Source of the DNA: Aquamicrobium sp. | Lineage (GTDB): Bacteria > Pseudomonadota > Alphaproteobacteria > Rhizobiales > Rhizobiaceae | Length of the DNA stretch: 64,000 nt | NCBI GenBank assembly: GCA_019739225.1 | Contig: JAHHDT010000002.1 | Span: forward strand, 1-64,000 | Direction of reading: 5' to 3' | Part shown: piece after piece, positions 1 through 64,000 of the stretch | Position numbering within the stretch: the first letter of the stretch is position 1 | Layout of the letters: each line of letters opens with the position of its first letter | The notes under the pieces: model-generated | Seen by the model: only the letters and a program-made list of their open reading frames with translations | The model's database searches: none | Told to the model about the DNA's origin: nothing | Made by a program: the position numbers and the translations under genes

Positions 1-318
1 CCGGTGGATGTTGGAGATGTGCAGCTCGATGATCGGCCGCGGGAACATCTTCAGCGCGTCCAGAATGGCGATGGATGTGAAGGTGAAGGCGGCCGGGTTG
101 ATGACGATGCCGGCGGCAGGGCGGTCGATCGCCTCGTGAACCCAGTCGACGATCTCGTATTCGCGGTTCGACTGCCGGAACTCGATCGGGGTTTCTCCGG
201 CCGCAGAGCGGCACATCGCCTCGACCTCGGCCAGCGTCGTACTGCCATAGATTGCCGGCTCGCGCGTGCCGAGGCGATTGAGGTTCGGTCCGTTGAGAAC
301 ATAGATGGGTGCGGTCAT
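1..318 (-). CDS. aroQ: Type II 3-dehydroquinate dehydratase, partial (C-terminus off the left edge)
   Basis: This enzyme interconverts 3-dehydroquinate and 3-dehydroshikimate in the cytosol. The 106 residues present hold the family signature [13 protein letters not shown] at 9-21 with lid residues Arg19 and Tyr24, Asn74 of the substrate loop, Asp87, and the catalytic histidine in IELHISN (His100). The loop reads NPAAFTFTS, so the substrate-contacting His of canonical enzymes (THTS) is Phe80 here; this suggests a divergent subfamily. The ATG lies only 6 bp after the stop of the TRAP large permease, so it is probably co-transcribed with that transporter, which points to catabolic use of quinate or shikimate. 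The family call is firm; the catabolic role is inferred. Confidence 0.9.
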
Positions 319-324
319 GAAGGA

Positions 325-1626
325 TCAGCCCTGGTAGCCCAGCAGACGGGGCAGGAAGAGGACGAGGTCGGGGAAGAATGTGATGAGCGCCAGCGAGGCC
401 AGCATCGCATAGAGGAACGGAAGGATGTCGCGCACCAGCGCGCGCAGCGACACCTGTCCGATATTGGTCATGATGAACAGGAGCAGGCCGTAGGGCGGCG
501 TGATCAGGCCGATCATGATGTTGACCACGCAGACGATGCCGAAATGCACGAGGTCGACGCCGAGCGCCTGCGCGGTGGGGATCAGCACCGGGATGACGAT
601 AAGGATGATCGTCGTGCCTTCCAGCAGGCAGCCCAGCGCCAGCAGCAGGATGTTGACGATGATCAGGAACGTCGTTGGCGACAGGTCGAAGCCCTGCAGG
701 AAAACGCTCAGCGTCCGCGGGATGTTCTCGACCGTCACGACATAGTTGAAGACCAGCGCGCCGGCGATCAGCATGCCGATCGACGCGGTCGTGCGGGCGC
801 TCGACAGCAGCGTCTTGTATGTGCCGCGCCAGGTCACGGTGCGGTAAAGCAATGCCGAAACGAGGAACGCATAGGCCGCCGCAATAGCGGCCGCCTCCGT
901 CGGTGTGGTGATGCCGGAATAGATGCCGCCGAGCAGCACCACCGGCATCATCAGCGCCGGCAGGGCGCGCAGCGTGATGCCGGGAATCTCGCGCAGCGGC
1001 ACCGGCTCCTCGACCGGAAAGTTGCGCTTGCGGGCTATATGCACCACCAGCCCCATCTGCATCAGGCCCATCAGCAGCCCGGGCACCATGCCGCCGAGGA
1101 ACAGGTAGCCGATCGACGCATCGGAAACGAGCGCGTAGAGCACGACCGGGATCGAGGGCGGAATGATCGGCCCGATGACGGCGGTCGCGGCGGTCAGCGC
1201 GGCGGCGAAGCTCGCCGGATAACGACCGCCATCGGTCATCATCTTCTGCATCATCTTGCCGACGCCGGCAGCATCGGCGATGGCCGAGCCGGACATTCCG
1301 GCGAAGATGATCGACTGGACGACGTTGACCTGGGCGAGGCCGCCCCGGAACCGCCCGACCAGCGCGTTGCAGAAGCCCAGCAGACGTTCGGTCATCGAAC
1401 CGCTGTTCATGATCTCGGCGGAGAGTATGAACAGCGGCACCGCGAGCAGGATGTAGCTCGTATACATGCCGTTGAGCAGCTGCTCCGCCGCCGTGCCCAT
1501 GTCGAGGCCGGCCAGGTAGAGATAGACGATAGAGCCGGCGATCATGGCGTGGCCGATCGGCAGGCCAAGCAGGCTCAGGCCGATGATCGCAATAAGGCAA
1601 AGCGTGAACGGATCGGTGAAACTCAT
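325..1626 (-). CDS. dctM: TRAP transporter large permease (DctM type)
   Basis: The 433-residue integral membrane protein is the ion-coupled translocating subunit of a tripartite periplasmic transporter. It shows about a dozen hydrophobic segments, the conserved block GMSGSAIADAAGVG early in the protein and GPIIPPSIP further on, both typical of DctM. The ATG at 1626 is chosen because the 4-base ATGA overlap with the small permease gives a natural coupled start and the upstream extension is basic and non-conserved. It belongs to an operon dctP-dctQ-dctM-aroQ. The linked aroQ and aroE suggest quinate or shikimate as substrate, but the sequence alone does not fix this. Confidence 0.93.
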   Translation of the reverse strand: MSFTDPFTLCLIAIIGLSLLGLPIGHAMIAGSIVYLYLAGLDMGTAAEQLLNGMYTSYILLAVPLFILSAEIMNSGSMTERLLGFCNALVGRFRGGLAQVNVVQSIIFAGMSGSAIADAAGVGKMMQKMMTDGGRYPASFAAALTAATAVIGPIIPPSIPVVLYALVSDASIGYLFLGGMVPGLLMGLMQMGLVVHIARKRNFPVEEPVPLREIPGITLRALPALMMPVVLLGGIYSGITTPTEAAAIAAAYAFLVSALLYRTVTWRGTYKTLLSSARTTASIGMLIAGALVFNYVVTVENIPRTLSVFLQGFDLSPTTFLIIVNILLLALGCLLEGTTIILIVIPVLIPTAQALGVDLVHFGIVCVVNIMIGLITPPYGLLLFIMTNIGQVSLRALVRDILPFLYAMLASLALITFFPDLVLFLPRLLGYQG

Positions 1627-2132
1627 AGGCCGGAACCCGTATGTTCCGCGTCGCGACCGGCGATGTCGCCACGCATGGCGCTCCACACCAGCCAGCCATA
1701 GCGAAGGATCGCAGCGGCCGCGAACAGCAGATAGATCGAAAACAGGTAGTCGAAGCGGATCTTGAGATAGGCGGTCGACTGGACTTTCATGAAAGTCACG
1801 TAGTCGTAGACCGCGGGAAAGGAGAGCGCGTAGATGACGACGAGCGCAACGGCGAACAGGATCGTCATCACGCGCCGCACGGCGGGGTTGACCGAGCCGT
1901 AGACGAGGTCGAAACGGATTTCCTCATCCTCGCGCAGCACGAACGCCGCGCCCCACAACACCAGCCACAGCCACATGATGACGGTGAGTTCCGACGTCCA
2001 GCCGATCGGAAAGTTGAGGAAGTAGCGGAAGACCACCTGCGCCATGAAGGCGAGGAACATGACCGCCAGCATCAGCGCCAGCAGGTTTTCCGCGCGTCGA
2101 TAGAGAAACTGCCCGATGCGAGCGAACCGCAT
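1623..2132 (-). CDS. dctQ: TRAP transporter small permease (DctQ type)
   Basis: This 169-residue protein has four hydrophobic segments (roughly 15-35, 45-65, 87-107 and 128-150) and the motif GWTSELTVIMWLWLVLWGAA typical of DctQ subunits, which clamp the large permease and dock the binding protein. The start is supported by a GGAGG ribosome-binding site 7-8 bases upstream. Its stop overlaps the dctM start (ATGA), so the two membrane subunits are translationally coupled. It is the usual length for the family. Confidence 0.92.
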   Translation of the reverse strand: MRFARIGQFLYRRAENLLALMLAVMFLAFMAQVVFRYFLNFPIGWTSELTVIMWLWLVLWGAAFVLREDEEIRFDLVYGSVNPAVRRVMTILFAVALVVIYALSFPAVYDYVTFMKVQSTAYLKIRFDYLFSIYLLFAAAAILRYGWLVWSAMRGDIAGRDAEHTGSGL

Positions 2133-2186
2133 GGCGACCTCCGAGCCGGTATCCGCGGTCCGGCGCCGCGGGAAGAAATTCCCGGC

Positions 2187-2202
2187 CCGCCCTGTCGGGC
2201 GG
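2187..2202 (-). other. Intercistronic stem-loop between dctP and dctQ
   Basis: CCGCCC at 2187-2192 pairs with GGGCGG at 2197-2202 across a 4-base loop, inside the 96-bp gap between the binding-protein and small-permease genes. There is no U-run after it on the minus strand. Such hairpins commonly protect the upstream part of a transcript or attenuate read-through, giving more binding protein than permease. The role is inferred from position. Confidence 0.5.
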
Positions 2203-2228
2203 TCCGGGTTGCAAAAGTCGGGCTCGGA

Positions 2229-3215
2229 TCAGAGCGCGTTGATGCGGTCGACCATGCCCTCCGGCCAGTCCTTGGCCAGTTCGGATTCAAGATACATCTT
2301 CTGCGCGTTGCTACGGAAGGCTTCCAGGTCGGGCGTGTAGATTTCCAGCCCCTGCTCCTTGAAGAACGAAGCCAGTTCCTCCTCGCGCTTGAGGTGCTCG
2401 TCGGTGCTCCACTCGATCGCGGCATCGGCCGCGGCCTGGACCTTCTCCTGCTGCTCGGGGCTCAGTTTGTTCCATGCGTCGAGCGAAATGGTCAGGAGAT
2501 CGTAGCCGACGAGATGCGATGTCATGACGATCTGCGACATGACCTCGTAGAACTTCATGTTCTGCACGTTGGGCAGCGGGTTGTCCTGCCCGTCGATCGC
2601 GCCGGTCTGCAGGCCGGTATAGACCTCGGCATAGGCCATCGGCGTTGGGTTTGCTCCAAGCGCCTGGCCGAGGAACTGCCATGCATCGCCACCGGGCATG
2701 CGCAGCTTGATCCCGGCCATGTCAGCCGGCGTGTTGATCTTCTTGTCCACCCGCAGCCCCACCTGGCGCGCGCCGAAATAGGTCGGGCCCAGAACTTTCA
2801 CGCCAAGCTGGTCCTCGACCATCTGCTTCATTTCCTGGCCGGGTTCGCTGGCAAAGAACGTGCGCAGGTGGTTTGCATCGCGGAAGAGATAGGCGGAGGT
2901 AAGCACCGACCACGCTGGGATCTGGTTGGAAATGTCCTGCGGAGCGATATTGCCCATCTCCAGGTTTCCGCGCTGCAGAGCGACAAGTTCCGTACCCTGC
3001 TTGAACAGCGTGCCGCCGTAATAGCCCTGATAGTCGAACTCGTCACCGATCTGCTCGGCGAACTTCTTCATCATCTCCGCACGGATGTCCTGCTCGGAGA
3101 ATACGGCGGAAAAGCGCAACGCGACCTTGTCCTGCGCGGTCGCGGCGACGGTGGAGCCGGCAAGCGCGAGTGCGGCGCCCGCCGCGAGCAGCGCTCGTCT
3201 CGTGAAATCGATCAT
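2229..3215 (-). CDS. dctP: TRAP transporter substrate-binding protein (DctP family)
   Basis: The 328-residue periplasmic binding protein of the TRAP system has an N-terminal signal peptide (positive MIDFTRRA, then an Ala-rich core ending near ATAQ, about residue 26). The motif GIKLRMPGGDAWQFLGQALG carries the conserved Arg that binds the substrate carboxylate in DctP proteins, and the segment AYAEVYTGLQTGAIDGQDNP is a family hallmark. An AGGGAGGA site precedes the ATG at 3215, so I use it rather than an upstream in-frame start. It heads the operon with dctQ, dctM and aroQ and is divergent from the two GntR regulators. A carboxylate ligand such as quinate or shikimate is likely but inferred. 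Confidence 0.92.
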   Translation of the reverse strand: MIDFTRRALLAAGAALALAGSTVAATAQDKVALRFSAVFSEQDIRAEMMKKFAEQIGDEFDYQGYYGGTLFKQGTELVALQRGNLEMGNIAPQDISNQIPAWSVLTSAYLFRDANHLRTFFASEPGQEMKQMVEDQLGVKVLGPTYFGARQVGLRVDKKINTPADMAGIKLRMPGGDAWQFLGQALGANPTPMAYAEVYTGLQTGAIDGQDNPLPNVQNMKFYEVMSQIVMTSHLVGYDLLTISLDAWNKLSPEQQEKVQAAADAAIEWSTDEHLKREEELASFFKEQGLEIYTPDLEAFRSNAQKMYLESELAKDWPEGMVDRINAL

Positions 3216-3424
3216 GGCAGTCCTCCCTGGCCATTCGGTTGGCAACGGCCAGCGTAGCACCGGCCGTCGTGACGAGACTCTTGCCACTAGACAGACCTTC
3301 GATCAATAGGTGTTATCAAAAATCTCCTATATTTCTGTTTCCGTCATTCGAAGCGATATTGCCGGTCCATGTCTTGCGGGGCGCTCGCGAAGCTGCGATG
3401 AACGCCTCGACCGGGAAGCGCATC
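3216..3424. promoter_or_regulatory. Divergent promoter region between dctP and the first GntR gene
   Basis: About 210 bp separate the two divergent genes. The segment around 3301-3345 is clearly AT-richer than its surroundings (runs such as TATCAAAAATCTCCTATATT), as expected for the promoters. I could not find a clean GntR-type palindrome by eye, so the operators are left unassigned. Confidence 0.4.
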
Positions 3425-4099
3425 ATGTCCGAACTGACCTCCGCACTGGATACCGCGGGCGAAGCAGCCTATCGCCATATCCGCCACGACATCATTTTCG
3501 GCGGCCTTGCGCCGGGGGCGAGGCTCCGGCTGGAACGGCTGCGGGAGACCTATCAGGCGAGCGTGAGCACGCTTCGCGAAATCCTCAACCGGCTGGCGTC
3601 GGAGCGACTGGTGCTTGCCGAAGGCCAGCGAGGCTTTGCTGTCGCGTCGGTATCGCAACAGCATTTTCGCGACCTAGCGGCGATGCGCGAACTGCTGGAG
3701 GGCCATGCGCTCAAGGAATCCTTCCTGCGCGGCGATGTGGAATGGGAGGGCGCGGTTCTGGCCGCCCATCACAAGCTGGCGCGTATGGAAGCCCAGATGG
3801 CGGGCGGCGACCGGTCCGTCACCGAGGACTGGAAACGCTACGACCGCGAGTTCCATGCGGCTTTGATCTCGGCATGCGGATCGAACGAGCTGATGTCGGC
3901 GCACCGTCAGATTTTCGATCACTATCTGCGTTATCAGATCATCGCCGTCATCTACCGTGGCGAGGAGGCTTCTTCCGAGCACCGGCAGCTTCTCGAGTGC
4001 TCGCTCAAACGCGATCATGAGACCGCGATGGCCATTCTGGCGAGGCACATAAGGGCATGCGTCGAGCACACGGTTCGCAACGGCTTGCTGCCGGCCTGA
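3425..4099 (+). CDS. GntR family transcriptional regulator, FCD subfamily (copy 1)
   Basis: The 224-residue protein has an N-terminal winged helix (about 15-70, with VSTLREILNRLASERLV as recognition region and EGQRGFAV as wing) and an all-helical C-terminal FCD ligand-binding domain with the KRYDREFHAAL metal-site helix. FCD regulators usually sense carboxylates. A GGGAAG site 6 bases before the ATG at 3425 favours this start; an in-frame ATG at 3398 is possible. It is divergent from the TRAP-aroQ operon and followed 47 bp later by a close paralogue, so it probably controls the TRAP and/or aroE genes. Confidence 0.9.
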   Translation: MSELTSALDTAGEAAYRHIRHDIIFGGLAPGARLRLERLRETYQASVSTLREILNRLASERLVLAEGQRGFAVASVSQQHFRDLAAMRELLEGHALKESFLRGDVEWEGAVLAAHHKLARMEAQMAGGDRSVTEDWKRYDREFHAALISACGSNELMSAHRQIFDHYLRYQIIAVIYRGEEASSEHRQLLECSLKRDHETAMAILARHIRACVEHTVRNGLLPA

Positions 4100-4146
4100 T
4101 CCGCCGCGCCATTGCAGGCGACTTCATCCGACATTAAGACGATCGT

Positions 4147-4836
4147 ATGAACCCAGAAGCCGCCCCACTCGCTAACGAACCCGCGCCGACTATCGGAGAA
4201 AATGCCTATCGTCGGATTCGATCCGACATTGTCTTCGGCCGACTGGTACCCGGGCAGAAGTTGAAGCTGGAGCGCCTGCGCGACGCCTATGGCGCCGGTA
4301 TCAGTACGTTGCGCGAGATCCTGAACCGACTCTCCTCGGAAAGCCTCGTCATGGCCGAAGGCCAGCGCGGTTTCGAGGTGGCGCCCGTTTCCGCCGAAAA
4401 CCTGCGGGAGATCGCCGCCTTGCGCCTGCTGCTCGAGGGCCACGCGCTGGAACAGTCGTTTGCGGCCGGCGATATGGACTGGGAAGGTCGCGTCGTTGCG
4501 GCGCATCACAAGCTGGCCACGCTGGAGCGCCGCATGCGCGCCGGCGACTTCAGCGAAACGGAGCTGTGGAAGCGGTACGACTGGGAATTTCACCAGGCGC
4601 TCATTTCCGCCTGCGGCTCCGTCGTGCTGATGGAGACCCATGCCGGCGTTTTCGACAAATACCTGCGCTACCAGATGATTGCCCTGTCGTTCCGAGGCGA
4701 CATCGCGGCGGAAGAGCATCGCATCATGCACGATGCCGCATTGGAAAGAGATGCTGCAAAGGCGCGCGAGGTGCTCGTGCGGCATGTGGAAGGTGGCGTC
4801 GAGCACGCGCTTGCCACCGGCACGATCGCCTCATAG
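4147..4836 (+). CDS. GntR family transcriptional regulator, FCD subfamily (copy 2)
   Basis: This 229-residue protein aligns with the preceding regulator over its whole length; by eye more than half the residues are identical, including STLREILNRL, AEGQRGFEV and FHQALISACGS. It is therefore a tandem duplicate. The winged helix and FCD domain are both intact, so it is not a decaying copy. The recognition-helix region differs slightly (GAGISTLREI versus QASVSTLREI) and the ligand domain differs more, consistent with two related effectors. The next gene downstream, on the same strand, is aroE. Confidence 0.9.
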   Translation: MNPEAAPLANEPAPTIGENAYRRIRSDIVFGRLVPGQKLKLERLRDAYGAGISTLREILNRLSSESLVMAEGQRGFEVAPVSAENLREIAALRLLLEGHALEQSFAAGDMDWEGRVVAAHHKLATLERRMRAGDFSETELWKRYDWEFHQALISACGSVVLMETHAGVFDKYLRYQMIALSFRGDIAAEEHRIMHDAALERDAAKAREVLVRHVEGGVEHALATGTIAS

Positions 4837-4849
4837 ATCGCCATATAAA

Positions 4850-4881
4850 ACACAAAACACCAGACATATCGGATTTTGTGT
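4850..4881 (+). promoter_or_regulatory. Inverted repeat upstream of aroE
   Basis: ACACAAAA at 4850-4857 and TTTTGTGT at 4874-4881 are perfect inverted repeats with 16 bases between them, placed between the end of the second GntR gene and aroE. It could be an operator for one of the adjacent regulators or a weak terminator of the regulator gene; the AT-rich arms and long spacer favour an operator. No matching copy was found in front of dctP. Confidence 0.4.
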
Positions 4882-4948
4882 GTTGCGCAGTTGAGGCGCT
4901 GCAGGTACGCTTTGGCATTCGATCAACCCCGGTTCCAGAGCATCAACC

Positions 4949-5800
4949 ATGGCCGCCATCCGGCTGGGCCTCATCGGCGATCACATAGCCCGCTCCCAAT
5001 CGCCCCGGCTGCATGTGCTTGCCGGCAGGCTGTGCGGCCTCGAGGTGACTTATGACAGGTTGATTCCCGCCGACATGGGCATGGATTTCGGCTCGGTCTT
5101 CGATCGTTGTGCCGACGAAGGCTATCGCGGCATCAACGTCACCTATCCCTACAAGGAAACGGTCGTGCCGCGGCTTACGGTGCCGGACCCGCTGACGGCC
5201 AGCATCGGCGCCTGTAATACGGTGCTGTTCGGCGATGGTTTGCCGCAGGGTCACAATACGGACTTCTCCGGCTTCGCCGCCGCGTTCCGTGCGTCTTTCG
5301 GCGATGTATCGCCGGGCGCCGTCGCGATGGCGGGTGCGGGCGGTGTCGGCAAGGCCATCGCGTTCGCGCTTGCGCGCCTTGGCGCCCGCGAACTGCGCAT
5401 CTACGACATGGACGCTTCGCGCGCGCGCGCGCTGGCGGCGGCGCTGGCCGGGACCGGCGTTCCCATGCAGACGATCGTGGCGGAGTCGATCGCGGCGGCG
5501 GCGGATGGTTCGGACGGCCTCATCAACTGCACGCCGATCGGCATGGCAGGCCATCCCGGCTCACCGTTTCCAGGGGATGCACTGCAAGGCCCGGGATGGG
5601 CGTTCGACGCGGTCTATACGCCTGTCGATACCCAGTTCCTTCAAGGTGCCGGCGCGGCAGGAATGACGGTGATGAGCGGCTGGGAGCTCTTTTTCCACCA
5701 GGGCGTTCAGGCCTTTCGTCACTTCACCGGGCGCGAGGTCGACGCGCCGGCGCTTCGCAGCGCACTTCTCGACCTGCACCGCGAAGCCGTCGACGGTTGA
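4949..5800 (+). CDS. aroE: Shikimate/quinate dehydrogenase (AroE family, probably NAD-dependent)
   Basis: The 283-residue enzyme interconverts shikimate (or quinate) and the 3-dehydro acid. Visible are the substrate serines RSQSP (Ser16, Ser18), NVTYPYKE with catalytic Lys69, NTDFSGF with catalytic Asp106, and the nucleotide fold GAGGVG at 129-134. After the second beta strand it reads YDMDASRA (152-159) instead of the NRT motif of NADP-dependent biosynthetic AroE; an acidic residue there usually means NAD, as in catabolic quinate/shikimate dehydrogenases. Linked aroQ, TRAP transporter and FCD regulators fit catabolism. It lies downstream of the regulators on the same strand, with its own 112-bp leader. 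Confidence 0.88.
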   Translation: MAAIRLGLIGDHIARSQSPRLHVLAGRLCGLEVTYDRLIPADMGMDFGSVFDRCADEGYRGINVTYPYKETVVPRLTVPDPLTASIGACNTVLFGDGLPQGHNTDFSGFAAAFRASFGDVSPGAVAMAGAGGVGKAIAFALARLGARELRIYDMDASRARALAAALAGTGVPMQTIVAESIAAAADGSDGLINCTPIGMAGHPGSPFPGDALQGPGWAFDAVYTPVDTQFLQGAGAAGMTVMSGWELFFHQGVQAFRHFTGREVDAPALRSALLDLHREAVDG

Positions 5801-5814
5801 GTGTACCGTGCCAA

Positions 5815-5836
5815 GCCGGCCTCAATTGAAGCCGGC
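5815..5836. terminator. Imperfect palindrome between convergent aroE and monooxygenase genes
   Basis: GCCGGC at 5815-5820 and 5831-5836 flank TCAA/TTGA, giving a 22-bp near-perfect palindrome with one C-A mismatch. It covers the stop codon of the monooxygenase gene and lies 15 bp past the aroE stop, so it may act as a shared hairpin terminator; there is no U-run. Confidence 0.4.
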
Positions 5837-6967
5837 GAGTGTCCTTGCGGCAAAAAGCCTGACACGGGGAAGTGCCGCCGCCGTGGCGATCAGGCGATTG
5901 CGGAACCAACGCGAGACCGGATTGGCGAGCGTTGCCACTTTCGTCAGGCGGTCGGTCATTTCAAGAACCTCCGCTGCCGCCTTTCGCCGCTCCAGGGCGT
6001 AGCCGTCCAACGAAGCGTCAGATCCCGTACGCAGCGCTTCGGTCACGGCAAGACTCAGCGCCTCGGCATCGCGAAGGCCAAGATTCATGCCTTGCCCACC
6101 TGCCGGGCTGTGAACGTGGGCTGCGTCGCCGACGAGCAGAACGGAACCGTCGCGAAAACTTTGCGCGAGCTTGTGGTGCACCTGGAAACGCGAGCCCCAC
6201 AGCACCTCGCGCACCCGCGCCCCGGTTCGCGGCCCTCTGGCGTCGATGACCTTTTGCACGTCCTCCAGTGTCGGCACCGAGGGCGCGTCCGACAGTTGCG
6301 CCACCACCCTGTAGCGGTCCCGCGACATTGGGGCCACCACGAGCGTACCGGCCTCGGAGAAGAACAAGGTCACCTCGTTCTTGGCGATCGGCCAGTCCAT
6401 GCGCACGTCGGCGAGAAGGAAGGAGCCGTACGTGTCGCCGGGAAAATCGATCCCCGCGCCGGCACGCACCGTGCTCCTCTCGCCGTCGGCGCCTATCAGG
6501 TAGCGCGCCTCGACCAGGAACTGCCCGTCGGCGCCGTCGCACGTCGCGCAAATTCCATAGGCGGTCTTCTCGAAACCCGCGAGCCTGACCGGCCGGCGCA
6601 CCGCATGGCCGAGTTCGGCGAGCCGATCGATCAGGATCTGCTCGCTCTCGTCCTGGGGGATCATGAGCGCATACGGTGTCGGACCCGGCAGGACTGAAAA
6701 ATCCACATGAAGCAGGATCGAGTCGCGGTCCCTGATCCTGAAATGCGGCACCTTGATGCCCTGGGCGACCAGCCGATCTGCGACCTTCAACCGCTTCAGG
6801 CTCTCGAGCGTTGCGGCGTGGATGACGGCAGCACGCGAGGTGTTCTGCGCCTCCGGCAAGGCGTCGACGATGATGAAGTCGACATTGCGTTCCGCGAGCC
6901 CGATGGCGGTCGCCAGTCCGGCAGGGCCAGCGCCGACGATAAGGACTTGAGTGGTCACACTGGACAT
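5822..6967 (-). CDS. FAD-dependent aromatic monooxygenase (PheA/TfdB/MhpA-like)
   Basis: This 381-residue flavoprotein belongs to the class A hydroxylases that insert one oxygen atom into aromatic rings using NAD(P)H. It has the N-terminal dinucleotide fold GAGPAGLATAIG (12-23), the GADGERSTVR segment near 158-167 that matches the DG motif, and GDAAHVHSPAGGQGMN near 284-299, the second FAD-binding motif. It lacks the C-terminal thioredoxin-like domain of the longer phenol hydroxylases. A GGAGGA site precedes the ATG. It is divergent from a TetR gene with two operator-like palindromes between them. The substrate is unknown; an aromatic or polyketide-like compound is likely. Confidence 0.85.
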   Translation of the reverse strand: MSSVTTQVLIVGAGPAGLATAIGLAERNVDFIIVDALPEAQNTSRAAVIHAATLESLKRLKVADRLVAQGIKVPHFRIRDRDSILLHVDFSVLPGPTPYALMIPQDESEQILIDRLAELGHAVRRPVRLAGFEKTAYGICATCDGADGQFLVEARYLIGADGERSTVRAGAGIDFPGDTYGSFLLADVRMDWPIAKNEVTLFFSEAGTLVVAPMSRDRYRVVAQLSDAPSVPTLEDVQKVIDARGPRTGARVREVLWGSRFQVHHKLAQSFRDGSVLLVGDAAHVHSPAGGQGMNLGLRDAEALSLAVTEALRTGSDASLDGYALERRKAAAEVLEMTDRLTKVATLANPVSRWFRNRLIATAAALPRVRLFAARTLAGFN

Positions 6968-6988
6968 TGCGATCCTCCGATCGATGTT

Positions 6989-7004
6989 GTAAACATGTGT
7001 TTAC
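6989..7004. promoter_or_regulatory. Palindromic operator, probable TetR site 1
   Basis: GTAAACA-TG-TGTTTAC is a perfect 7+7 inverted repeat 22 bp upstream of the monooxygenase ATG. The same arms recur at 7026-7041. The position between divergent genes, one of them a TetR regulator, makes this a strong operator candidate. Confidence 0.7.
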
Positions 7005-7025
7005 TTACGGCGCGGCACTCGCAAA

Positions 7026-7041
7026 GTCAACAGGTGTTTAC
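7026..7041. promoter_or_regulatory. Palindromic operator, probable TetR site 2
   Basis: GTCAACA-GG-TGTTTAC matches site 1 in one full arm and six of seven bases of the other. It lies 37 bp from site 1 and ends 17 bp before the tetR ATG, so a repressor bound here would block its own gene. Confidence 0.65.
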
Positions 7042-7058
7042 AAAGGAATCCGTCGGCG

Positions 7059-7616
7059 ATGGCGAGAGATGCGCAGGCAACACGCGAGCGGCTGGTCGCG
7101 TCAGCGAGAAAGGCGTTTTCGGAACGTGGGTTCGAGCGCACCACGGTGCGGGAGATCGCGGCCGAAGCCGGCGTGAACCCCGCGCTCATCAACCGCTATT
7201 TCGGCGGCAAGGAACAGCTTTTCGCCGAGGCTGTTTCAATCGACCTGGCCTTTCCGGATCTTTCGGGCGTCGCCAGGGACCGCATCGGCCACGCGCTGGT
7301 CGAACATTTCTTCAGGCGTTGGGAAGGTGATGCCCAGGACGATCTGCTGCGGGTGCTCATCAGGACGGCGGCAACGAACGATGAAGCCGCGTCACGCATT
7401 CGCGGGGTCCTGGCCGAGCAGGTCGGCATGATGGTTACCCGCGTCGCCGGCCCGGATCGAGCAAGGGAGCGCGCCAGCCTGATTGCCACACAGATACTGG
7501 GCCTTGCCTATGCGCGTTACGTCATCGGCCTGTCCGATGGCGATGTCGCGCCGCAGACCGCAATTGCAATGATCGGCGGCACCGTTCAGCGCTACCTCTT
7601 CGACGCATTGCCGTAA
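7059..7616 (+). CDS. TetR family transcriptional regulator
   Basis: The 185-residue protein has the TetR helix-turn-helix at about 10-55 (SERGFERTTVREIAAEAGVN followed by the RYFGGKEQLF turn) and a C-terminal helical ligand domain of the type common in small regulators with a tetR_C_17-like region. An AAAGGA site lies 10 bases upstream of the ATG. It is divergent from the FAD monooxygenase and very likely represses that gene and itself through the two GTAAACA/TGTTTAC palindromes in the 91-bp gap. The ABC transporter operon starts 171 bp downstream and could also be under its control, though no third copy of the site is present there. Confidence 0.9.
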   Translation: MARDAQATRERLVASARKAFSERGFERTTVREIAAEAGVNPALINRYFGGKEQLFAEAVSIDLAFPDLSGVARDRIGHALVEHFFRRWEGDAQDDLLRVLIRTAATNDEAASRIRGVLAEQVGMMVTRVAGPDRARERASLIATQILGLAYARYVIGLSDGDVAPQTAIAMIGGTVQRYLFDALP

Positions 7617-7787
7617 GAACCCGACGGTCCGCCGCAGCGCATTACGTGAAAAGTCCAAGACTCCCGCGAAAATGTCTATTCCCCGCAATCGAGACCTTCC
7701 ATAGCCTGCTTGAAGGACAGGCCGGGAGGAAATCGAGCCGTCCAACACGTGCACCGTCACAACGGGCGCGCAAATGGGAGGAATGCC

Positions 7788-9011
7788 ATGACGACTGTGA
7801 CCCGCAGGCGAGCCCTGCGCTATTTCGGCGTGTCCGTAGCAATCGCGGCCGCCAGCTTCGCAATGCCCACTTCCGCACAGGAACGGACGTCCATCAGGAT
7901 CGGCTATGCGATCTCCAAGACCGGTCCGAACTCAGGCGGCGCGGGTATCACGACGCTGCCGAACTACCAGCTCTGGGTGAAGGACGTGAACGATGCGGGC
8001 GGGCTCGAACTGCCAGACGGCAGCAAGCTGCCGATCGAGGTGATCGAATATGACGATCGCTCCTCCGCCGAGGAAGTTGTGCGGGCCGTCGAGCGCCTCG
8101 CCGCACAGGACAAGGTCGATTTCATCCTGCCGCCCTGGGGTACCGGCTTCAACCTCGCCGTTGCGCCGCTCTTCGACCGTTTCGGCTATCCGCAGCTTGC
8201 CGTTTCGGCCGTCACCGACAAGGCACCGGAATTCGTCCAGCGCTGGAAGAAGAGCTACTGGCTGCTGGGCGGCGGTCACGACTATACGAATGCGCTCGCG
8301 GGCCTCTTGAGCAAGGCAGCCGAAGCCGGCGAGATCAACAAGAAGGTTGCGATGATCTCGGTGGCCGACGGCTTCGGTATCGACCTCGTGACGGCGGCGC
8401 GGCCATCCTTCCAGGAGGCCGGTTTCGAGATCGTCTATGACGTGACCTACCCGGCCGGAACGACCGATTTCACGCCCATGATTAACGAGGCGACTGGCAG
8501 CGGGGCCGATAGCTTCATCGCCTTCTCCTATCCGCCGGAGACTTTCGCGATCACCCAGCAGGCGCAGGTTGCGAAGTTCAATCCGAAGGTGCTCTACCTC
8601 GGCGTCGGCACGGGCTTCCCCGCCTACGGCGCCAACAATGGCGAAAACGCCGAGGGCATCATGAGCCTCGGCGGCATCGATCCGAACAACGCGGAAAACG
8701 CCGCCTACCGGAAACGCCACGAGGAGGTGGTAGGCCAGGCGCCCGACCTGTGGGGGTCGGTTGTGACCTATAACAGCCTGCAGATGCTGCAGCAGGCGAT
8801 CCAGCGCCGCGGCCTCGACAAGGAGGCCGTTGCCGACGAGCTTTCCAACGGAACGTTCCAGACCGTGCTCGGAGAGGTCAAGCTGGAGGACAACCAGTTG
8901 CGCAAGCTGTGGTTCGGCGGCCAGTGGCAGAATGGCCAGTTTGTCGCCGTGGCGCCCGTCGACCGCGAGGGCGCGGCACCGGCGATCCTGCCGAAGCCGG
9001 AATGGAAATAG
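7788..9011 (+). CDS. Branched-chain-amino-acid-type ABC transporter substrate-binding protein
   Basis: This is a 407-residue periplasmic type I binding protein of the LivK/amide-binding class. It starts with a Tat-like or Sec signal peptide (RRRALRYFGVSVAIAAASF, cleavage near TSAQ at about 34). The opening RIGYAISKTGPNSGGAG and the repeated Rossmann-like layout are typical. The start at 7788 has a GGGAGGA site. It heads an operon with two permeases, two ATPases, an aldehyde dehydrogenase and an SDR. Liv-type binding proteins for aromatic acids are known, for example in Rhodopseudomonas, and the neighbours suggest an aromatic or carbonyl compound rather than leucine. Confidence 0.88.
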   Translation: MTTVTRRRALRYFGVSVAIAAASFAMPTSAQERTSIRIGYAISKTGPNSGGAGITTLPNYQLWVKDVNDAGGLELPDGSKLPIEVIEYDDRSSAEEVVRAVERLAAQDKVDFILPPWGTGFNLAVAPLFDRFGYPQLAVSAVTDKAPEFVQRWKKSYWLLGGGHDYTNALAGLLSKAAEAGEINKKVAMISVADGFGIDLVTAARPSFQEAGFEIVYDVTYPAGTTDFTPMINEATGSGADSFIAFSYPPETFAITQQAQVAKFNPKVLYLGVGTGFPAYGANNGENAEGIMSLGGIDPNNAENAAYRKRHEEVVGQAPDLWGSVVTYNSLQMLQQAIQRRGLDKEAVADELSNGTFQTVLGEVKLEDNQLRKLWFGGQWQNGQFVAVAPVDREGAAPAILPKPEWK

Positions 9012-9082
9012 AAGCCATGGTGTCCTGCCCCAACCAAACCGGTTGGTTTCGTCGGGATAAGCAGGCCACTAACTTATTGAGC

Positions 9083-9108
9083 CGAGTGCAACATTGCTGT
9101 TGCACTCG
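9083..9108 (+). other. Stem-loop between binding protein and permease genes
   Basis: CGAGTGCAAC (9083-9092) and GTTGCACTCG (9099-9108) form a perfect 10-bp stem with a 6-base loop in the 115-bp gap before the permease start, which follows 18 bases later. There is no U-run, so it is probably an mRNA-stabilising or attenuating element favouring the binding protein. A smaller hairpin (CCAACC, GGTTGG) lies at about 9030-9046. Confidence 0.6.
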
Positions 9109-9126
9109 CCGGCGGAGACACGGGCG

Positions 9127-9999
9127 ATGCTGACGACGACGCTGATCGCGGGCCTCGTGCTGGGGGGCACCTATGCCCTCGTGGCGATGGGGCTGACGAT
9201 CCAGTACGGCATCGCCCGCACGATGAACCTCGCTTACGGCGAGACCATCATCGCCGCTGCGTTCGGGGCCTATCTCATTCACAATACGCTTGGCGTCAGC
9301 CCGATCCTCGGGCTGGTGCTGCTCGCGCCGGCAGGCTTCGCGTTCAGCTGGATCGTCTACGGCCTGCTGATGCGGCCGCTGGTCAGGCGCTCCAAGGGTG
9401 GCGCGGTTCTTGAGATCGATTCCATCCTCGCCACCTTTGGCCTGCTCTTCGTCATCCAGGGGGTCATGCTCGTCGGCTTCGGCGGCAACTACATCAGCTA
9501 CAACTACATGAATTTCGGCGTCGACATTTTCGGCGCGACCGTCGCTGCAAACCGCCTGCTGGCATTCGTGCTCGCGCTGGTCATCGGCGGCGGGCTTTAC
9601 CTCCTGCTCACCCGTACGCGCTGGGGCACAGCGTTGCGCGCGGTTTCGGTGGCACCGGAATCCGCGCCCCTGGTGGGCATCGACGCAGACCGCGCGGCGC
9701 GTTTCGGTTTCGCGCTCGGCGGTGCGCTGGCGGCCTGCGGCGGCGTGGTGGTCTCGATGTACCAGACCTTTACCGCCTCCTCGGGCGTCATCTTCACCAT
9801 GAAGGCGCTGATCGTCGTCATCATGGGCGGCGTCGGCAATCTTGCCGGCGCGCTCAGCGCCGGGTTGATCCTCGGCCTCGTGGAAACCTTCGTCGCCTCC
9901 TATGTCAGCCCCGGTCTTACGCTCGCAGCCGTCTACCTGATCTTTCTGGCGATCCTGCTGTGGCGGCCGACCGGCCTGTTCGGGAAGGCACGGCGATGA
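9127..9999 (+). CDS. livH: Branched-chain-type ABC transporter permease (LivH family)
   Basis: The 290-residue inner-membrane permease has about eight hydrophobic segments and the opening LIAGLVLGGTYALVAMGLTI typical of LivH. The conserved cytoplasmic coupling segment ALRAVSVAPESAPLVGIDAD contacts the ATPase. I take the ATG at 9127, preceded by GGAGA, rather than an in-frame ATT/ATG further up that falls in the upstream hairpin. Its stop overlaps the start of the next permease (ATGA). Confidence 0.9.
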   Translation: MLTTTLIAGLVLGGTYALVAMGLTIQYGIARTMNLAYGETIIAAAFGAYLIHNTLGVSPILGLVLLAPAGFAFSWIVYGLLMRPLVRRSKGGAVLEIDSILATFGLLFVIQGVMLVGFGGNYISYNYMNFGVDIFGATVAANRLLAFVLALVIGGGLYLLLTRTRWGTALRAVSVAPESAPLVGIDADRAARFGFALGGALAACGGVVVSMYQTFTASSGVIFTMKALIVVIMGGVGNLAGALSAGLILGLVETFVASYVSPGLTLAAVYLIFLAILLWRPTGLFGKARR

Positions 10000-10976
10000 A
10001 GACGATCATCGGCTTTGCGGTCGCGGCCATTGCGTTCGGCCTTCTCGCGCTCGCACCCTTCTATCTCGACGCCTACGGCATCGGTTTGCTGATCGGCATG
10101 ACGGGTTATGTCACGCTGGCATCCGCGTGGGGCCTGTTTTCGGGGCGTACGGGCTATGTCTCGCTGGCGACCGTCGCGTTCTTCGGCATCGGCGCCTATG
10201 CCGTTGCCGCGCTGAACGAGACACTGCCTTATCCGGTGATCCTCCTGGTCGCCGCGGGCATCGGCCTCGTCGTCGCGCTCATTGTCGGCCTGGCGACGCT
10301 GCGGCTGGCCGGCGTCTATTTCGTCATCTTCACCTTCGGGCTGGCCGAACTCATCCGTCAGCTCGTCACATGGTTCGAGACGACGGTGACGGGCACGCTC
10401 GGCCGCTACATCTTCCTGCCGCTGGGGCCTGAACACATCTACTGGCAGTTGCTGGCGCTATGCGCCGTGACTCTGCTCATCACCTGGTGGGTCGACCGGT
10501 CCCGGCTGGGCATGGCGCTCCGTGTCATCGCCGACGACGAGGTCGTGGCCTCCCACATTGGCATCGACATCGCCCGCACCAAGATCGCGCTTTTTGTCAT
10601 CAGCGCCGTGCTCATCACGCTGGTTGGCGCGATCCAGGCCCCGCGCTGGACCTATGTCGAGCCGGCGATCGTTTTCAACCCGACCGTTTCGTTCCTCACG
10701 CTCATCATGGCGCTGCTTGGCGGCGCGGCGCGGCTGTGGGGGCCGGCGCTGGGCGCAATCCCCCTCTTCATCCTGTTCGAATGGCTGTCGGCCAACTTCC
10801 CCAACCACTATTCGATCCTGCTGGGGCTGCTTTTCATCGTTATCGTGTTCCTGCTGCCGCGTGGCGTCGTGGGTCTGCTGGAACGGTTGAGGGCGCCGTC
10901 TGCGCCCCTCGATCAAGCAGCAGGCACCAGCGCTCCGGCGCAGGGCAAGGCGGCCAGCCAGGAGGTGCGAGGATGA
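9996..10976 (+). CDS. livM: Branched-chain-type ABC transporter permease (LivM family)
   Basis: The 326-residue second permease carries about nine to ten membrane segments, the LivM signature GRTGYVSLATVAFFGIGAY and the coupling loop ALRVIADDEVVASHIGID. The hydrophilic C-terminal tail of about 25 residues, rich in Ala, Gln and Ser, is not conserved. It overlaps both neighbours by four bases (ATGA at each end), showing tight translational coupling with livH and livG. Confidence 0.9.
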   Translation: MKTIIGFAVAAIAFGLLALAPFYLDAYGIGLLIGMTGYVTLASAWGLFSGRTGYVSLATVAFFGIGAYAVAALNETLPYPVILLVAAGIGLVVALIVGLATLRLAGVYFVIFTFGLAELIRQLVTWFETTVTGTLGRYIFLPLGPEHIYWQLLALCAVTLLITWWVDRSRLGMALRVIADDEVVASHIGIDIARTKIALFVISAVLITLVGAIQAPRWTYVEPAIVFNPTVSFLTLIMALLGGAARLWGPALGAIPLFILFEWLSANFPNHYSILLGLLFIVIVFLLPRGVVGLLERLRAPSAPLDQAAGTSAPAQGKAASQEVRG

Positions 10977-11701
10977 CCCCGCTCGTCTCGCTTCGCGGCC
11001 TCACCCGGCGCTTCGGCGGCCTGACGGCCGTGAACGGCCTCAGCTTCGACATTGTCGAGGGCGAGGTAGTCGGCCTGCTCGGGCCGAACGGCTCCGGCAA
11101 GACGACCGCGCTGAACATGATTTCCGGGGCGCTGAAGCCCAGCGCCGGCGAGATCAGTCTGCGTGGCGAGGCGATCGGCGGCCTGAGCCCGCACCGCGTG
11201 GCGCGAAAGGGTGTCGCACGGACCTTTCAGCTCGTGCGCATCCTGCCTTCGCTGACGGTGATCGACAATGTGGTCGCCGCACTCGCCTTCCGTAGCGCGC
11301 CGCTCTGGGGTGATGCCGCTCGTGCCGAGGCCGAGGCGCTGCTTGCGCGGGTCGGCCTTGCCGGGCGTGGACATGAGGCGGCCGTGCAGCTCACCTATAT
11401 CGACCAGAAACGCGTCGAGCTCGCCCGCGCGTTGGCCACGAAACCGTCGCTGCTACTGCTCGACGAATGGCTTGCAGGGCTCAACCCGACCGAGCTGCGG
11501 ACCGGGATCGACCTGATCGGCAGCTTGCGCGACGGCGGCATGACGATCCTGCTCGTCGAGCATGTGATGGATGCCGTGCGCGCGCTGTGCGGCCGCTGCA
11601 TCGTCATGAATGCCGGCACCAGGATTGCCGATGGGGAAACCGGTGCCGTGCTGAAGGATCCGGAGGTGATCCGCGCCTATTTGGGGACCGATCATGCTTG
11701 A
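10973..11701 (+). CDS. livG: ABC transporter ATP-binding protein (LivG family)
   Basis: This 242-residue ATPase has Walker A GPNGSGKTT (39-47), the Q-loop segment VARTFQLVRI and Walker B LLLLDE. The ABC signature is degenerate, LTYIDQKRVELARAL in place of LSGGQ, and Walker B continues DEWLAGLNPTE instead of DEP; LivG proteins usually have a relaxed signature (LAYG/LSYG), and this is a further departure. The switch His is in VEHVMDAV. It pairs with LivF to drive the livHM permeases. It overlaps livM by 4 and livF by 8 bases. Confidence 0.9.
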   Translation: MTPLVSLRGLTRRFGGLTAVNGLSFDIVEGEVVGLLGPNGSGKTTALNMISGALKPSAGEISLRGEAIGGLSPHRVARKGVARTFQLVRILPSLTVIDNVVAALAFRSAPLWGDAARAEAEALLARVGLAGRGHEAAVQLTYIDQKRVELARALATKPSLLLLDEWLAGLNPTELRTGIDLIGSLRDGGMTILLVEHVMDAVRALCGRCIVMNAGTRIADGETGAVLKDPEVIRAYLGTDHA

Positions 11702-12413
11702 GGTCGAGAACCTTGCCGTCGATTATGGCAAGCACGTCGCCCTGCATTGCGTTTCTCTCGCGATGCAGGAAGGCGAGACGGTCGTTATCCTGGGCGCGAA
11801 CGGTGCGGGCAAGTCGACTTTGCTGAAGTCGATCGCCGGGCTTGTGCGGCCGCGTGAAGGGGCAACGGTCGATTTCTCGAGCTCAAATATCGTCGGACTG
11901 CCAGCGCACGAGGTGCTCGAGCGCGGCATAGCGCTGGTGCCCGAGGGGCGTGGCATCTTCCCGGACCTCACCGTTGCCGAAAACCTGTTTCTGGGCGCCT
12001 ATGCGCGGCGCGCGCGAAAAGACGAGGCCGCCAATCTCGCGATGGTGCTCGACCTATTCCCGCGTCTGGCAGAACGGCGGCAGCAGACGGTCGCCACGAT
12101 GTCGGGCGGCGAGCAGCAGATGGTCGCGATCGGCCGTGCCTTGATGTCCGCGCCGAAGCTCCTGATGCTGGACGAACCAAGCCTCGGGCTTGCCCCGGTG
12201 CTCGTCGGCGAACTCTTTCAGTCGCTTGCCCGTATCGGCCGCAGCGGCGTCAGCCTGCTGATCGTCGAACAGAACGTACGTATCAGCCTGTCGATAGCCG
12301 ACCGTGGCTACCTGCTCGAGGCGGGCCGAATCGTCGGACACGGGCCGGCCGACAGGCTCGCCGACGACCCTGCCGTGCAACACGCATTTCTCGGCGCTGC
12401 TGCCGATAATTGA
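11694..12413 (+). CDS. livF: ABC transporter ATP-binding protein (LivF family)
   Basis: The 239-residue second ATPase has Walker A GANGAGKST, the LivF-specific block LVPEGRGIFPDLTVAENL, a good signature MSGGEQQMVAIGRAL and Walker B LMLDEPSLGLAP. It is of normal length. The start lies inside the end of livG (8-base overlap). It closes the transport part of the operon and is followed directly by the aldehyde dehydrogenase gene. Confidence 0.92.
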   Translation: MLEVENLAVDYGKHVALHCVSLAMQEGETVVILGANGAGKSTLLKSIAGLVRPREGATVDFSSSNIVGLPAHEVLERGIALVPEGRGIFPDLTVAENLFLGAYARRARKDEAANLAMVLDLFPRLAERRQQTVATMSGGEQQMVAIGRALMSAPKLLMLDEPSLGLAPVLVGELFQSLARIGRSGVSLLIVEQNVRISLSIADRGYLLEAGRIVGHGPADRLADDPAVQHAFLGAAADN

Positions 12414-12427
12414 AGATGGAGACCAAG

Positions 12428-13879
12428 ATGGACGTACTCGGACTGTTGATCGGACAGGAGGAAGGCCAAGCCTCGAATGGAGCGACCTTTGAACGCCGCA
12501 ACCCGATCTCGGGCAACGTCGCGACCAAGGCGGCCGCAGCGACGATCGACGACGCGATCGCAGCGGTCGATTCCGCCGCCGCCGCATTTCCGGAATGGTC
12601 GCGTTCCTCGCCGCGCGAGCGCCGTGCGATCCTGTCCAAGGCTGCGGATATTCTGTCGTCCAAGGAAGACGCCTTCATCGAGGCGATGGCTGCGGAGATC
12701 GGGGCCACCGCCGGCTGGGCGCATTTCAACGTGATGCTGGCCTCCGACATGCTGCGCGAGGCCGCAGCCCTGACGACACAGATCACCGGCGAGGTCATCC
12801 CGTCGAACCGGCCAGGATCGCTCGCCATGGCCGTGCGGCAGCCGGCGGGCGTGGTGCTATCGATGGCGCCCTGGAACGCGCCGGTGATCCTCGGTGTGCG
12901 TTCGCTCGCCACCCCGCTTGCCTGCGGCAACACGGTGGTGATGAAGACATCGGAAATCTGCCCGCGCACCCATCGCCTGATCGTCGATGCGCTCAATGAG
13001 GCCGGCTTGCCCAAGGGCGTGCTCAACGCGGTATCGAACGCGCCGGACGACGCTCCGGGCATCGTCGAGGCCCTGATCGCGCAGCCGGCGGTGCGGCGCG
13101 TGAACTTCACCGGCTCGACCCGCGTCGGTCGTATCATCGCCGAGATTTCGGGCCGCTATCTCAAGCCGGCGCTGCTGGAGCTTGGCGGCAAGGCGCCGCT
13201 AATCGTACTCGACGATGCAGACATAGAGGCTGCCGTCGCCGCATCCGCATTCGGCGCCTTCATGAACCAGGGCCAGATCTGCATGTCGACCGAGCGGATC
13301 GTGGTCGACGAGCAGGTCGCGGACGAATTCGTGGCCGCACTGGCTGCAAAGGCAAAGAGCCTGAAGGCGGGCGATCCCACCCAAGGCAACACGCCGCTGG
13401 GCTGCGTGGTGGACACCGGAGCCGCCGGTCGTATCGGACAGCTCGTCAAGGATGCCGTATCCAAGGGCGCTGTGCTTGCCGCCGGCGGCGCGATCGACGG
13501 CACCGTGATCCAGGCGACCGTGCTGGATCGCGTGACCCCGTCGATGCGCATCTATGGCGAGGAGTCCTTCGGCCCGGTGGTCACGGTGGTTCGCGTCGGC
13601 AGCGTGGACGAGGCGGTCCGCGTCGCCAACGACACCGAATACGGACTGTCCTCCGCCGTCTTCGGCCGCGACGTCAATCGTGCCCTTTCGGTGGCGCGGC
13701 GCATCGAGTCCGGCATCTGCCATGTCAACGGCCCGACCGTGCACGACGAGGCGCAGATGCCGTTCGGTGGCGTGAAGGCGTCCGGTTACGGCCGCTTCGG
13801 CGGCAAGGCCGGCATCGCCGAATTCACCGACCTGCGCTGGATCACGGTGCAGGACGGGCCGCTGCATTACCCGATCTGA
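12428..13879 (+). CDS. NAD(P)-dependent aldehyde dehydrogenase, salicylaldehyde/vanillin dehydrogenase-like
   Basis: This 483-residue class ALDH oxidises an aldehyde to its acid. Catalytic Glu lies in LLELGGKAPL and catalytic Cys in NQGQICMSTERI (about 278). The stretches RRVNFTGSTRVGRIIAE, GICHVNGPTVHDEAQMPFGG and GSLAMAVRQPAGVVLSMAPWN resemble the NahF/vanillin dehydrogenase branch that acts on aromatic aldehydes. I choose the ATG at 12428 because GGAGA precedes it; an ATG at 12416 is also in frame. It lies 14 bp after livF and 10 bp before the SDR gene, so the imported compound is probably processed to an aldehyde. Substrate is inferred. Confidence 0.87.
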   Translation: MDVLGLLIGQEEGQASNGATFERRNPISGNVATKAAAATIDDAIAAVDSAAAAFPEWSRSSPRERRAILSKAADILSSKEDAFIEAMAAEIGATAGWAHFNVMLASDMLREAAALTTQITGEVIPSNRPGSLAMAVRQPAGVVLSMAPWNAPVILGVRSLATPLACGNTVVMKTSEICPRTHRLIVDALNEAGLPKGVLNAVSNAPDDAPGIVEALIAQPAVRRVNFTGSTRVGRIIAEISGRYLKPALLELGGKAPLIVLDDADIEAAVAASAFGAFMNQGQICMSTERIVVDEQVADEFVAALAAKAKSLKAGDPTQGNTPLGCVVDTGAAGRIGQLVKDAVSKGAVLAAGGAIDGTVIQATVLDRVTPSMRIYGEESFGPVVTVVRVGSVDEAVRVANDTEYGLSSAVFGRDVNRALSVARRIESGICHVNGPTVHDEAQMPFGGVKASGYGRFGGKAGIAEFTDLRWITVQDGPLHYPI

Positions 13880-13889
13880 GGCCACGTTC

Positions 13890-14648
13890 TTGAAGAAGCT
13901 CGACGGCAAGGTCTGCCTGATCACGGGTGGAGCCGGCAGCCTCGGTGCCGCAGCCGCGCGCCTGTTCATCGAACAGGGTGCGGCCGTGGTTCTCGTCGAT
14001 CGCGATGCGGAACGGCTGAACGAGGTGGCGCGCGACCTGCCGCAGGAACGGGTCGCGACGATTGTCGCTGACGTGGCAAGTGCAGAGGGGGCGTCCGCCT
14101 ATGTCGACCTCACGCTTGCGCGCTTCGGCGCGATCGACGTGCTGTTTTCCAACGCCGGAAATTTCGGCACGGTGCAACCGATCGCGGACTATCCGGACGA
14201 CGTCTTCGGCGAGGTCTTGAGCGTCCATGTGCGCGGCGCTTATCTGGCGGCGAAACATGCCACACCGCATATGCGCAAGGGCGGCTCGATCGTGATTACG
14301 TCGAGCGTTGCCGGCGTGCGGGGCGATGCGGGCGTCTATGCCTACATCACCGCCAAGCATGCGCAGGTGGGACTGATGCGATGCCTGGCGAAGGAGCTTG
14401 CGCCGCGCGGCATCCGCGTGAACACCATCCATCCCGGCCCGATCGACAACGGCTTTCAGCTCGCGGTGGAGCGGAGGCTCGGCGATGCCATGGGTGTCGA
14501 CGGCACCGCGTTCTTCAACGATATGATCCCGCTCGGCCGCCACGGCACCGCCGACGAGATCGCGCGCTCGGTGCTCTACCTTGCGAGTGACGATTCCAGC
14601 TTCGTCACCGGCACGACGCTCATGGTCGACGGCGGCATGAGCGTGTGA
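13890..14648 (+). CDS. Short-chain dehydrogenase/reductase
   Basis: A classical 252-residue SDR with the cofactor motif TGGAGSLG (about 12-19), the NAG motif SNAG near 89, and catalytic Ser, Tyr and Lys in ITSSVAGVRGDAGVYAYITAKH (about 135-157, split here as Ser137-138, Tyr151 and Lys155 approximately). Asp at the end of strand 2 (VLVDRDAE) indicates NAD(H). The start is TTG, preceded by GAGG; no better in-frame start exists before the cofactor motif. It is the last gene of the ABC transporter operon and probably oxidises an alcohol or reduces a ketone intermediate. It converges with the cupin gene 7 bp away. Confidence 0.88.
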   Translation: MKKLDGKVCLITGGAGSLGAAAARLFIEQGAAVVLVDRDAERLNEVARDLPQERVATIVADVASAEGASAYVDLTLARFGAIDVLFSNAGNFGTVQPIADYPDDVFGEVLSVHVRGAYLAAKHATPHMRKGGSIVITSSVAGVRGDAGVYAYITAKHAQVGLMRCLAKELAPRGIRVNTIHPGPIDNGFQLAVERRLGDAMGVDGTAFFNDMIPLGRHGTADEIARSVLYLASDDSSFVTGTTLMVDGGMSV

Positions 14649-14655
14649 GCTCGCT

Positions 14656-15189
14656 TCAGCGGAACAGCGTGTCCACGAAAGCCGCGCCGATACCAACCTT
14701 TTCGTAGTGCTCGCGGCACATGGCGATGTAGTTGTGCACGTCGAAGAAGCCGTCCGGCTCGCCGTCCTCGTCGAGCCAGATCAGCGGCCCCTTCACCTGG
14801 AAGAAGACACGCATCGGCTCGTCGCTGTCATAGGCGACCAGCGTGTGTCCCTCGCCCGGCGTCTCGTAGACGAAGTCACCGGCGGTCGCGGTCCAGTCGT
14901 GCTCAAGGTAGCCCCATTTGCCGGAGATCGTGTAGGCGAAGACCTCGTGCGGGTGGTAGTGCCGGTTCACCAGTCCGGCCTTCTTCGCCATCAGGATGTC
15001 GCACCACTTGTTCTGCGTCGGGGAGATCCACAGCGGGCGCGACGACACCGTTTCGGTAAAGGGCACGTAATAGCGCTCGTCCTCGGTCGGCGCATTGGCC
15101 ATATAGACCTCGGGCAGCGCGTCCGGCTGGAAAACCTTGGTGATCGGCTTGAGGCCGCGCCAGAATTCCGTTGTTGCCGTTTCGGGCAT
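14656..15189 (-). CDS. Cupin dioxygenase, 2,4'-dihydroxyacetophenone dioxygenase-like
   Basis: The 177-residue single-domain cupin has the metal-binding set His77, His79, His81 and Glu82 in RHYHPHEVF and a second-motif His115 in GEGHTLV. Length and sequence pattern fit the 2,4'-dihydroxyacetophenone dioxygenase / ChrR-like cupin family; the characterised member is a non-haem iron enzyme that cleaves the side chain of an alpha-hydroxy aryl ketone to 4-hydroxybenzoate and formate. An AGGAGG site precedes the ATG. It is the last gene of an operon with a TRAP transporter and a thiamine-diphosphate enzyme, and converges with the SDR. The exact substrate is not known. Confidence 0.8.
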   Translation of the reverse strand: MPETATTEFWRGLKPITKVFQPDALPEVYMANAPTEDERYYVPFTETVSSRPLWISPTQNKWCDILMAKKAGLVNRHYHPHEVFAYTISGKWGYLEHDWTATAGDFVYETPGEGHTLVAYDSDEPMRVFFQVKGPLIWLDEDGEPDGFFDVHNYIAMCREHYEKVGIGAAFVDTLFR

Positions 15190-15213
15190 GGGTACCTCCT
15201 CAGGTTGGCTGAA

Positions 15214-16938
15214 TCATGGGCGAACCCGCACGTCCAGAAGTGCGAGCGTGCGTTTCGTGCGGATATGGTCGAGCGCCTCGGCCAGCATGTCGGGCAGCGC
15301 CGCGCCGTCGTCGACGCGCCGCGCCCAAGCGCGGCTTGCCTCGGCGACCCGGGTGAAATCCGGAACGGGCGAAAGCTGCGTGAGCGGCATGGTGTTGCTG
15401 CGCGCCGCATGGCCGTCGGGATAGACGCCAAGCACCGACTGGCGCACCGCGCCCCATTCGGCGTTGTTGACGATGACGACGAGGATCGGCAGGTCCAGCG
15501 CCTCGGCGATCTGGTGGCAGGCGACCGGATTGGCGAACATGTAGGAACCGTCACCCATCGTGGCGACGATGAGCCGTTCGCGGTCGGCAAGCTGCATGCC
15601 GAGCGCGGCCGGGAACGACCAGCCGAGACCGCCCGCATGTGGCTCTTGATACCAGGAACGGTGATGGCCGAGCGTCATCGGGGCCATCGGGCAGCCAAGT
15701 TCCGACAGGACGGTTGCATCCTGTCCCTCCAGCGCCCGCGAAAGACACAGGCTGACCCATTCCTTGGTCATGATGCCGTCGCGCCCGGCTTCCGCGGACG
15801 CCAGCGTCTTGTCCCGCGTTTTCGCATTCTCGGCCGCAACAGTCTCGCGCCGCTGCATCAGCCGGCCGGCATCCTGCGGGCGGAGCGCGTCCATCGCCGC
15901 CTTCAGCGCCAGAATGCCGTCGGACAGATCGCAGGCGATCGATATGTCGGAGCGGAAGTTGCGCACCGGGGTGCGGCTTGCCAGCGGGTCCTGCGCCATC
16001 TGGATGATCGTGCAGTCCGGCCGGGGCCGATGCTGCTCCGGCGACCACGGCGCCAGCGCGTCCAGAACGAGGATCGCATCGGCGCGCTCGATCAGCTTCG
16101 CCGGGTTCGCCTCGGCGGCCATCGGATGATCGGTCGGGATCGCGAGCGCCAGCGCCCAGTACTGGCAAACCGGAATCCCCCATTCGGTTGCCAGCTCGGA
16201 AAGGGCGGCGAACGCCTCCGCGCTACCGGTTCCGTGCTGCGCGAAGATCACAGGATTTTCCGCCTCCGCGAGCGCCTTCGCCGCTTCCGCGATCTGGCGC
16301 GGATCGGCATGTGACACGGCCGGCTGCATCAGCGGGTGCGCGTCGAGCCCCGCAGTAGGCGCGAGCTCGCACAGCACCTCGCGCGGCAGGCTGACATAGA
16401 CCGGGCCGCGCGGCGTCGAATTGGCGATCGCCCAGGCGCGGTCGGCGATTTCCAGCGCCTGCTCGGGGAAGCGCAGTTCGTAATCCCATTTCGAGGCCTC
16501 GCGCACCAGCGCGGTCTGGTCGCGCATCTCCTGCCCCCAGCCGATCGGCACCGTGCGTGTTCCGAAGCGGTCCTTTTCCGTCGTCGGGGTGCGCCCGGAA
16601 AACAGCAGCACAGGTATGTGCTCGACGGCGGCGTTGATAGCGCCGATGGCGCAGTTGGCGAGGCCCACATTGGTATGCGCGATCACCGCCTGCGAGCGGC
16701 CGGTGGCCAGATAATAGCCGTGCGCCATGCCCATGGCGGCCGCCTCGTGCGGCATGATGAGCGCGCGCGGCAAGGGCACGTCCTTGGCCGCCGCTTCCGC
16801 CAGCCCCTCAATGATCGGCGGAAAGTCGGTGCCGGAATTGCAGAAGAGATAATCGACGCCGACTGCCTTCAGCCGTGCAAGCAGCGCGCCGCCTGCGGTC
16901 AGGGTCTCCAAGCCGGCGTCGGTGGCATCCTTGTCCAT
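15214..16938 (-). CDS. Thiamine-diphosphate-dependent enzyme (acetolactate synthase/benzoylformate decarboxylase superfamily)
   Basis: The 574-residue protein has the full three-domain layout: N-terminal Pyr domain with activating Glu65 in MPHEAAAMGMAHGYY, a central domain, and a C-terminal PP domain with the ThDP motif starting GDGSYMFANP and ending VNNAEWG. It lacks the residues typical of true biosynthetic acetolactate synthase neighbours and there is no regulatory subunit gene nearby, so it is more likely a catabolic 2-keto-acid decarboxylase or a benzaldehyde-lyase-type carboligase. It lies between TRAP permease and cupin dioxygenase genes with 13- and 24-bp gaps. A GGAGA site supports the ATG at 16938. 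Confidence 0.85.
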   Translation of the reverse strand: MDKDATDAGLETLTAGGALLARLKAVGVDYLFCNSGTDFPPIIEGLAEAAAKDVPLPRALIMPHEAAAMGMAHGYYLATGRSQAVIAHTNVGLANCAIGAINAAVEHIPVLLFSGRTPTTEKDRFGTRTVPIGWGQEMRDQTALVREASKWDYELRFPEQALEIADRAWAIANSTPRGPVYVSLPREVLCELAPTAGLDAHPLMQPAVSHADPRQIAEAAKALAEAENPVIFAQHGTGSAEAFAALSELATEWGIPVCQYWALALAIPTDHPMAAEANPAKLIERADAILVLDALAPWSPEQHRPRPDCTIIQMAQDPLASRTPVRNFRSDISIACDLSDGILALKAAMDALRPQDAGRLMQRRETVAAENAKTRDKTLASAEAGRDGIMTKEWVSLCLSRALEGQDATVLSELGCPMAPMTLGHHRSWYQEPHAGGLGWSFPAALGMQLADRERLIVATMGDGSYMFANPVACHQIAEALDLPILVVIVNNAEWGAVRQSVLGVYPDGHAARSNTMPLTQLSPVPDFTRVAEASRAWARRVDDGAALPDMLAEALDHIRTKRTLALLDVRVRP

Positions 16939-16951
16939 CGGATAGTCTCCG

Positions 16952-18274
16952 CTATTGCAGCAGGCGGGGAAGGGTGAGCGAGATTGCCGGGAACAGCACC
17001 AGCAGCGCGATCCGAACCATCTCGGTCCCGAAGAACGGCATGACGCCCTTGAACGTTTCCCGCATCGGTATGTCGCGCGCGAGCGCATTGATGATGAACA
17101 CATTGAGCCCGACCGGCGGTGTTATCAGGCCGAGTTCCACGACGACGAGAATGACGATGCCGAACCACAGCTTGGTCTCGTCCGGTGTCAGCCCGAAATC
17201 GAGCCCGGCGATCACGGGCCAGAAAAAGGGGATGGCAAGGATCACCATGGACAGGCTGTCCATCAGGCATCCGAGAACCAGAAAGGCCGCGATGATGAGC
17301 ACGAGGATGACCATCGGCGCGAGGCCGCTGCTTTGAAGCATCTCGGCGGCCGATTGCGGCACGCCGGCGCGGGACATGAAAATCTTGAGCAGCTCTGCAC
17401 CGAGCAGGATCAGGAAGATCATGCCGCTGGTGCGCGCCGTTTCCAGCAGCGCATCGCCCAGGCCGGGCAACGATAGCCGTCGCCTTGCAAAGCCGTAGGC
17501 CACGACAAGCGCCACGCCGATGGCAGCTGCAGCCGTCGGATTGTAGATGCCGGCATAGATGCCGCCGATCACAACGCCGAAGATGACGAGCACGGGTATC
17601 GTGGCAAGCGTCGCCGCTCCGAGTTCCGCCCGCGAAACCGCCTGGCCGGACGGCCCGGCTTCCGGTACGAAGCGGCAGTAGAGCGCGACCGTGCCGACGA
17701 ACATGAGCGTCGCAAGCAGGCCGGGAATGAGTGCGGCCGCGAACATGGTGACGATGTTCACCTCGACGATGATCGCATAGACGATCAGCACGACCGAGGG
17801 CGGGATCAGGATGCCGAGCGTGCCGCCCGCCGCGATGGTACCGGTCGCCAGCGCACCCGAATAACGATAGCGCCGCAGTTCCGGCAGCGCGACCTGCCCC
17901 ATGGTGGAAGCTGTTGCCGTGGACGAACCGCAGACTGCGCCGAACCCCGCGCAGGCCGTGATCGCAGCCATGGCGACGCCGCCGCGGAACCGGCCCAGCC
18001 AGGCGTTCGCCGCGCGGAACAGGTCACTGGACAGGCCGCAGCGCGAGGCGAGTCCGCCCATCAGGATGAACATCGGCAACACCGACAGGTCGTAGTTCGA
18101 GAACTGCGCGTAGGCGAGGTCCTTGAGCTGGTTCAGGACGATCATCGGACCCGATTGCAGCGATATGCCGACGATGCCGACGAGGATCATCGTATAGGCG
18201 ATCGGCACGCGAACGGCGATCAGCACCAGAAGCCCGGCGAGACCCGCTATGCCCGTAATGTAGCTGTCCATCAT
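16952..18274 (-). CDS. dctM: TRAP transporter large permease (DctM type), second system
   Basis: This is a 440-residue integral membrane protein with about 12 hydrophobic segments. The blocks GFGAVCGSSTATASTMGQVALPEL and GGTLGILIPPSVVLIVYA match the DctM family pattern, the second holding the conserved IPPS motif. Its start codon lies 4 bp after the dctQ stop. It belongs to the operon dctP-dctQ-dctM-ThDP enzyme-cupin and is unrelated in detail to the first TRAP system of the window, so it likely moves a different organic acid. Confidence 0.92.
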   Translation of the reverse strand: MMDSYITGIAGLAGLLVLIAVRVPIAYTMILVGIVGISLQSGPMIVLNQLKDLAYAQFSNYDLSVLPMFILMGGLASRCGLSSDLFRAANAWLGRFRGGVAMAAITACAGFGAVCGSSTATASTMGQVALPELRRYRYSGALATGTIAAGGTLGILIPPSVVLIVYAIIVEVNIVTMFAAALIPGLLATLMFVGTVALYCRFVPEAGPSGQAVSRAELGAATLATIPVLVIFGVVIGGIYAGIYNPTAAAAIGVALVVAYGFARRRLSLPGLGDALLETARTSGMIFLILLGAELLKIFMSRAGVPQSAAEMLQSSGLAPMVILVLIIAAFLVLGCLMDSLSMVILAIPFFWPVIAGLDFGLTPDETKLWFGIVILVVVELGLITPPVGLNVFIINALARDIPMRETFKGVMPFFGTEMVRIALLVLFPAISLTLPRLLQ

Positions 18275-18278
18275 CGCG

Positions 18279-18836
18279 TCAACCGGAGCTGGATGCGCCG
18301 CGCGATGCGCGAGCGCTGGCGAGAAGGGTCACGATCGCAGCGCACAGCAGCAGCGCCAGCGAGACGAGGATCGGCGGAAAGGCCGTCCACAGCGGCAGCT
18401 TCAGCACGGGGGTCACTTCCGGATAGCGCAGGTAGCTGCGAAAGCCCGATGACATCTGCACCAGCAGCAGAATCGAGAAGGCGATGGCGAAAAGCGAGGA
18501 AAACGCCGCCATGAGATGTTTGCCCCGCGCGCTCATGCCCTCGGTGAAAACGTCGACCGTCACGTTAGAGCCCGTCATCTGGCAGTAGGGTAGGAACATG
18601 AAGATCGCGACGGCGATGATGTGTTTGACCAGTTCATGGTCTGCGGCGAACGGCCGTCCGAAGAACAGGTTCGACAGCGCGCTCGCAGCTGTCATCAGCG
18701 CCAGGCCAAGGGTGAGCACGCCGCCGGCGAGTGCCCACCATCGCACGATCTTCACCAGTAGCGCGCCGAGCGCCGTTTTCGTGGCTGGCGGGGGAGGCTC
18801 CGTGCCTCCTCCGCCGGTCAGTTCTGTCGCGCTCAA
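18279..18836 (-). CDS. dctQ: TRAP transporter small permease (DctQ type), second system
   Basis: The 185-residue protein has four hydrophobic segments and a Pro/Gly-rich N-terminal cytoplasmic extension. The start must be TTG at 18836: it overlaps the dctP stop as TTGA, and the next in-frame ATG would fall inside the first membrane helix. The coupled overlap explains the weak start codon. It is longer than the first DctQ of the window but within the family range. Confidence 0.88.
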   Translation of the reverse strand: MSATELTGGGGTEPPPPATKTALGALLVKIVRWWALAGGVLTLGLALMTAASALSNLFFGRPFAADHELVKHIIAVAIFMFLPYCQMTGSNVTVDVFTEGMSARGKHLMAAFSSLFAIAFSILLLVQMSSGFRSYLRYPEVTPVLKLPLWTAFPPILVSLALLLCAAIVTLLASARASRGASSSG

Positions 18837-19876
18837 GACTTGTGCGCCGCAAGCGCGGTGCGCGCCGCCTCTACGAGACCAGCGGCATCGAACGTACCCG
18901 ACTGTTCCTCGACCCAGCGGTCGACGACCGGTGCGAGCGCCGTGTTGAAGGCATCCATCTCCTCCGGAGTAAGAACGACATGCTCGTTGCCCTTGTCGAC
19001 GGCCATCTTGATGCCGAAGTCGTCGGCGCCGCGCCAGATCTTTGCCACCTCGAGCAGCCAGTCTTCACCGCTGTGCTTTGTGAAGATCTCCTTCAAGTCG
19101 TCGGGCAGAGCTTCCCAGCGCGCCTTGTTCATGGAGACCTGGAAAGTCGTCGTGCCGAAGCGGTTATTGTTCGGTCCCTCGATCTGATATTGCGTCGACT
19201 CGAAAAGCTGCAGCGGCGGGATGATCTCCCAGGGGATCAGGGCGCCGTCGACCGCGTTCGTGCTCAGGGCCTGCGGCAGGTCGGGAACCGGCATCGTCAC
19301 CGGTGTGGCACCCATCGCCTCCACCACCGCATTGCCGGTCGGGCCTGGAACGCGCAGCTTGAGCCCCTGCGTGTCGGCGGGCGAGCGGACGAGCTTGCTC
19401 GCCATGTGCAGAGCCTGCCCCGCATGCACGTGCATGAAGAGGACATGGACGTCGGAGAATTCCTCGGCGAGGTGCTCGTCGTACATGTCGCGCATGGCGA
19501 GATTCGCTGCGGCCAGGTCGTTGGTGAAGACGGTGGGCAGCTCGAACACTTCCGAGCGGGGGAACAGGCCGGGCGTATAGCCATTCACTGTCCAGACGAT
19601 GTCGACGACGCCATCCGCGACCTGGCGGAAAAGCTGCGGCGGTGCGCCGCCCAGCGACATGGCGGGGTAAATCTCGATCTTTATCCGGCCGGCCGACTCG
19701 TCCTGAATGGCCTTTGCCCAGGGTTCGAGCATCTGCGTGTGCGCAGGGGCCTTGGGACCGAGGAAATGGTGAAGCTTCAGCTCCACTTCGGGATTCTGAG
19801 CCCAGGCCTGTCTCAGATAGGCGGGCATCGCAACGGCGGCAGCCGTCGCGGCAAGAAACTGCCGACGTCCGATCAT
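18833..19876 (-). CDS. dctP: TRAP transporter substrate-binding protein (DctP family), second system
   Basis: The 347-residue periplasmic binding protein begins with a signal peptide (IGRRQFLAATAAAVAMPAYL, cleavage near AWAQ at 26). The ligand-Arg motif is GLKLRVPGPTGNAVVEAMGATP, and LSTNAVDGALIPWE is a family block. I choose ATG at 19876 with GGGAGGA six bases upstream; a TTG directly before it would leave too short a spacer. It heads the operon for the ThDP enzyme and cupin and is divergent from an AraC regulator. TRAP binding proteins for aromatic acids are known, so an aryl carboxylate is plausible. Confidence 0.9.
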   Translation of the reverse strand: MIGRRQFLAATAAAVAMPAYLRQAWAQNPEVELKLHHFLGPKAPAHTQMLEPWAKAIQDESAGRIKIEIYPAMSLGGAPPQLFRQVADGVVDIVWTVNGYTPGLFPRSEVFELPTVFTNDLAAANLAMRDMYDEHLAEEFSDVHVLFMHVHAGQALHMASKLVRSPADTQGLKLRVPGPTGNAVVEAMGATPVTMPVPDLPQALSTNAVDGALIPWEIIPPLQLFESTQYQIEGPNNNRFGTTTFQVSMNKARWEALPDDLKEIFTKHSGEDWLLEVAKIWRGADDFGIKMAVDKGNEHVVLTPEEMDAFNTALAPVVDRWVEEQSGTFDAAGLVEAARTALAAHKS

Positions 19877-20050
19877 CAATTTTCCTCCCGTTGGCGCGGG
19901 GACATGTCCGACCGCGTTTCATTTGCCAGCAGGACGGAACCTCCTTCCATCATGCGGCACCACTCACGATAAGAGGCACCCTTCATTGCCGGAATAGACA
20001 TTTTCAGACAATAATTGCACTTTATCCGGGTTGGGGTAAGGGGGATTTCG

Positions 20051-20926
20051 ATGGCGCTTTTTACAAACCAGCCTGAGCCGGGCGCGCAGCCTGATGCCGA
20101 GGTCTCTCTGGTGCGCGGTGAACTGACATCCGGCGAATGGACGTTTCGCGATGCGCGCCATCGCGGCTTCGTCCTGGAATCCGGAAGGGGCCGGGTCAGG
20201 ATGAGCGATGGCGAGATCGCCTTTGCGGCGCCCTGTCTGTTGTGGCTGCCGGCCGGCGCCCAGGCGCGCCTCCTGCTCGAGGCCGGTTCGCGCGGCATTT
20301 CGCTTGCGGTCAATGAGGTCGGCATAGCCGGTGCCATCACAGCCGGACCTTTCGCCGGCCAGATGCGTGCGACCCTAGGCCAACCCTTGATCCATCAGCG
20401 GCTGGAAACCCGGCAGGCAAGACGCCTGTACGACGCCCTGGAAGCCATCGGCGAGGAAGCCGCGCTCGACCTGCCGGCCGGGCAGGAGGCGCGCCGCCAT
20501 TTGCTCGCACTGTTCTTTATCGCGACCTGGCGTCTGTCGGGACCCATGATGCGCGAGACGAGACCGCTGCCGCGGACCATCGCGCAGCGTTTCCTCCACG
20601 CGGTCGACCTGCATTTTCGGGATCACTGGACGATTGCGCGCTACGCAGACGAGGTCGGTGTTTCGCCGGACAGGCTCAATGCCACGGTGCGGCGCACCAC
20701 CGGGCGGTCGCCGCTGGCGCTTATCCATGGCCGCCTGATGCGCGAGGCCGAGGCCTTGCTCGACGATTCCAGCTTGCAGATTTCCGAGATCGCCGAAGAA
20801 TTGGGCTTTTCCGACCCCGCCTATTTCAGCCGCTTCTACAAGCGGTTGTCCGGGCACTCGCCGAACATGCAGCGGCGCGACCTTGCGCGCCGCCACGGAG
20901 CTCCGTCATTCGCTGCCTGGCCCTGA
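20051..20926 (+). CDS. AraC family transcriptional regulator
   Basis: The 291-residue activator has an N-terminal cupin-like effector domain (about 30-120) and a C-terminal double helix-turn-helix at about 190-285: the first HTH is in TIARYADEVGVSPDRLNATV and the second in LQISEIAEELGFSDPAYFSR. AAGGGGG precedes the ATG. Its gene is divergent from the second TRAP operon, so it probably activates uptake and breakdown of that substrate. No downstream partner shares its strand: the next gene converges. Confidence 0.88.
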   Translation: MALFTNQPEPGAQPDAEVSLVRGELTSGEWTFRDARHRGFVLESGRGRVRMSDGEIAFAAPCLLWLPAGAQARLLLEAGSRGISLAVNEVGIAGAITAGPFAGQMRATLGQPLIHQRLETRQARRLYDALEAIGEEAALDLPAGQEARRHLLALFFIATWRLSGPMMRETRPLPRTIAQRFLHAVDLHFRDHWTIARYADEVGVSPDRLNATVRRTTGRSPLALIHGRLMREAEALLDDSSLQISEIAEELGFSDPAYFSRFYKRLSGHSPNMQRRDLARRHGAPSFAAWP

Positions 20927-20953
20927 CAGCCGCTAGGCGTCCGCCTGAACGCC

Positions 20954-21205
20954 TCAGCTTCGAATGGCGCGTGCGCCCCAGATGAGGATGCAGGCGCCGA
21001 CGAAACCTGCGACGAGATAGCCGAGCCAGCCGCCGAACGACACGCCGAGCAGCCCGAACAGGAAGCTCGCCACCGCCGCGCCGACGATCCCCAGAATGAT
21101 ATTGAGGAAGAGGCCGGTATCGCTCTTCATGACGCTGGATGCGATCCAGCCCGCCAGCCCGCCTATGATGATGGCCGCAATCCAGCCAACGCTTGCGTCT
21201 TCCAT
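20954..21205 (-). CDS. GlsB/YeaQ/YmgE family small membrane protein
   Basis: The 83-residue protein has three predicted membrane helices with the family pattern GWIAAIIIGGLAGWIASSVMK, ILGIVGAAVASFLF and a Gly-rich third helix. Members of this family (transglycosylase-associated protein) are often stress-induced in proteobacteria; biochemical function is not known. GAGGAG precedes the ATG. It stands alone between convergent araC and divergent ggt. Confidence 0.88.
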   Translation of the reverse strand: MEDASVGWIAAIIIGGLAGWIASSVMKSDTGLFLNIILGIVGAAVASFLFGLLGVSFGGWLGYLVAGFVGACILIWGARAIRS

Positions 21206-21374
21206 GTGCAGTCTCCTCTGCTGCCGCCCCGCCGCCATATTGATTCACCTTCCGCGCGCATTGGCAAGATGTCTCGCGGCTGGACCATCACGAGGACCCG
21301 TTGCGACCCTGTTCAGGCCTGCCGGCGGTTGCTAGCTTTCGCCTGCGGGAAGGGCAGTCGAGGAGGTGGAATTC

Positions 21375-23105
21375 ATGCGTTCGTTACGCGGTTACACATT
21401 GGTCCTGGCGCTGGCGGTGGCAATGCCGGCAGCGATCGCCCAGGAAGCGCCCCAGCCCGAAGCCACCACGAAACTGGCCGAGCGCGTTTCCGTGCGGGCC
21501 AAGGAATTCATGGTCGCGAGTGCCCATCCGCTGGCAACGCGTGCGGGCTATGCCGTGCTCGAGGCGGGCGGCACCGCTGCGGATGCGGCGGTCGCGGTTC
21601 AGGCGATGCTGGGTCTGGTCGAGCCGCAGAGCTCCGGTCTCGGTGGCGGCGCCTTCGCGCTCTATTGGGATACCGCACTCGGCGAATTGACCACCTATGA
21701 CGCGCGCGAAACCGCACCGCTCGCCGCCGACGAGAAGTACTGGCTGGGCGAGGGCGGCGAAACGATGGAATTCATCGCCGCCGTTGTGGGCGGGCGCTCG
21801 GCAGGCGTGCCGGGAACGCCGAAGCTGATGGAAACGCTGCACGGCAAGTTCGGGCGGCTGCCCTGGGCCGGCCTGCTGCAGCCGGCGATCGATACCGCGG
21901 AGCAGGGGTTCACGGTTTCGCAGCGGCTTGCCGACGCGATCCCGCAGGCACCGGGGCTCGACACCTTCGAGACGACACGCAGCTACTTCTTCGATGCCGG
22001 CGGTACGCCGCTTGTCGAAGGCGCGACGCTTGAAAACCCCGCCTATGCGCGCACCCTGAGGCTGGTGGCGGATCAGGGAGCGGCGCCTTTCTATACCGGC
22101 CAGATCGCTCGCGACATCGTCGCCGCCGTCCGCACCGAGTCCAATCCCGGTCTGCTGACCATGGAGGATTTCGCGCGCTACGAGGTGATCGAGCGCGAGC
22201 CGGTCTGCGTCGACTATCGCCAGAACGAGGTCTGCGGCATGGGCCCGCCGAGTTCGGGCGGTCTCACGGTCGGCCAGATGCTGGCCATGCTCGAGGCCTT
22301 CGACCTGCCGGCAATGGGTGAAGGCGTCGAGGCGCGCCATCTCTTTGCCGAGGCCTCGCGCCTGGCCTTTGCCGATCGCGGCATGTACATGGCCGACAGC
22401 GATTTCGTCGACATGCCGAAGGGGCTTCTAGACCGCGCCTATCTCGCCGAGCGTGCGGCGCTGATCGATCCGGCGGCATCCATGGGCAAGGCCGAGGCCG
22501 GCGATCCGCCCTGGGACGAGACGAAGCTCTATGCCCCCGATGTCGAGCGTCCGCGCCATGGCACCTCGCATTTCGTCATCGTCGATGGCGACGGCAACGC
22601 GATCTCCATGACGACGACGATCGAAAGCGGCTTCGGCAGCCGGGTGATGACCAATGGCTTCCTGCTCAACAACGAGCTGACGGACTTCTCCTTCGCGCCG
22701 GAGGCGGACGGCAAGCCGGTCGCCAACCGCGTCGAAGCGGGCAAGCGGCCGCGCTCGTCGATGGCGCCGACGATTGTGTTCCGTGACGACCGGCCGGTGC
22801 TGCTGACCGGCAGCCCGGGCGGTGCCAACATCATCAACTATGTCGCGCTGTCGCTCGTTGCTCTGCTCGACTGGAACATGGACCCGCAGGAAGCGGTCGA
22901 CCTGCCGCATGTCGTCAACCTCAACGGCGCGACGCGCGTCGAGGAGGGCGACGGCGCCCAGCAGACGACCGACGCCCTGACTGCGCTCGGCCATGAGGTC
23001 TCGATCGCAAACCTCAATTCCGGCCTCCACGTCATCAAGCTGGAAAACGGTGAGCTGATCGGCGCTGCCGACAAGCGCCGCGAGGGGCAAGTGATGGGCC
23101 GATAA
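21375..23105 (+). CDS. ggt: Gamma-glutamyltransferase
   Basis: The 576-residue periplasmic proenzyme hydrolyses or transfers the gamma-glutamyl group of glutathione and related compounds. A signal peptide (first 25 residues, ending MPAAIAQ) is followed by the large-subunit segment AGGTAADAAVAVQ and the block SSGLGGGAFALYW. The autoprocessing nucleophile is Thr397 in RHGTSHFVIVD, and the SSMAPTIVF and GSPGGANIINYV blocks form the small-subunit active site. AGGAGG nine bases before the ATG supports the start. It is monocistronic, with a hairpin after the stop. Confidence 0.93.
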   Translation: MRSLRGYTLVLALAVAMPAAIAQEAPQPEATTKLAERVSVRAKEFMVASAHPLATRAGYAVLEAGGTAADAAVAVQAMLGLVEPQSSGLGGGAFALYWDTALGELTTYDARETAPLAADEKYWLGEGGETMEFIAAVVGGRSAGVPGTPKLMETLHGKFGRLPWAGLLQPAIDTAEQGFTVSQRLADAIPQAPGLDTFETTRSYFFDAGGTPLVEGATLENPAYARTLRLVADQGAAPFYTGQIARDIVAAVRTESNPGLLTMEDFARYEVIEREPVCVDYRQNEVCGMGPPSSGGLTVGQMLAMLEAFDLPAMGEGVEARHLFAEASRLAFADRGMYMADSDFVDMPKGLLDRAYLAERAALIDPAASMGKAEAGDPPWDETKLYAPDVERPRHGTSHFVIVDGDGNAISMTTTIESGFGSRVMTNGFLLNNELTDFSFAPEADGKPVANRVEAGKRPRSSMAPTIVFRDDRPVLLTGSPGGANIINYVALSLVALLDWNMDPQEAVDLPHVVNLNGATRVEEGDGAQQTTDALTALGHEVSIANLNSGLHVIKLENGELIGAADKRREGQVMGR

Positions 23106-23112
23106 CAGGCTG

Positions 23113-23140
23113 GCTGTCCGCTGCCTCGCCCAGCGGACGG
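23113..23140 (+). terminator. Hairpin after ggt
   Basis: GTCCGCTG (23116-23123) and CAGCGGAC (23131-23138) form a perfect 8-bp stem with a 7-base loop just past the ggt stop. It can be extended with a wobble pair. There is no U-run, so termination efficiency is uncertain. Confidence 0.5.
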
Positions 23141-23216
23141 CCAAGCTTATCGCGGCGGCGATTCTGGTATAGCTCCCCGAGAGTATAGAGTTCGCTGATT
23201 CTCGCTGGAGCGCGCC

Positions 23217-23702
23217 ATGAACAGAACCGTCGCATCCTTCCTGCTCGTCACCGTGCTGACCGCGGCGCTGGCCGCGCTCAGCTTCGCCGTCGAGCAGAAG
23301 GGTTACGCCTTCGGCGCGCTCGGCCTTGCCCGGCTCGATAATCTCGCCAACGCGGCGACCTTCGTGCCGCTTGCAGCTATTTACGCCTTCGCGTCGGTGT
23401 TGATGATGATCCTGCCGCTGCGTGCCGCCGGCTTCGTCCACACCAATGGTGCGACGCCAACCTATGCGGCAACGCTGGTGCTGCTGGCGACGATCGTCGG
23501 CGTGCTCGTCGCCCGCTTCGCCTTTGGTGACCGGGCCGCGCTCTGGGCCCTGCTCGACTGGCAGTTCCTCTTTGCCGGCGCGATCATCGCCGCCCACCTG
23601 CTGATGAACGAACTGCGCCGAAACGTGCTGCTGCGCACGATCTTCTTCGTCGTCTTCATCGCCGCGACGCTGGCCTGCCTGTTCTGGACGTTCCGGCTCT
23701 GA
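23217..23702 (+). CDS. Hypothetical integral membrane protein
   Basis: I do not recognise this 161-residue protein. It has four hydrophobic segments (about 5-25, 48-70, 83-103 and 140-160, with a further amphipathic stretch near 115-130), few charged residues, and a short positive N-terminus. It ends 16 bp before the convergent lysR gene. Codon use looks like its neighbours. It may be an inner-membrane protein of four or five helices; nothing points to a specific role. Confidence 0.7.
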   Translation: MNRTVASFLLVTVLTAALAALSFAVEQKGYAFGALGLARLDNLANAATFVPLAAIYAFASVLMMILPLRAAGFVHTNGATPTYAATLVLLATIVGVLVARFAFGDRAALWALLDWQFLFAGAIIAAHLLMNELRRNVLLRTIFFVVFIAATLACLFWTFRL

Positions 23703-23718
23703 CCTGGCGGCCTTGCGA

Positions 23719-24633
23719 TTATTGCAGGTCCGCCGTCTCCGTTTCCAGCCAGGCCCTGAACGAGCGCAGCGGCGGATGCTGCGCGCCGCTTTGCGGCCAG
23801 ATCAGGTAATAGGCGCCGACGCCCGAGATCGCCTCGCCATAAGCGGGCACGAGCCGGCCGGCCTCGATCTCCCCTGATGCCAGGAAGGCCGGCAACAGCG
23901 CCACGCCCATGCCGTGGATCGCGGCCTGGATCATCGTTGCGAACTGGTCGAACATCATGCCGCGCGCCGGCTGTGCGCCACAGCCATGCGCCTCGAACCA
24001 GCTCGTCCATGCTCTCGGCCGCGTTTCGAGCAGCAGAAGCGGCGCCGTCAGAAGGTCGCGCGCCTCGTCAAGCGGATGACGCTTGTGGAAGTCCGGCGCG
24101 CAGCAGGCGATCATGCGCTCGTCGAACAGCTTGACGTGCTCGGTCTCCGGCCAGTCGGGGTCGCCGAAATGGATCGCGGCGTCGAAGGTGCTTTGGGCGA
24201 AGTCGAACCGTTGCAGCCGTGTGCCGAGATTGATGGTGACGCCGGGATGCGCGGCGAGGAAATGCGGCAGGCGTGGGGCCAGCCAGCGCGTGCCGAATGT
24301 CGGCAGGATCGCCAGCGACAGCGTGCCGCCGCCGGGATTTGCGCGCAGCCCGAGCGTCGAGCGCGCGATCAGGTCCAGCGCCTTGCGCACGTCATGCGCA
24401 TAGGCCTTGGCCGCGTCGGTGGGCTTGAGGCGCTTGCGCTCGCGCTTGAACAGCGTGACCTCGAGCTGTTCCTCCAGCGTCTTGACCATGCGGCTGACGG
24501 CGCCCTGGGTCAGCGACAGCTCGCGCGCGGCCGCAGCCGTCGAACCGGTGCGGCAGACGGCCTCGAAGGCGGCCAGCAGGCTGATGGAGGGCTGGAGCCG
24601 CCGGGGCGTGCTCCAAATATGCGGATTCGACAT
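23719..24633 (-). CDS. LysR family transcriptional regulator, GcdR-like
   Basis: The 304-residue protein has an N-terminal winged helix (about 15-75; GSTAAAARELSLTQGAVSRM is the HTH and FKRERKRLKPTDA the wing) and a C-terminal periplasmic-binding-like effector domain. It is divergent from glutaryl-CoA dehydrogenase, the arrangement known for the glutarate regulator GcdR, and probably activates gcdH in response to glutarate or a related acid. The identity as GcdR rests on context. Two CATAATA direct repeats in the intergenic gap are candidate contact sites. Confidence 0.85.
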   Translation of the reverse strand: MSNPHIWSTPRRLQPSISLLAAFEAVCRTGSTAAAARELSLTQGAVSRMVKTLEEQLEVTLFKRERKRLKPTDAAKAYAHDVRKALDLIARSTLGLRANPGGGTLSLAILPTFGTRWLAPRLPHFLAAHPGVTINLGTRLQRFDFAQSTFDAAIHFGDPDWPETEHVKLFDERMIACCAPDFHKRHPLDEARDLLTAPLLLLETRPRAWTSWFEAHGCGAQPARGMMFDQFATMIQAAIHGMGVALLPAFLASGEIEAGRLVPAYGEAISGVGAYYLIWPQSGAQHPPLRSFRAWLETETADLQ

Positions 24634-24662
24634 GTTTGATCGACCAAAAAGCGTTTTGCCTG

Positions 24663-24683
24663 CATAATACGCGGCTCATAATA
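24663..24683. promoter_or_regulatory. Direct repeat CATAATA in the lysR-gcdH promoter gap
   Basis: CATAATA occurs at 24663-24669 and again at 24677-24683, a 14-bp period, in an AT-rich patch 30 bp upstream of lysR and about 86 bp upstream of gcdH. The position suits a LysR-type activator site, though the repeat is direct rather than the usual T-N11-A inverted form. Confidence 0.35.
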
Positions 24684-24768
24684 TATCAAAGGCTGGAACG
24701 TCCGGTCGTGGCATGCTCTGCTGCCGCGACCGCTTCCGTATTCAATTCGCCGTTCAAAGAGGACAGGC

Positions 24769-25989
<1,221 letters not shown>

Positions 25990-26024
25990 GGCAGCCGTCC
26001 AAGGCATGATCGTAATGAAATGAA

Positions 26025-26044
26025 GGTCCGCGCCTGCGCGGACC
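26025..26044 (+). other. Stem-loop between gcdH and the ALDH7 gene
   Basis: GGTCCGCG (26025-26032) and CGCGGACC (26037-26044) form a perfect 8-bp stem with a 4-base loop in the 84-bp gap. No U-run follows, so it may modulate rather than stop read-through. Confidence 0.45.
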
Positions 26045-26073
26045 CGCAAGCTTGAAAAGGGTCTTTGAACATC

Positions 26074-27582
26074 ATGGATATCGCAAAGGAAACGACGGCG
26101 CTTCTCGAACGCCTCGGCGTGGACAAGGCTGTGCTGGCGGGCGGCTCGATGCCATCCTACAGCCCGTTGACCGGCGGGAAGGTCGCCGACCTGGCGCCGA
26201 TCTCGGCGCAGGATGCGGCAAAGGCGATCGAAGCGGCTGACGCGGCATTCCGCCAGTGGCGCAACGTGCCGGCCCCGCGCCGTGGCGAACTCGTGCGCCT
26301 GCTGGGCGAGGAACTGCGCGCTTCCAAGGACGACCTCGGCCGTCTCGTTTCCATCGAGGCGGGAAAGATTCCATCCGAGGGTCTGGGCGAGGTTCAGGAG
26401 ATGATCGACATCTGCGACTTCGCGGTTGGCCTGTCGCGCCAGCTCTATGGCCTGACCATCGCATCCGAGCGCCCCGGCCACCGCATGATGGAGACCTGGC
26501 ACCCGCTCGGCGTCGTCGGCGTGATCTCGGCATTCAATTTCCCGGTCGCCGTGTGGTCGTGGAACGCAGCGCTGGCGCTGGTGTGCGGAAATTCGGTCGT
26601 CTGGAAGCCGTCGGAAAAGACGCCGCTGACCGCGCTCGCCTGCCAGGCGATTTTCGCGCGCGCCGCGTCGCGCTTCGGTGATGCGCCCGAGGGCTTGCTG
26701 CAGGTGCTGATCGGCGACCGCGCCATCGGCGAGGTGCTCGTCGACCACCCGAAGGTTCCGCTCGTCTCCGCCACCGGCTCGACCCGTATGGGTGCCGAGG
26801 TCGGCCCGCGGCTGGCGAAGCGGTTCGCGCGCGCCATTCTCGAACTCGGCGGCAACAATGCCGGCATCGTCTGCCCGTCCGCCGATCTCGACATGGCGCT
26901 GCGCGCCATTGCCTTCGGCGCCATGGGCACGGCCGGCCAGCGCTGCACGACGCTGCGGCGGCTGTTCGTACACGAGAGCGTTTATGACGACCTCGTGCCG
27001 CGTCTGAAGAAGGCCTATGAAAGCGTTTCCGTCGGCAACCCGCTCGAGACCGGCGCGCTGGTTGGTCCGCTCATCGACGCAGCCGCCTACAAGGGCATGC
27101 AGTCGGCACTTGAAAAGGCAAAGGCCGCGGGCGGCGAGATCACGGGTGGCGAACGCGTGGAGACCGCGCAGGACGCCGCCTTCTATGTGCGCCCGGCGCT
27201 GGTCGAGATGCCCAAACAGGTGTCGCCCGTCACCGAGGAAACCTTCGCTCCCATCCTCTATGTGATGAAATATTCCGACTTCGACGCGGCGATTGCCGAC
27301 CACAACGCGGTGGGCGCGGGCCTGTCCTCGTCGATCTTCACCCTCGATATGCGCGAGGCCGAGCGCTTCCTGTCGGCCGACGGCTCTGATTGCGGCATTG
27401 CCAACGTCAATATCGGCACCTCGGGTGCGGAGATCGGCGGTGCATTCGGCGGCGAGAAGGAAACCGGCGGCGGCCGCGAATCCGGCTCGGACGCATGGAA
27501 GGGCTACATGCGCCGCGCCACCAACACGGTGAATTATTCGACCGTGCTGCCGCTCGCGCAGGGCGTCTCGTTCGACATCTGA
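26074..27582 (+). CDS. amaB: L-piperidine-6-carboxylate / alpha-aminoadipic semialdehyde dehydrogenase (ALDH7 family)
   Basis: The 502-residue ALDH oxidises alpha-aminoadipate semialdehyde (or its cyclic imine) to alpha-aminoadipate in lysine breakdown. Catalytic Cys291 lies in GTAGQRCTTLRRL and the Glu in ILELGGNNAGIV; the C-terminal block GSDAWKGYMRRATNTVNYS is diagnostic of ALDH7/antiquitin. The ATG at 26074 has AAGGG twelve bases upstream; a TTG nine bases earlier is less likely. Its place after gcdH fits a lysine-to-glutaryl-CoA catabolic unit, although the intermediate enzymes are not in this window. Confidence 0.88.
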   Translation: MDIAKETTALLERLGVDKAVLAGGSMPSYSPLTGGKVADLAPISAQDAAKAIEAADAAFRQWRNVPAPRRGELVRLLGEELRASKDDLGRLVSIEAGKIPSEGLGEVQEMIDICDFAVGLSRQLYGLTIASERPGHRMMETWHPLGVVGVISAFNFPVAVWSWNAALALVCGNSVVWKPSEKTPLTALACQAIFARAASRFGDAPEGLLQVLIGDRAIGEVLVDHPKVPLVSATGSTRMGAEVGPRLAKRFARAILELGGNNAGIVCPSADLDMALRAIAFGAMGTAGQRCTTLRRLFVHESVYDDLVPRLKKAYESVSVGNPLETGALVGPLIDAAAYKGMQSALEKAKAAGGEITGGERVETAQDAAFYVRPALVEMPKQVSPVTEETFAPILYVMKYSDFDAAIADHNAVGAGLSSSIFTLDMREAERFLSADGSDCGIANVNIGTSGAEIGGAFGGEKETGGGRESGSDAWKGYMRRATNTVNYSTVLPLAQGVSFDI

Positions 27583-27596
27583 CGCGATTGTCTCAA

Positions 27597-27630
27597 CGAA
27601 AAAGGGCGGCACTTGTGCCGCCCTTTTTCG
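27597..27630. terminator. Strong bidirectional terminator between amaB and aglK
   Basis: CGAAAAAGGGCGGCA and TGCCGCCCTTTTTCG form a perfect 15-bp inverted repeat with a 4-base loop. The A/T runs at the outer ends give a U-tract after a GC-rich stem in both directions, which is the classical rho-independent form, and it sits between convergent genes. Confidence 0.9.
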
Positions 27631-27650
27631 TTTCAATCAGGTCAGGCAGA

Positions 27651-28766
27651 TCAGGCCGCGCTGGCCAGCCTTTCCCGCGCGAACGACCGGCCATCGCTGT
27701 CGAAGATGTGCAGGTCGCCGGCATCTGCCGTGAGCCGCACCGTTGAGCCACGCTTGATCTCGGCATTGCCAGGCAGCTTGGCGACCAGGGGCTCACCTTC
27801 GCGGCCCAGGTCGACATAGAGAAGCTGCACCTCGCCAAGCTGCTCGATATAGTCGATGCGCCCTTCGAACAGCACGCTACCGTCCGTGTCTGTGGCGACA
27901 CGAAGGTCTTCCGGCCGCACGCCGAAGCTCGCCTGCGTGCCGGCGGCCGAGTCAGGCGTCTGGGTCGGTACGTGCGCGACCGTCCCGTCGGCGAGCCGGA
28001 CGGCGGTAGGCCCGCCCGCTCGCTCGATCGTCGCCGGCACGATATTCATCGACGGCGAGCCGATGAACTGGGCAACGAACAGATTGCCGGGGTGGCGGTA
28101 GAGTTCCATCGGTGAGCCGACCTGCTCGACATAGCCGTCCTTGAGCACGACGATCCGGTCGGCGAGCGTCATCGCCTCGACCTGGTCATGGGTGACGTAG
28201 ATCATCGTCGTATTGGCCATCTGCTCCTTGAGTTTGGCGATCTCTATGCGGGTGGCGACGCGCAGTGCGGCGTCGAGGTTCGACAGCGGCTCGTCGAACA
28301 GGAACACTTTTGGGTTGCGGCAGATGGCGCGACCGATGGCAACGCGCTGCCGCTGGCCGCCGGAGAGCGCCTTGGGCAGCCGGTCGAGATATTTGGTGAG
28401 CTGCAGGATTTCGGCCGCCTGCTTCACGCGCTCGTCGATCTCCGCCTTGCTGGCCTTGGCGATCTTCATGCCGAAAGCCATGTTGTCGTAGACGGTCATA
28501 TGCGGATAGAGCGCATAGGACTGGAACACCATGGCGATGCCGCGCTTGGACGGCGGGACGTCGTTGACGACGTCTCCGTCAATCTGCAGCTCGCCCCCGG
28601 TGATGTCCTCGAGTCCGGCGATCGTGCGCAGCAGCGTCGACTTCCCGCAGCCGGACGGGCCGACGAAGACGATGAACTCCCCCGATTTGATGTCGAGATC
28701 GATGCCATGCAGGATTTCGAGGTTGCCGTAGGCTTTCTTCACGTCCCTGAGCAGCAGATTGGCCAT
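27651..28766 (-). CDS. aglK: Alpha-glucoside ABC transporter ATP-binding protein
   Basis: The 371-residue MalK/UgpC-type ATPase has Walker A GPSGCGKST, signature LSGGQRQRVAIGRAI, Walker B VFLFDEPLSNLDA and the switch histidine in YVTHDQVEAMTLADRI. The C-terminal TOBE/OB region is about 240-365, as in MalK. GGGAGGAGG precedes the ATG. It is the last gene of an operon in the order aglE-F-G-A-K known from Sinorhizobium meliloti for uptake of sucrose, maltose and trehalose, and it energises AglFG. MalK-type ATPases may serve several sugar transporters. Confidence 0.92.
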   Translation of the reverse strand: MANLLLRDVKKAYGNLEILHGIDLDIKSGEFIVFVGPSGCGKSTLLRTIAGLEDITGGELQIDGDVVNDVPPSKRGIAMVFQSYALYPHMTVYDNMAFGMKIAKASKAEIDERVKQAAEILQLTKYLDRLPKALSGGQRQRVAIGRAICRNPKVFLFDEPLSNLDAALRVATRIEIAKLKEQMANTTMIYVTHDQVEAMTLADRIVVLKDGYVEQVGSPMELYRHPGNLFVAQFIGSPSMNIVPATIERAGGPTAVRLADGTVAHVPTQTPDSAAGTQASFGVRPEDLRVATDTDGSVLFEGRIDYIEQLGEVQLLYVDLGREGEPLVAKLPGNAEIKRGSTVRLTADAGDLHIFDSDGRSFARERLASAA

Positions 28767-28792
28767 GTTTTCCTCCTCCCGATTCCGTTCGT

Positions 28793-30472
28793 TCAGGCGA
28801 TCCGTCCGAACCACGCGCCATAGGCGCCGAGCCTGATCGTTCCGCCCGCGCTTGTGCCCGCAAAGCCGTGCCCCGGTATCGAGACCGGCGAAACGCCGTC
28901 GCCCAGCTCCAGCGCGGCGTCGTTGCCGCCGAGGTTGAAGGCGCACAGGATTTGTTCGTTGCCGTGACGGCGGGTGAAGACCACCACGTCGCCCTGCGCA
29001 TCGTTGAAGGTGATCGAGCCCTTGATCAGCGCCGGATGGGCGGCGCGGAAGGCGAGCATGCGGCGATAATGTTCGAGCAGCGAGTTCTCGTCGTCGGCCT
29101 GGGTGTTCACCGCCATGGTCAGATGCTCGGCCGGCACCGGAAGCCAGGGCCGGGCCGGCGAGAAGCCAGCATTGGGTTGGTGCGAATCCCACACCATCGG
29201 CGTACGGCAGCCGTCGCGCCCCTTGAATTCCGGCCAGAAGCGGATGCCGTAGGGGTCCCGAAGATCCTCGAAGGCCAGGTCCGCTTCCGGCAGGCCGAGT
29301 TCCTCACCCTGATAGATGCAGACCGAGCCGCGAAGGCTCATCAGCAGGGCCGAAATCACTTTCAGATAGGCGGTGCGATCCCACTCGCTGGCCGCCCAGC
29401 GCGATGCGTGGCGCATCACGTCGTGATTGGAAAAGGCCCAGCACGACCAGCCGTCGCTGGCGACACGGTCGAATTCCTCCAGCACGGTGCGCACACGCTC
29501 CGCGCTGATCTTGTCGGGGGACAGGAAGTCGAACGAGTAGCACATATGCACGCGGTCGCTGCCGGCCGTGTAGTCCGCCACGATCTGCAGGCCGCGCTGC
29601 GCGTCGCCGACCTCGCCGACTGCCGCCGCCGCCGGATACTCGTCGAGCAGCGCGCGGAAGCGGGTAAGAAACGCCACGTTCTCCGGCCTGCTCTTGTCGT
29701 AGATATGGTCCTGCCAGTTGTAGGGATTGACGGCTGGCGCCGTCGAATAGTCCCGCGATTCCGGCGCAAGAGCCGGATTGTCCTCAAGCCCCTGGCTGTG
29801 GAAGTAAAAGTTGATCGTGTCGAGCCGGAAGCCGTCGACGCCACGCTCCAGCCAGAAGCGTGTAACGTCGAGCAGTGCGTCCTGGACCTCCCTGTTGTGG
29901 AAGTTGAGATCCGGCTGCTCGGCCAGGAAGTTGTGCATGTAATATTGCTGGCGCCGCGCATCCCACGCCCAGGCGGAACCGCCGAAGATAGACAGCCAGT
30001 TGTTTGGCGGCGTGCCGTCGGGCTTTGCGTCCGCCCATACGTACCAGTCGGATTTGGGGTTGTCGCGCGAGCCCCGGCTTTCGCGGAACCATGGATGCGC
30101 ATCCGACGTGTGCGACAGGACGAGGTCGATCATCACCTTCAGCCCGAGGCGGTGGGCCTCGGCGACTACCGCGTCGAAATCGTCCAGGGTGCCGAACATC
30201 GGCTCGACGTCGCGATAGTCGGAGACGTCGTAACCGAAATCCGCCATCGGCGAGCGGAAGAAAGGCGAAATCCAGATCGCGTCCGCGCCGAGGCTGGCGA
30301 TGTGCGGCAGCCGGGTCAGGATGCCGCGCAGGTCGCCGATGCCGTCACCGTCGGAATCCTGGAAGGAGCGCGGGTAGATCTGGTAGATGACCGCCCCCCG
30401 CCACCAGTCGCGGTCCGGTTCCACCGCCGGTTCCGCGCCTTCCCTGTTCTGGATATGCACTGCAGTCTGCAT
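28793..30472 (-). CDS. aglA: Alpha-glucosidase (GH13)
   Basis: The 559-residue cytosolic enzyme splits imported alpha-glucosides. It shows the GH13 regions in order: IDLVLSHTSDAHPWF, GFRLDTINF with the Asp nucleophile, the acid/base region VGEVGD, and FSNHDV with the transition-state Asp. DSDGDGIGDL near 38-47 is the calcium-like loop of oligo-1,6-glucosidase relatives. It lies between aglG (4-bp gap) and aglK (26-bp gap). No signal peptide is seen, consistent with action after uptake by AglEFGK. Confidence 0.93.
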   Translation of the reverse strand: MQTAVHIQNREGAEPAVEPDRDWWRGAVIYQIYPRSFQDSDGDGIGDLRGILTRLPHIASLGADAIWISPFFRSPMADFGYDVSDYRDVEPMFGTLDDFDAVVAEAHRLGLKVMIDLVLSHTSDAHPWFRESRGSRDNPKSDWYVWADAKPDGTPPNNWLSIFGGSAWAWDARRQQYYMHNFLAEQPDLNFHNREVQDALLDVTRFWLERGVDGFRLDTINFYFHSQGLEDNPALAPESRDYSTAPAVNPYNWQDHIYDKSRPENVAFLTRFRALLDEYPAAAAVGEVGDAQRGLQIVADYTAGSDRVHMCYSFDFLSPDKISAERVRTVLEEFDRVASDGWSCWAFSNHDVMRHASRWAASEWDRTAYLKVISALLMSLRGSVCIYQGEELGLPEADLAFEDLRDPYGIRFWPEFKGRDGCRTPMVWDSHQPNAGFSPARPWLPVPAEHLTMAVNTQADDENSLLEHYRRMLAFRAAHPALIKGSITFNDAQGDVVVFTRRHGNEQILCAFNLGGNDAALELGDGVSPVSIPGHGFAGTSAGGTIRLGAYGAWFGRIA

Positions 30473-30475
30473 CGA

Positions 30476-31627
30476 TCAACCACCCTTGACGGAGCCCGCG
30501 AGCAGCCCGCGGACGAAATAGCGTTGCAACGAGAAAAACACGATAAGCGGCACGATTATGGTGACGAACGCTGATGTCGTGAGAATTTCCCAATCGCCGC
30601 CGCGTGAACCGAGCAGCGCATTGAGCTTGCCGGTCAGCACGAGCTGGCTCGAGCCTGAGCCCAGGAACACCATGGCCACCAGCAGGTCGTTCCACACCCA
30701 TAGGAACTGGAAGATCGCAAAGGAGGCGAGCACGGGGAAGGAGAGCGGCAGCACGATCTTGACGAAAATTTCGAAGTCGCTCGCTCCGTCTATGCGTGCC
30801 GATTCCATGATCTCGCGCGGCAGGCCGGCGATATAGCTGCGCAGAAGGTAGATCGCGAAGGGCAGGCCGAAGCCCGTGTGCGCAAGCCAGATGCCGAGAT
30901 AGGTCTTGGCCGGCACGCCGAAGAAGGCGCCGACGCCATTATAGAGCTTGAGCAGCGGTATCAGCGACATCTGCAGGGGGACAACCAGCAGGCCGATGAC
31001 GACGGCGATGAGGATCGCCCGGCCGGGAAAACGCATCCAGGCGAGCGCGTAGGCTGCGAACGCCGCAATCAGGATCGGGATGATGGTGGCCGGAATGGTT
31101 ACGGTCAGCGAGTTGATGAACGATCGGCCGATGCCCTCCGAAAACAGCACCGTCTCGTAGTTTTCCGTGGTGAAGCGCGGCGGCGTCGACGCCTCGAAGA
31201 AGACGCGCTCGCCGCGGCGACCCTCGAAGGCTACGGGCGAGGAATAGACATAGCTGCCGTCGTCGTTCACCTGCAGCGTGACGCCGTCTTCCAGTTCGGC
31301 CACGGTGCCGGCCTCATGCGCAGTCGGCTCCTGAATGCGCGTGCCGAAGGCCGTGATGCGCAGTGCGGTACCTTCTTCCAGCAGGTTGCCGGAGATCACG
31401 AAGCGCCCGCCCTGCTCGACCTGGGCGTCGGCTGCGTCGGTGCGGCCTTGCCCGGTCTGCGACGAGGTGGTCAGCGCGGTCCACCAGCCGGAAACGGCGA
31501 TCTGGTCCTTGTCGCGCAGCGATGACACCAGAATGCCGAGCGTCGGGACGGTCCAGACGATGACGATCAGCAGCACGGCGATATGAACGCCCCAGCGCTG
31601 GGCAAAGCTTTTGCCGGTCGCAGCCAT
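30476..31627 (-). CDS. aglG: Alpha-glucoside ABC transporter permease
   Basis: The 383-residue permease has six membrane helices and the cytoplasmic EAA motif ESARIDGASDFEIFVKIVLP, which docks on AglK. Compared with MalG it has a large hydrophilic periplasmic insertion after the first helix (about 45-155), a hallmark of AglG proteins. The gene starts 1 bp from the aglF stop (adjacent, no overlap) and is followed 3 bp later by aglA. Confidence 0.91.
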   Translation of the reverse strand: MAATGKSFAQRWGVHIAVLLIVIVWTVPTLGILVSSLRDKDQIAVSGWWTALTTSSQTGQGRTDAADAQVEQGGRFVISGNLLEEGTALRITAFGTRIQEPTAHEAGTVAELEDGVTLQVNDDGSYVYSSPVAFEGRRGERVFFEASTPPRFTTENYETVLFSEGIGRSFINSLTVTIPATIIPILIAAFAAYALAWMRFPGRAILIAVVIGLLVVPLQMSLIPLLKLYNGVGAFFGVPAKTYLGIWLAHTGFGLPFAIYLLRSYIAGLPREIMESARIDGASDFEIFVKIVLPLSFPVLASFAIFQFLWVWNDLLVAMVFLGSGSSQLVLTGKLNALLGSRGGDWEILTTSAFVTIIVPLIVFFSLQRYFVRGLLAGSVKGG

Positions 31628-31628
31628 G

Positions 31629-32642
31629 TCAGTGTCCTCCCGTCTCGCGCGTGGCGTTGCGGATGTTCCAGATCATGATCGGGATGACGGCGAGCATGAT
31701 GATGATCGCGATGGTCGCGCCGCGGCCGAAATCGCCGCCGCCACGGAACATCCAGTCGAACATCAGATTGGCGAGAACCTGGGTATTCCACTGCCCGTTT
31801 GTCATGGTCAGCACGATGTCGAAGACCTTGAGGACGAGAATGGTGATGGTCGTCCACACCACCGCGATCGTGCCCCAGATTTGCGGCACCATGATCTTCC
31901 AGAAAATCTGGAAGCCGTTGGCGCCGTCGATGGTTGCGGCCTCGATCGTCTCGTCGGGGATACCGCGCAGCGCGGCCGACAGGATCACCATGGCAAAGCC
32001 CGTCTGGATCCAGATGAGGATCACCATCAGGAAGAAATTGTTCCAGAAGGGCAGCGAGATCCAGACCTGCGGCTCGCCGCCGAACCATTGCACGATGGCG
32101 TTGAGCACGCCGATCTGCGTCTGGCCGTCACCGCGATACTCATAGATGAACTTCCAGATCACGCTGGCGCCGACGAACGAGATGGCCAGCGGCATGAAGA
32201 CGAACATCTTGGCGATGTTGCCCCACCAGATGCGGTCGGTCAGCACGGCGATGACGAGGCCGAAGAAGGTGCAGGCCGCCGGCACCACGGCGAGCCACAG
32301 GAAATTGTTGAAGATCGCCTGGCGGAACTCGCGGTCGCCAAGAGCCCATTCGTAATTGTCGGTGCCGACGAAGTTCTGTCCGCCGCGATCCAGGAACGAG
32401 AGGCGTGCCGTCTCGATCACCGGATAGACCAGATAGACCGTGAGGATGAGGAGGGCGGGCCCGAGGAAAAGCCAGGGCCGGATCAGCCCTTGCCGGCGCA
32501 GGTTGTCGATGGCGGCCTGGCTGGAGACGCCGTGCGCCGGGAAGATCAGGTCGAGCAGCCGGTTGGCGCCCCAGAAATAGACGACGCAGCCCGAAACGCC
32601 CAGAACGACAGTCAGAATCGCGGAGATGATCTGGCCCGTCAT
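31629..32642 (-). CDS. aglF: Alpha-glucoside ABC transporter permease
   Basis: The 337-residue MalF-type permease has about eight hydrophobic segments and the EAA loop ETIEAATIDGANGFQIFWKIM. It forms the translocation pore with AglG. It begins 146 bp after aglE, a gap that holds a strong stem-loop, and is next to aglG with a 1-bp gap. Confidence 0.91.
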   Translation of the reverse strand: MTGQIISAILTVVLGVSGCVVYFWGANRLLDLIFPAHGVSSQAAIDNLRRQGLIRPWLFLGPALLILTVYLVYPVIETARLSFLDRGGQNFVGTDNYEWALGDREFRQAIFNNFLWLAVVPAACTFFGLVIAVLTDRIWWGNIAKMFVFMPLAISFVGASVIWKFIYEYRGDGQTQIGVLNAIVQWFGGEPQVWISLPFWNNFFLMVILIWIQTGFAMVILSAALRGIPDETIEAATIDGANGFQIFWKIMVPQIWGTIAVVWTTITILVLKVFDIVLTMTNGQWNTQVLANLMFDWMFRGGGDFGRGATIAIIIMLAVIPIMIWNIRNATRETGGH

Positions 32643-32735
32643 CGTATCCTCCCGCTATTGGCCGGAATTTGCACCGGCAGCGTCCCCGCGCCGGTTCCGG
32701 TCCGTGGATTTGTCCGAAGGTGTCGACTTGTCTGC

Positions 32736-32763
32736 CGGTCCGGGCCGCGCGCGGCCCGGACCG
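32736..32763 (-). other. Strong GC-rich palindrome between aglE and aglF
   Basis: A 28-bp perfect palindrome (CGGTCCGGGCCGCG and its complement, stem up to 13 bp around a central GC) lies 25 bp downstream of the aglE stop. A smaller CGGGG/CCCCG hairpin sits between them at about 32771-32785. Neither has a U-run on the minus strand. The element probably stabilises the aglE part of the transcript or limits read-through, giving excess binding protein. Confidence 0.65.
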
Positions 32764-32788
32764 TATGTTTCGGGGAGGAGCCCCGCCC

Positions 32789-34144
32789 TTATTTGATGGC
32801 GTCCCAGCTCGTCTGGATTTCGGTGGCGACCTGCTCGGCCGGCTTGCCGCCGACGAGTTCGACCATGCCGGTCCAGAACGATCCTGCGCCGATGCGTCCG
32901 GGCATCAGGTCCGAACCATCGAAGCGGAAGGTCGTGGCGTCTGCAAGGATCTGCCCCTGGCGCTTCAGCTCCTCGTTGGCATAGGCATCGACGTTGACGC
33001 CCTTGTGCGGCGTGACGAAGCCGGACTGGGCCATCCACAGTTCATGCGTGAGCGGCATCTTCAGGAACTCGATGAAGGCCCGCGAGGCATCCGAATCCTT
33101 GGTGATCATCGCCAGCGTGCCCGCACCAAGCACCGGCTTGCCGAGATCCTTCTCCGCATAGGGCGGCATGTAGAAGAAGTCCGCGTCGATGCCCATTTCG
33201 GTGCCTTCGGGGAAGAAGGACGGGATGAACGACGCCTGATGGTGCATGTAGCACTTCGGCGGAATGTCGAAGAGTCCCTTCGGGCTGTCGCGGAAGTCGG
33301 TCGCTGCGACCGCGGCAGCGCCACCGTTGACGTAATCGTTGTTGGTGGCGATGGATGCGAAGATTTCCAGCGCTTCAACGACCTGTGGGTCGTTGAAGGG
33401 AATCTCGTTCTTCACCCACTGGTCGTAGACGGACGGTTCGTGGATGCGCAGCATGATGTCCTCGACCCAGTCGGTCGCTGGCCATCCGGTCGCGCCGCCC
33501 GAACCCAGGCCGATGCACCACGGCACACCGCCATCCTCGACGATCTGGTCCTGCAGCGCCAGCAACTCTTCCATGGTCTCCGGCACTTCGTAGCCGGCGT
33601 CCTCGAAATTGTCCGGCGAATACCAGACGAGCGATTTCACGTCGGCCTTGTAGGGGAAGGCGAAGAACTGTTCATCGCCCTTATCGTCGGCATAGGTGCC
33701 GAGATCGACCCAGGATTCGCCGGCGCCGTAGTTCTGGGCGACCCAGGCGGCCGTGTCTTCGCCGAGCGGGGTCAGCAGGCCTTTCGACGCCAGGTCCTGG
33801 ATAAGACCGGGCTGCGGCAGGATCGCGATATTGGGCGGGCTGCCCGCCTGCGTGTCGATGACAATCTGCTGTTCGTAGTTCTCTGACGACGAATAGTTGA
33901 CGGTGGCACCCGTCGCCTCTCGGAAATATTCGAGGATCGACTGGATCAGGTCCTCGTCGGCGCCGCGCCAGGGTCCGAAAACGGTCAGCGTCTGGCCAGA
34001 CAGGTCGGTCTGCTGCAAGGTTTCGTAGTCCGCCCAGGTGAAACGGCCGTCCTCGCCCGGCGCGAATTTGAGCTCGGCCGCGGCCGGGGCCGCATACATG
34101 GCTATGGTGGCAAGCGCTGCGCCCGCCAGCAGGGATTTCCTCAT
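32789..34144 (-). CDS. aglE: Alpha-glucoside ABC transporter substrate-binding protein
   Basis: The 451-residue periplasmic sugar-binding protein has a signal peptide (RKSLLAGAALATIAMYAAPA, cleavage about residue 23) and the extracellular solute-binding family 1 fold. The start at 34144 carries a GGGAGGAAA site; a longer in-frame form would place charged residues before the signal. It heads the agl operon, whose promoter region contains one of two CAAAGCGCTTTG operators, and is divergent from aglR. Confidence 0.92.
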   Translation of the reverse strand: MRKSLLAGAALATIAMYAAPAAAELKFAPGEDGRFTWADYETLQQTDLSGQTLTVFGPWRGADEDLIQSILEYFREATGATVNYSSSENYEQQIVIDTQAGSPPNIAILPQPGLIQDLASKGLLTPLGEDTAAWVAQNYGAGESWVDLGTYADDKGDEQFFAFPYKADVKSLVWYSPDNFEDAGYEVPETMEELLALQDQIVEDGGVPWCIGLGSGGATGWPATDWVEDIMLRIHEPSVYDQWVKNEIPFNDPQVVEALEIFASIATNNDYVNGGAAAVAATDFRDSPKGLFDIPPKCYMHHQASFIPSFFPEGTEMGIDADFFYMPPYAEKDLGKPVLGAGTLAMITKDSDASRAFIEFLKMPLTHELWMAQSGFVTPHKGVNVDAYANEELKRQGQILADATTFRFDGSDLMPGRIGAGSFWTGMVELVGGKPAEQVATEIQTSWDAIK

Positions 34145-34242
34145 GATTTCCTCCCGTTCGACATCGACATCATTCGATGCACGCAACCTCCATTGCGCAC
34201 ACGGCCGGCGCGTTGTTTCGCCGATTGTCAGGCGGCGGCATC

Positions 34243-34254
34243 CAAAGCGCTTTG
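34243..34254. promoter_or_regulatory. LacI-type operator CAAAGCGCTTTG (aglE side)
   Basis: A perfect 12-bp palindrome with the central CG typical of LacI-family operators, 99 bp upstream of aglE. It is identical to the site at 34453. Confidence 0.8.
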
Positions 34255-34452
34255 ACTGCCTGCATAGTCGCCACCGAATTGACGCAAAGTCAATAGTGCC
34301 GGCAGATAAATCGATTTAATTAATGCAGAATGGCGCGCTGCAGCATGGATTTATCGCGTTGCAGCGTGATTTTCGGCTTTGCCAATGGGTCCAGCCAGCC
34401 CTAGTATTTGTCAGGCATACGATGCCACCTGCGTCGATTTCATTCGAATTTT

Positions 34453-34464
34453 CAAAGCGCTTTG
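34453..34464. promoter_or_regulatory. LacI-type operator CAAAGCGCTTTG (aglR side)
   Basis: Second exact copy of the palindrome, 40 bp upstream of the aglR GTG. Two copies exactly 210 bp apart, about 20 helical turns, would permit looping and autoregulation. Confidence 0.8.
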
Positions 34465-34504
34465 GCTGAAACCGGGTGCGCGGCGTGGGCAGTGGAGCAG
34501 GAAC

Positions 34505-35527
34505 GTGAACCTCAAGCAGCTATCCAGGATGCTGGATCTGTCGCAGACGACGGTAAGCCGTGCGCTCAACGGCTATCCCGAGGTCGCCGAGGAAACGCGC
34601 AGGCGGGTCGTCGACGCCGCCAAGCGTCACGGCTATCGCCCCAACCCGAGCGCAAGGCGCCTCGCGACAGGCAAGGCGGGCATGATCGGCTATGTCATGC
34701 CAACAGGAGCCAGCGTGGAGATCGATCCGCATTTCGTCGAGTTTCTTTCGGGCCTCGGCGACTATGCACGTACGCATGAGCTCGACCTCGCGCTGTCACC
34801 TTCGACCATGGAAGATGAGGAAACCACCTACCGCCGCATCGTCGCAAATCGCCAGGTCGATGCGGTCTACATTTCCTCGCCGCGCCCGAAGGACAGTCGC
34901 ATCAGGTTGCTCAACGAGCTGGGCATTCCGTTCATCGTGCATGGCCGATCGGAGGGGCTCGACTTCGACTACCCCTTTCTGGACATCGACAACGAGGCCG
35001 CATTTTACGAGGCCGCGCGCCTGCTGGTGCAACTTGGGCATCGCCGTATCGCCCTGATAAACGGCAATCCAGACCAGACTTTCGCCATTCATCGCGAGCG
35101 CGGCGCGCGGCGGGCCATGACGGCCAGCGGGGTCGAATTGCCGACGGCGCGCATCCGCGCGTTGCCGATGACGGAAGAAAACGGCTATTCCGCCGCCCGT
35201 GAAATCCTTGCCGCAAAGGAGCGCCCGACGGCGATCATGTGCTCGAGCATGCTGATGACGCTGGGCATCATACGCGCACTCCGCGACGCGGGGCTCAGCG
35301 TGCCGGGCGACGTTTCGCTTGTCGCCCATGACGACGTGTTTCCCTTCCTGCGCCCGGAAAACTTCCCGGTGCCGCTGGCAACCACGCGGTCGTCGATCCG
35401 GTCGGCCGGCCAGCGCATCGCCGAGCGTCTGGCAGCGCGCATAGGCGGCCTCGAAGAGGGTGCGCGCGGAGAGGTGTGGCCGGTCGATCTCGTCGTGCGC
35501 GGCTCGGTCGCGCAGGCCCGGACCTAA
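34505..35527 (+). CDS. aglR: LacI family repressor of the alpha-glucoside operon
   Basis: The 340-residue regulator begins with the LacI helix-turn-helix at 2-25 ([20 protein letters not shown]) and hinge [11 protein letters not shown], followed by a type I periplasmic-binding-like effector domain. The start is GTG at 34505, preceded by GGAGCAGGA; earlier in-frame ATGs would add a tail with no counterpart in the family, where the DNA-binding domain is N-terminal. It is divergent from aglE and its stop overlaps the mur stop by 4 bp on the opposite strand. Maltose- or sucrose-type inducers are expected. Confidence 0.92.
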
Positions 35528-35955
35528 CGCCGGCGACGTTTGCGCCCGTAGAGCTCGAGCCTGTGGTGAACGATCTCGTAGCCCAGCTCGCGCGCGATTT
35601 CCTGCTGCAGTTCCTCGATGCGGTCTGACTGGAACTCGATCACGTCGCCAGTCTCGATGTCGATCAGATGGTCGTGATGATCGCCCACGGCAGGTTCGAA
35701 GCGCGATGGTCCGCCCTCGAAGGCGTGGCGGTGGATGGCGCCGATGCCTTCCAGCAGCTTCATCGTCCGATAGACGGTGGACAGCGATATGCTGTTGTCG
35801 ATCGCAACCGCGCGACGGAAGATTTCCATCGCGTCGGGATGATCGCCCGCGTCGGAAAGAATGCCGAGTATGACCCGGCGAGGCCGGGTGATGCGCACGC
35901 CGGCCTCTCGCAATGCCGCCTCGTAATCAGGCTTCGGAATCACGGTCTGGTTCAT
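35524..35955 (-). CDS. mur: Fur family regulator, Mn-responsive Mur type
   Basis: The 143-residue protein has the Fur winged helix (about 20-75, [20 protein letters not shown] as recognition region) and the regulatory metal-site HHDH at 93-96 with His77 and Glu87. The CxxC pairs that bind structural zinc in Fur and Zur are absent, which is typical of rhizobial Mur. It is divergent from sitABCD, as in Sinorhizobium, where Mur represses sit when manganese is plentiful. The start at 35955 has no strong ribosome-binding site; the N-terminus is supported by family length only. Confidence 0.87.
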
Positions 35956-36084
35956 GGGGCGAATATGCTTCTTTTGGGCAATTGTTGCAAAGAATGATCG
36001 CTGCGGTGCGAGTTCCGTTGGCAAGGCGCAGGTCGCCATTCCCGCATGACGCCCTGGTTTGGAAGCCGGTGACAGAACTTCTAT

Positions 36085-36106
36085 TTGCAAACGATTTGCA
36101 ATTGCA
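36085..36106. promoter_or_regulatory. Mur-box-like palindromes upstream of sitA
   Basis: TTGCAAA-CGA-TTTGCAA (36085-36101) is a perfect 7+7 inverted repeat, overlapped by a second palindrome TGCAATTGCA (36097-36106). It lies 70 to 90 bp before sitA and 130 bp before mur. The TTGCAAAT/ATTTGCAA half-sites resemble the manganese-responsive sequences described for rhizobial sit promoters. Confidence 0.75.
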
Positions 36107-36175
36107 TTGACGTAGGTGCGAAAGCGCGCTATGTGCTGATGGTCCACGTGCCATCCTGCCGATTCCGGAGCCTTC

Positions 36176-37063
36176 ATGTTCGCCAGATTCGCTCTAGCCG
36201 CCCTTTCCCTGTGCCTCGCCGTGCTGCCTGCCGCAGCGCAGGAGGAAAGGTTGAAGGTCGTCACCACGTTCACCGTCATCGCCGATATTGCCAGCAACGT
36301 TGCCGGCGAGGCTGCCGACGTCGAATCGATCACCCGGCCGAACGCCGAAATTCACGAATATCAGCCGACGCCGGGCGACATTCTGCGCGCCCAGGACGCC
36401 GACCTGATCCTCTGGAACGGCCTCAACCTCGAACTCTGGTTCGAACGCTTTTTCCAGAACCTGCGCGACGTGCCCGGCGTGGTGGTCAGCGAAGGCGTCG
36501 AGCCGATAGGCATCACGGAAGGCCCATATAGCGGCAAGCCGAACCCGCATGCCTGGATGTCGCCGAGCGACGTTCTGACCTATGTCGAGAATATCCGTGC
36601 CGCCTTCGCCGAGTACGATCCTGCCAACGCAGAGATCTATGCGGCCAATGCGGCTGCCTATTCGGCCGAGATCGAAGCCATGGTGCAACCGATCCGCGAG
36701 AGGCTTTCGACCATTGCCGAAGAGCGTCGCTGGCTGGTGACCAGCGAAGGCGCGTTTTCCTATCTTGCGCGCGACTTCGGCCTGAAGGAACTTTACCTCT
36801 GGCCTATCAATGCGGATGCGCAGGGCACGCCGCAGCAGATCCGCAAGGTGATCGACCAGATGCGCGAGAACGGCATTCCCGCTATCTTCAGCGAGAGCAC
36901 GGTCTCGCCGAACCCGGCCCAGCAGGTGGCGCGCGAAACGGGCGCCAGCTATGGCGGGGTTCTCTACGTCGATTCCCTGAGCGATGCCGATGGACCGGTC
37001 CCCACCTATCTCGATCTTCTGCGGGTCACCACGGAAACGATAGCCGAAGGCCTTTCTCAATGA
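36176..37063 (+). CDS. sitA: Manganese ABC transporter substrate-binding protein
   Basis: The 295-residue cluster A-I binding protein captures Mn(II) (and perhaps Fe(II)) in the periplasm. After a signal peptide of about 20 residues it carries the four ligand regions [27 protein letters not shown] and YVDSLSD, providing His, His, Glu and Asp, the SitA/PsaA set rather than the all-His ZnuA type; there is also no His-rich loop. GGAG precedes the ATG. Its stop overlaps sitB. Confidence 0.93.
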
Positions 37064-37998
37064 ATGTCGCGGCGGAAAAGTCCCTGTCCATGCAGGCCGG
37101 TGCGTCAAGCGCCGGCCTCGACGTGCGGAATGTGACGGTCACCTACCGCAACGGCCAGGCGGCGCTGGTCGATGCCGGCTTCTCGATCCCGCGGGGCACG
37201 ATCACGGCGCTTGTAGGTGTCAACGGCAGCGGCAAGTCGACGCTGTTCAAGGCGATCATGGGCTTCGTGCCGCTTGCAACGGGCTCGGTCTCGATCATGG
37301 GCGAGCCGGCCGGCCGCGCGCTGCGCCGCAACGTCGTCGCCTATGTTCCGCAGGCCGAGGAGGTCGATTGGAACTTTCCGATCCTCGTCGAGGATGTGGT
37401 TATGATGGGCCGCTACGGCCACATGAACTTTCTGAGGATCGCATCCGCGAACGACCGGCGCATGGTCGACGAGGCGCTGGAGCGTGTCGGCATGTCCGGT
37501 TTCCGCAAGCGCCAGATCGGCGAGCTTTCGGGCGGGCAGAAGAAGCGCGTCTTCCTGGCGCGCGCGCTGGCGCAGGAAGGGCAGGTGATCCTGCTCGACG
37601 AGCCGTTCACCGGTGTCGATGTCACCACCGAGGAGGCGATCATAGCCCTGTTGCGCTCTCTGCGCGACGAGGGCCGCCTGATGCTGGTCTCGACACACAA
37701 TCTCGGCTCGGTCCCCGAATTCTGCGACCGTGCGGTGCTGCTCAACCGCACCGTTCTGGCCGCCGGCCCGACGAACGAAGTCTTCACTCGGCCCAATCTG
37801 GAGGCAGCTTTCGGCGGTGTCCTGCGCCACTTCGTGCTCGGCGGTCCGGTGCTGCACGACGACGAGGACGGGCGCGAATTGACGGTGTTGACCGACGACG
37901 AGCGGCCCTTCGTGCTTTACGGCGACAAGGCGCAGTCGAGCAGTGGCCCTGCCGACGCGGAGGACAATGCTGCCGCACGCGGGGATGACCCCCAATGA
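37060..37998 (+). CDS. sitB: Manganese ABC transporter ATP-binding protein
   Basis: The 312-residue ATPase has Walker [10 protein letters not shown], signature [15 protein letters not shown] and Walker [13 protein letters not shown] hydrophilic acidic C-terminal extension of about 50 residues (rich in Asp, Glu, Ser) goes beyond the usual ATPase end and is of unknown use. ATGA overlaps link it to sitA and sitC. Confidence 0.92.
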
Positions 37999-38855
37999 GC
38001 GAACTGCTCTTTCAGCCATTTTCATACGGCTACATGGTCAACGCCATGTGGGTGTCGGCGCTGGTCGGCGCCGTATGCGCCTTTCTGTCGGCCTATCTGA
38101 TGCTCAAAGGCTGGTCGCTGATCGGCGATGCGCTTTCGCATGCCATCGTTCCCGGCGTGGCGGGCGCCTACATGCTCGGGCTGCCCTTCGCCGTGGGCGC
38201 ATTCTTTTCCGGTGGGCTTGCCGCCGGTGCCATGCTGTTCCTGACCACCCAGACGCGGCTGCGCGAGGATGCAGTGATCGGGCTTATCTTCACCTCCTTC
38301 TTCGGGATCGGCCTCTTCATGGTGTCGCTGTCGCCGGCTTCGGTGAACATCCAGACCATCGTGCTCGGCAACATCCTTGCGGTGACGCCGGCCGACACGC
38401 TGCAACTCGTCATCATCGCCGGCGTCTCGCTGGCGATTCTCATCGCCAAATGGAAGGACCTGATGGTCACCTTCTTCGACGAGAACCATGCAAGGTCGAT
38501 CGGCCTGCGGCCCGGGCTGCTGCGCGTCTTGTTCTTCACGCTGCTCTCGGCCTGCACGGTCGCCGCGCTGCAGACGGTGGGTGCCTTCCTTGTCGTCGCG
38601 ATGGTCGTGACGCCGGGCGCGACGGCCTACCTTCTGACCGACCGTTTTCCACGCCTGATCGTCATAAGCGTCGCGATCGGTTCGCTGACGAGCTTCGTCG
38701 GCGCCTATGCGAGCTACTTCATCGACGGCGCGACCGGTGGCATCATCGTGGTGCTGCAGACGCTGATCTTCCTCGCTGCGTTTTTCTTCGCGCCGAAGCA
38801 TGGGCTGCTTGCGGCCCGCAGGCAGGCACGGGCCGCGATCGAGGCTGTGCGATGA
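37995..38855 (+). CDS. sitC: Manganese ABC transporter permease
   Basis: The 286-residue ABC-3 family permease has about eight hydrophobic segments, the conserved opening [23 protein letters not shown] (broken here as family block near 36-58) and the C-terminal [15 protein letters not shown] block. With sitD it forms the Mn channel. It overlaps sitB and sitD by 4 bases each. Confidence 0.91.
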
Positions 38856-39706
38856 TCGACACGCTGCTTCTGCCTTTCCAGTTTCCGTTCATGCAGCAGG
38901 CCTTCGTGATTGCGATCCTGGTGGCCGCGCCGATGGGGCTGCTGTCATCCTTCCTTATCCTTAAGGGCTGGTCGCTGATGGGCGATGCCATCAGCCACGC
39001 GGTGCTGCCGGGCGTCGTGCTGGCCTATGTTGCCGGTTTGCCGCTTGCAATCGGTGCCTTCGGCGCTGGCATGTTCTGCGCGCTCGCAGTCGGTTTCCTG
39101 AGGGAAAACAGCCGCGTCAAGGAGGACACCGTCATGGGTGTCGTGTTCTCCGGCATGTTCGGGCTCGGCATCGTCATGTTTTCGATGATCGAGAGCGAAC
39201 TGCACCTGCTGCATGTGCTGTTCGGCAACATCCTGGGCGTGACCTGGGGCGATGTTGCCGAAACAGGCGTCATCGCGCTGATAGCGCTCGGCTTCGTCGG
39301 CCTGCTGCGCCGCGACCTGCTTCTGCACGCGTTCGACGCCCAGCACGCCCGCGCTATCGGCCTCCCGGTGCGGTTCTACCATTATGGGCTTCTGGCCGTC
39401 CTGTCGTTGACTATCGTCGGCGCGCTCAAGGCAGTCGGCATCATTCTGGCGATCGCCATGCTGATCGCGCCGGGCGCGATTGCGTTTCTCGTGACCCGCC
39501 GCTTCGAGGCCATGCTGGCGGTTGCCGTTTCGGTCGCGGTCGGCTGCGCCTTCCTTGGCGTCTACCTGTCGTTCTTCATCGACAGCGCGCCCGCTCCGAC
39601 CATCGTGGTCTTGATGACGCTGGTCTTCGTCGCAGCCTTCGCCTGGTCGCAGATGCGTGCGGCTCCCGCCAGCCCGCGATCAGCGCACGATGAAGCCGGC
39701 GCTTAG
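38852..39706 (+). CDS. sitD: Manganese ABC transporter permease
   Basis: The 284-residue second ABC-3 permease resembles sitC (LKGWSLMGDAISHAVLPGV block) and probably arose by duplication. It starts in the ATGA overlap with sitC, so the long upstream open frame is not part of the gene. The 3' end runs 27 bp into the convergent hydroxyproline dehydratase-type gene. Confidence 0.91.
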   Translation: MIDTLLLPFQFPFMQQAFVIAILVAAPMGLLSSFLILKGWSLMGDAISHAVLPGVVLAYVAGLPLAIGAFGAGMFCALAVGFLRENSRVKEDTVMGVVFSGMFGLGIVMFSMIESELHLLHVLFGNILGVTWGDVAETGVIALIALGFVGLLRRDLLLHAFDAQHARAIGLPVRFYHYGLLAVLSLTIVGALKAVGIILAIAMLIAPGAIAFLVTRRFEAMLAVAVSVAVGCAFLGVYLSFFIDSAPAPTIVVLMTLVFVAAFAWSQMRAAPASPRSAHDEAGA

Positions 39707-40684
39707 CGGGTCGTCTTCCTCGACGATGAACTCGGCGCGTCCGCTGTAGAAGGCACGGCCGGACACGCGGACGGTCACGGCATCCATGTTCCCGGCCTTG
39801 GTCGACCGGGCGACGGTTCCCTCAAAGCGCGAGCCGACGATGCTTTCGAAGGTGCGCGTCTCGCCCACCGCCGCTTCTCCCTTGGCGTGCATCGCGGCAA
39901 GTCGCGCCGTGACGCCGGAACCCGTCGGCGACCGGTCGACCTGCCTGTCGGCGAAGACGCAGACATTTTTCGTCGGGTGCCCGCCCGATCCATCGCCGCC
40001 ATCCGTCAGGATCGAGCCGTAGAGGAACGCGAGGTCGGCGTGGTCCGGATGGGAAAGGGGCACGGCGGCTTTCGCGCTTTCGGTCAGCGCCGCAGCGGCG
40101 TCGGTGAAGTCACGAACGGAATCGCGGCCGAATTCGAGTCCGAACTGCCGGCAGTCGGCCAAGGCGTAGAACGCGCCGCCATAGGCGATGTCGAACCGGG
40201 TGGTGCCATAACCGAGTACTTCGACCTGGCAGTCCGATGCGAAGAGGAAGGACGGTACGCTTTCGAACGAGACAGCGCCGGCGCGGCCGTTGTCGACTTC
40301 CACCTCCGCCCTAACCAGTCCGCAGGGGCATTCGATATTGACCACGGTCACGGGCTCGGTCTTCGCGACCAGCCCCTCGTCGATCGCATAGCGGCCCAGC
40401 GCCAGGATGGCGTGGCCGCACATCGTCGAATAGCCCTCATTGTGCATGAACAGCACCGCGAGGTCGGCGTCCGGCAGGTCTGGTTCGACCAGCAATGCTC
40501 CGTACATGTCGAAGTGGCCGCGCGGCTCGAACATCAGCAGGCGGCGCAGATGATCGAGATTGTCGCGCACGAAGGCGCGCTTTTCGAGGATCGTGCCTTT
40601 CGGCAGCGGCGGATAACCGTCGGTAACGATCCGCAGCGGCTCGCCGCCGGTATGCATGTCGACGACGTGCAAGCTGCCCTGCAT
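39680..40684 (-). CDS. Proline racemase superfamily, trans-3-hydroxy-L-proline dehydratase type
   Basis: This 334-residue enzyme has the superfamily active site split over two motifs. The first keeps the cysteine (Cys89 in TMCGHAIL), but the second reads SPTGSGV with Thr254 where racemases and 4-hydroxyproline epimerases have Cys. The Cys/Thr pair is the mark of trans-3-hydroxy-L-proline dehydratases, which give delta1-pyrroline-2-carboxylate. The third family block GSRFEGTVARS is present. It is translationally coupled (ATGA) to the preceding PEP-mutase-family gene, and its 3' end overlaps sitD on the other strand. No other proline genes are nearby. Confidence 0.82.
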   Translation of the reverse strand: MQGSLHVVDMHTGGEPLRIVTDGYPPLPKGTILEKRAFVRDNLDHLRRLLMFEPRGHFDMYGALLVEPDLPDADLAVLFMHNEGYSTMCGHAILALGRYAIDEGLVAKTEPVTVVNIECPCGLVRAEVEVDNGRAGAVSFESVPSFLFASDCQVEVLGYGTTRFDIAYGGAFYALADCRQFGLEFGRDSVRDFTDAAAALTESAKAAVPLSHPDHADLAFLYGSILTDGGDGSGGHPTKNVCVFADRQVDRSPTGSGVTARLAAMHAKGEAAVGETRTFESIVGSRFEGTVARSTKAGNMDAVTVRVSGRAFYSGRAEFIVEEDDPLSAGFIVR

Positions 40685-41490
40685 CAGCGACCTTTCGAGA
40701 ACATCGCCTGAAGCTTGGCGAACGACATTGCGTGACGTGCATATTCGAAGGTGCCGTCTTCGAGCATCTCTTTCGCCGCGGCTTCCACGGCGCCAAACGC
40801 TACCGTTGTAAGCTTGGAGCCGACCGAAACGCGCCGCGCGCCTGCGTCCGACAGGCTGGCGACCGAAAAACCTTGCACGGCCAGCACGTTGACGGGCTTG
40901 CCGACGCTGGCGCAAACGGTTTTCACGTCGGCGATCTCCGAAAGACCGGGTGCGTAGAGAACGTCGGCTCCGGCCTTTTCGAATGCCTGCAGCCGGCGGA
41001 TCGTGTCATCGAGATCGGGGCGGCCCCAAAGAAAATTCTCCGCACGCGCGGTGAAGACGAAATCGTGCCCGAGCGCGCGGGCTGCCTCAACGGCTGCCGC
41101 GACGCGCTCCACTGCATGCGAGAATTCGAAGATCGGCCTGTCCGGGTCGCCAGTCGAATCCTCGATCGAGCATCCGGCGAGCCCCGTGGACGCGGCGCGC
41201 CTGATCGTCTCCGCTGCATCTTCAGGACTGTCGCCCTTGCCCTTTTCGAGATCGGCCGAGACCGGCACGTCGACGGCATCCACCAGTTCGCGACAATGTG
41301 CCAGCATCGTTTCGAAGTCGACGCCGCCATCGGGCAGGCCGCGCGAGAACGCGTAGCCCGCGCTCGTGGTGGCGAGCGCCTTGAAGCCCATATTGGCCAG
41401 CAGCTTGGCTGTGCCTATATCCCATGGGTTTGGGATGACGAAGGCGCCCGGGCCGTCGTGCAGCCGTCTGAGTTCTTCCGCCTTGCTCAT
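40684..41490 (-). CDS. Isocitrate lyase/PEP mutase family protein
   Basis: The 268-residue TIM-barrel protein matches the group annotated as isocitrate lyase/phosphoenolpyruvate mutase family with unassigned reaction. It has the early TSAGYAFSRGLPDG region, the loop DLEKGKGDSPEDAAETIR in place of the catalytic Cys loop of isocitrate lyase, and SIEDSTGD. The missing Cys argues against isocitrate or methylisocitrate cleavage; a C-C or P-C bond enzyme of another kind is possible. The ATGA overlap with the hydroxyproline dehydratase-type gene suggests a joint pathway. Confidence 0.8.
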   Translation of the reverse strand: MSKAEELRRLHDGPGAFVIPNPWDIGTAKLLANMGFKALATTSAGYAFSRGLPDGGVDFETMLAHCRELVDAVDVPVSADLEKGKGDSPEDAAETIRRAASTGLAGCSIEDSTGDPDRPIFEFSHAVERVAAAVEAARALGHDFVFTARAENFLWGRPDLDDTIRRLQAFEKAGADVLYAPGLSEIADVKTVCASVGKPVNVLAVQGFSVASLSDAGARRVSVGSKLTTVAFGAVEAAAKEMLEDGTFEYARHAMSFAKLQAMFSKGR

Positions 41491-41605
41491 GAGATCCTCC
41501 GCTGGCTTGCCGCGAAGGCCACGTTAGGTCGCCGACGACGCGTCAGCAAAGGCTCGCAATTGGGCCAGCGGCACCATCCTGACATGGGCGTTTGCGCTTG
41601 GGGAA

Positions 41606-41649
41606 CGAAAAGAAAGCGGCGCGGCAGCCCGTAAGGGCGCCAGCGCCGC
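41606..41649 (-). terminator. Rho-independent terminator of pfpI
   Basis: On the minus strand, 47 bp past the pfpI stop, GCGGCGC and GCGCCGC arms enclose a further small hairpin (GCGCCC/GGGC), followed by a U-rich tail TTTCTTTTC. The gap 41491-41695 otherwise holds only the start region of the PEP-mutase-family gene. Confidence 0.7.
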
Positions 41650-41695
41650 CTTGCCCGGCCGCGAGACTGATCCGCTACTCAGCGGCCGAACCTCG

Positions 41696-42259
41696 TCATT
41701 CTGCCGCCGCGCGCTGCCCGGAACCGGTTTCCACTGCTTCCACGATGGCCGCTGTAAACGCTTCCAGATCGTCAGGCTTGCGTGCGGTTATCACATTGCC
41801 GTCGCGCACCGTCTGGGAATCTTCCCATCGCGCACCGGCATTTTCCATGTCGGTCCGGATCGAGTGGTAGGACGTGGCTCTCAGCCCGTTCACCAGACCG
41901 GCTTCAATCAGCAGCCACGGTGCATGGCAGATCGCCGCGACAGGCTTTCCGGTCGCATGAAAATCGCGAATGAAGCCTACTGCCGCCTTGTCGGTGCGCA
42001 GCACGTCGGGGTTGATCTGTCCGCCGGGCAGCACCAGTGCGTCGTAGTCTTCAACCCGAGCGTCGCTCAAGGTACGATCGACCTTGACAGCCGAACCCCA
42101 GTCTTTCTTTTCCCAGCCGGTAATCTCGCCGTTCTCGATAGAAACGACATCAACCGTTGCGCCGGCGTTCCGCAGTTTTTCCAGCGGCACCTCAAGTTCC
42201 GACTGCTCGAAACCGTTGGTTGCAAGGATCATGATGCGTGATTCAGGGATAGTTGGCAT
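41696..42259 (-). CDS. DJ-1/PfpI family protein (YhbO-like)
   Basis: The 187-residue protein belongs to the type 1 glutamine-amidotransferase-like DJ-1/PfpI family, with the nucleophile elbow AAICHAPWLL (Cys about 111), Glu in NGFEQSELE near 18, and His112 next to the Cys. Bacterial members of the YhbO/PfpI branch act in stress protection as protein or nucleotide deglycases or glyoxalase-like enzymes; the exact activity cannot be told. It is followed by a clear terminator and appears monocistronic. Confidence 0.87.
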   Translation of the reverse strand: MPTIPESRIMILATNGFEQSELEVPLEKLRNAGATVDVVSIENGEITGWEKKDWGSAVKVDRTLSDARVEDYDALVLPGGQINPDVLRTDKAAVGFIRDFHATGKPVAAICHAPWLLIEAGLVNGLRATSYHSIRTDMENAGARWEDSQTVRDGNVITARKPDDLEAFTAAIVEAVETGSGQRAAAE

Positions 42260-42352
42260 TCTCGCCTCCAGTTATCCCCCGCTCCGCTTGAAGAACGCGC
42301 GACGCTATCAATCGTTCAAGATTTTTTGGCTGCTTGCGCGTTGTCGAAACGG

Positions 42353-43024
42353 TCAGGCGAGACCAAGCAGGCGCGGCAGTTCGCGCATGTCGTCGAACGG
42401 CAGGCCTCCGGCGGCAGCAAGCGCCTCACGATCCGACATCGGGTCGGCATGATAGGAGAAGACACGCATGCCCGCCGCGACACCCGCCTGGGTGCCCGGC
42501 ACGCTGTCTTCGATCACCACGCAGCTTGAAGGCTCGAAGCCCATCTCACGTGCGGCATGGAGAAAGAGATCGGGAAACGGCTTGCCGCGCTCCACCATGG
42601 TCGAGCTGTAAAGCGCGTGCCCGAAATGGGAAAGCAGACCCGTGGAGCCGAGCGTCAGGTGCATCTTCTCAATCCTGGCGGACGAGGCCACGCACCAGGG
42701 AATATCGCTTGCGCGCAGCGTATCGACCACGTGCTCGATGTGGGGAATGGCGTCGACGCCGGCACCGAATATCTCCTGGAGCGAGCCATACCAGCGTTCG
42801 GTGAGGTCGAAGCCGAGCCGATAGTCGCCGGCTTCGATCTCTTCCTGTACGCTCTTCATGCTGCGGCCCGAATAGACGCGCCGACAGTATTCGTAGGTGA
42901 CGTCATGCCCCGCCGCGCAGAACCAGTCGGCGAGCACCCGATTGGCCCGCTCCTCCGTGTTCACCAGGACGCCGTCGCAATCGAAGATGACGAGGCCCGG
43001 CGGCGTTTGCGTATCTGCGCTCAT
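42353..43024 (-). CDS. HAD superfamily hydrolase (phosphoglycolate phosphatase/beta-PGM-like)
   Basis: This 223-residue subfamily IA HAD phosphatase has motif I DCDGVLV (nucleophile Asp15 and Asp17), motif II VASSAR, motif III Lys in RGKPFPDLF and motif IV IEDSVPG. The cap domain is the small helical type inserted after motif I. The substrate is a small sugar phosphate or similar. Its start overlaps the end of dut (ATGA), so both are made from one transcript. Confidence 0.86.
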
Positions 43025-43500
43025 TTCGTACCCGTCGACCCGAAACCGCCCGCGCCCCTCGCTGTCTCGCCGGCCAGATCGCGCTCCTCGATCGCCGCGT
43101 GGCTGACAGGCGCGAGGACAAGCTGCGCGATGCGCATGCCGCGTTCGATCGCAAAGTCCTCGTCACCGAGATTGACGAGCAGCACCTGAACCTCGCCGCG
43201 ATAGTCGCTGTCGATCGTTCCCGGCGTGTTGAGGCAGGTGATGCCATGCTTGAACGCGAGGCCGGAGCGAGGCCGCACCTGTCCTTCGTAGCCGGCAGGA
43301 ATCTCGAAGATCAGCCCTGTCGGCACCAGCGCCCGCCGGCCCGGCAGCAATATCATCGGACGGTCTTCCGGCACCGCGGCGCGCAAGTCCAAGCCGGCCG
43401 CGCCGTCGCTTTCATAGGCTGGCAGCGCCAGCCCCTGCGAATGCGGCATGCGGACGATGCCGAGGGCTGGTGCGGAGCGGGTGTCGGGAGCGGGCTTCAT
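43021..43500 (-). CDS. dut: Deoxyuridine 5'-triphosphate nucleotidohydrolase
   Basis: The trimeric dUTPase converts dUTP to dUMP and PPi, keeping uracil out of DNA. All five motifs are present: [41 protein letters not shown], and C-terminal [10 protein letters not shown]. Three in-frame ATGs (43524, 43509, 43500) lack a good ribosome-binding site; I use the one nearest the conserved core, giving 159 residues, which is normal. It overlaps the HAD gene. Confidence 0.88.
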
Positions 43501-43571
43501 GACGCGCATGCTATGGCGGGGCATGCCGCTCTGGTCAATCGACGCAGCACCCTTTCCAGCGCTTTTCGGCG

Positions 43572-44042
43572 CTACCGCACCTCGACGGGCACGACGGTGG
43601 TGTCCTTTATTTCCTCCATCACGAATGACGCGGACACATCATCCAAAGGCACCTTGGCGATCAGTCGCTGATAGAGCCGGTCATAGGCCTTCACGTCGGC
43701 CACGCGGGCGCGCAGCACGTAATCGAGATCGCCCGACATGCGATAGACGCCGGTGATCTCGGGGAAAGAAGTGACCGCGTCGCGAAATCGCTTCAGCCAG
43801 TCCGGGTCGTGATGCGAGGTGCGCAGGATCACGAAGACGGATAGTCCCAGCCCAAGCTTGTCCGCATCGACCAGTGCCACGCGCCCGGTGATGACGCCTT
43901 TTTCCTCCAATATCTTGACGCGTCGCCAACAGGCGTTTCGCGACAGGTTCAGCCGCTCCGAGAGCTGGTCGACGGTCAGCGTCGCATCGCGTTGCAGTTC
44001 GGCGAGCAGGCGCCGGTCGATCGTATCGATATCATGCTTCAT
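43572..44042 (-). CDS. Lrp/AsnC family transcriptional regulator
   Basis: The 156-residue protein has the N-terminal HTH (about 5-55, [20 protein letters not shown]) and the C-terminal RAM/ligand domain with the block [16 protein letters not shown] choose the ATG at 44042, where the sequence begins [13 protein letters not shown] as in most Lrp proteins; an ATG at 44060 is also in frame. A palindrome GGGACA-G-TGTCCC covers the region just upstream of the start. The regulated gene is not clear; the next gene in the other direction is the small DUF6356-like gene. Confidence 0.88.
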
Positions 44043-44045
44043 CTC

Positions 44046-44058
44046 GGGACAGTGTCCC
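44046..44058. promoter_or_regulatory. Palindrome at the start of the Lrp-type gene
   Basis: GGGACA-G-TGTCCC is a perfect 6+6 inverted repeat just upstream of the chosen Lrp start codon (it would lie within the coding sequence if the longer start is used). It may be an autoregulatory operator. Confidence 0.4.
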
Positions 44059-44147
44059 ATGATTGCAGGCAAGACAAGGACAGATTGGGATTTCCCGTTG
44101 GCCGTGAGCGGTATCATGAACCGGCTCGAACTACAGGGGAACAGTCC

Positions 44148-44396
44148 ATGGCCACGCGCATCGCCCGCATCTTCACCGCCCATCCCGAAACGGTCGGCGA
44201 GACCTATTTCGGCCACATGGCTTTTGCCGCCTGGTTCGCCTCGCGGCTGTTCATGGCCGCCGGCGCGGCCGTCGTTCACGCTTTCTTGCCGTTTCTGTTC
44301 GAGACTACCGCGTCGAGGATCGTGCGCGAACTCTACGAGCGCACGCACAACAGGGGAAGCAAGAGCGATGTGTCGTTGGGCGGCCTATCTCGGTAA
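44148..44396 (+). CDS. Small membrane-associated protein, DUF6356-like
   Basis: An 82-residue protein with one or two hydrophobic stretches (HMAFAAWFASRLFMAAGAAV and HAFLPFLF) and the pattern HPETVGETYFGH, which I recognise as the DUF6356 family common in proteobacteria. Its function is unknown. AGGGGA precedes the ATG. Its end overlaps the next gene by 29 bp in another frame, so the two are probably co-translated. Confidence 0.72.
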   Translation: MATRIARIFTAHPETVGETYFGHMAFAAWFASRLFMAAGAAVVHAFLPFLFETTASRIVRELYERTHNRGSKSDVSLGGLSR

Positions 44397-45168
44397 GCCC
44401 GTCTTCCTGGAAGACGTCGTAGCGGCCCCCTGCCATTCCCTGATCGCACAGAGTCATCAGGCGCTGGAGGCCAAGACGGCCACCAATGGCGACGGTTTCG
44501 GCCTTGCCTGGTATGGCGAGCGGTTGGAGCCGGGCCGCTATCGCGACGTCCTTCCGGCCTGGTCCGACTGCAATTTGAGGAGCCTTTGCAGGCAGATACG
44601 GTCCGGCCTGTTCCTCGCTCATGTGCGCGCCTCGACCGGCGGTGCGACCAGCCGCGACAATTGCCATCCCTTCGTTTCAGGCCGCTGGTCGTTCATGCAT
44701 AACGGCCAGATAGGCGGTTTCGAGCGCATTCGCCGCCGGCTGGAAGAAAGCCTGCCCGACGCGCTCTATGCGGAGCTGCACGGCACGACCGATTCGGAAC
44801 TCTTTTTCCTGCTGATGCTGGCCGAAGGCCTTGAAACCGATCCGCACGGCGCCGCCACGCGCGCCGTCGCGCATGTCGTGACCGCTGCCGGTCAGGCGGC
44901 GATGGAGCCTGCCCTGAAGCTGACGGCTGCCTTCGCCGATGGCGAAACGCTCTATGCGATACGCTATTCAACGATCGGCACCGCGCCGACCCTCTATGCG
45001 GGGGAACTGCGCGGCGGGTCGGGGCGCTGCCTCGTCTCCGAGCCGTTCGATCGCGACGGACCGCAATGGTCGCCGGTGCCTGAAGGCAGCTTCGTGACGA
45101 TGACGCGCGCAGGTATGAGCGTTCGCCCCTTCACACCGGCTGTGACCTCGCTCGCTCTAGCCGGCTGA
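44368..45168 (+). CDS. Class II glutamine amidotransferase (YafJ family)
   Basis: The 266-residue Ntn-type protein starts MCRWAAYLG; removal of Met would expose the nucleophile Cys2, as in GATase II. The blocks NGDGFGLAWYG, HVRASTGGATSRDNCHPF and FMHNGQIGGF form the glutamine site. It is a single-domain protein without the acceptor domain, like YafJ/EgtC relatives, so the amide acceptor is unknown; there are no ergothioneine genes here. GGGGAAG nine bases upstream fits the ATG at 44368, which lies inside the end of the DUF6356-like gene. Confidence 0.88.
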   Translation: MCRWAAYLGKPVFLEDVVAAPCHSLIAQSHQALEAKTATNGDGFGLAWYGERLEPGRYRDVLPAWSDCNLRSLCRQIRSGLFLAHVRASTGGATSRDNCHPFVSGRWSFMHNGQIGGFERIRRRLEESLPDALYAELHGTTDSELFFLLMLAEGLETDPHGAATRAVAHVVTAAGQAAMEPALKLTAAFADGETLYAIRYSTIGTAPTLYAGELRGGSGRCLVSEPFDRDGPQWSPVPEGSFVTMTRAGMSVRPFTPAVTSLALAG

Positions 45169-45307
45169 CGGGTTGCCTCAACGATCCTAGAAGATGACGT
45201 GCGGGCATGCGTGCGCGGGGCGGGTAGGTGCTGGGCGGAGGGCCTGGCAGCTTGACGGATCGAAATGCCGCGCTGCGCGTTGCGCTCCGGACCAACCGGA
45301 GAAGGCA

Positions 45308-46246
45308 ATGGCGAAGCGCGGCGTGAAAGTCGAAATCAAGGAACTCGAAAGCGCGGTCGAGGAAGTCGTCGGCCGCATGGGCGTGATCGAACGCTTCGGC
45401 AAGGCCGCAGACCACATCGAGGGCCTTGCCGAGATCGATACCGACCGCTTCGGCATAGCGGTCGTCACCGACGGTGGCGCTACGGTGACAGGCGGAGAAG
45501 CCGACGAGCCTTTCGCAATCCAGAGCATCTCCAAGGTCTTCGGGCTCACGCTCGCACTGCGCGCTTTCGGCGACGAGGTCTGGAAACGGGTCGGCCGCGA
45601 ACCGTCCGGCGATCCGTTCAATTCCATTGTCGATCTGGAGCGCCAGAAGGGCATTCCGCGCAACCCGTTCATCAATCCCGGCGCGATCGTCGTGTCTGAC
45701 ATGCTGCTCGACATTTCGGCAAAGAGCGATACGCAAAAGGCGGTGAGAGAATTCCTTGCCGACCAGATCGGCGAGGATGTCGGCATCGACAAAAAGGTCT
45801 TCGACAAGGAGTCGTCGGCAGGTTTCACCAACCGTGCCATGGCCAATCTGTGCAAGTCGTTCGGTAACCTCAATCATGAGGTCGACGCGGTGATGAAGCC
45901 CTATGTGAGCCAGTGCGCGATCGCCCTTTCTGCGCGCCAGCTCGCTCTGGCGGGGCGATACCTGATGGATGGCGGCGACAAGCCGACCGACCGGCAGCGA
46001 TTGCTGGCGCGCCGCATCAACTCGTTGATGCTGACATGTGGCCAGTACGACGGATCGGGCGAGTTCGCTTTCCGGGTCGGCCTGCCGGCGAAAAGCGGGG
46101 TCGGCGGCGGTATCCTTGCGATAGCGCCCGGCATCGCATCCATCGGCGTGTGGTCGCCTGGCCTGGACGACAACGGCAACTCGCTTCTCGGCACGCTCGC
46201 GTTGGAGCAGTTGGCCGAGCGCATGGGTTGGTCCGTTTTCGGCTGA
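45308..46246 (+). CDS. glsA: Glutaminase
   Basis: The 312-residue beta-lactamase-fold glutaminase hydrolyses glutamine to glutamate and ammonia. The catalytic Ser73-Lys76 pair lies in QSISKVF, and NPFINPGAIV, QCAIALSARQLA and KSGVGGGILAIAPG are the family blocks (Tyr/Ser site). GGAGAAGG precedes the ATG, so the upstream in-frame extension is discarded. It is monocistronic, 139 bp after the amidotransferase gene; both use glutamine but are not clearly linked. Confidence 0.93.
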   Translation: MAKRGVKVEIKELESAVEEVVGRMGVIERFGKAADHIEGLAEIDTDRFGIAVVTDGGATVTGGEADEPFAIQSISKVFGLTLALRAFGDEVWKRVGREPSGDPFNSIVDLERQKGIPRNPFINPGAIVVSDMLLDISAKSDTQKAVREFLADQIGEDVGIDKKVFDKESSAGFTNRAMANLCKSFGNLNHEVDAVMKPYVSQCAIALSARQLALAGRYLMDGGDKPTDRQRLLARRINSLMLTCGQYDGSGEFAFRVGLPAKSGVGGGILAIAPGIASIGVWSPGLDDNGNSLLGTLALEQLAERMGWSVFG

Positions 46247-46353
46247 CATCCGCGTATCGTGGAAGGTGCTGTGGATTTCGCGACCTCCTGACAGCATCCG
46301 TCAGGGAGTAACGTCTATGGTCGCGGCATCTGACGAAACACACGGGTGCTTAC

Positions 46354-47454
46354 GTGAACGATCAACCGGCCGCCGCCGCGCTGAAGGAAATATTCGACCG
46401 AGCGCGCATGCGCCGGTTCGCCGAGGATACGAAGACCATCTGGCCGGACTTTGATGCGGATCGGTTCGAGGCCCTGGCCACCACCGGGCTCGACGATCTC
46501 GGCATCATGCAGCGCATGCGGCTGGCGGCGGACGCCTTCGCGTCGACCCTGCCGCCCGATTATGAGCGGGCGTTGGAAATTCTTTCAGCGCTCGCGCCGC
46601 GCATCGGGCACGGCTTTGCCTCGATCACCCTGTGCGAATTCGTGGTTGTGCGAGGCATCGACGACTTTGACCGTTCGATGGAAGCGTTGAAGCTTTTCAC
46701 CCAATATGGCTCGGCGGAATTCGCGATCCGGCATTTCCTCAAGCGCGACCTTCACCGTACGTTGTCGGTGATGCGGGAGTGGTCGCTCGACGAGAACGAG
46801 CATGTCCGCAGACTGGCCAGCGAAGGCGCGCGGCCGCGCCTGCCATGGTCGTTCCAGCTCGCGCCGATCGTCGAAAATCCCTCGCTCACATGGCCGATCC
46901 TCGAAGCCTTGAAAGCCGACCCAAGCCTCTACGTCCGCAAATCCGTCGCCAACCACCTAAACGACATCAGCAAGGACCATCCGGCCTGGCTGGTCGATAA
47001 ATTGGCGGGATGGCCGCAGGAGGATGAACGCACGCGGTGGATCGTCAGGCAGGCGCTACGCACCCTGATCAAGAAGGGCGATCGCGCCGCGCTGGCGCTG
47101 GTAGGCGCCGCCGAAAAAGTCGACGCGCGCGTGGAAGGTTTTGCGGTGACGCCGCCGCGCCTCACGCTCGGCGACCGCCTCGCCATATCCGCAACCGTCG
47201 TTTCGCAAGCGCACGAGACGCAGCAGGTCGTTGCAGACTATGCCGTGCACTATGTGAAGAAGAGCGGAGCCGCCTCACGCAAGGTCTTCAAGCTCAAGAC
47301 CTTCGCGCTCGAGCCGGGTGCGACGCAGCCGCTGTCCATCTCCCAGACGATCCGCGACTTCACTACCCGCACCCACAATGCAGGTTTTCACAAGGTGGAG
47401 CTGATGCTGAACGGCGACACGGTGGCCGAAGGCGGATTTGATCTGGCGATTTGA
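46354..47454 (+). CDS. DNA alkylation repair protein-like HEAT-repeat protein with C-terminal extension
   Basis: The 366-residue protein has an AlkD-type array of HEAT-like helical repeats over about 1-255 (for example LFTQYGSAEFAIRHFL, HVRRLASEGARPRLPW, and SVANHLNDISKDHP), matching alkylpurine glycosylase relatives that slide along DNA. After 255 it continues with about 110 residues predicted as beta-rich (PPRLTLGDRLAISATVVSQ through VELMLNGDTVAEGG), which AlkD lacks. The start is GTG and has only a weak ribosome-binding site. Glycosylase activity is plausible, not proven. Confidence 0.8.
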   Translation: MNDQPAAAALKEIFDRARMRRFAEDTKTIWPDFDADRFEALATTGLDDLGIMQRMRLAADAFASTLPPDYERALEILSALAPRIGHGFASITLCEFVVVRGIDDFDRSMEALKLFTQYGSAEFAIRHFLKRDLHRTLSVMREWSLDENEHVRRLASEGARPRLPWSFQLAPIVENPSLTWPILEALKADPSLYVRKSVANHLNDISKDHPAWLVDKLAGWPQEDERTRWIVRQALRTLIKKGDRAALALVGAAEKVDARVEGFAVTPPRLTLGDRLAISATVVSQAHETQQVVADYAVHYVKKSGAASRKVFKLKTFALEPGATQPLSISQTIRDFTTRTHNAGFHKVELMLNGDTVAEGGFDLAI

Positions 47455-47467
47455 TCCAGCGAAGGCT

Positions 47468-47497
47468 CCATGGGCGCGTTTCATAACGCGCCCATGG
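47468..47497. terminator. Bidirectional hairpin between alkD-like gene and phoX
   Basis: CCATGGGCGCGTT and AACGCGCCCATGG form a perfect 13-bp stem with the loop TCAT, placed between the convergent stops at 47454 and 47508. No U-run follows, so it may act with other factors. Confidence 0.6.
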
Positions 47498-47507
47498 GTC
47501 GTTCCGG

Positions 47508-49403
47508 TCAACCGACCGGAGCGTCGTCGTCGCGCTTGATCGCGATGATCGAGGAGCGCGGCAGTTTGCCCTCGCCGTCCGGGAAGGGTGCGGCCGGATG
47601 CTGGATGCCGACGAACATCGTGCGCCTGTCCGCCGACCAGCAAAGGCCGGTCACTTCCGACCCGTTCGGGCCGGTCAGGAAGCGCTCGATACGCCCGGTG
47701 ACCGGGTCGCCGGCCAGCATCTGGTTGTTGCCCTGTCCCGCGAAGTCGCCTTCGTTGGAATCGTCGCCATCGGTCTGGATCCAGATCAGACCGGTGGAAT
47801 CGATCGCCATGCCGTCGGGCGAGTTGAAGAGGTTGCCTTCGTTGACGTTCTCGGAGCCCGCATAAGGCCCTTCGTGAACGGTCGGGTTGCCGGCCATGAC
47901 GTAGAGGTCCCATTGGAACGTGTCCGACGCATGGTCGTCATCGACGGGGCGCCAGCGCACGATCTGGCCGTATTCGTTGGCCTCGCGCGGGTTCGGCCCG
48001 CCGACTGGCGTCCAGTCACCGCCCGCATTGGCCCTGACGCCGCGGCGGCTGTTGTTGGTCAGCGCGCAATAGGCTTCGCAGGCGAGCGGGTTCACAGCGA
48101 CCCATTCCGGCCGATCCATCGTCGTCGCGTTGACCCGCGAGCCGGCCGTGCGGGTGAAGATGGCGATTTCGGCCGCCGACATGCCGGTTGCTTCTGGCGT
48201 CAGGGCAATCCATTTGCCGGTCATGTCATCGTCGAAGCGGGCAACGTAAAGCTGGCCTTCGTCCAGCAGCGTCGAGGTGTCGCCACCGGGCACATAGATG
48301 TCGCGCGAGACGAACTTGTAGATGAACTCGCCGCGCTCGTCGTCGCCCATATAGACGACCACACGACCGTCGGGCGCGAGCGTCGCTGCCGCGTTCTCGT
48401 GCTTGATGCGGCCGAGCGCGGTGCGTTTAACCGGTGTGCTTGCCGCATCGGTGGGATCGATCTCGACGATCCAGCCGGCGCGGTGCGGTTCGTGGGGGTT
48501 CTTCGACGTGTCGAAGCGGGAGTCCCATTTGTGATAGTCGTAGCCCCAGCCTTCCGCGGCAATGCCGTAGCGCTCGTAGCCTTCGGCGGTCAGCCCTTCG
48601 AGCTGCGTCTCCCCCGTGGCGCCGAAATAGCCGTTGAAGTTTTCCTCGCAGGTCAGATAGGTGCCCCAGGGTGTCCTGCCGGAACCGCAATTGTTGAAGG
48701 TGCCAAGGCTTTCCGTGCCGGTCGGATCGGCCTCGGTCTTCATCAGGTTGTGGCCGGCGGCCGGCCCCGCGATGCGCATCGGCGTGTTGTGCGTGATGCG
48801 ACGGTTGAACGGGCTGTCCTTGACTACGGACCAGTTGCCGTCGGTTTCGCTGATCTCGAAGACGGCAACCCCTTGCAGATTCTGCAGCTTCAACACGTCC
48901 TGCGCGTCGCGCGGTACGCCGTCTGTGGCCTCGGGCAGGTTGATGTCGTTATTGGTGTATTCGTGGTTGACCGCGATGACCTGCTTGCCGCCGATGATAA
49001 ACAGCTCCATGCCGTCCGTGTTCTCGCCGAAGATCTTTTCCGCGTCCGCTGTCGAACCGCCGGTTGCGTGATCGAGCTCGGCCACGCCGGAAAACAGCGG
49101 GTCACCCCAGCTTACCAGGCGCTGCCAGCGATAGCCCTCCGGCACGTGCACGGTGTTGTCGGTGGAAATCGGGATCGGCTTGAAGGCAAAGCGCGAATCC
49201 TGCGCCGCGCGGGCGGGAAGGGAATTGAGAATGCCGGCGCCCATGACGGCCGCGCCCGATCCGAAGGCGAGCACGCCGCCCAGAAAACCGCGCCGCGAGA
49301 TTGCCCGTTCCACGACGCGGTCGAACTCGTTTTCCTCGGGACGCGGGAAATTGATCTCGTCCCACTCGTCGAATGTCGGTCTTTCCTGTCTTGTATCGTT
49401 CAT
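47508..49403 (-). CDS. phoX: PhoX family alkaline phosphatase (Tat-exported)
   Basis: The 631-residue enzyme is a calcium/iron-dependent phosphatase of the PhoX/DUF839 family that frees phosphate from organic esters in the periplasm. A twin-arginine signal SRRGFLGG (about 36-43) precedes a hydrophobic core, preceded by a long hydrophilic n-region as in PhoX. Family blocks include VNHEYTNND, GTYLTCEENFNGYF, IKHENAAATLAPDG and GRVVVYMGDDERGEFIYKF. AGAAGGGAGC precedes the ATG at 49403. An 18-bp Pho-box-like site lies 84 bp upstream, so PhoB control is likely. Confidence 0.92.
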   Translation of the reverse strand: MNDTRQERPTFDEWDEINFPRPEENEFDRVVERAISRRGFLGGVLAFGSGAAVMGAGILNSLPARAAQDSRFAFKPIPISTDNTVHVPEGYRWQRLVSWGDPLFSGVAELDHATGGSTADAEKIFGENTDGMELFIIGGKQVIAVNHEYTNNDINLPEATDGVPRDAQDVLKLQNLQGVAVFEISETDGNWSVVKDSPFNRRITHNTPMRIAGPAAGHNLMKTEADPTGTESLGTFNNCGSGRTPWGTYLTCEENFNGYFGATGETQLEGLTAEGYERYGIAAEGWGYDYHKWDSRFDTSKNPHEPHRAGWIVEIDPTDAASTPVKRTALGRIKHENAAATLAPDGRVVVYMGDDERGEFIYKFVSRDIYVPGGDTSTLLDEGQLYVARFDDDMTGKWIALTPEATGMSAAEIAIFTRTAGSRVNATTMDRPEWVAVNPLACEAYCALTNNSRRGVRANAGGDWTPVGGPNPREANEYGQIVRWRPVDDDHASDTFQWDLYVMAGNPTVHEGPYAGSENVNEGNLFNSPDGMAIDSTGLIWIQTDGDDSNEGDFAGQGNNQMLAGDPVTGRIERFLTGPNGSEVTGLCWSADRRTMFVGIQHPAAPFPDGEGKLPRSSIIAIKRDDDAPVG

Positions 49404-49486
49404 GGCTTGCTCCCTTCTCATCCGGTGGCTTGCAACGAAGCTCGGCGGAAACGCCTGAGCTTGTCGCGTTTGCCTACCCGGCCGGC

Positions 49487-49504
49487 CACACAGATTGATG
49501 ACAG
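49487..49504 (-). promoter_or_regulatory. Pho-box-like site upstream of phoX
   Basis: On the minus strand the sequence is CTGTCATCAATCTGTGTG, which fits the 7-4-7 Pho-box layout (CTGTCAT-N4-CTGTCAT) with a perfect first repeat and a four- to five-base match in the second. It lies about 84-101 bp before phoX. Confidence 0.6.
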
Positions 49505-49586
49505 CCCGATGAAAAGTGCAGTCGGCTTTTCTCGACATGGCTCGACGCCGCAGCTATAAGCCCGCCGACCGAAGGAACCTCTTCAC

Positions 49587-51176
49587 ATGGCCGAAACGAT
49601 CGAAAAGGCGGTGTCGCGCCGCCGCACCTTCGCAATCATTGCGCACCCCGACGCGGGCAAGACGACGCTGACCGAAAAGCTGCTGCTGTTCGGCGGAGCG
49701 ATCCAGCTTGCCGGCGAGGTGAAGGCCAAGAAGGACAAGATCCAGACGCGCTCCGACTGGATGAAGATCGAGCGCGAACGCGGCATCTCCGTCGTCACCT
49801 CGGTGATGACGTTCGAATATGGCGACAACGTCTACAATCTGCTCGACACGCCGGGCCACGAGGACTTTGCCGACGACACCTATCGCACGCTGTCGGCGGT
49901 CGATTCGGCCGTCATGGTCATCGACGCGGCCAAGGGCATCGAGCCGCGCACGCTGAAGCTGTTCGAGGTCTGCCGGCTGCGCGACATTCCGATCGTTACC
50001 TTCGTCAACAAGATGGACCGCGAGGCGCGCGACACTTTCGAGATCCTCGATGAAATCGAGCAGAAGCTGGCGCTCGACACCGCGCCGATCACCTGGCCGA
50101 TTGGTCAGGGCAAAACTTTCTCCGGCACCTACCACCTTGCAGACAATGCCGTCCGGCGCGGCGACGACGAGGTCGAGCGCACCAAGGTCAACGGTCCCGA
50201 CTCCAATCGCGTCGCCGGGCTGCTGCCTGAAAACGAGCGGCCGGCCTTCATCGAGGAGCTGGAGCTGGCGCGGGAGGCCTGCAGGCCGTTCGATCTTGCC
50301 GCGTTCCGCGAAGGACACCTGACACCGGTCTTCTTTGGCTCGGCGCTGCGCAATTACGGTGTGCGTGACCTGATCGAGGCGCTGGGCGCATGGGCACCCG
50401 CACCGCGAGCCCAGGAGGCGGATTCACGCCGCGTCGAGGCGACCGAGGGCAAGATGACCTCCTTCGTCTTCAAGATCCAGGCCAACATGGACCCGAACCA
50501 CCGCGACCGTATCGCCTTCGTTCGTGTGTGCTCAGGCACGCTGCAGCGTGGCATGAAGGCGAAGCTGGTGCGCACCGGCAAGGCGATGAGCCTGTCCGCG
50601 CCGCAGTTCTTCTTTGCCCGGTCGCGCATCACCGCCGACGAGGCCTATGCCGGCGACGTTGTGGGCATCCCCAATCACGGCACGCTGCGCATCGGTGACA
50701 CGCTGACCGAGGGCGAGGAAATCCTGTTCCGCGGCGTTCCGAACTTCGCGCCGGAAATCCTGCGCCGCGTGCGGCTCGGCGACCCGATGAAGGCAAAGAA
50801 GCTGAAGGAAGCCCTGCAGCAGATGGCCGAGGAAGGGGTCGTCCAGCTCTTTTCACCCGACGATGGCTCGCCTGCCATGGTCGGCGTGGTCGGCGCACTG
50901 CAGCTCGACGTGCTCAAGGAGCGCCTGAACGTCGAATACGGTCTGCCGGTCGACTTCGAGATGGCGCGCTTCACCGTCTGCCGCTGGATCTCGGCCGACA
51001 GCCGTGCGGAGCTCGAGCGTTTCGTCGAAGCGCATCGCGGCGACATCGCCCGCGATCTCGACGGCGATCCCGTCTTCCTGGCCCCGCACGAATTCGGCCT
51101 CAACTATGAGGCCGAACGGTGGAAACAAATCCGCTTCGCCGCGATCAAGGACTATCAGGTCCGCGACGCGGCGTAA
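49587..51176 (+). CDS. prfC: Peptide chain release factor 3
   Basis: The 529-residue translational GTPase recycles RF1/RF2 from the ribosome. It has G1 [15 protein letters not shown], the switch region SDWMKIERERGISV, G3 DTPGHEDF, G4 NKMD, followed by the beta-barrel domain II and RF3 C-terminal domain with FSPDDGSPAMVGVVGALQLD. The length is normal. It is divergent from phoX and monocistronic. Confidence 0.94.
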   Translation: MAETIEKAVSRRRTFAIIAHPDAGKTTLTEKLLLFGGAIQLAGEVKAKKDKIQTRSDWMKIERERGISVVTSVMTFEYGDNVYNLLDTPGHEDFADDTYRTLSAVDSAVMVIDAAKGIEPRTLKLFEVCRLRDIPIVTFVNKMDREARDTFEILDEIEQKLALDTAPITWPIGQGKTFSGTYHLADNAVRRGDDEVERTKVNGPDSNRVAGLLPENERPAFIEELELAREACRPFDLAAFREGHLTPVFFGSALRNYGVRDLIEALGAWAPAPRAQEADSRRVEATEGKMTSFVFKIQANMDPNHRDRIAFVRVCSGTLQRGMKAKLVRTGKAMSLSAPQFFFARSRITADEAYAGDVVGIPNHGTLRIGDTLTEGEEILFRGVPNFAPEILRRVRLGDPMKAKKLKEALQQMAEEGVVQLFSPDDGSPAMVGVVGALQLDVLKERLNVEYGLPVDFEMARFTVCRWISADSRAELERFVEAHRGDIARDLDGDPVFLAPHEFGLNYEAERWKQIRFAAIKDYQVRDAA

Positions 51177-51215
51177 TCGCAAGGCAGCATTGAGTATCGC
51201 CGTGCGGCGCGACGG

Positions 51216-51623
51216 TTATTCCGCCGGCTGACGCAGATCATTTCGCGCGGCCGCATTGTCGCCTGAAAAAATGATCCAGCCGAACAGCAGCACACCCGCA
51301 AAAACGATCAGCGATCCCATCGCAACGATGGGCTCCGCGCCGGTATTGCCAGAAAGCAGGGCGTAGAGCGCCGGGATCATGATCACGATGCCCATCACGT
51401 AGACGCCATATTGCAGCAAGGGCAGCCTGCCGGCGGCCTTGAGCGGATTGACCGCGTAATAGGTGCCGAACAGCGCCGAAGTCACCCAGCCGAGCAGGTT
51501 GAGATGGGCGTGCGCGCCCATGACCCCGTGATTACCCGAAATCGACATGTGAAGGCCGATGCCGATACCTATGATGAGGAAGAGGATGGCCGTGCGAAAA
51601 TAGAGCGTAGCAAGAAATGGCAT
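51216..51623 (-). CDS. Small membrane protein resembling a haem-copper oxidase subunit I fragment
   Basis: The 135-residue protein has four hydrophobic segments (about 7-27, 38-60, 68-90 and 98-118) and the motif MGAHAHLNLLGWVT near the second helix. This HAH-containing helix looks like the start of haem-copper oxidase or nitric-oxide-reductase subunit I, and stand-alone proteins of this size are known in proteobacteria. I cannot name its function. GGGGGAAC precedes the ATG at 51623; a longer N-terminus looks unconserved. Confidence 0.65.
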   Translation of the reverse strand: MPFLATLYFRTAILFLIIGIGIGLHMSISGNHGVMGAHAHLNLLGWVTSALFGTYYAVNPLKAAGRLPLLQYGVYVMGIVIMIPALYALLSGNTGAEPIVAMGSLIVFAGVLLFGWIIFSGDNAAARNDLRQPAE

Positions 51624-51978
51624 GATGTTCCCCCAATGGCAGCAGGGGCGATCCTTTGCATCTCTTATGGTCGAGGCCATGTGATCGCAACGCAACGGCG
51701 TTCGGCCTGTGCTGCCACTCCAGCCGACGCGATAAATCTACGCCTGTCCGGCTTCGGCGACAATCGGGGGCCACGTGTGAGTAGTCGACTATTTTGCTGG
51801 ATTGATTGTCCAGATGCGGTATGCCCTTCAGCTCGGGTCGATGCTGAGCAAACCATTCCTGAGCGGACGGCATAATCGCTCGTTCCGTTCTACAAATCGT
51901 CGCAATTTGCCGCGTCAACTCTCGTCTTGCGCCGCCATTGCATTATGATCAGCACAACAGCCATTGAGGAGAAACGCC
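51624..51978. other. 355-bp intergenic region upstream of the peroxiredoxin
   Basis: No convincing gene is present. A TATGAT hexamer at 51944-51949 could be a -10 element for the peroxiredoxin gene, but no -35 at proper distance was seen. The opposite strand holds an open frame beginning near 51873 with MPSAQEWFAQHRPE, which is not continued into a recognisable domain and is not called a gene. Confidence 0.4.
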
Positions 51979-52638
51979 ATGGGCCTTCGCATCAACGACA
52001 CCGCACCGGATTTCACGGCCGACACCACGCAGGGGCAGATCAGCTTTCATGACTGGATCGGCGACGGCTGGGCCGTGTTGTTCTCGCATCCGAAGAACTT
52101 CACGCCCGTCTGCACCACGGAACTCGGCACGATGGCCGGTCTTGAGGGCGAGTTCCGCAAGCGCGGCGTCAAGATCATCGGTATCTCGGTCGATCCTGTC
52201 GAAAGCCACGCCAAGTGGAAAGACGACATCCGGACGGCTACGGGTTTCGCCGTCGACTACCCGCTTATCGGCGACAAGGACCTGAAGGTTGCCAAGCTAT
52301 ACGACATGCTGCCGAGCGATGCCGGTGACAGCGCGGAGGGCCGCACGCCGGCCGACAACGCCACGGTGCGCTCTGTCTACGTGATCGGCCCCGACAAGAA
52401 GATCAAGCTGGTGCTCACTTACCCGATGACCACCGGGCGCAACTTCGACGAGATCCTGCGCGCGATCGATTCGATCCAGCTTACGGCCAAGCATCAGGTG
52501 GCGACGCCGGCCAACTGGAAGCAGGGCGAGGACGTTATCATCACCGCGGCGGTTTCCAACGAGGACGCCACCAAGCGGTTCGGCTCCTACGAGACGATCC
52601 TGCCCTATCTACGCAAGACCAAGCAGCCCTCGGCCTGA
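51979..52638 (+). CDS. 1-Cys peroxiredoxin (Prx6 type)
   Basis: The 219-residue enzyme reduces peroxides. The peroxidatic Cys45 lies in HPKNFTPVCTTELG, with Thr42 and a distal Arg in the active site; there is no second Cys at the usual resolving position, and the C-terminal domain (about 160-219) has the Prx6 arrangement including TYPMTTGRNFDEILRAIDSIQ (truncated in this quotation to TYPMTTGRNFDEIL). GAGGAG precedes the ATG at 51979. A terminator follows. Confidence 0.92.
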   Translation: MGLRINDTAPDFTADTTQGQISFHDWIGDGWAVLFSHPKNFTPVCTTELGTMAGLEGEFRKRGVKIIGISVDPVESHAKWKDDIRTATGFAVDYPLIGDKDLKVAKLYDMLPSDAGDSAEGRTPADNATVRSVYVIGPDKKIKLVLTYPMTTGRNFDEILRAIDSIQLTAKHQVATPANWKQGEDVIITAAVSNEDATKRFGSYETILPYLRKTKQPSA

Positions 52639-52663
52639 TCTGCGCAAGCACCAGGTTATGAAT

Positions 52664-52692
52664 ACGACGGCGATGGATGCCATCGCCGTCGT
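52664..52692 (+). terminator. Terminator after the peroxiredoxin gene
   Basis: ACGACGGCGATGG and CCATCGCCGTCGT form a perfect 13-bp stem with a 3-base loop, followed by TTCTGT. It is 25 bp past the stop. Confidence 0.75.
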
Positions 52693-52778
52693 TTCTGTGA
52701 CGGGATTGCGATGGCGGACAGGCTCGGGCATGATCCGAAACCGTCAGACATTGCCGGATCGATCACTCGGGGGACCTA

Positions 52779-53654
52779 TTGCAAGCCGCAACTCGTGCCG
52801 TAGCAGGCATCACGCGCCGCGCCGCCATCATCATGGCGGCATTCGTGTTTCTGGCGGGCTGCACGACGCAGACGGTCATGCAGTCGGCGGTCGCACCGCT
52901 GCCGTCGGAGAAATACGCAGCCATCGTCGTTGACGCCAATAGCGGGCGGGTCCTCTACGAAGACAACGCCCGCGAGCCGCGCTACCCGGCGTCGCTCACC
53001 AAGATGATGACGCTCTACATGCTGTTCGAGGCGATGGACAGCGGGCAGCTCAACGTGATGACGAGCATACCCGTTTCTGCCTACGCAGCCGGGCGGCCGC
53101 CGTCCAAGCTCGGTTTGAAGAAGGGCGGGAGCATCGACGTTCGCTCGGCGATCCTTGCGCTTTGCGTAAGGTCGGCCAATGACGTCGCTTCGGCCGTTGG
53201 GGAGTATCTCGGCGGCACGGAGGAACGCTTCGCCGCGATGATGACGGCCAAGGCGCGTTCCCTGGGGATGCGCTCCACCACATTCCGCAACGCCTCCGGC
53301 CTGCCGGACGCCGAACAGCGCACGACCGCTCACGACATGGCGATTCTGGCCATGTCGTTGCGCAAGCGCTTTCCCCATTACTATCACTATTTCAGCAACC
53401 GGGAGTTTGCCTATGCCGGCAAGGTCATTCGCGGCCACAACGACCTGCTGGGGCGGGTTGCGGGCGTTGACGGGCTCAAGACCGGCTATATCCGCGCGTC
53501 CGGCTTCAACCTCGCAACGTCGGTCGGGCGCGGCGGGCGGCGCATCGTCGCCATTGTCATGGGCGGCAAAAGCGCGGCCGTCCGCAACGAACATATGGAA
53601 CAGTTGATCGAGGTCTATATGCCGCGCGCGTCGCAGGCGAGCGCCTCGCGCTGA
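52779..53654 (+). CDS. Lipoprotein-type D-alanyl-D-alanine carboxypeptidase (peptidase S11)
   Basis: The 291-residue penicillin-binding-type enzyme trims the stem peptide of peptidoglycan. The three active-site motifs are SLTK (Ser72, Lys75), SAN (132-134) and KTG (234-236). It lacks the second beta domain and the C-terminal amphipathic anchor of DacA/PBP5; instead it has a lipobox LAGC with Cys28 after a hydrophobic stretch, so it is probably lipid-anchored. The start is TTG with CGGGGGA six bases upstream; the later ATG at codon 19 would break the signal. It is 9 bp before the isomerase gene. Confidence 0.85.
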   Translation: MQAATRAVAGITRRAAIIMAAFVFLAGCTTQTVMQSAVAPLPSEKYAAIVVDANSGRVLYEDNAREPRYPASLTKMMTLYMLFEAMDSGQLNVMTSIPVSAYAAGRPPSKLGLKKGGSIDVRSAILALCVRSANDVASAVGEYLGGTEERFAAMMTAKARSLGMRSTTFRNASGLPDAEQRTTAHDMAILAMSLRKRFPHYYHYFSNREFAYAGKVIRGHNDLLGRVAGVDGLKTGYIRASGFNLATSVGRGGRRIVAIVMGGKSAAVRNEHMEQLIEVYMPRASQASASR

Positions 53655-53663
53655 GGAGACACG

Positions 53664-54350
53664 ATGAAGCGGTCACAAGTGAATGCCATCCTTGCCGATG
53701 CGGATGCCTTCATCCGATCCCACGGCTATGTGCTGCCGCCATTCGCCTACTGGTCGCCTGCGGAAATGAAGGAACGGCGCGCCGGGATCGGCGGCATTGT
53801 CGATGCGCGCCTCGGCTGGGACATCACCGACTACGGCACGGGCGATTTTGCCTCGACCGGCCTGTTCCTGTTCACCGTGCGCAATGGCAACGCAGCCGAC
53901 CTGGCCCACGGCCGGGGCATGCTCTACGCCGAGAAGATCATGATTTCGCGCAGGGACCAGCTCGCGCCGATGCATCGCCATAACGTCAAGGCGGAGGACA
54001 TCATCAACCGCGGCGGCGGTACGCTGGCGCTCAAGCTTTATATGTCTGCGCCCGACGGCTCGATCGACGAGGCGGCCGAGGTTAAGGTGTCCACCGACGG
54101 CGTGGTGCGCACGCTGGAACCCAGCGGCATCCTTAAGCTCCATCCCGGCGAGAGCGTGACGCTGCTGCCCGGCGTCTGGCACGCCTTCTGGGCCGAGGGC
54201 GATGATGTGCTGATCGGCGAGGTCTCCACCGTCAACGACGACGAGACCGACAATGTCTTCGCTGAGCCGATCAAGCGTTTCGCGAGGATCGAGGAGGATG
54301 TCGAGCCGACGCACCTGCTCGTATCGGACTATCGAAGGTGGCTCGGCTGA
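53664..54350 (+). CDS. D-lyxose/D-mannose isomerase (LyxA/DUF1498 family)
   Basis: The 228-residue cupin sugar isomerase interconverts D-lyxose and D-xylulose and often D-mannose and D-fructose. Metal ligands lie in APMHRHNVKAEDI (two His, one Glu) and GVWHAFW (His). Family blocks ITDYGTGDFASTGLFLFT and HPGESVTLLPG are present. An AGGAGA site precedes the ATG, 9 bp after the carboxypeptidase stop. The kinase-like gene follows 24 bp later, so product phosphorylation is a reasonable guess. Confidence 0.83.
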   Translation: MKRSQVNAILADADAFIRSHGYVLPPFAYWSPAEMKERRAGIGGIVDARLGWDITDYGTGDFASTGLFLFTVRNGNAADLAHGRGMLYAEKIMISRRDQLAPMHRHNVKAEDIINRGGGTLALKLYMSAPDGSIDEAAEVKVSTDGVVRTLEPSGILKLHPGESVTLLPGVWHAFWAEGDDVLIGEVSTVNDDETDNVFAEPIKRFARIEEDVEPTHLLVSDYRRWLG

Positions 54351-54374
54351 CAATCGGGCCGTACGGAGGAGGCC

Positions 54375-54992
54375 ATGTCGGAGATTGCGCATCTGGCGGC
54401 GACGCTGTTTCGCAAGGCGGCCGGCCGCAAGCGGATTGTGGTGGCGATCGCCGGGCCGCCGGGTTCGGGTAAGTCGACATTCGCGGAAGCGTTGATGCCC
54501 TTGCTGCCCGAAGGCACCGCCGTGACCGTGCCGATGGATGGCTTCCACTATGACAACGCGGTGCTGGATGCCCGCGGTTTGCGGGCCCGCAAGGGCGCGC
54601 CGGAAACCTTCGACTTCGATGGCCTGCGCCATGTGCTGGAACGCCTGGGCAGAGCCGATGCGGATGTGACCGTTCCAGTGTTCGATCGCAAGGCCGATCT
54701 TGCCCGCGCAGGCGCGGCGGTTGTGCCGGCGGAGGCCCGTTTCGTTCTCGTGGAGGGCAACTACCTGTTGCTCGACGACAGCCCCTGGTATGGGCTTGGG
54801 CCGCTGTTCGACTACTCCGTCTGGCTTGATGTGCCGATGCAGGAACTTGAACGTCGGCTGGTGCAGCGCTGGCTCGACCATGGGCATGCCGCCGACGAGG
54901 CGCGCAATCGTGTGTTCTCCAACGACCTGCCCAATGCCGAGCGCGTGCTGGCCTCCCGCCGCCCACCCGACGAGACCATCAGGAACGGCTGA
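54375..54992 (+). CDS. Sugar/nucleoside kinase-like P-loop protein (FrcK-like)
   Basis: The 205-residue protein has Walker A AGPPGSGKST (26-35), VPMDGFHYDN near 55 as in uridine-kinase/pantothenate-kinase relatives, and a lid region FDRKADLARAG. It resembles FrcK, encoded with the rhizobial fructose transporter, and proteins annotated as nucleoside/nucleotide kinase. It probably phosphorylates a ketose or similar small substrate, fitting the isomerase upstream, but the substrate is not shown by sequence. Confidence 0.75.
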   Translation: MSEIAHLAATLFRKAAGRKRIVVAIAGPPGSGKSTFAEALMPLLPEGTAVTVPMDGFHYDNAVLDARGLRARKGAPETFDFDGLRHVLERLGRADADVTVPVFDRKADLARAGAAVVPAEARFVLVEGNYLLLDDSPWYGLGPLFDYSVWLDVPMQELERRLVQRWLDHGHAADEARNRVFSNDLPNAERVLASRRPPDETIRNG

Positions 54993-54995
54993 TAG

Positions 54996-55766
54996 TCAGG
55001 CGTTGTAGTTCGAGCCCTCCTCGTCGAGGATAAGCCTGAGCTCCTGAAGATGGCGGCCGGCGCTGTTCACGGGATAATCGTCCATCTGGCTTGCCACCGT
55101 TTCGGCGACCGCATCGGATAGGACACGTAGCGGCCTGCCCGTCCAAAGGGCCTTGATGTAGGTCTCGCAGGCGCGCTCGAAATAATAGAGGCGGTCGAAC
55201 GTATCGCCCACCGTGTCGCCGATGACGAGCACGCCGTGATTGCCCATCACCATCACCTTCGCTTTGGGATCGGCGAAGAGCCTGGAGCAGCGCTCACCCT
55301 CCTCTTCGAAGGCGAGGCCGCCATAATGCTCGTCGACCACCACGCGGTCGAAGAACATCGCGGAATTCTGGTCGATGGGCGGCAGCCGCGAGTCGGCAAG
55401 CGAGGCGAGCACCGTGGCATGCACTGAGTGGACGTGCATCACGCAGCGCGCATATGGGCAATTGCGGTGGATCGCGCCGTGCAGGCCCCAGGCGGTCGGG
55501 TCTGGGGCGTCCGGCCGGTTCATCGTTTCGGGGTCGTCGGCATCGATCAGCAAGAGGTCGCTCGCCCGGATGCGCGAGAAATGCATCTGGTTCGGATTGA
55601 TGAGAAGCTGCGTGCCCTTTTCGTTCACCGCCAGCGAAAAGTGATTGGCCACGGCCTCGTGCATGTTCAGCCGGGCGGTCCAGCGAAAGGCCGCCGCGAG
55701 ATCGGCGCGCTCTTCCTGAAACGGAAGGTTCGACCGGTTGCGTTCGGAAAGCTGGGTAACGCTCAT
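54996..55766 (-). CDS. Class II aldolase/adducin domain protein
   Basis: The 256-residue zinc-dependent aldolase-like protein has metal-site motifs NHFSLAV (about 41-47), HVHSVHAT (His pair) and GNHGVLVIG. It lies 39 bp downstream of ureG on the same strand and could be read from the urease transcript, though it has no known link to urease. The broad family includes fuculose-1-phosphate aldolases and decarboxylase-like members. Confidence 0.83.
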   Translation of the reverse strand: MSVTQLSERNRSNLPFQEERADLAAAFRWTARLNMHEAVANHFSLAVNEKGTQLLINPNQMHFSRIRASDLLLIDADDPETMNRPDAPDPTAWGLHGAIHRNCPYARCVMHVHSVHATVLASLADSRLPPIDQNSAMFFDRVVVDEHYGGLAFEEEGERCSRLFADPKAKVMVMGNHGVLVIGDTVGDTFDRLYYFERACETYIKALWTGRPLRVLSDAVAETVASQMDDYPVNSAGRHLQELRLILDEEGSNYNA

Positions 55767-55805
55767 CTCTGGATGCTCCGCTGGTTCGGCGCAAGCATGG
55801 CCCGA

Positions 55806-56447
55806 TCAGGCCTCTGCCGCAACCTTGCCGGTCGGTTCCAGGCCACCCTGCTCGAGAATAAAGCCCACGACGGCGTCGAGGCCGCGTCCGCGCGACAGGT
55901 CGGTGAAGCCGAAAGGCTTGCCCTTGCGCATCCGCCCTGCATCGTCCGTCATCACGTCGAGATTGACGTTCACATAGGGCGCGAGGTCGGACTTGTTGAT
56001 GACCAGGAAGTCGGAGCGAGTGATGCCCGGACCGCCCTTGCGCGGGATTTCCTCGCCCTGGCAGACCGAGATTACGTAGAGGGTGATGTCGGCGAGGTCA
56101 GGTGAGAAAGTTGCCGCCAGATTATCGCCACCCGATTCGATGAAGACGATGTCGAGGTCGGGAAATTTTCCGCGCATCTCGGCGACCGCCTGCAGATTGA
56201 TCGAGGCGTCCTCGCGGATGGCGGTGTGCGGGCAGCCGCCAGTCTCCACCCCCATGATGCGCTCCTCCGGCAGCGCCTGCAGCCGCGCCAGCATCAGCGC
56301 GTCTTCCTTGGTGTAGATGTCGTTGGTGATGACCGCGATCGAGAAATCGTCGCGCAGCGCCTTGCAGAGCTTTTCCGTCAGCGTGGTCTTGCCCGAGCCG
56401 ACGGGGCCGCCGATGCCGATGCGCAGGGGTCCGTTGGGAGAGGTCAT
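55806..56447 (-). CDS. ureG: Urease accessory GTPase UreG
   Basis: The 213-residue GTPase drives nickel insertion into urease with UreD/UreF. It has P-loop [10 protein letters not shown] (13-22 approximately), [12 protein letters not shown], the invariant Cys-Pro-His motif in [14 protein letters not shown] that binds nickel, and the NKSD guanine motif in [11 protein letters not shown]. It overlaps the preceding DUF3995 gene by 4 bases (ATGA). Confidence 0.95.
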
Positions 56448-56884
56448 GTGGCCGTTCCTTGAAAGAGCAGGAGGGTTAAGCCCGCGCCGATCAGCAGGCA
56501 GAGCGGTGAGAAATAAAGCCGGTCGTTGCGGGCGAACGGCATTTCTGGCGTGATCCGCCGCCAGGCGGGTGTGAAGCCGGCGATACCGCGTCCCAGGAAG
56601 ACGAGGGCGGCGCCAAGCCCGCCCAACCATATGAGTGCGGCCGACAGCGGCAATGTGACGATGCCGGCCAGAGCCAGCGCGATCAGGGCCGCGACGGCAA
56701 GTGCGGCTGCCACGCCAAAAGCCGCAGGCGGCGACGGCATGCGATCGATGCCCTTGAAGCCGGCAACGGCCCGCGCGCAGGATTTCTCGTCCGTTCCCGG
56801 CCAGACCCCACCAAGACCCCAGTAGACATGCAGTGCCGCGAGCAGGACCAGCACCAGCGCAACGAGGGCGGCGATCAGCGTCAT
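56444..56884 (-). CDS. DUF3995 membrane protein inside the urease operon
   Basis: The 146-residue protein has four hydrophobic helices and the N-terminal pattern [12 protein letters not shown] typical of DUF3995 proteins of unknown function. It overlaps ureF upstream and ureG downstream by 4 bases each, so it is translationally coupled on both sides and belongs to the urease operon. A transport or nickel/urea-related role is possible but not supported beyond context. Confidence 0.8.
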
Positions 56885-57549
56885 GAGCGAAACAGCCGCG
56901 AATATTGCGTTTCGTGGTTCATCGCCGCGATCTCGGCAACGAGCGTTGCCGAACCCAGATCGTCGAGCGACGAGAGTGAGGTACGCGCGGCGGTTTGCGC
57001 CACCGTCGTTTCGAGACCGGCGAGGATTGCGACCGCCTCGCTCTGGCCGATGATCGAGAGTCGTATCGCCGCCTGGATCAGGTTCGACGCGAAGGCCTGG
57101 AGATATGCGGCAAGCGCGCTTTCCAAGGGCACGCCCTGTGCCCCGACCACGGCGCCGACGGCGACGCAATAGGGGCAATTGGCTGGCAAACGATCGGCAA
57201 CGTCTGGTTGCCATGCTGCCGCTGATGTGAGGAAGGCCGCACCCTGGAGCGTCGATTCCATATGACGTTCAGCCGATCCGGCCATCGCTTCCGCAAGTTC
57301 GGCGATGCCGATCAGCGAAGCCTCGTTGGCGGAAAGCCGAGAGCTCTCGGCCAGCAGCACCGCGTCGTTCCAGCCGGAACCTTCGGTTAGCAAGGTGACG
57401 ATCCACTCGGCGAGGTCGGCTTCGGCTTCGACCATTCCGTCATGAACGGCGCGCTCCAGCCCGTGGCTGTAGCTGAACGAACCCACGGGAAATGCCGGCG
57501 ACAGCCACGCCATCAGCCGCAGCAGCGAGGCTGTCCCGCGTTCAGGCAT
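56881..57549 (-). CDS. ureF: Urease accessory protein UreF
   Basis: The 222-residue all-helical protein bridges UreD and UreG in the nickel-loading complex. The block [15 protein letters not shown] (about 18-32) and the [11 protein letters not shown] segment are characteristic. Start ATG at 57549; the first residues overlap ureE by 8 bases. The gene overlaps DUF3995 by 4 bases. Confidence 0.94.
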
Positions 57550-58102
57550 GGTCGTGTCCGTAGTGCGGATCGCCGGGAAGGCGTCCAAACTTGTCGGCTT
57601 CGCCATGATGATGGTGGTCGTGTCCGTGCGAATGGCCGGAATAGGCGCCGCGCACGGGGTTGAAGGGCGCAACGATGTCCTTGACCGTCGCGCCGAGCCC
57701 TTCCAGCATCGCCTTGATGACATGGTCGCGCAGGATCAGGATGCGCCCGGTCTCGATCTGCGCGGCGAGATGGCGATTGCCGATGTGCCAGCACAATTCG
57801 GCAAGGTGCAGCCTGTCGCGTGGTACGATCTCGTAGACCTCCTCCTCCGCCGCGACGATCAGCGCCGTGCGGCCATCGTCGAGCACCAACAGGTCGCCGT
57901 CTTCCAGCGCCGTGGGCTCCGGCAGGTCGACCAGCACCTTGTCGCCGCCGGCAAGCTCGACCACCCGCCGGCGCAGATGGCGCTCGTCATGAACAAGCAC
58001 AACGCTGTCGAACGGCGCCGTGCCGGTTGCCGCCTCGGCCGCGCGGACAATCGCGCCTGCGCGCGGCAGCTTGGTGAAATCCTGGTTGATCTGCAGCTTC
58101 AC
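57542..58102 (-). CDS. ureE: Urease nickel chaperone UreE
   Basis: The 186-residue protein delivers nickel. It has the two UreE domains (N-terminal peptide-binding, C-terminal metal-binding with [13 protein letters not shown]) and a His-rich tail ([15 protein letters not shown] and HYGHDHA) for nickel storage. The start is GTG, preceded by GAGGAGG. The GTGA overlap with the GST gene upstream shows coupling. Confidence 0.94.
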
Positions 58103-58698
58103 GCGGCCTCCTCGCGGGCTTTCGCACGCGCCAGTGCGGGACGGGCAAGCACCCTGTCGAAATAGGCGTTGACCCGTTCCGAGGCAACGTCGAAGCGGGC
58201 GCTGCGCGCCCATTGCCCGCAATGGCCGAGAATCACATCCGCAGCAGTGAAACGGTCACCCATTGCATATTCGTGCTCGCCCAGCCGCATTTCCAGCGCG
58301 CGGATCTCGCGGGTAAATTCCGCCGTCGTCCAGGGCCCGACATCGACCCGCTCCTCCTCGGCCAGCAGCATGCGGTGCTTGAGCTTGTTCCACAGCGGCG
58401 CCTCGAGTTCCGACTGGGCGAAGAAAAGCCAGGCGTTGAGGTGGGCGCGCTCGGCCGGCGTCTGCGGCGCCATGCCTTTCTCGGGATGCTTTTCGGCGAG
58501 ATAGGCGCAGATCGCCGCGGAATCCGTGACCACCACGTCGCCATCGATCAGCGCGGGCGCCTTGCCCGAGGGATTGTAGCGGCGCATCTCGTCGGTGTGC
58601 TGCTTGACCTTGAGAATGCTGTAGGGCTGGCCGAGCTCCTCCAGCATCCAGGTGACCCGGATGAGGCGGGAACCCGGCGATCCGACGGCCTGATACAT
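58099..58698 (-). CDS. Glutathione S-transferase family protein within the urease operon
   Basis: The 199-residue protein has the N-terminal thioredoxin fold (about 1-75, with [18 protein letters not shown] and the cis-Pro region GKAPAL) and the helical C-terminal domain with the N-capping block [22 protein letters not shown]. The catalytic residue of the beta class is Cys, not seen here; a Ser near residue 7-10 is a candidate. It overlaps ureE (GTGA), so it is coupled to the urease genes. The substrate is unknown. Confidence 0.85.
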
Positions 58699-58727
58699 GC
58701 GTTGTCCTCCCTTGCGTTGCGAGCGCT

Positions 58728-59024
58728 TCAGAACTGCTCGATTCGCTCGGGATGCACAATCTCGATCCGGCGTTCGACGAGGTGCGGCGCGCTGGCATCG
58801 CGCCAGGCGAGGAGATGCGGCTGCTTCGAATGGGCTGTCAGATCCTCGCGCGTCTCCCACTGCTCGATGAAGACGAGCTTCTGAGGATCGTCGAGGCTGG
58901 CGAAAAGTTCGTAGGAAATGCAGCCCTTCTCCTTGCGGGTCTCTGCCATGCAGGCTGCTGCGGGTTCGCGCAGAGCCTCCAGCGAACCGGGCTTGATGGT
59001 GAGCGTGGCGACGACGTAGATCAT
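58728..59024 (-). CDS. Antibiotic biosynthesis monooxygenase (ABM/YgiN-like) family protein
   Basis: The 98-residue ferredoxin-like protein has the ABM pattern: a first strand VVATLTIKPG, the block AAACMAETRKEKGCISYELF, and QWETREDLTAHSKQPHL. Relatives are cofactor-free quinol monooxygenases or haem-related enzymes. It lies between ureC (35 bp) and the GST gene (29 bp), all on the same strand. A role in urease function is not known. Confidence 0.86.
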   Translation of the reverse strand: MIYVVATLTIKPGSLEALREPAAACMAETRKEKGCISYELFASLDDPQKLVFIEQWETREDLTAHSKQPHLLAWRDASAPHLVERRIEIVHPERIEQF

Positions 59025-59059
59025 GGCTGGCAGCCTCCCTGTGCATGTCGGCCGGCACG

Positions 59060-60772
<1,713 letters not shown>

Positions 60773-60988
60773 GGGCTGTTCCCCCTCGGATCAGTGTGCT
60801 GTCGGCGCTGCCGCAGCGGGCCTTGGATGCGGCTGCCGGGCGGCTTGCACATTGCCGCCACCAAATGACCCCGAAATGGTCGCCGCGTTCATGAAACCGG
60901 ACCCGCTCCCATGCATTTCCTGGATGGCCGCCTCGACGTGGCCACTCCGAAAGAAGGGACAAACCCGAACGGAATGAAAGGTACGATC
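60773..60988. promoter_or_regulatory. Divergent promoter region between ureC and the exported-protein gene
   Basis: This 216-bp gap separates two divergent genes and must hold the promoter for ureC and the genes behind it, if ureB-ureC transcription is broken by the inserted pair. I could not see a distinct operator by eye. Confidence 0.5.
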
Positions 60989-61444
60989 ATGAAACGCATT
61001 CTTGGCCTCACCACCGCCGCCCTCATGGGTGCTTCGGTCATCGCTGCTCCGGCCTTTGCGGAAAGCAAGATGGACCTCTCCGGCGAAGCGGGCGCGACCA
61101 CGACGATGCCGGATGTCGATGCCGGCACCACGGCCGCGATCGGTGGCGATTTCGAGTCCGCGCTGACGGCGGTCGGCGCCGGCTCGTCCAACGCGCAGGC
61201 GATCGGTACGCTGAGCGAGGTCGACAACGTCAAGGTTGTCAGCGTCAGTGATCTGGAAGGTCATGACCAGGCCGCGCTCGATCAGGCGCTGACCCAGAAC
61301 AGCGACGGCGTCGATGAATTGCGCACGTCGATCAGCGCCAATGCTGCGCTGAGCGAGGAACTTCGCACGCAGGGCGTAGACACGTCCGCGATCGTCGCGG
61401 CACAGGTTGAAGCGGATGGGCAGGTCACCGTTTACGTGATGTAA
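60989..61444 (+). CDS. Small exported protein of unknown function (paralogue A), inside the urease locus
   Basis: The 151-residue protein has a clear signal peptide (KRILGLTTAALMGASVIAAP, cleavage near AFAES at about 24) and a mature acidic region with no domain I know. An AAAGG site precedes the ATG at 60989. Its mature region aligns by eye with the next + strand gene over about 90 residues with one gap, including SSNAQ.., VDNVKVV, the VDELRTSI block and the ends VTVYV/VTIFV. It is encoded opposite to, and between, ureB and ureC. Function is unknown. Confidence 0.8.
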   Translation: MKRILGLTTAALMGASVIAAPAFAESKMDLSGEAGATTTMPDVDAGTTAAIGGDFESALTAVGAGSSNAQAIGTLSEVDNVKVVSVSDLEGHDQAALDQALTQNSDGVDELRTSISANAALSEELRTQGVDTSAIVAAQVEADGQVTVYVM

Positions 61445-61624
61445 CGTCCGCAGCGAGTGACGGGCCGGCGCGAATCCCGTTTCGCGCCGGCCTGTTCTGT
61501 CAGGGCGTGGTCGTGGTTCCATTGCCCCGAGGGCTTGTGTAGGTTGCGGCCGATGAACCGAATATGCCGCTCGCGCGTTTAACCGCGTCGCGGCCGTCCG
61601 GCCTGATGAAAGGGAGTTTGACTT

Positions 61625-62107
61625 TTGCCACTCACGATTGCCCGGGAAAAACCCATCTGGCTGCACGCCATTTTCGCGGCCGCCTTCCTCTTGGCATCCA
61701 TACCCAATGTCGCGCTTCTCGCGCAGGGGCTGGATGCGGAGGGGGCGATCGACACGATCGTCGGGTCCGATGTCACCACTGAGAAGGCCGAAACGGCCGC
61801 CGACGAGGAGCGTATCGTTGCGGCTATAGAAAAGTCGTCTGACAACGCCTCCGATGTGCGCAAGCGATTCTCGATCGACAATGTGGACATCGTCTTCCTC
61901 CCGGATTTCGGTGAGGCGGAAACGGCGGTCGAAGCAAAGCTCGAAGAGTTGAAGGGCAGCGTCGTCGAGTTGCGCGAAGCTATCCAGGGAAGCGCGATCT
62001 TCTACCATGCCATCGATTCGCGCTCGATCCTGCTGACGGATGTCGTCGCGCTTGAGTTCGATGACGAAAATGGCGTCACGATCTTTGTCGCGGGCGACGA
62101 ACCCTGA
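61625..62107 (+). CDS. Small membrane-anchored or exported protein of unknown function (paralogue B), inside the urease locus
   Basis: The 160-residue protein begins with a hydrophobic segment (HAIFAAAFLLASIPNVALLA, about 14-33) that could be a signal anchor or uncleaved signal, followed by an acidic domain. TTG start at 61625 with GGGAG eight bases before it; no ATG occurs in suitable place. SIDNVDIVFLPDF and VVELREAI match the corresponding part of the upstream protein, so the two look like diverged tandem duplicates. It converges with ureB 32 bp away. Confidence 0.72.
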   Translation: MPLTIAREKPIWLHAIFAAAFLLASIPNVALLAQGLDAEGAIDTIVGSDVTTEKAETAADEERIVAAIEKSSDNASDVRKRFSIDNVDIVFLPDFGEAETAVEAKLEELKGSVVELREAIQGSAIFYHAIDSRSILLTDVVALEFDDENGVTIFVAGDEP

Positions 62108-62139
62108 TGCAGCGTATCGAGGGTCTGCCGTCCGCCGGT

Positions 62140-62445
62140 TCATAGCGGCCCCATAACCTTTTGCCTGAAGCCATAGACGCGGCGACGGCCACCGAGCGGA
62201 ACGAGCTGAATGTCCCGCTCCTGGCCGGGCTCGAACCGCACGGCGGTGCCGGACGGGATGTCGAGGCGCATGCCCCGCGCCTCCTCCCTGTCGAAGCGCA
62301 GCCCCGCATTTGTCTCGAAGAAGTGGTAATGGCTGCCGACCTGGATCGGCCGGTCGCCCGTATTGGCGACCCTGATCGTCAGTGTGGGCTGGCCGGCGTT
62401 GAGTTCGATGTCGCCGTCCGCGGTGATGATTTCGCCTGGAATCAT
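62140..62445 (-). CDS. ureB: Urease beta subunit
   Basis: The 101-residue subunit forms the trimeric core with UreA and UreC. It has the blocks [27 protein letters not shown] and [10 protein letters not shown]. Start at 62445 is 9 bp from the ureJ stop. Unlike usual operons, ureC does not follow directly. Confidence 0.95.
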
Positions 62446-62454
62446 TGACGCCTC

Positions 62455-63039
62455 CTAGCCCCCGATCGCCAGCCAGATGCCGCCCAGCGCGGTGAGCGCG
62501 CCGGCGGCACGAGTGACCATGCGACCGTTATCCCCGCCGAACAAACTGCCGACGAAGAGACCGGCCGCGTGCAGCAATGCCGTGGCGATGGCAAAGCCCG
62601 CCGCATAGGCATAGGCGCCGGCCTCCCCGATCTCGCCGCCATGGGCGTGTCCATGGAAGAACGCGAAGAAGCCGACCATCGCCATTGCGGCACCGGTCGA
62701 CACGTTGAGCGCGACCGCCGCAAGCAGGCCGATCACCACCACCGAAGCAAGGATGACGGGCTCGACAAAAAACAGCGGCGCGCCGGCCATCGCAGCCAGG
62801 AAGCCGGTCAGCATGGTGCCGACGAACGCCAGCGGCACGAGCCAGAGCGCCCGCCCGCCGAGCAGCGCGGCCCAGAGGCCGACCGCGACCATGGCAAGGA
62901 TATGGTCGGTTCCGAACAGCGGGTGCGAAAAGCCGGCCATGAACGAGCCGTGCTCTCCCGGATCGAGATGGGCGAGAGCCGGGCTTGCGCTGGTGATGAA
63001 GGCGCAAGCCGCGATGGCGGCGGTCCTGGTTCTGGTCAT
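62455..63039 (-). CDS. ureJ: HupE/UreJ family nickel permease
   Basis: The 194-residue protein has a signal peptide and six hydrophobic segments. The nickel-binding motif HPLFGTDHILAMV (about 39-51) and the His pair in FFHGHAHGGE define HupE/UreJ proteins, which import or pass nickel for urease or hydrogenase. GGGGACA precedes the ATG. It lies between DUF1272 and ureB, as in some rhizobial urease operons. Confidence 0.91.
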   Translation of the reverse strand: MTRTRTAAIAACAFITSASPALAHLDPGEHGSFMAGFSHPLFGTDHILAMVAVGLWAALLGGRALWLVPLAFVGTMLTGFLAAMAGAPLFFVEPVILASVVVIGLLAAVALNVSTGAAMAMVGFFAFFHGHAHGGEIGEAGAYAYAAGFAIATALLHAAGLFVGSLFGGDNGRMVTRAAGALTALGGIWLAIGG

Positions 63040-63076
63040 GGAGTGTCCCCTTCGTATGTCTGCCTGTGAAGCTGCG

Positions 63077-63331
63077 TCATGCCGCCTTGTCGCGCGCACA
63101 GCCCTGCGCCTTGAGCACCCGCGTCGTCGAAGCCGGGAAACGCGCAAGCTTGTCTGCGGGCCGGATCGGACGGCGCACGAGTTCGCCGCCGCAGTTCGGG
63201 CAGGCGCCGCCTAGCACGTCGGACGCACAGGGCGCGCAAAAGGTGCATTCGAAGGTGCAGATCATCGCGTCCGGCGCTTCTGGCGGCAGGTCACGGTCGC
63301 AGCATTCGCAATTGGGTCGCAGTTCGAGCAT
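63077..63331 (-). CDS. DUF1272 Cys-rich protein
   Basis: The 84-residue protein has the DUF1272 pattern LELRPNCECCDRDLPP followed by CTFECTFCAPCA and CPNCGGEL, four to five Cys pairs that suggest a small zinc ribbon. Function is unknown; it may bind zinc or nickel. It lies 9 bp after ureA and 37 bp before ureJ, clearly in the operon. Confidence 0.86.
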   Translation of the reverse strand: MLELRPNCECCDRDLPPEAPDAMICTFECTFCAPCASDVLGGACPNCGGELVRRPIRPADKLARFPASTTRVLKAQGCARDKAA

Positions 63332-63340
63332 AGCTGCCTC

Positions 63341-63643
63341 CTAGCGGATCGGTTCGTGCACGGTGACGAGCTTGGTGCCGTCGGGAAAGGTCGCTTCCAC
63401 CTGCACGTCGTGGATCATCTCGGCCACGCCTTCCATGACCTGTTCCCGCGTCACGACATGCGCACCGGCTTCCATCAGCTCCGCGACGGTGCGGCCGTCC
63501 CGGGCGCCTTCGACGACGAAATCGGTAATCAGGGCGATCGCTTCGGGGTGGTTGAGCTTGACCCCGCGCTCCAGCCGCCTGCGAGCCACGATTGCGGCCA
63601 TGGAAACGAGCAGCTTGTCCTTTTCGCGCGGCGTCAGGTTCAT
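63341..63643 (-). CDS. ureA: Urease gamma subunit
   Basis: The 100-residue small subunit has the typical start [12 protein letters not shown], the block [20 protein letters not shown] and the C-terminal [16 protein letters not shown]. Start at 63643 lies 13 bp after the ureD stop. Length is normal. Confidence 0.95.
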
Positions 63644-63656
63644 CGTACTCCACCCC

Positions 63657-64000
63657 TTAAAGTGACCAGGTTTTAGGCAGGCCTGCCTGTCCATTAAGCA
63701 TCGCGACAAGCGGAACCAGCCGCTCGCGCAGGGCGTAGCCGTCGGTTGCCACCAGCCTCGCAAGAAGCTTGCCAGTCGAACCGACCTGCCACGCCGAGGC
63801 CCCGCCGGCACCGTCGACGATGTGGCGAACCGTGTCGAGATGCGTGGCGGCCGACGGCCCGACCAGGAGAACGGTGGCGCAGGCTCCAGCGCCGCCAAGC
63901 CCTGCCTTCCGACCCATTGTGGCCTCGACATCGGGGCCGATCGCGAAGTCTTCGGCGTGTATCATCCGCTGGCCGCAGCGCACGCGCCAGCGGTCGCGGA
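63657..64000 (-). CDS. ureD: Urease accessory protein UreD, partial (N-terminus off the right edge)
   Basis: The 113 residues present are the C-terminal part of UreD/UreH, the scaffold that binds apo-urease. Recognisable are [15 protein letters not shown] near the edge (compare WRLRRGGRLIFADE of the family), [18 protein letters not shown], and the final block [22 protein letters not shown]. It heads the urease operon from the right. Confidence 0.88.

Follow-up and report, generated by a model that had tools for sequence, protein, structure and literature searches.

Two paralogous exported proteins nested antisense in the urease cluster of Aquamicrobium sp. are probable envelope proteins of the EcfG general stress response

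The gap between the urease genes ureB and ureC of Aquamicrobium sp. harbors two small genes in antisense orientation, here named P1 and P2, whose products, as far as comparison of sequences can tell, form an undescribed, lineage-restricted paralogous family of small exported proteins. We think it likely that both are envelope proteins of the general stress response (PhyR-NepR-EcfG) that reside in the urease cluster and are independent of urease. The stretch of DNA analyzed, called the window below, comprises 64,000 nucleotides.

The preliminary description of the window reported a plus-strand gene pair inside a minus-strand urease cluster, and both open reading frames are indeed located between ureC and ureB (Table 1). 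P1 and ureC are divergent and 216 bp apart, P2 and ureB lie tail-to-tail at a distance of 32 bp, and it follows from this geometry that ureC would have its own putative promoter. P1 is composed of a signal peptide, a short variable linker and an alpha/beta domain of about 95 residues, and its N-terminus, MKRILGLTTAALMGASVIAAPAFA, was judged by eye to be a Sec signal peptide of the typical kind. P2 has a hydrophobic export segment at the N-terminus, followed by a domain similar to that of P1, which contains the motif GSAxFYHAIDSRS. The TTG start of P2 is preceded by AAAGGGAG and is conserved in 6/6 aligned rows. Sense-strand genes within the urease cluster of the window code for a glutathione-S-transferase (GST; 58099-58680), an ABM monooxygenase (58728-59024) and a DUF1272 protein (63077-63331); in loci without urease, DUF1272 (L159) and GST (L156) sometimes persist.

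Table 1. Features of the ureC-ureB region, in window coordinates
Feature	Position	Strand	Description	Basis
ureC (urease alpha)	59060..60772	-		TIGR01792, 1000 bits
Conserved block upstream of P1	60847..60897	+	51 bp, GCACATTGCCGCCACCAAATGACCCCGAAATGG...ATGAAAC	Alignment
Degenerate EcfG-like promoter of P1 (putative, weak)	60893..60917	+	GAAAC-N16-CATT, two mismatches	
P1	60989..61444	+	151 aa exported protein	ORF and sequence
Strong stem-loop, no T run	61459..61496	+	Between P1 and P2, just 3' of P1	
EcfG-like promoter of P2 (putative)	61554..61579	+	TGAAC-N17-CGTT, one mismatch	
P2	61625..62107	+	160 aa, TTG start, exported or N-terminally anchored P1 paralogue	ORF, model
ureB (urease beta)	62140..62445	-		PF00699, PRK13203

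The paralogy of the mature regions, proposed earlier from an alignment by eye, is confirmed by searches and by profiles. P1 and P2 match each other reciprocally in their own genome (E about 2e-5, 27% identity over about 130 residues), and the profile-profile comparison of 31 P2 with 27 P1-type sequences aligned 146 columns with a probability of 99.2% and an E value of 8e-20, over a span that includes the signal peptide and has a single one-residue gap in its final ~90 residues. The comparison of predicted mature domains, which had been suggested as a check, found the same order of core elements in both AlphaFold2 models, H-H-E-H-H-H-E-E, the models being compared by element order; the P2 model has one extra strand ahead of the shared core. 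The mean pLDDT values of the two models were 81 and 73 with high confidence in the domain, and residues 61-151 of P1 reached 86-93 per block. The invariant residues of P2 are Q34, I45, R79, I89, A124, H128, A129, and S132, i.e., one histidine and no cysteine, and no metal-type residue set (His, Cys, or other) is conserved in both proteins, the one conserved histidine being confined to P2. Since P1 lacks the HAIDSR motif of P2, there is no catalytic site common to the two.

The preliminary description recognized no domain in either protein, in agreement with Pfam, NCBIfam, and PHROGs, which gave no match above the cut-off or no credible relative, and with the PDB, which contained no credible sequence relative and no Foldseek match at E<=1e-3. 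The search for phage proteins with P2 gave no match, and among the relatives no Pfam family matches more than 4/27 P1-type or more than 3/31 P2 sequences at E<=0.1. The C-terminal domain of DUF421/YetF (PF04239), which is the cytosolic domain of a membrane protein, was considered for P1 and rejected: its weak likeness to residues 120-149 is not significant (Pfam E 0.037; 13.9 bits vs a cut-off of 23.6), and 2/27 P1-type members match it at E<=0.1 (best 0.011). PDB entry 3c6f, which we take to be YetF, was third in the Foldseek listing for P1 at a non-significant E of 2.7. LprI (PF07007) was also rejected as the identity of P1 and P2, with no Pfam match in the pair and none among the families listed for their relatives. 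Plasmid matches to P1 were two hypothetical proteins of Rhizobium and Sinorhizobium with 29-32% identity. We found no description of the antisense nesting of P1 and P2 in urease clusters in the literature; 'orf135' of R. leguminosarum presumably occupies the same ureB-ureC gap.

The distribution of the family was surveyed in 297 genomes of the family of the window, taken as GTDB Rhizobiaceae. At least 92 of them have a match to P1 and at least 93 to P2, 75 of the latter with E<1e-20 (hand count); these are lower bounds, as scoring was limited to the best initial candidates. Across the class, the P1 profile matched 8/385 genomes including its own: one clear match (G657, E 2.7e-15) belongs to the same order as the window, five of the six remaining genomes match profile positions 1-76 only, i.e., the signal peptide and linker, and one is doubtful (G348, positions 70-127, E 5.1e-5). 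With one clear and one doubtful case beyond its own genome, the family appears to be lineage-restricted. The 80 named P2 loci, gathered with the pattern [SN]A[MIL][FL][YF]HA[IV][DN]S and not free of near-duplicates and of loci on short contigs, such as L148, L161, L172, and L187, come from genera that include Mesorhizobium, Aquamicrobium, Aminobacter, Pseudaminobacter, Nitratireductor, Chelativorans, Aliihoeflea, Aquibium, and Hoeflea. Of the two genes, P1 is the one more often missing: upstream of P2, a P1-type gene could be detected in 27/80 loci. P1-type genes are also found antisense elsewhere in urease clusters, namely in the DUF1272-ureA gap (L210:7868-8395), in the ureB-hupE gap (L167:9059-9595), and between P2 and ureB, where the gene is a second copy (L114:8805-9221). 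By eye, 14 loci of the family away from urease have no common neighbors.

Of the 80 loci, 37 show the layout of the window, with P2 placed antisense in the ureC-ureB interval; the antisense arrangement thus recurs in the urease loci of related genomes, as the preliminary description had left to be checked, and is not an accident peculiar to one genome. Another 40 loci have no ureC, ureB, ureA, ureD, or ureG in the stretch examined, some of them retaining ureE, GST, or aldolase, and three have partial urease, L164 solely through a contig end. On the P2 tree, which is a gene tree with L164 scored as nested, there are 16 changes between the nested and the urease-less state, at least nine on well-supported branches, and some of them could be gains. 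Relics indicate that the direction is loss of urease: in Mesorhizobium soli NHI-8 (L159), 24 C-terminal ureC codons, by eye also first codons, and DUF1272 remain, and P2 is intact with a perfect GGAAC-N17-CGTT site despite the loss, the operon being present in its sister JCM 19897 (L138). The flanking genes are widely shared. An acyl carrier protein gene (ACP) is found in 46/80 loci (26 urease-less, 19 nested, and 1 partial), a beta-ketoacyl synthase gene (KAS) in 45/80, lyxose isomerase in 19 (17 urease-less and 2 nested), and a kinase in 26, in 15 of these on the window's side of P2. To judge from these shared flanks, many loci without urease appear to be the same site in the chromosome after the urease genes on both sides of P2 were lost. 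An ACP and KAS pair was observed just beyond ureD at L006:10678-12217 and likewise in L193; we take the ACP beyond ureD to be NodF-like. In two genomes that have P2 without nested urease (G035, G090), a compact urease operon with a ureB-ureC gap of 3 bp is located elsewhere.

The content of the gap was also compared among one urease locus per genus, 40 being chosen from the listed top ureC matches, one of them without ureB (L223). The two genes are 0.4-2.0 kb apart in 34 of the 39 readable loci, so a split between ureB and ureC is ordinary in this bacterial family. They are adjacent in five loci, enclose P1/P2-type genes in eight, and something else in 26, in 21 of which (L213-L252) there is a sense-strand LprI-like exported protein; the Pfam assignment was made on one of these proteins. 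LprI (PF07007) of these other family members resembles P1 and P2 in being a small exported protein in the same gap, but it is unrelated in sequence, contains cysteine, and is oriented in sense with urease. Two unrelated exported families, the LprI-like one and P1/P2, hence occupy the same place.

Promoters provide the clue to function. The EcfG1 promoter consensus of Rhizobium etli is GGAAC-N16-CGTT (PMC3892343), and that of EcfG of Sphingomonas melonis is GGAAC-N17-20-GTT (PMC6599016), with hypothetical and 'small secreted' proteins listed in the Sphingomonas target table. Inspection by eye of the upstream regions of P1-type genes located away from urease first revealed the motif, which was then tested on P2. 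A perfect GGAAC-N16/17-[CG]GTT site within 150 bp upstream of P2 was found in 48/82 regions compared to 45/8000 random 150-mers drawn from the same loci, and a site with at most one mismatch in 67/82 compared to 357/8000. Seven control gene clusters, taken at longest-ORF starts, lacked perfect sites, the share within one mismatch being 0-16%, while the reverse strand at P2 yielded one region and shuffles 0.14 on average. When spacers of 8-27 were allowed, 16 (19 regions) and 17 (29 regions) were prominent and the others reached at most 6. The perfect sites lie 57-92 bp upstream of the P2 start in 42/48 cases and occur in 36/65 dereplicated regions, in 19/39 nested and in 27/40 urease-less loci. 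Among 250-bp P2 regions, two earlier patterns matched 21/80 and 49/80, against an expectation of 0.008 and 0.0125 per region. In a deduplicated set of 14 P1 genes, which excludes L042 for its mis-set start, each of the 11 genes located away from urease has a site with at most one mismatch, which is perfect in seven, a count that includes the genes where the motif was first seen; the three nested ones (L019, L021, L028) have no good site. The 15 P1 genes adjoining P2 had no perfect site and two within one mismatch, and the same numbers were obtained for 15 short P1-like genes of Mesorhizobium and Hoeflea. Most P2 relatives thus have a GGAAC-N16/17-CGTT promoter, like the EcfG (ECF15) regulon of Alphaproteobacteria, and EcfG control of P2 across the family is well supported by this enrichment.

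For Aquamicrobium sp. itself, EcfG control of P2 is plausible. In contrast to the known regulon, the putative sites in the window have one (P2) and two (P1) mismatches; that of P1 is no better than chance, with about 40% of random 150-mers equaling or beating its score. The clade of the window is degenerate in this respect, as P2 of the second copy in the assembly (contig C5) and of Mesorhizobium sediminum have two mismatches each. The genome encodes NepR (PF18557, 58.6 bits, over the cut-off), and the genes on either side code for an EcfG-type sigma factor and for PhyR, both named by eye; two perfect EcfG sites lie, by offset estimate, in the nepR-phyR gap. Genome-wide, the motif count is barely above that of the reversed control (93 vs 80). 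A sigma-70 promoter scan found none, with 0.3 expected. On the minus strand at 49311, the window contains a perfect GGAAC-N17-GGTT, its only match of that pattern.

Other conserved elements accompany P1. Diverged copies of the upstream block lie 135 bp before P1 in the urease-less locus L118 and 148 bp before the P1 gene located between ureB and hupE in L167, with 11 and 10 substitutions, respectively, in 42 fixed positions; the block search has no computed chance level, and the hits checked all precede P1-type genes. Because these copies are found ahead of P1 even where urease is absent or the gap is a different one, the block probably belongs to P1 and not to ureC. ChvI was considered as its owner because of TCACA and rejected, no support being found in the available part of PMC8343143. 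The 81-nt stretch with the stem-loop between P1 and P2 folds at -44.8 kcal/mol (z -4.2), and a stem with changed sequence follows P1 in 6/6 aligned rows (by eye). It was not called a terminator in the terminator scan; its strength suggests separate transcription of P1 and P2.

The window from 38792 to 64000 and on to C2:80000 has a second copy at C5:40000-84065, where 40000 and 80000 are limits of the region compared or fetched and not biological ends. The C2 and C5 copies share 97.0% identity across 6.4 kb and 92.6% across 34.8 kb. The C5 copy has its own urease operon, the second in the assembly, which includes P1 and P2, and it is close to M. sediminum (ACP 99%, KAS 100%). Contig C2 has only 166.6 kb and the contamination of the assembly is 4.66%; the doubling reflects either a mixed assembly or the duplication of a large region. 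When the window is compared with the C5 copy, dN/dS is 0.14 for P1 and 0.15 for P2. P2 of L159 and of its nested sister strain gave 0.26, which is only moderate constraint, and another lost/nested pair gave 0.11.

The preliminary description had offered two readings of the pair, a tie to nitrogen or nickel handling and a hitch-hiking insertion, and neither agrees well with these data. If P1 and P2 were urease accessory proteins for periplasmic nickel, urea, or ammonium handling, kept in the operon for the sake of urease, their repeated nesting across many genera (37/80 loci) and the presence of P1-type genes in other gaps of the cluster (ureB-hupE in L167, DUF1272-ureA in L210) would be explained. 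We consider this unlikely, as P2 is not kept only with urease: it occurs in 40/80 loci without core urease genes and in 11/75 strong-P2 genomes without ureC at E<=1e-50 (41/297 overall; hand count). The frequency of ureC is alike in strong-P2 and in all genomes (64/75 vs 256/297), which means that there is no genome-wide association between P2 and urease, and no P2 match was found in 176/256 ureC-bearing genomes (hand count, the P2 search being a lower bound). The conserved upstream block, moreover, seems to go with P1 and not with ureC, and the invariant residues of P2 comprise one histidine and no cysteine. The position of P2 therefore says nothing about a function in urease. A neutral insertion without function would fit the lack of a known domain and the faster evolution of P2 compared to ureC (78% vs 98% amino acid identity between the two copies in the assembly), but it is highly improbable given the dN/dS of 0.11-0.26 in six P1/P2 comparisons, which indicates purifying selection. 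The TTG start, the upstream block, and the stem-loop are conserved, the EcfG-type promoter is enriched and present in most relatives, and P2 is widespread and retained where urease is gone.

Two further explanations start from the arrangement of the genes. The antisense position itself could be the function, with stress-driven transcription of P2 lowering the expression of ureAB or uncoupling it from ureC, in the manner of the excludons that, with noncontiguous operons, are the subject of PMC7154746. The stress response would then drive P2 antisense into ureB, so that an envelope protein is made and the urease structural genes are turned off, and a stress-operated excludon in a metabolic operon would persist, after the loss of urease, simply as a protective gene. 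The ends of P2 and ureB only 32 bp apart, the own stress-type promoter at P2 in most relatives, and the sole terminator-like site of the scan, which is located within P2 (62062-62078) and does not exceed chance, are in its favor, as is the antisense orientation in 37/37 nested loci, a class so defined, with which three partial loci agree. We nevertheless regard it as improbable: the distance between P2 and ureB is 1.5-2.3 kb in five Hoeflea loci, a single orientation is expected from common descent, and, since P2 is conserved at the protein level and survives the loss of urease, it cannot exist mainly to regulate urease. Transcription of P2 into the tight tail-to-tail ureB may possibly regulate ureB, but it cannot explain the retention of P2. 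Somewhat less probable still is a membrane component of ACP-KAS fatty-acid synthesis, according to which urease interrupts an ancestral P2-ACP-KAS unit. ACP follows P2 on the same strand at 3-420 bp in 26/40 urease-less loci, with KAS in 25, and the pair lies beyond ureD in 19/37 nested loci, 2.2-2.9 kb downstream in 16. However, ACP and KAS are found in only 46 and 45 of the 80 loci, P2 persists without the pair (e.g., in Hoeflea and Aliihoeflea loci and L116-L118) and has its own putative promoter, and the adjacency of P2 and ACP is the expected leftover of a ureB-ureD deletion.

The reading that we favor is that P1 and P2 are envelope proteins of the general stress response. Under stress, PhyR would release EcfG from NepR, and EcfG would transcribe P2, and probably also P1, from their own promoters in the ureB-ureC gap. 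The products would be exported by the Sec pathway to the periplasm or inner membrane, where they may act as small non-enzymatic binding or stabilizing domains; we infer this role from their export, their size, the absence of a catalytic site common to both, and the type of promoter. P2 probably serves to protect the cell envelope under stress and not to use urea or nickel. P2 would have entered the ureB-ureC gap in antisense orientation early in the group and stays when urease is deleted.

A hypothetical pair that would otherwise be filed under urease thus becomes a testable stress-response family, in which the function of P2 is predicted by its promoter and not by its neighborhood. Guilt by association fails clearly here, as a nested antisense gene outlives its host operon. 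Many targets of the alphaproteobacterial general stress response are uncharacterized, and P1 and P2, if confirmed, would add an envelope effector family to it.
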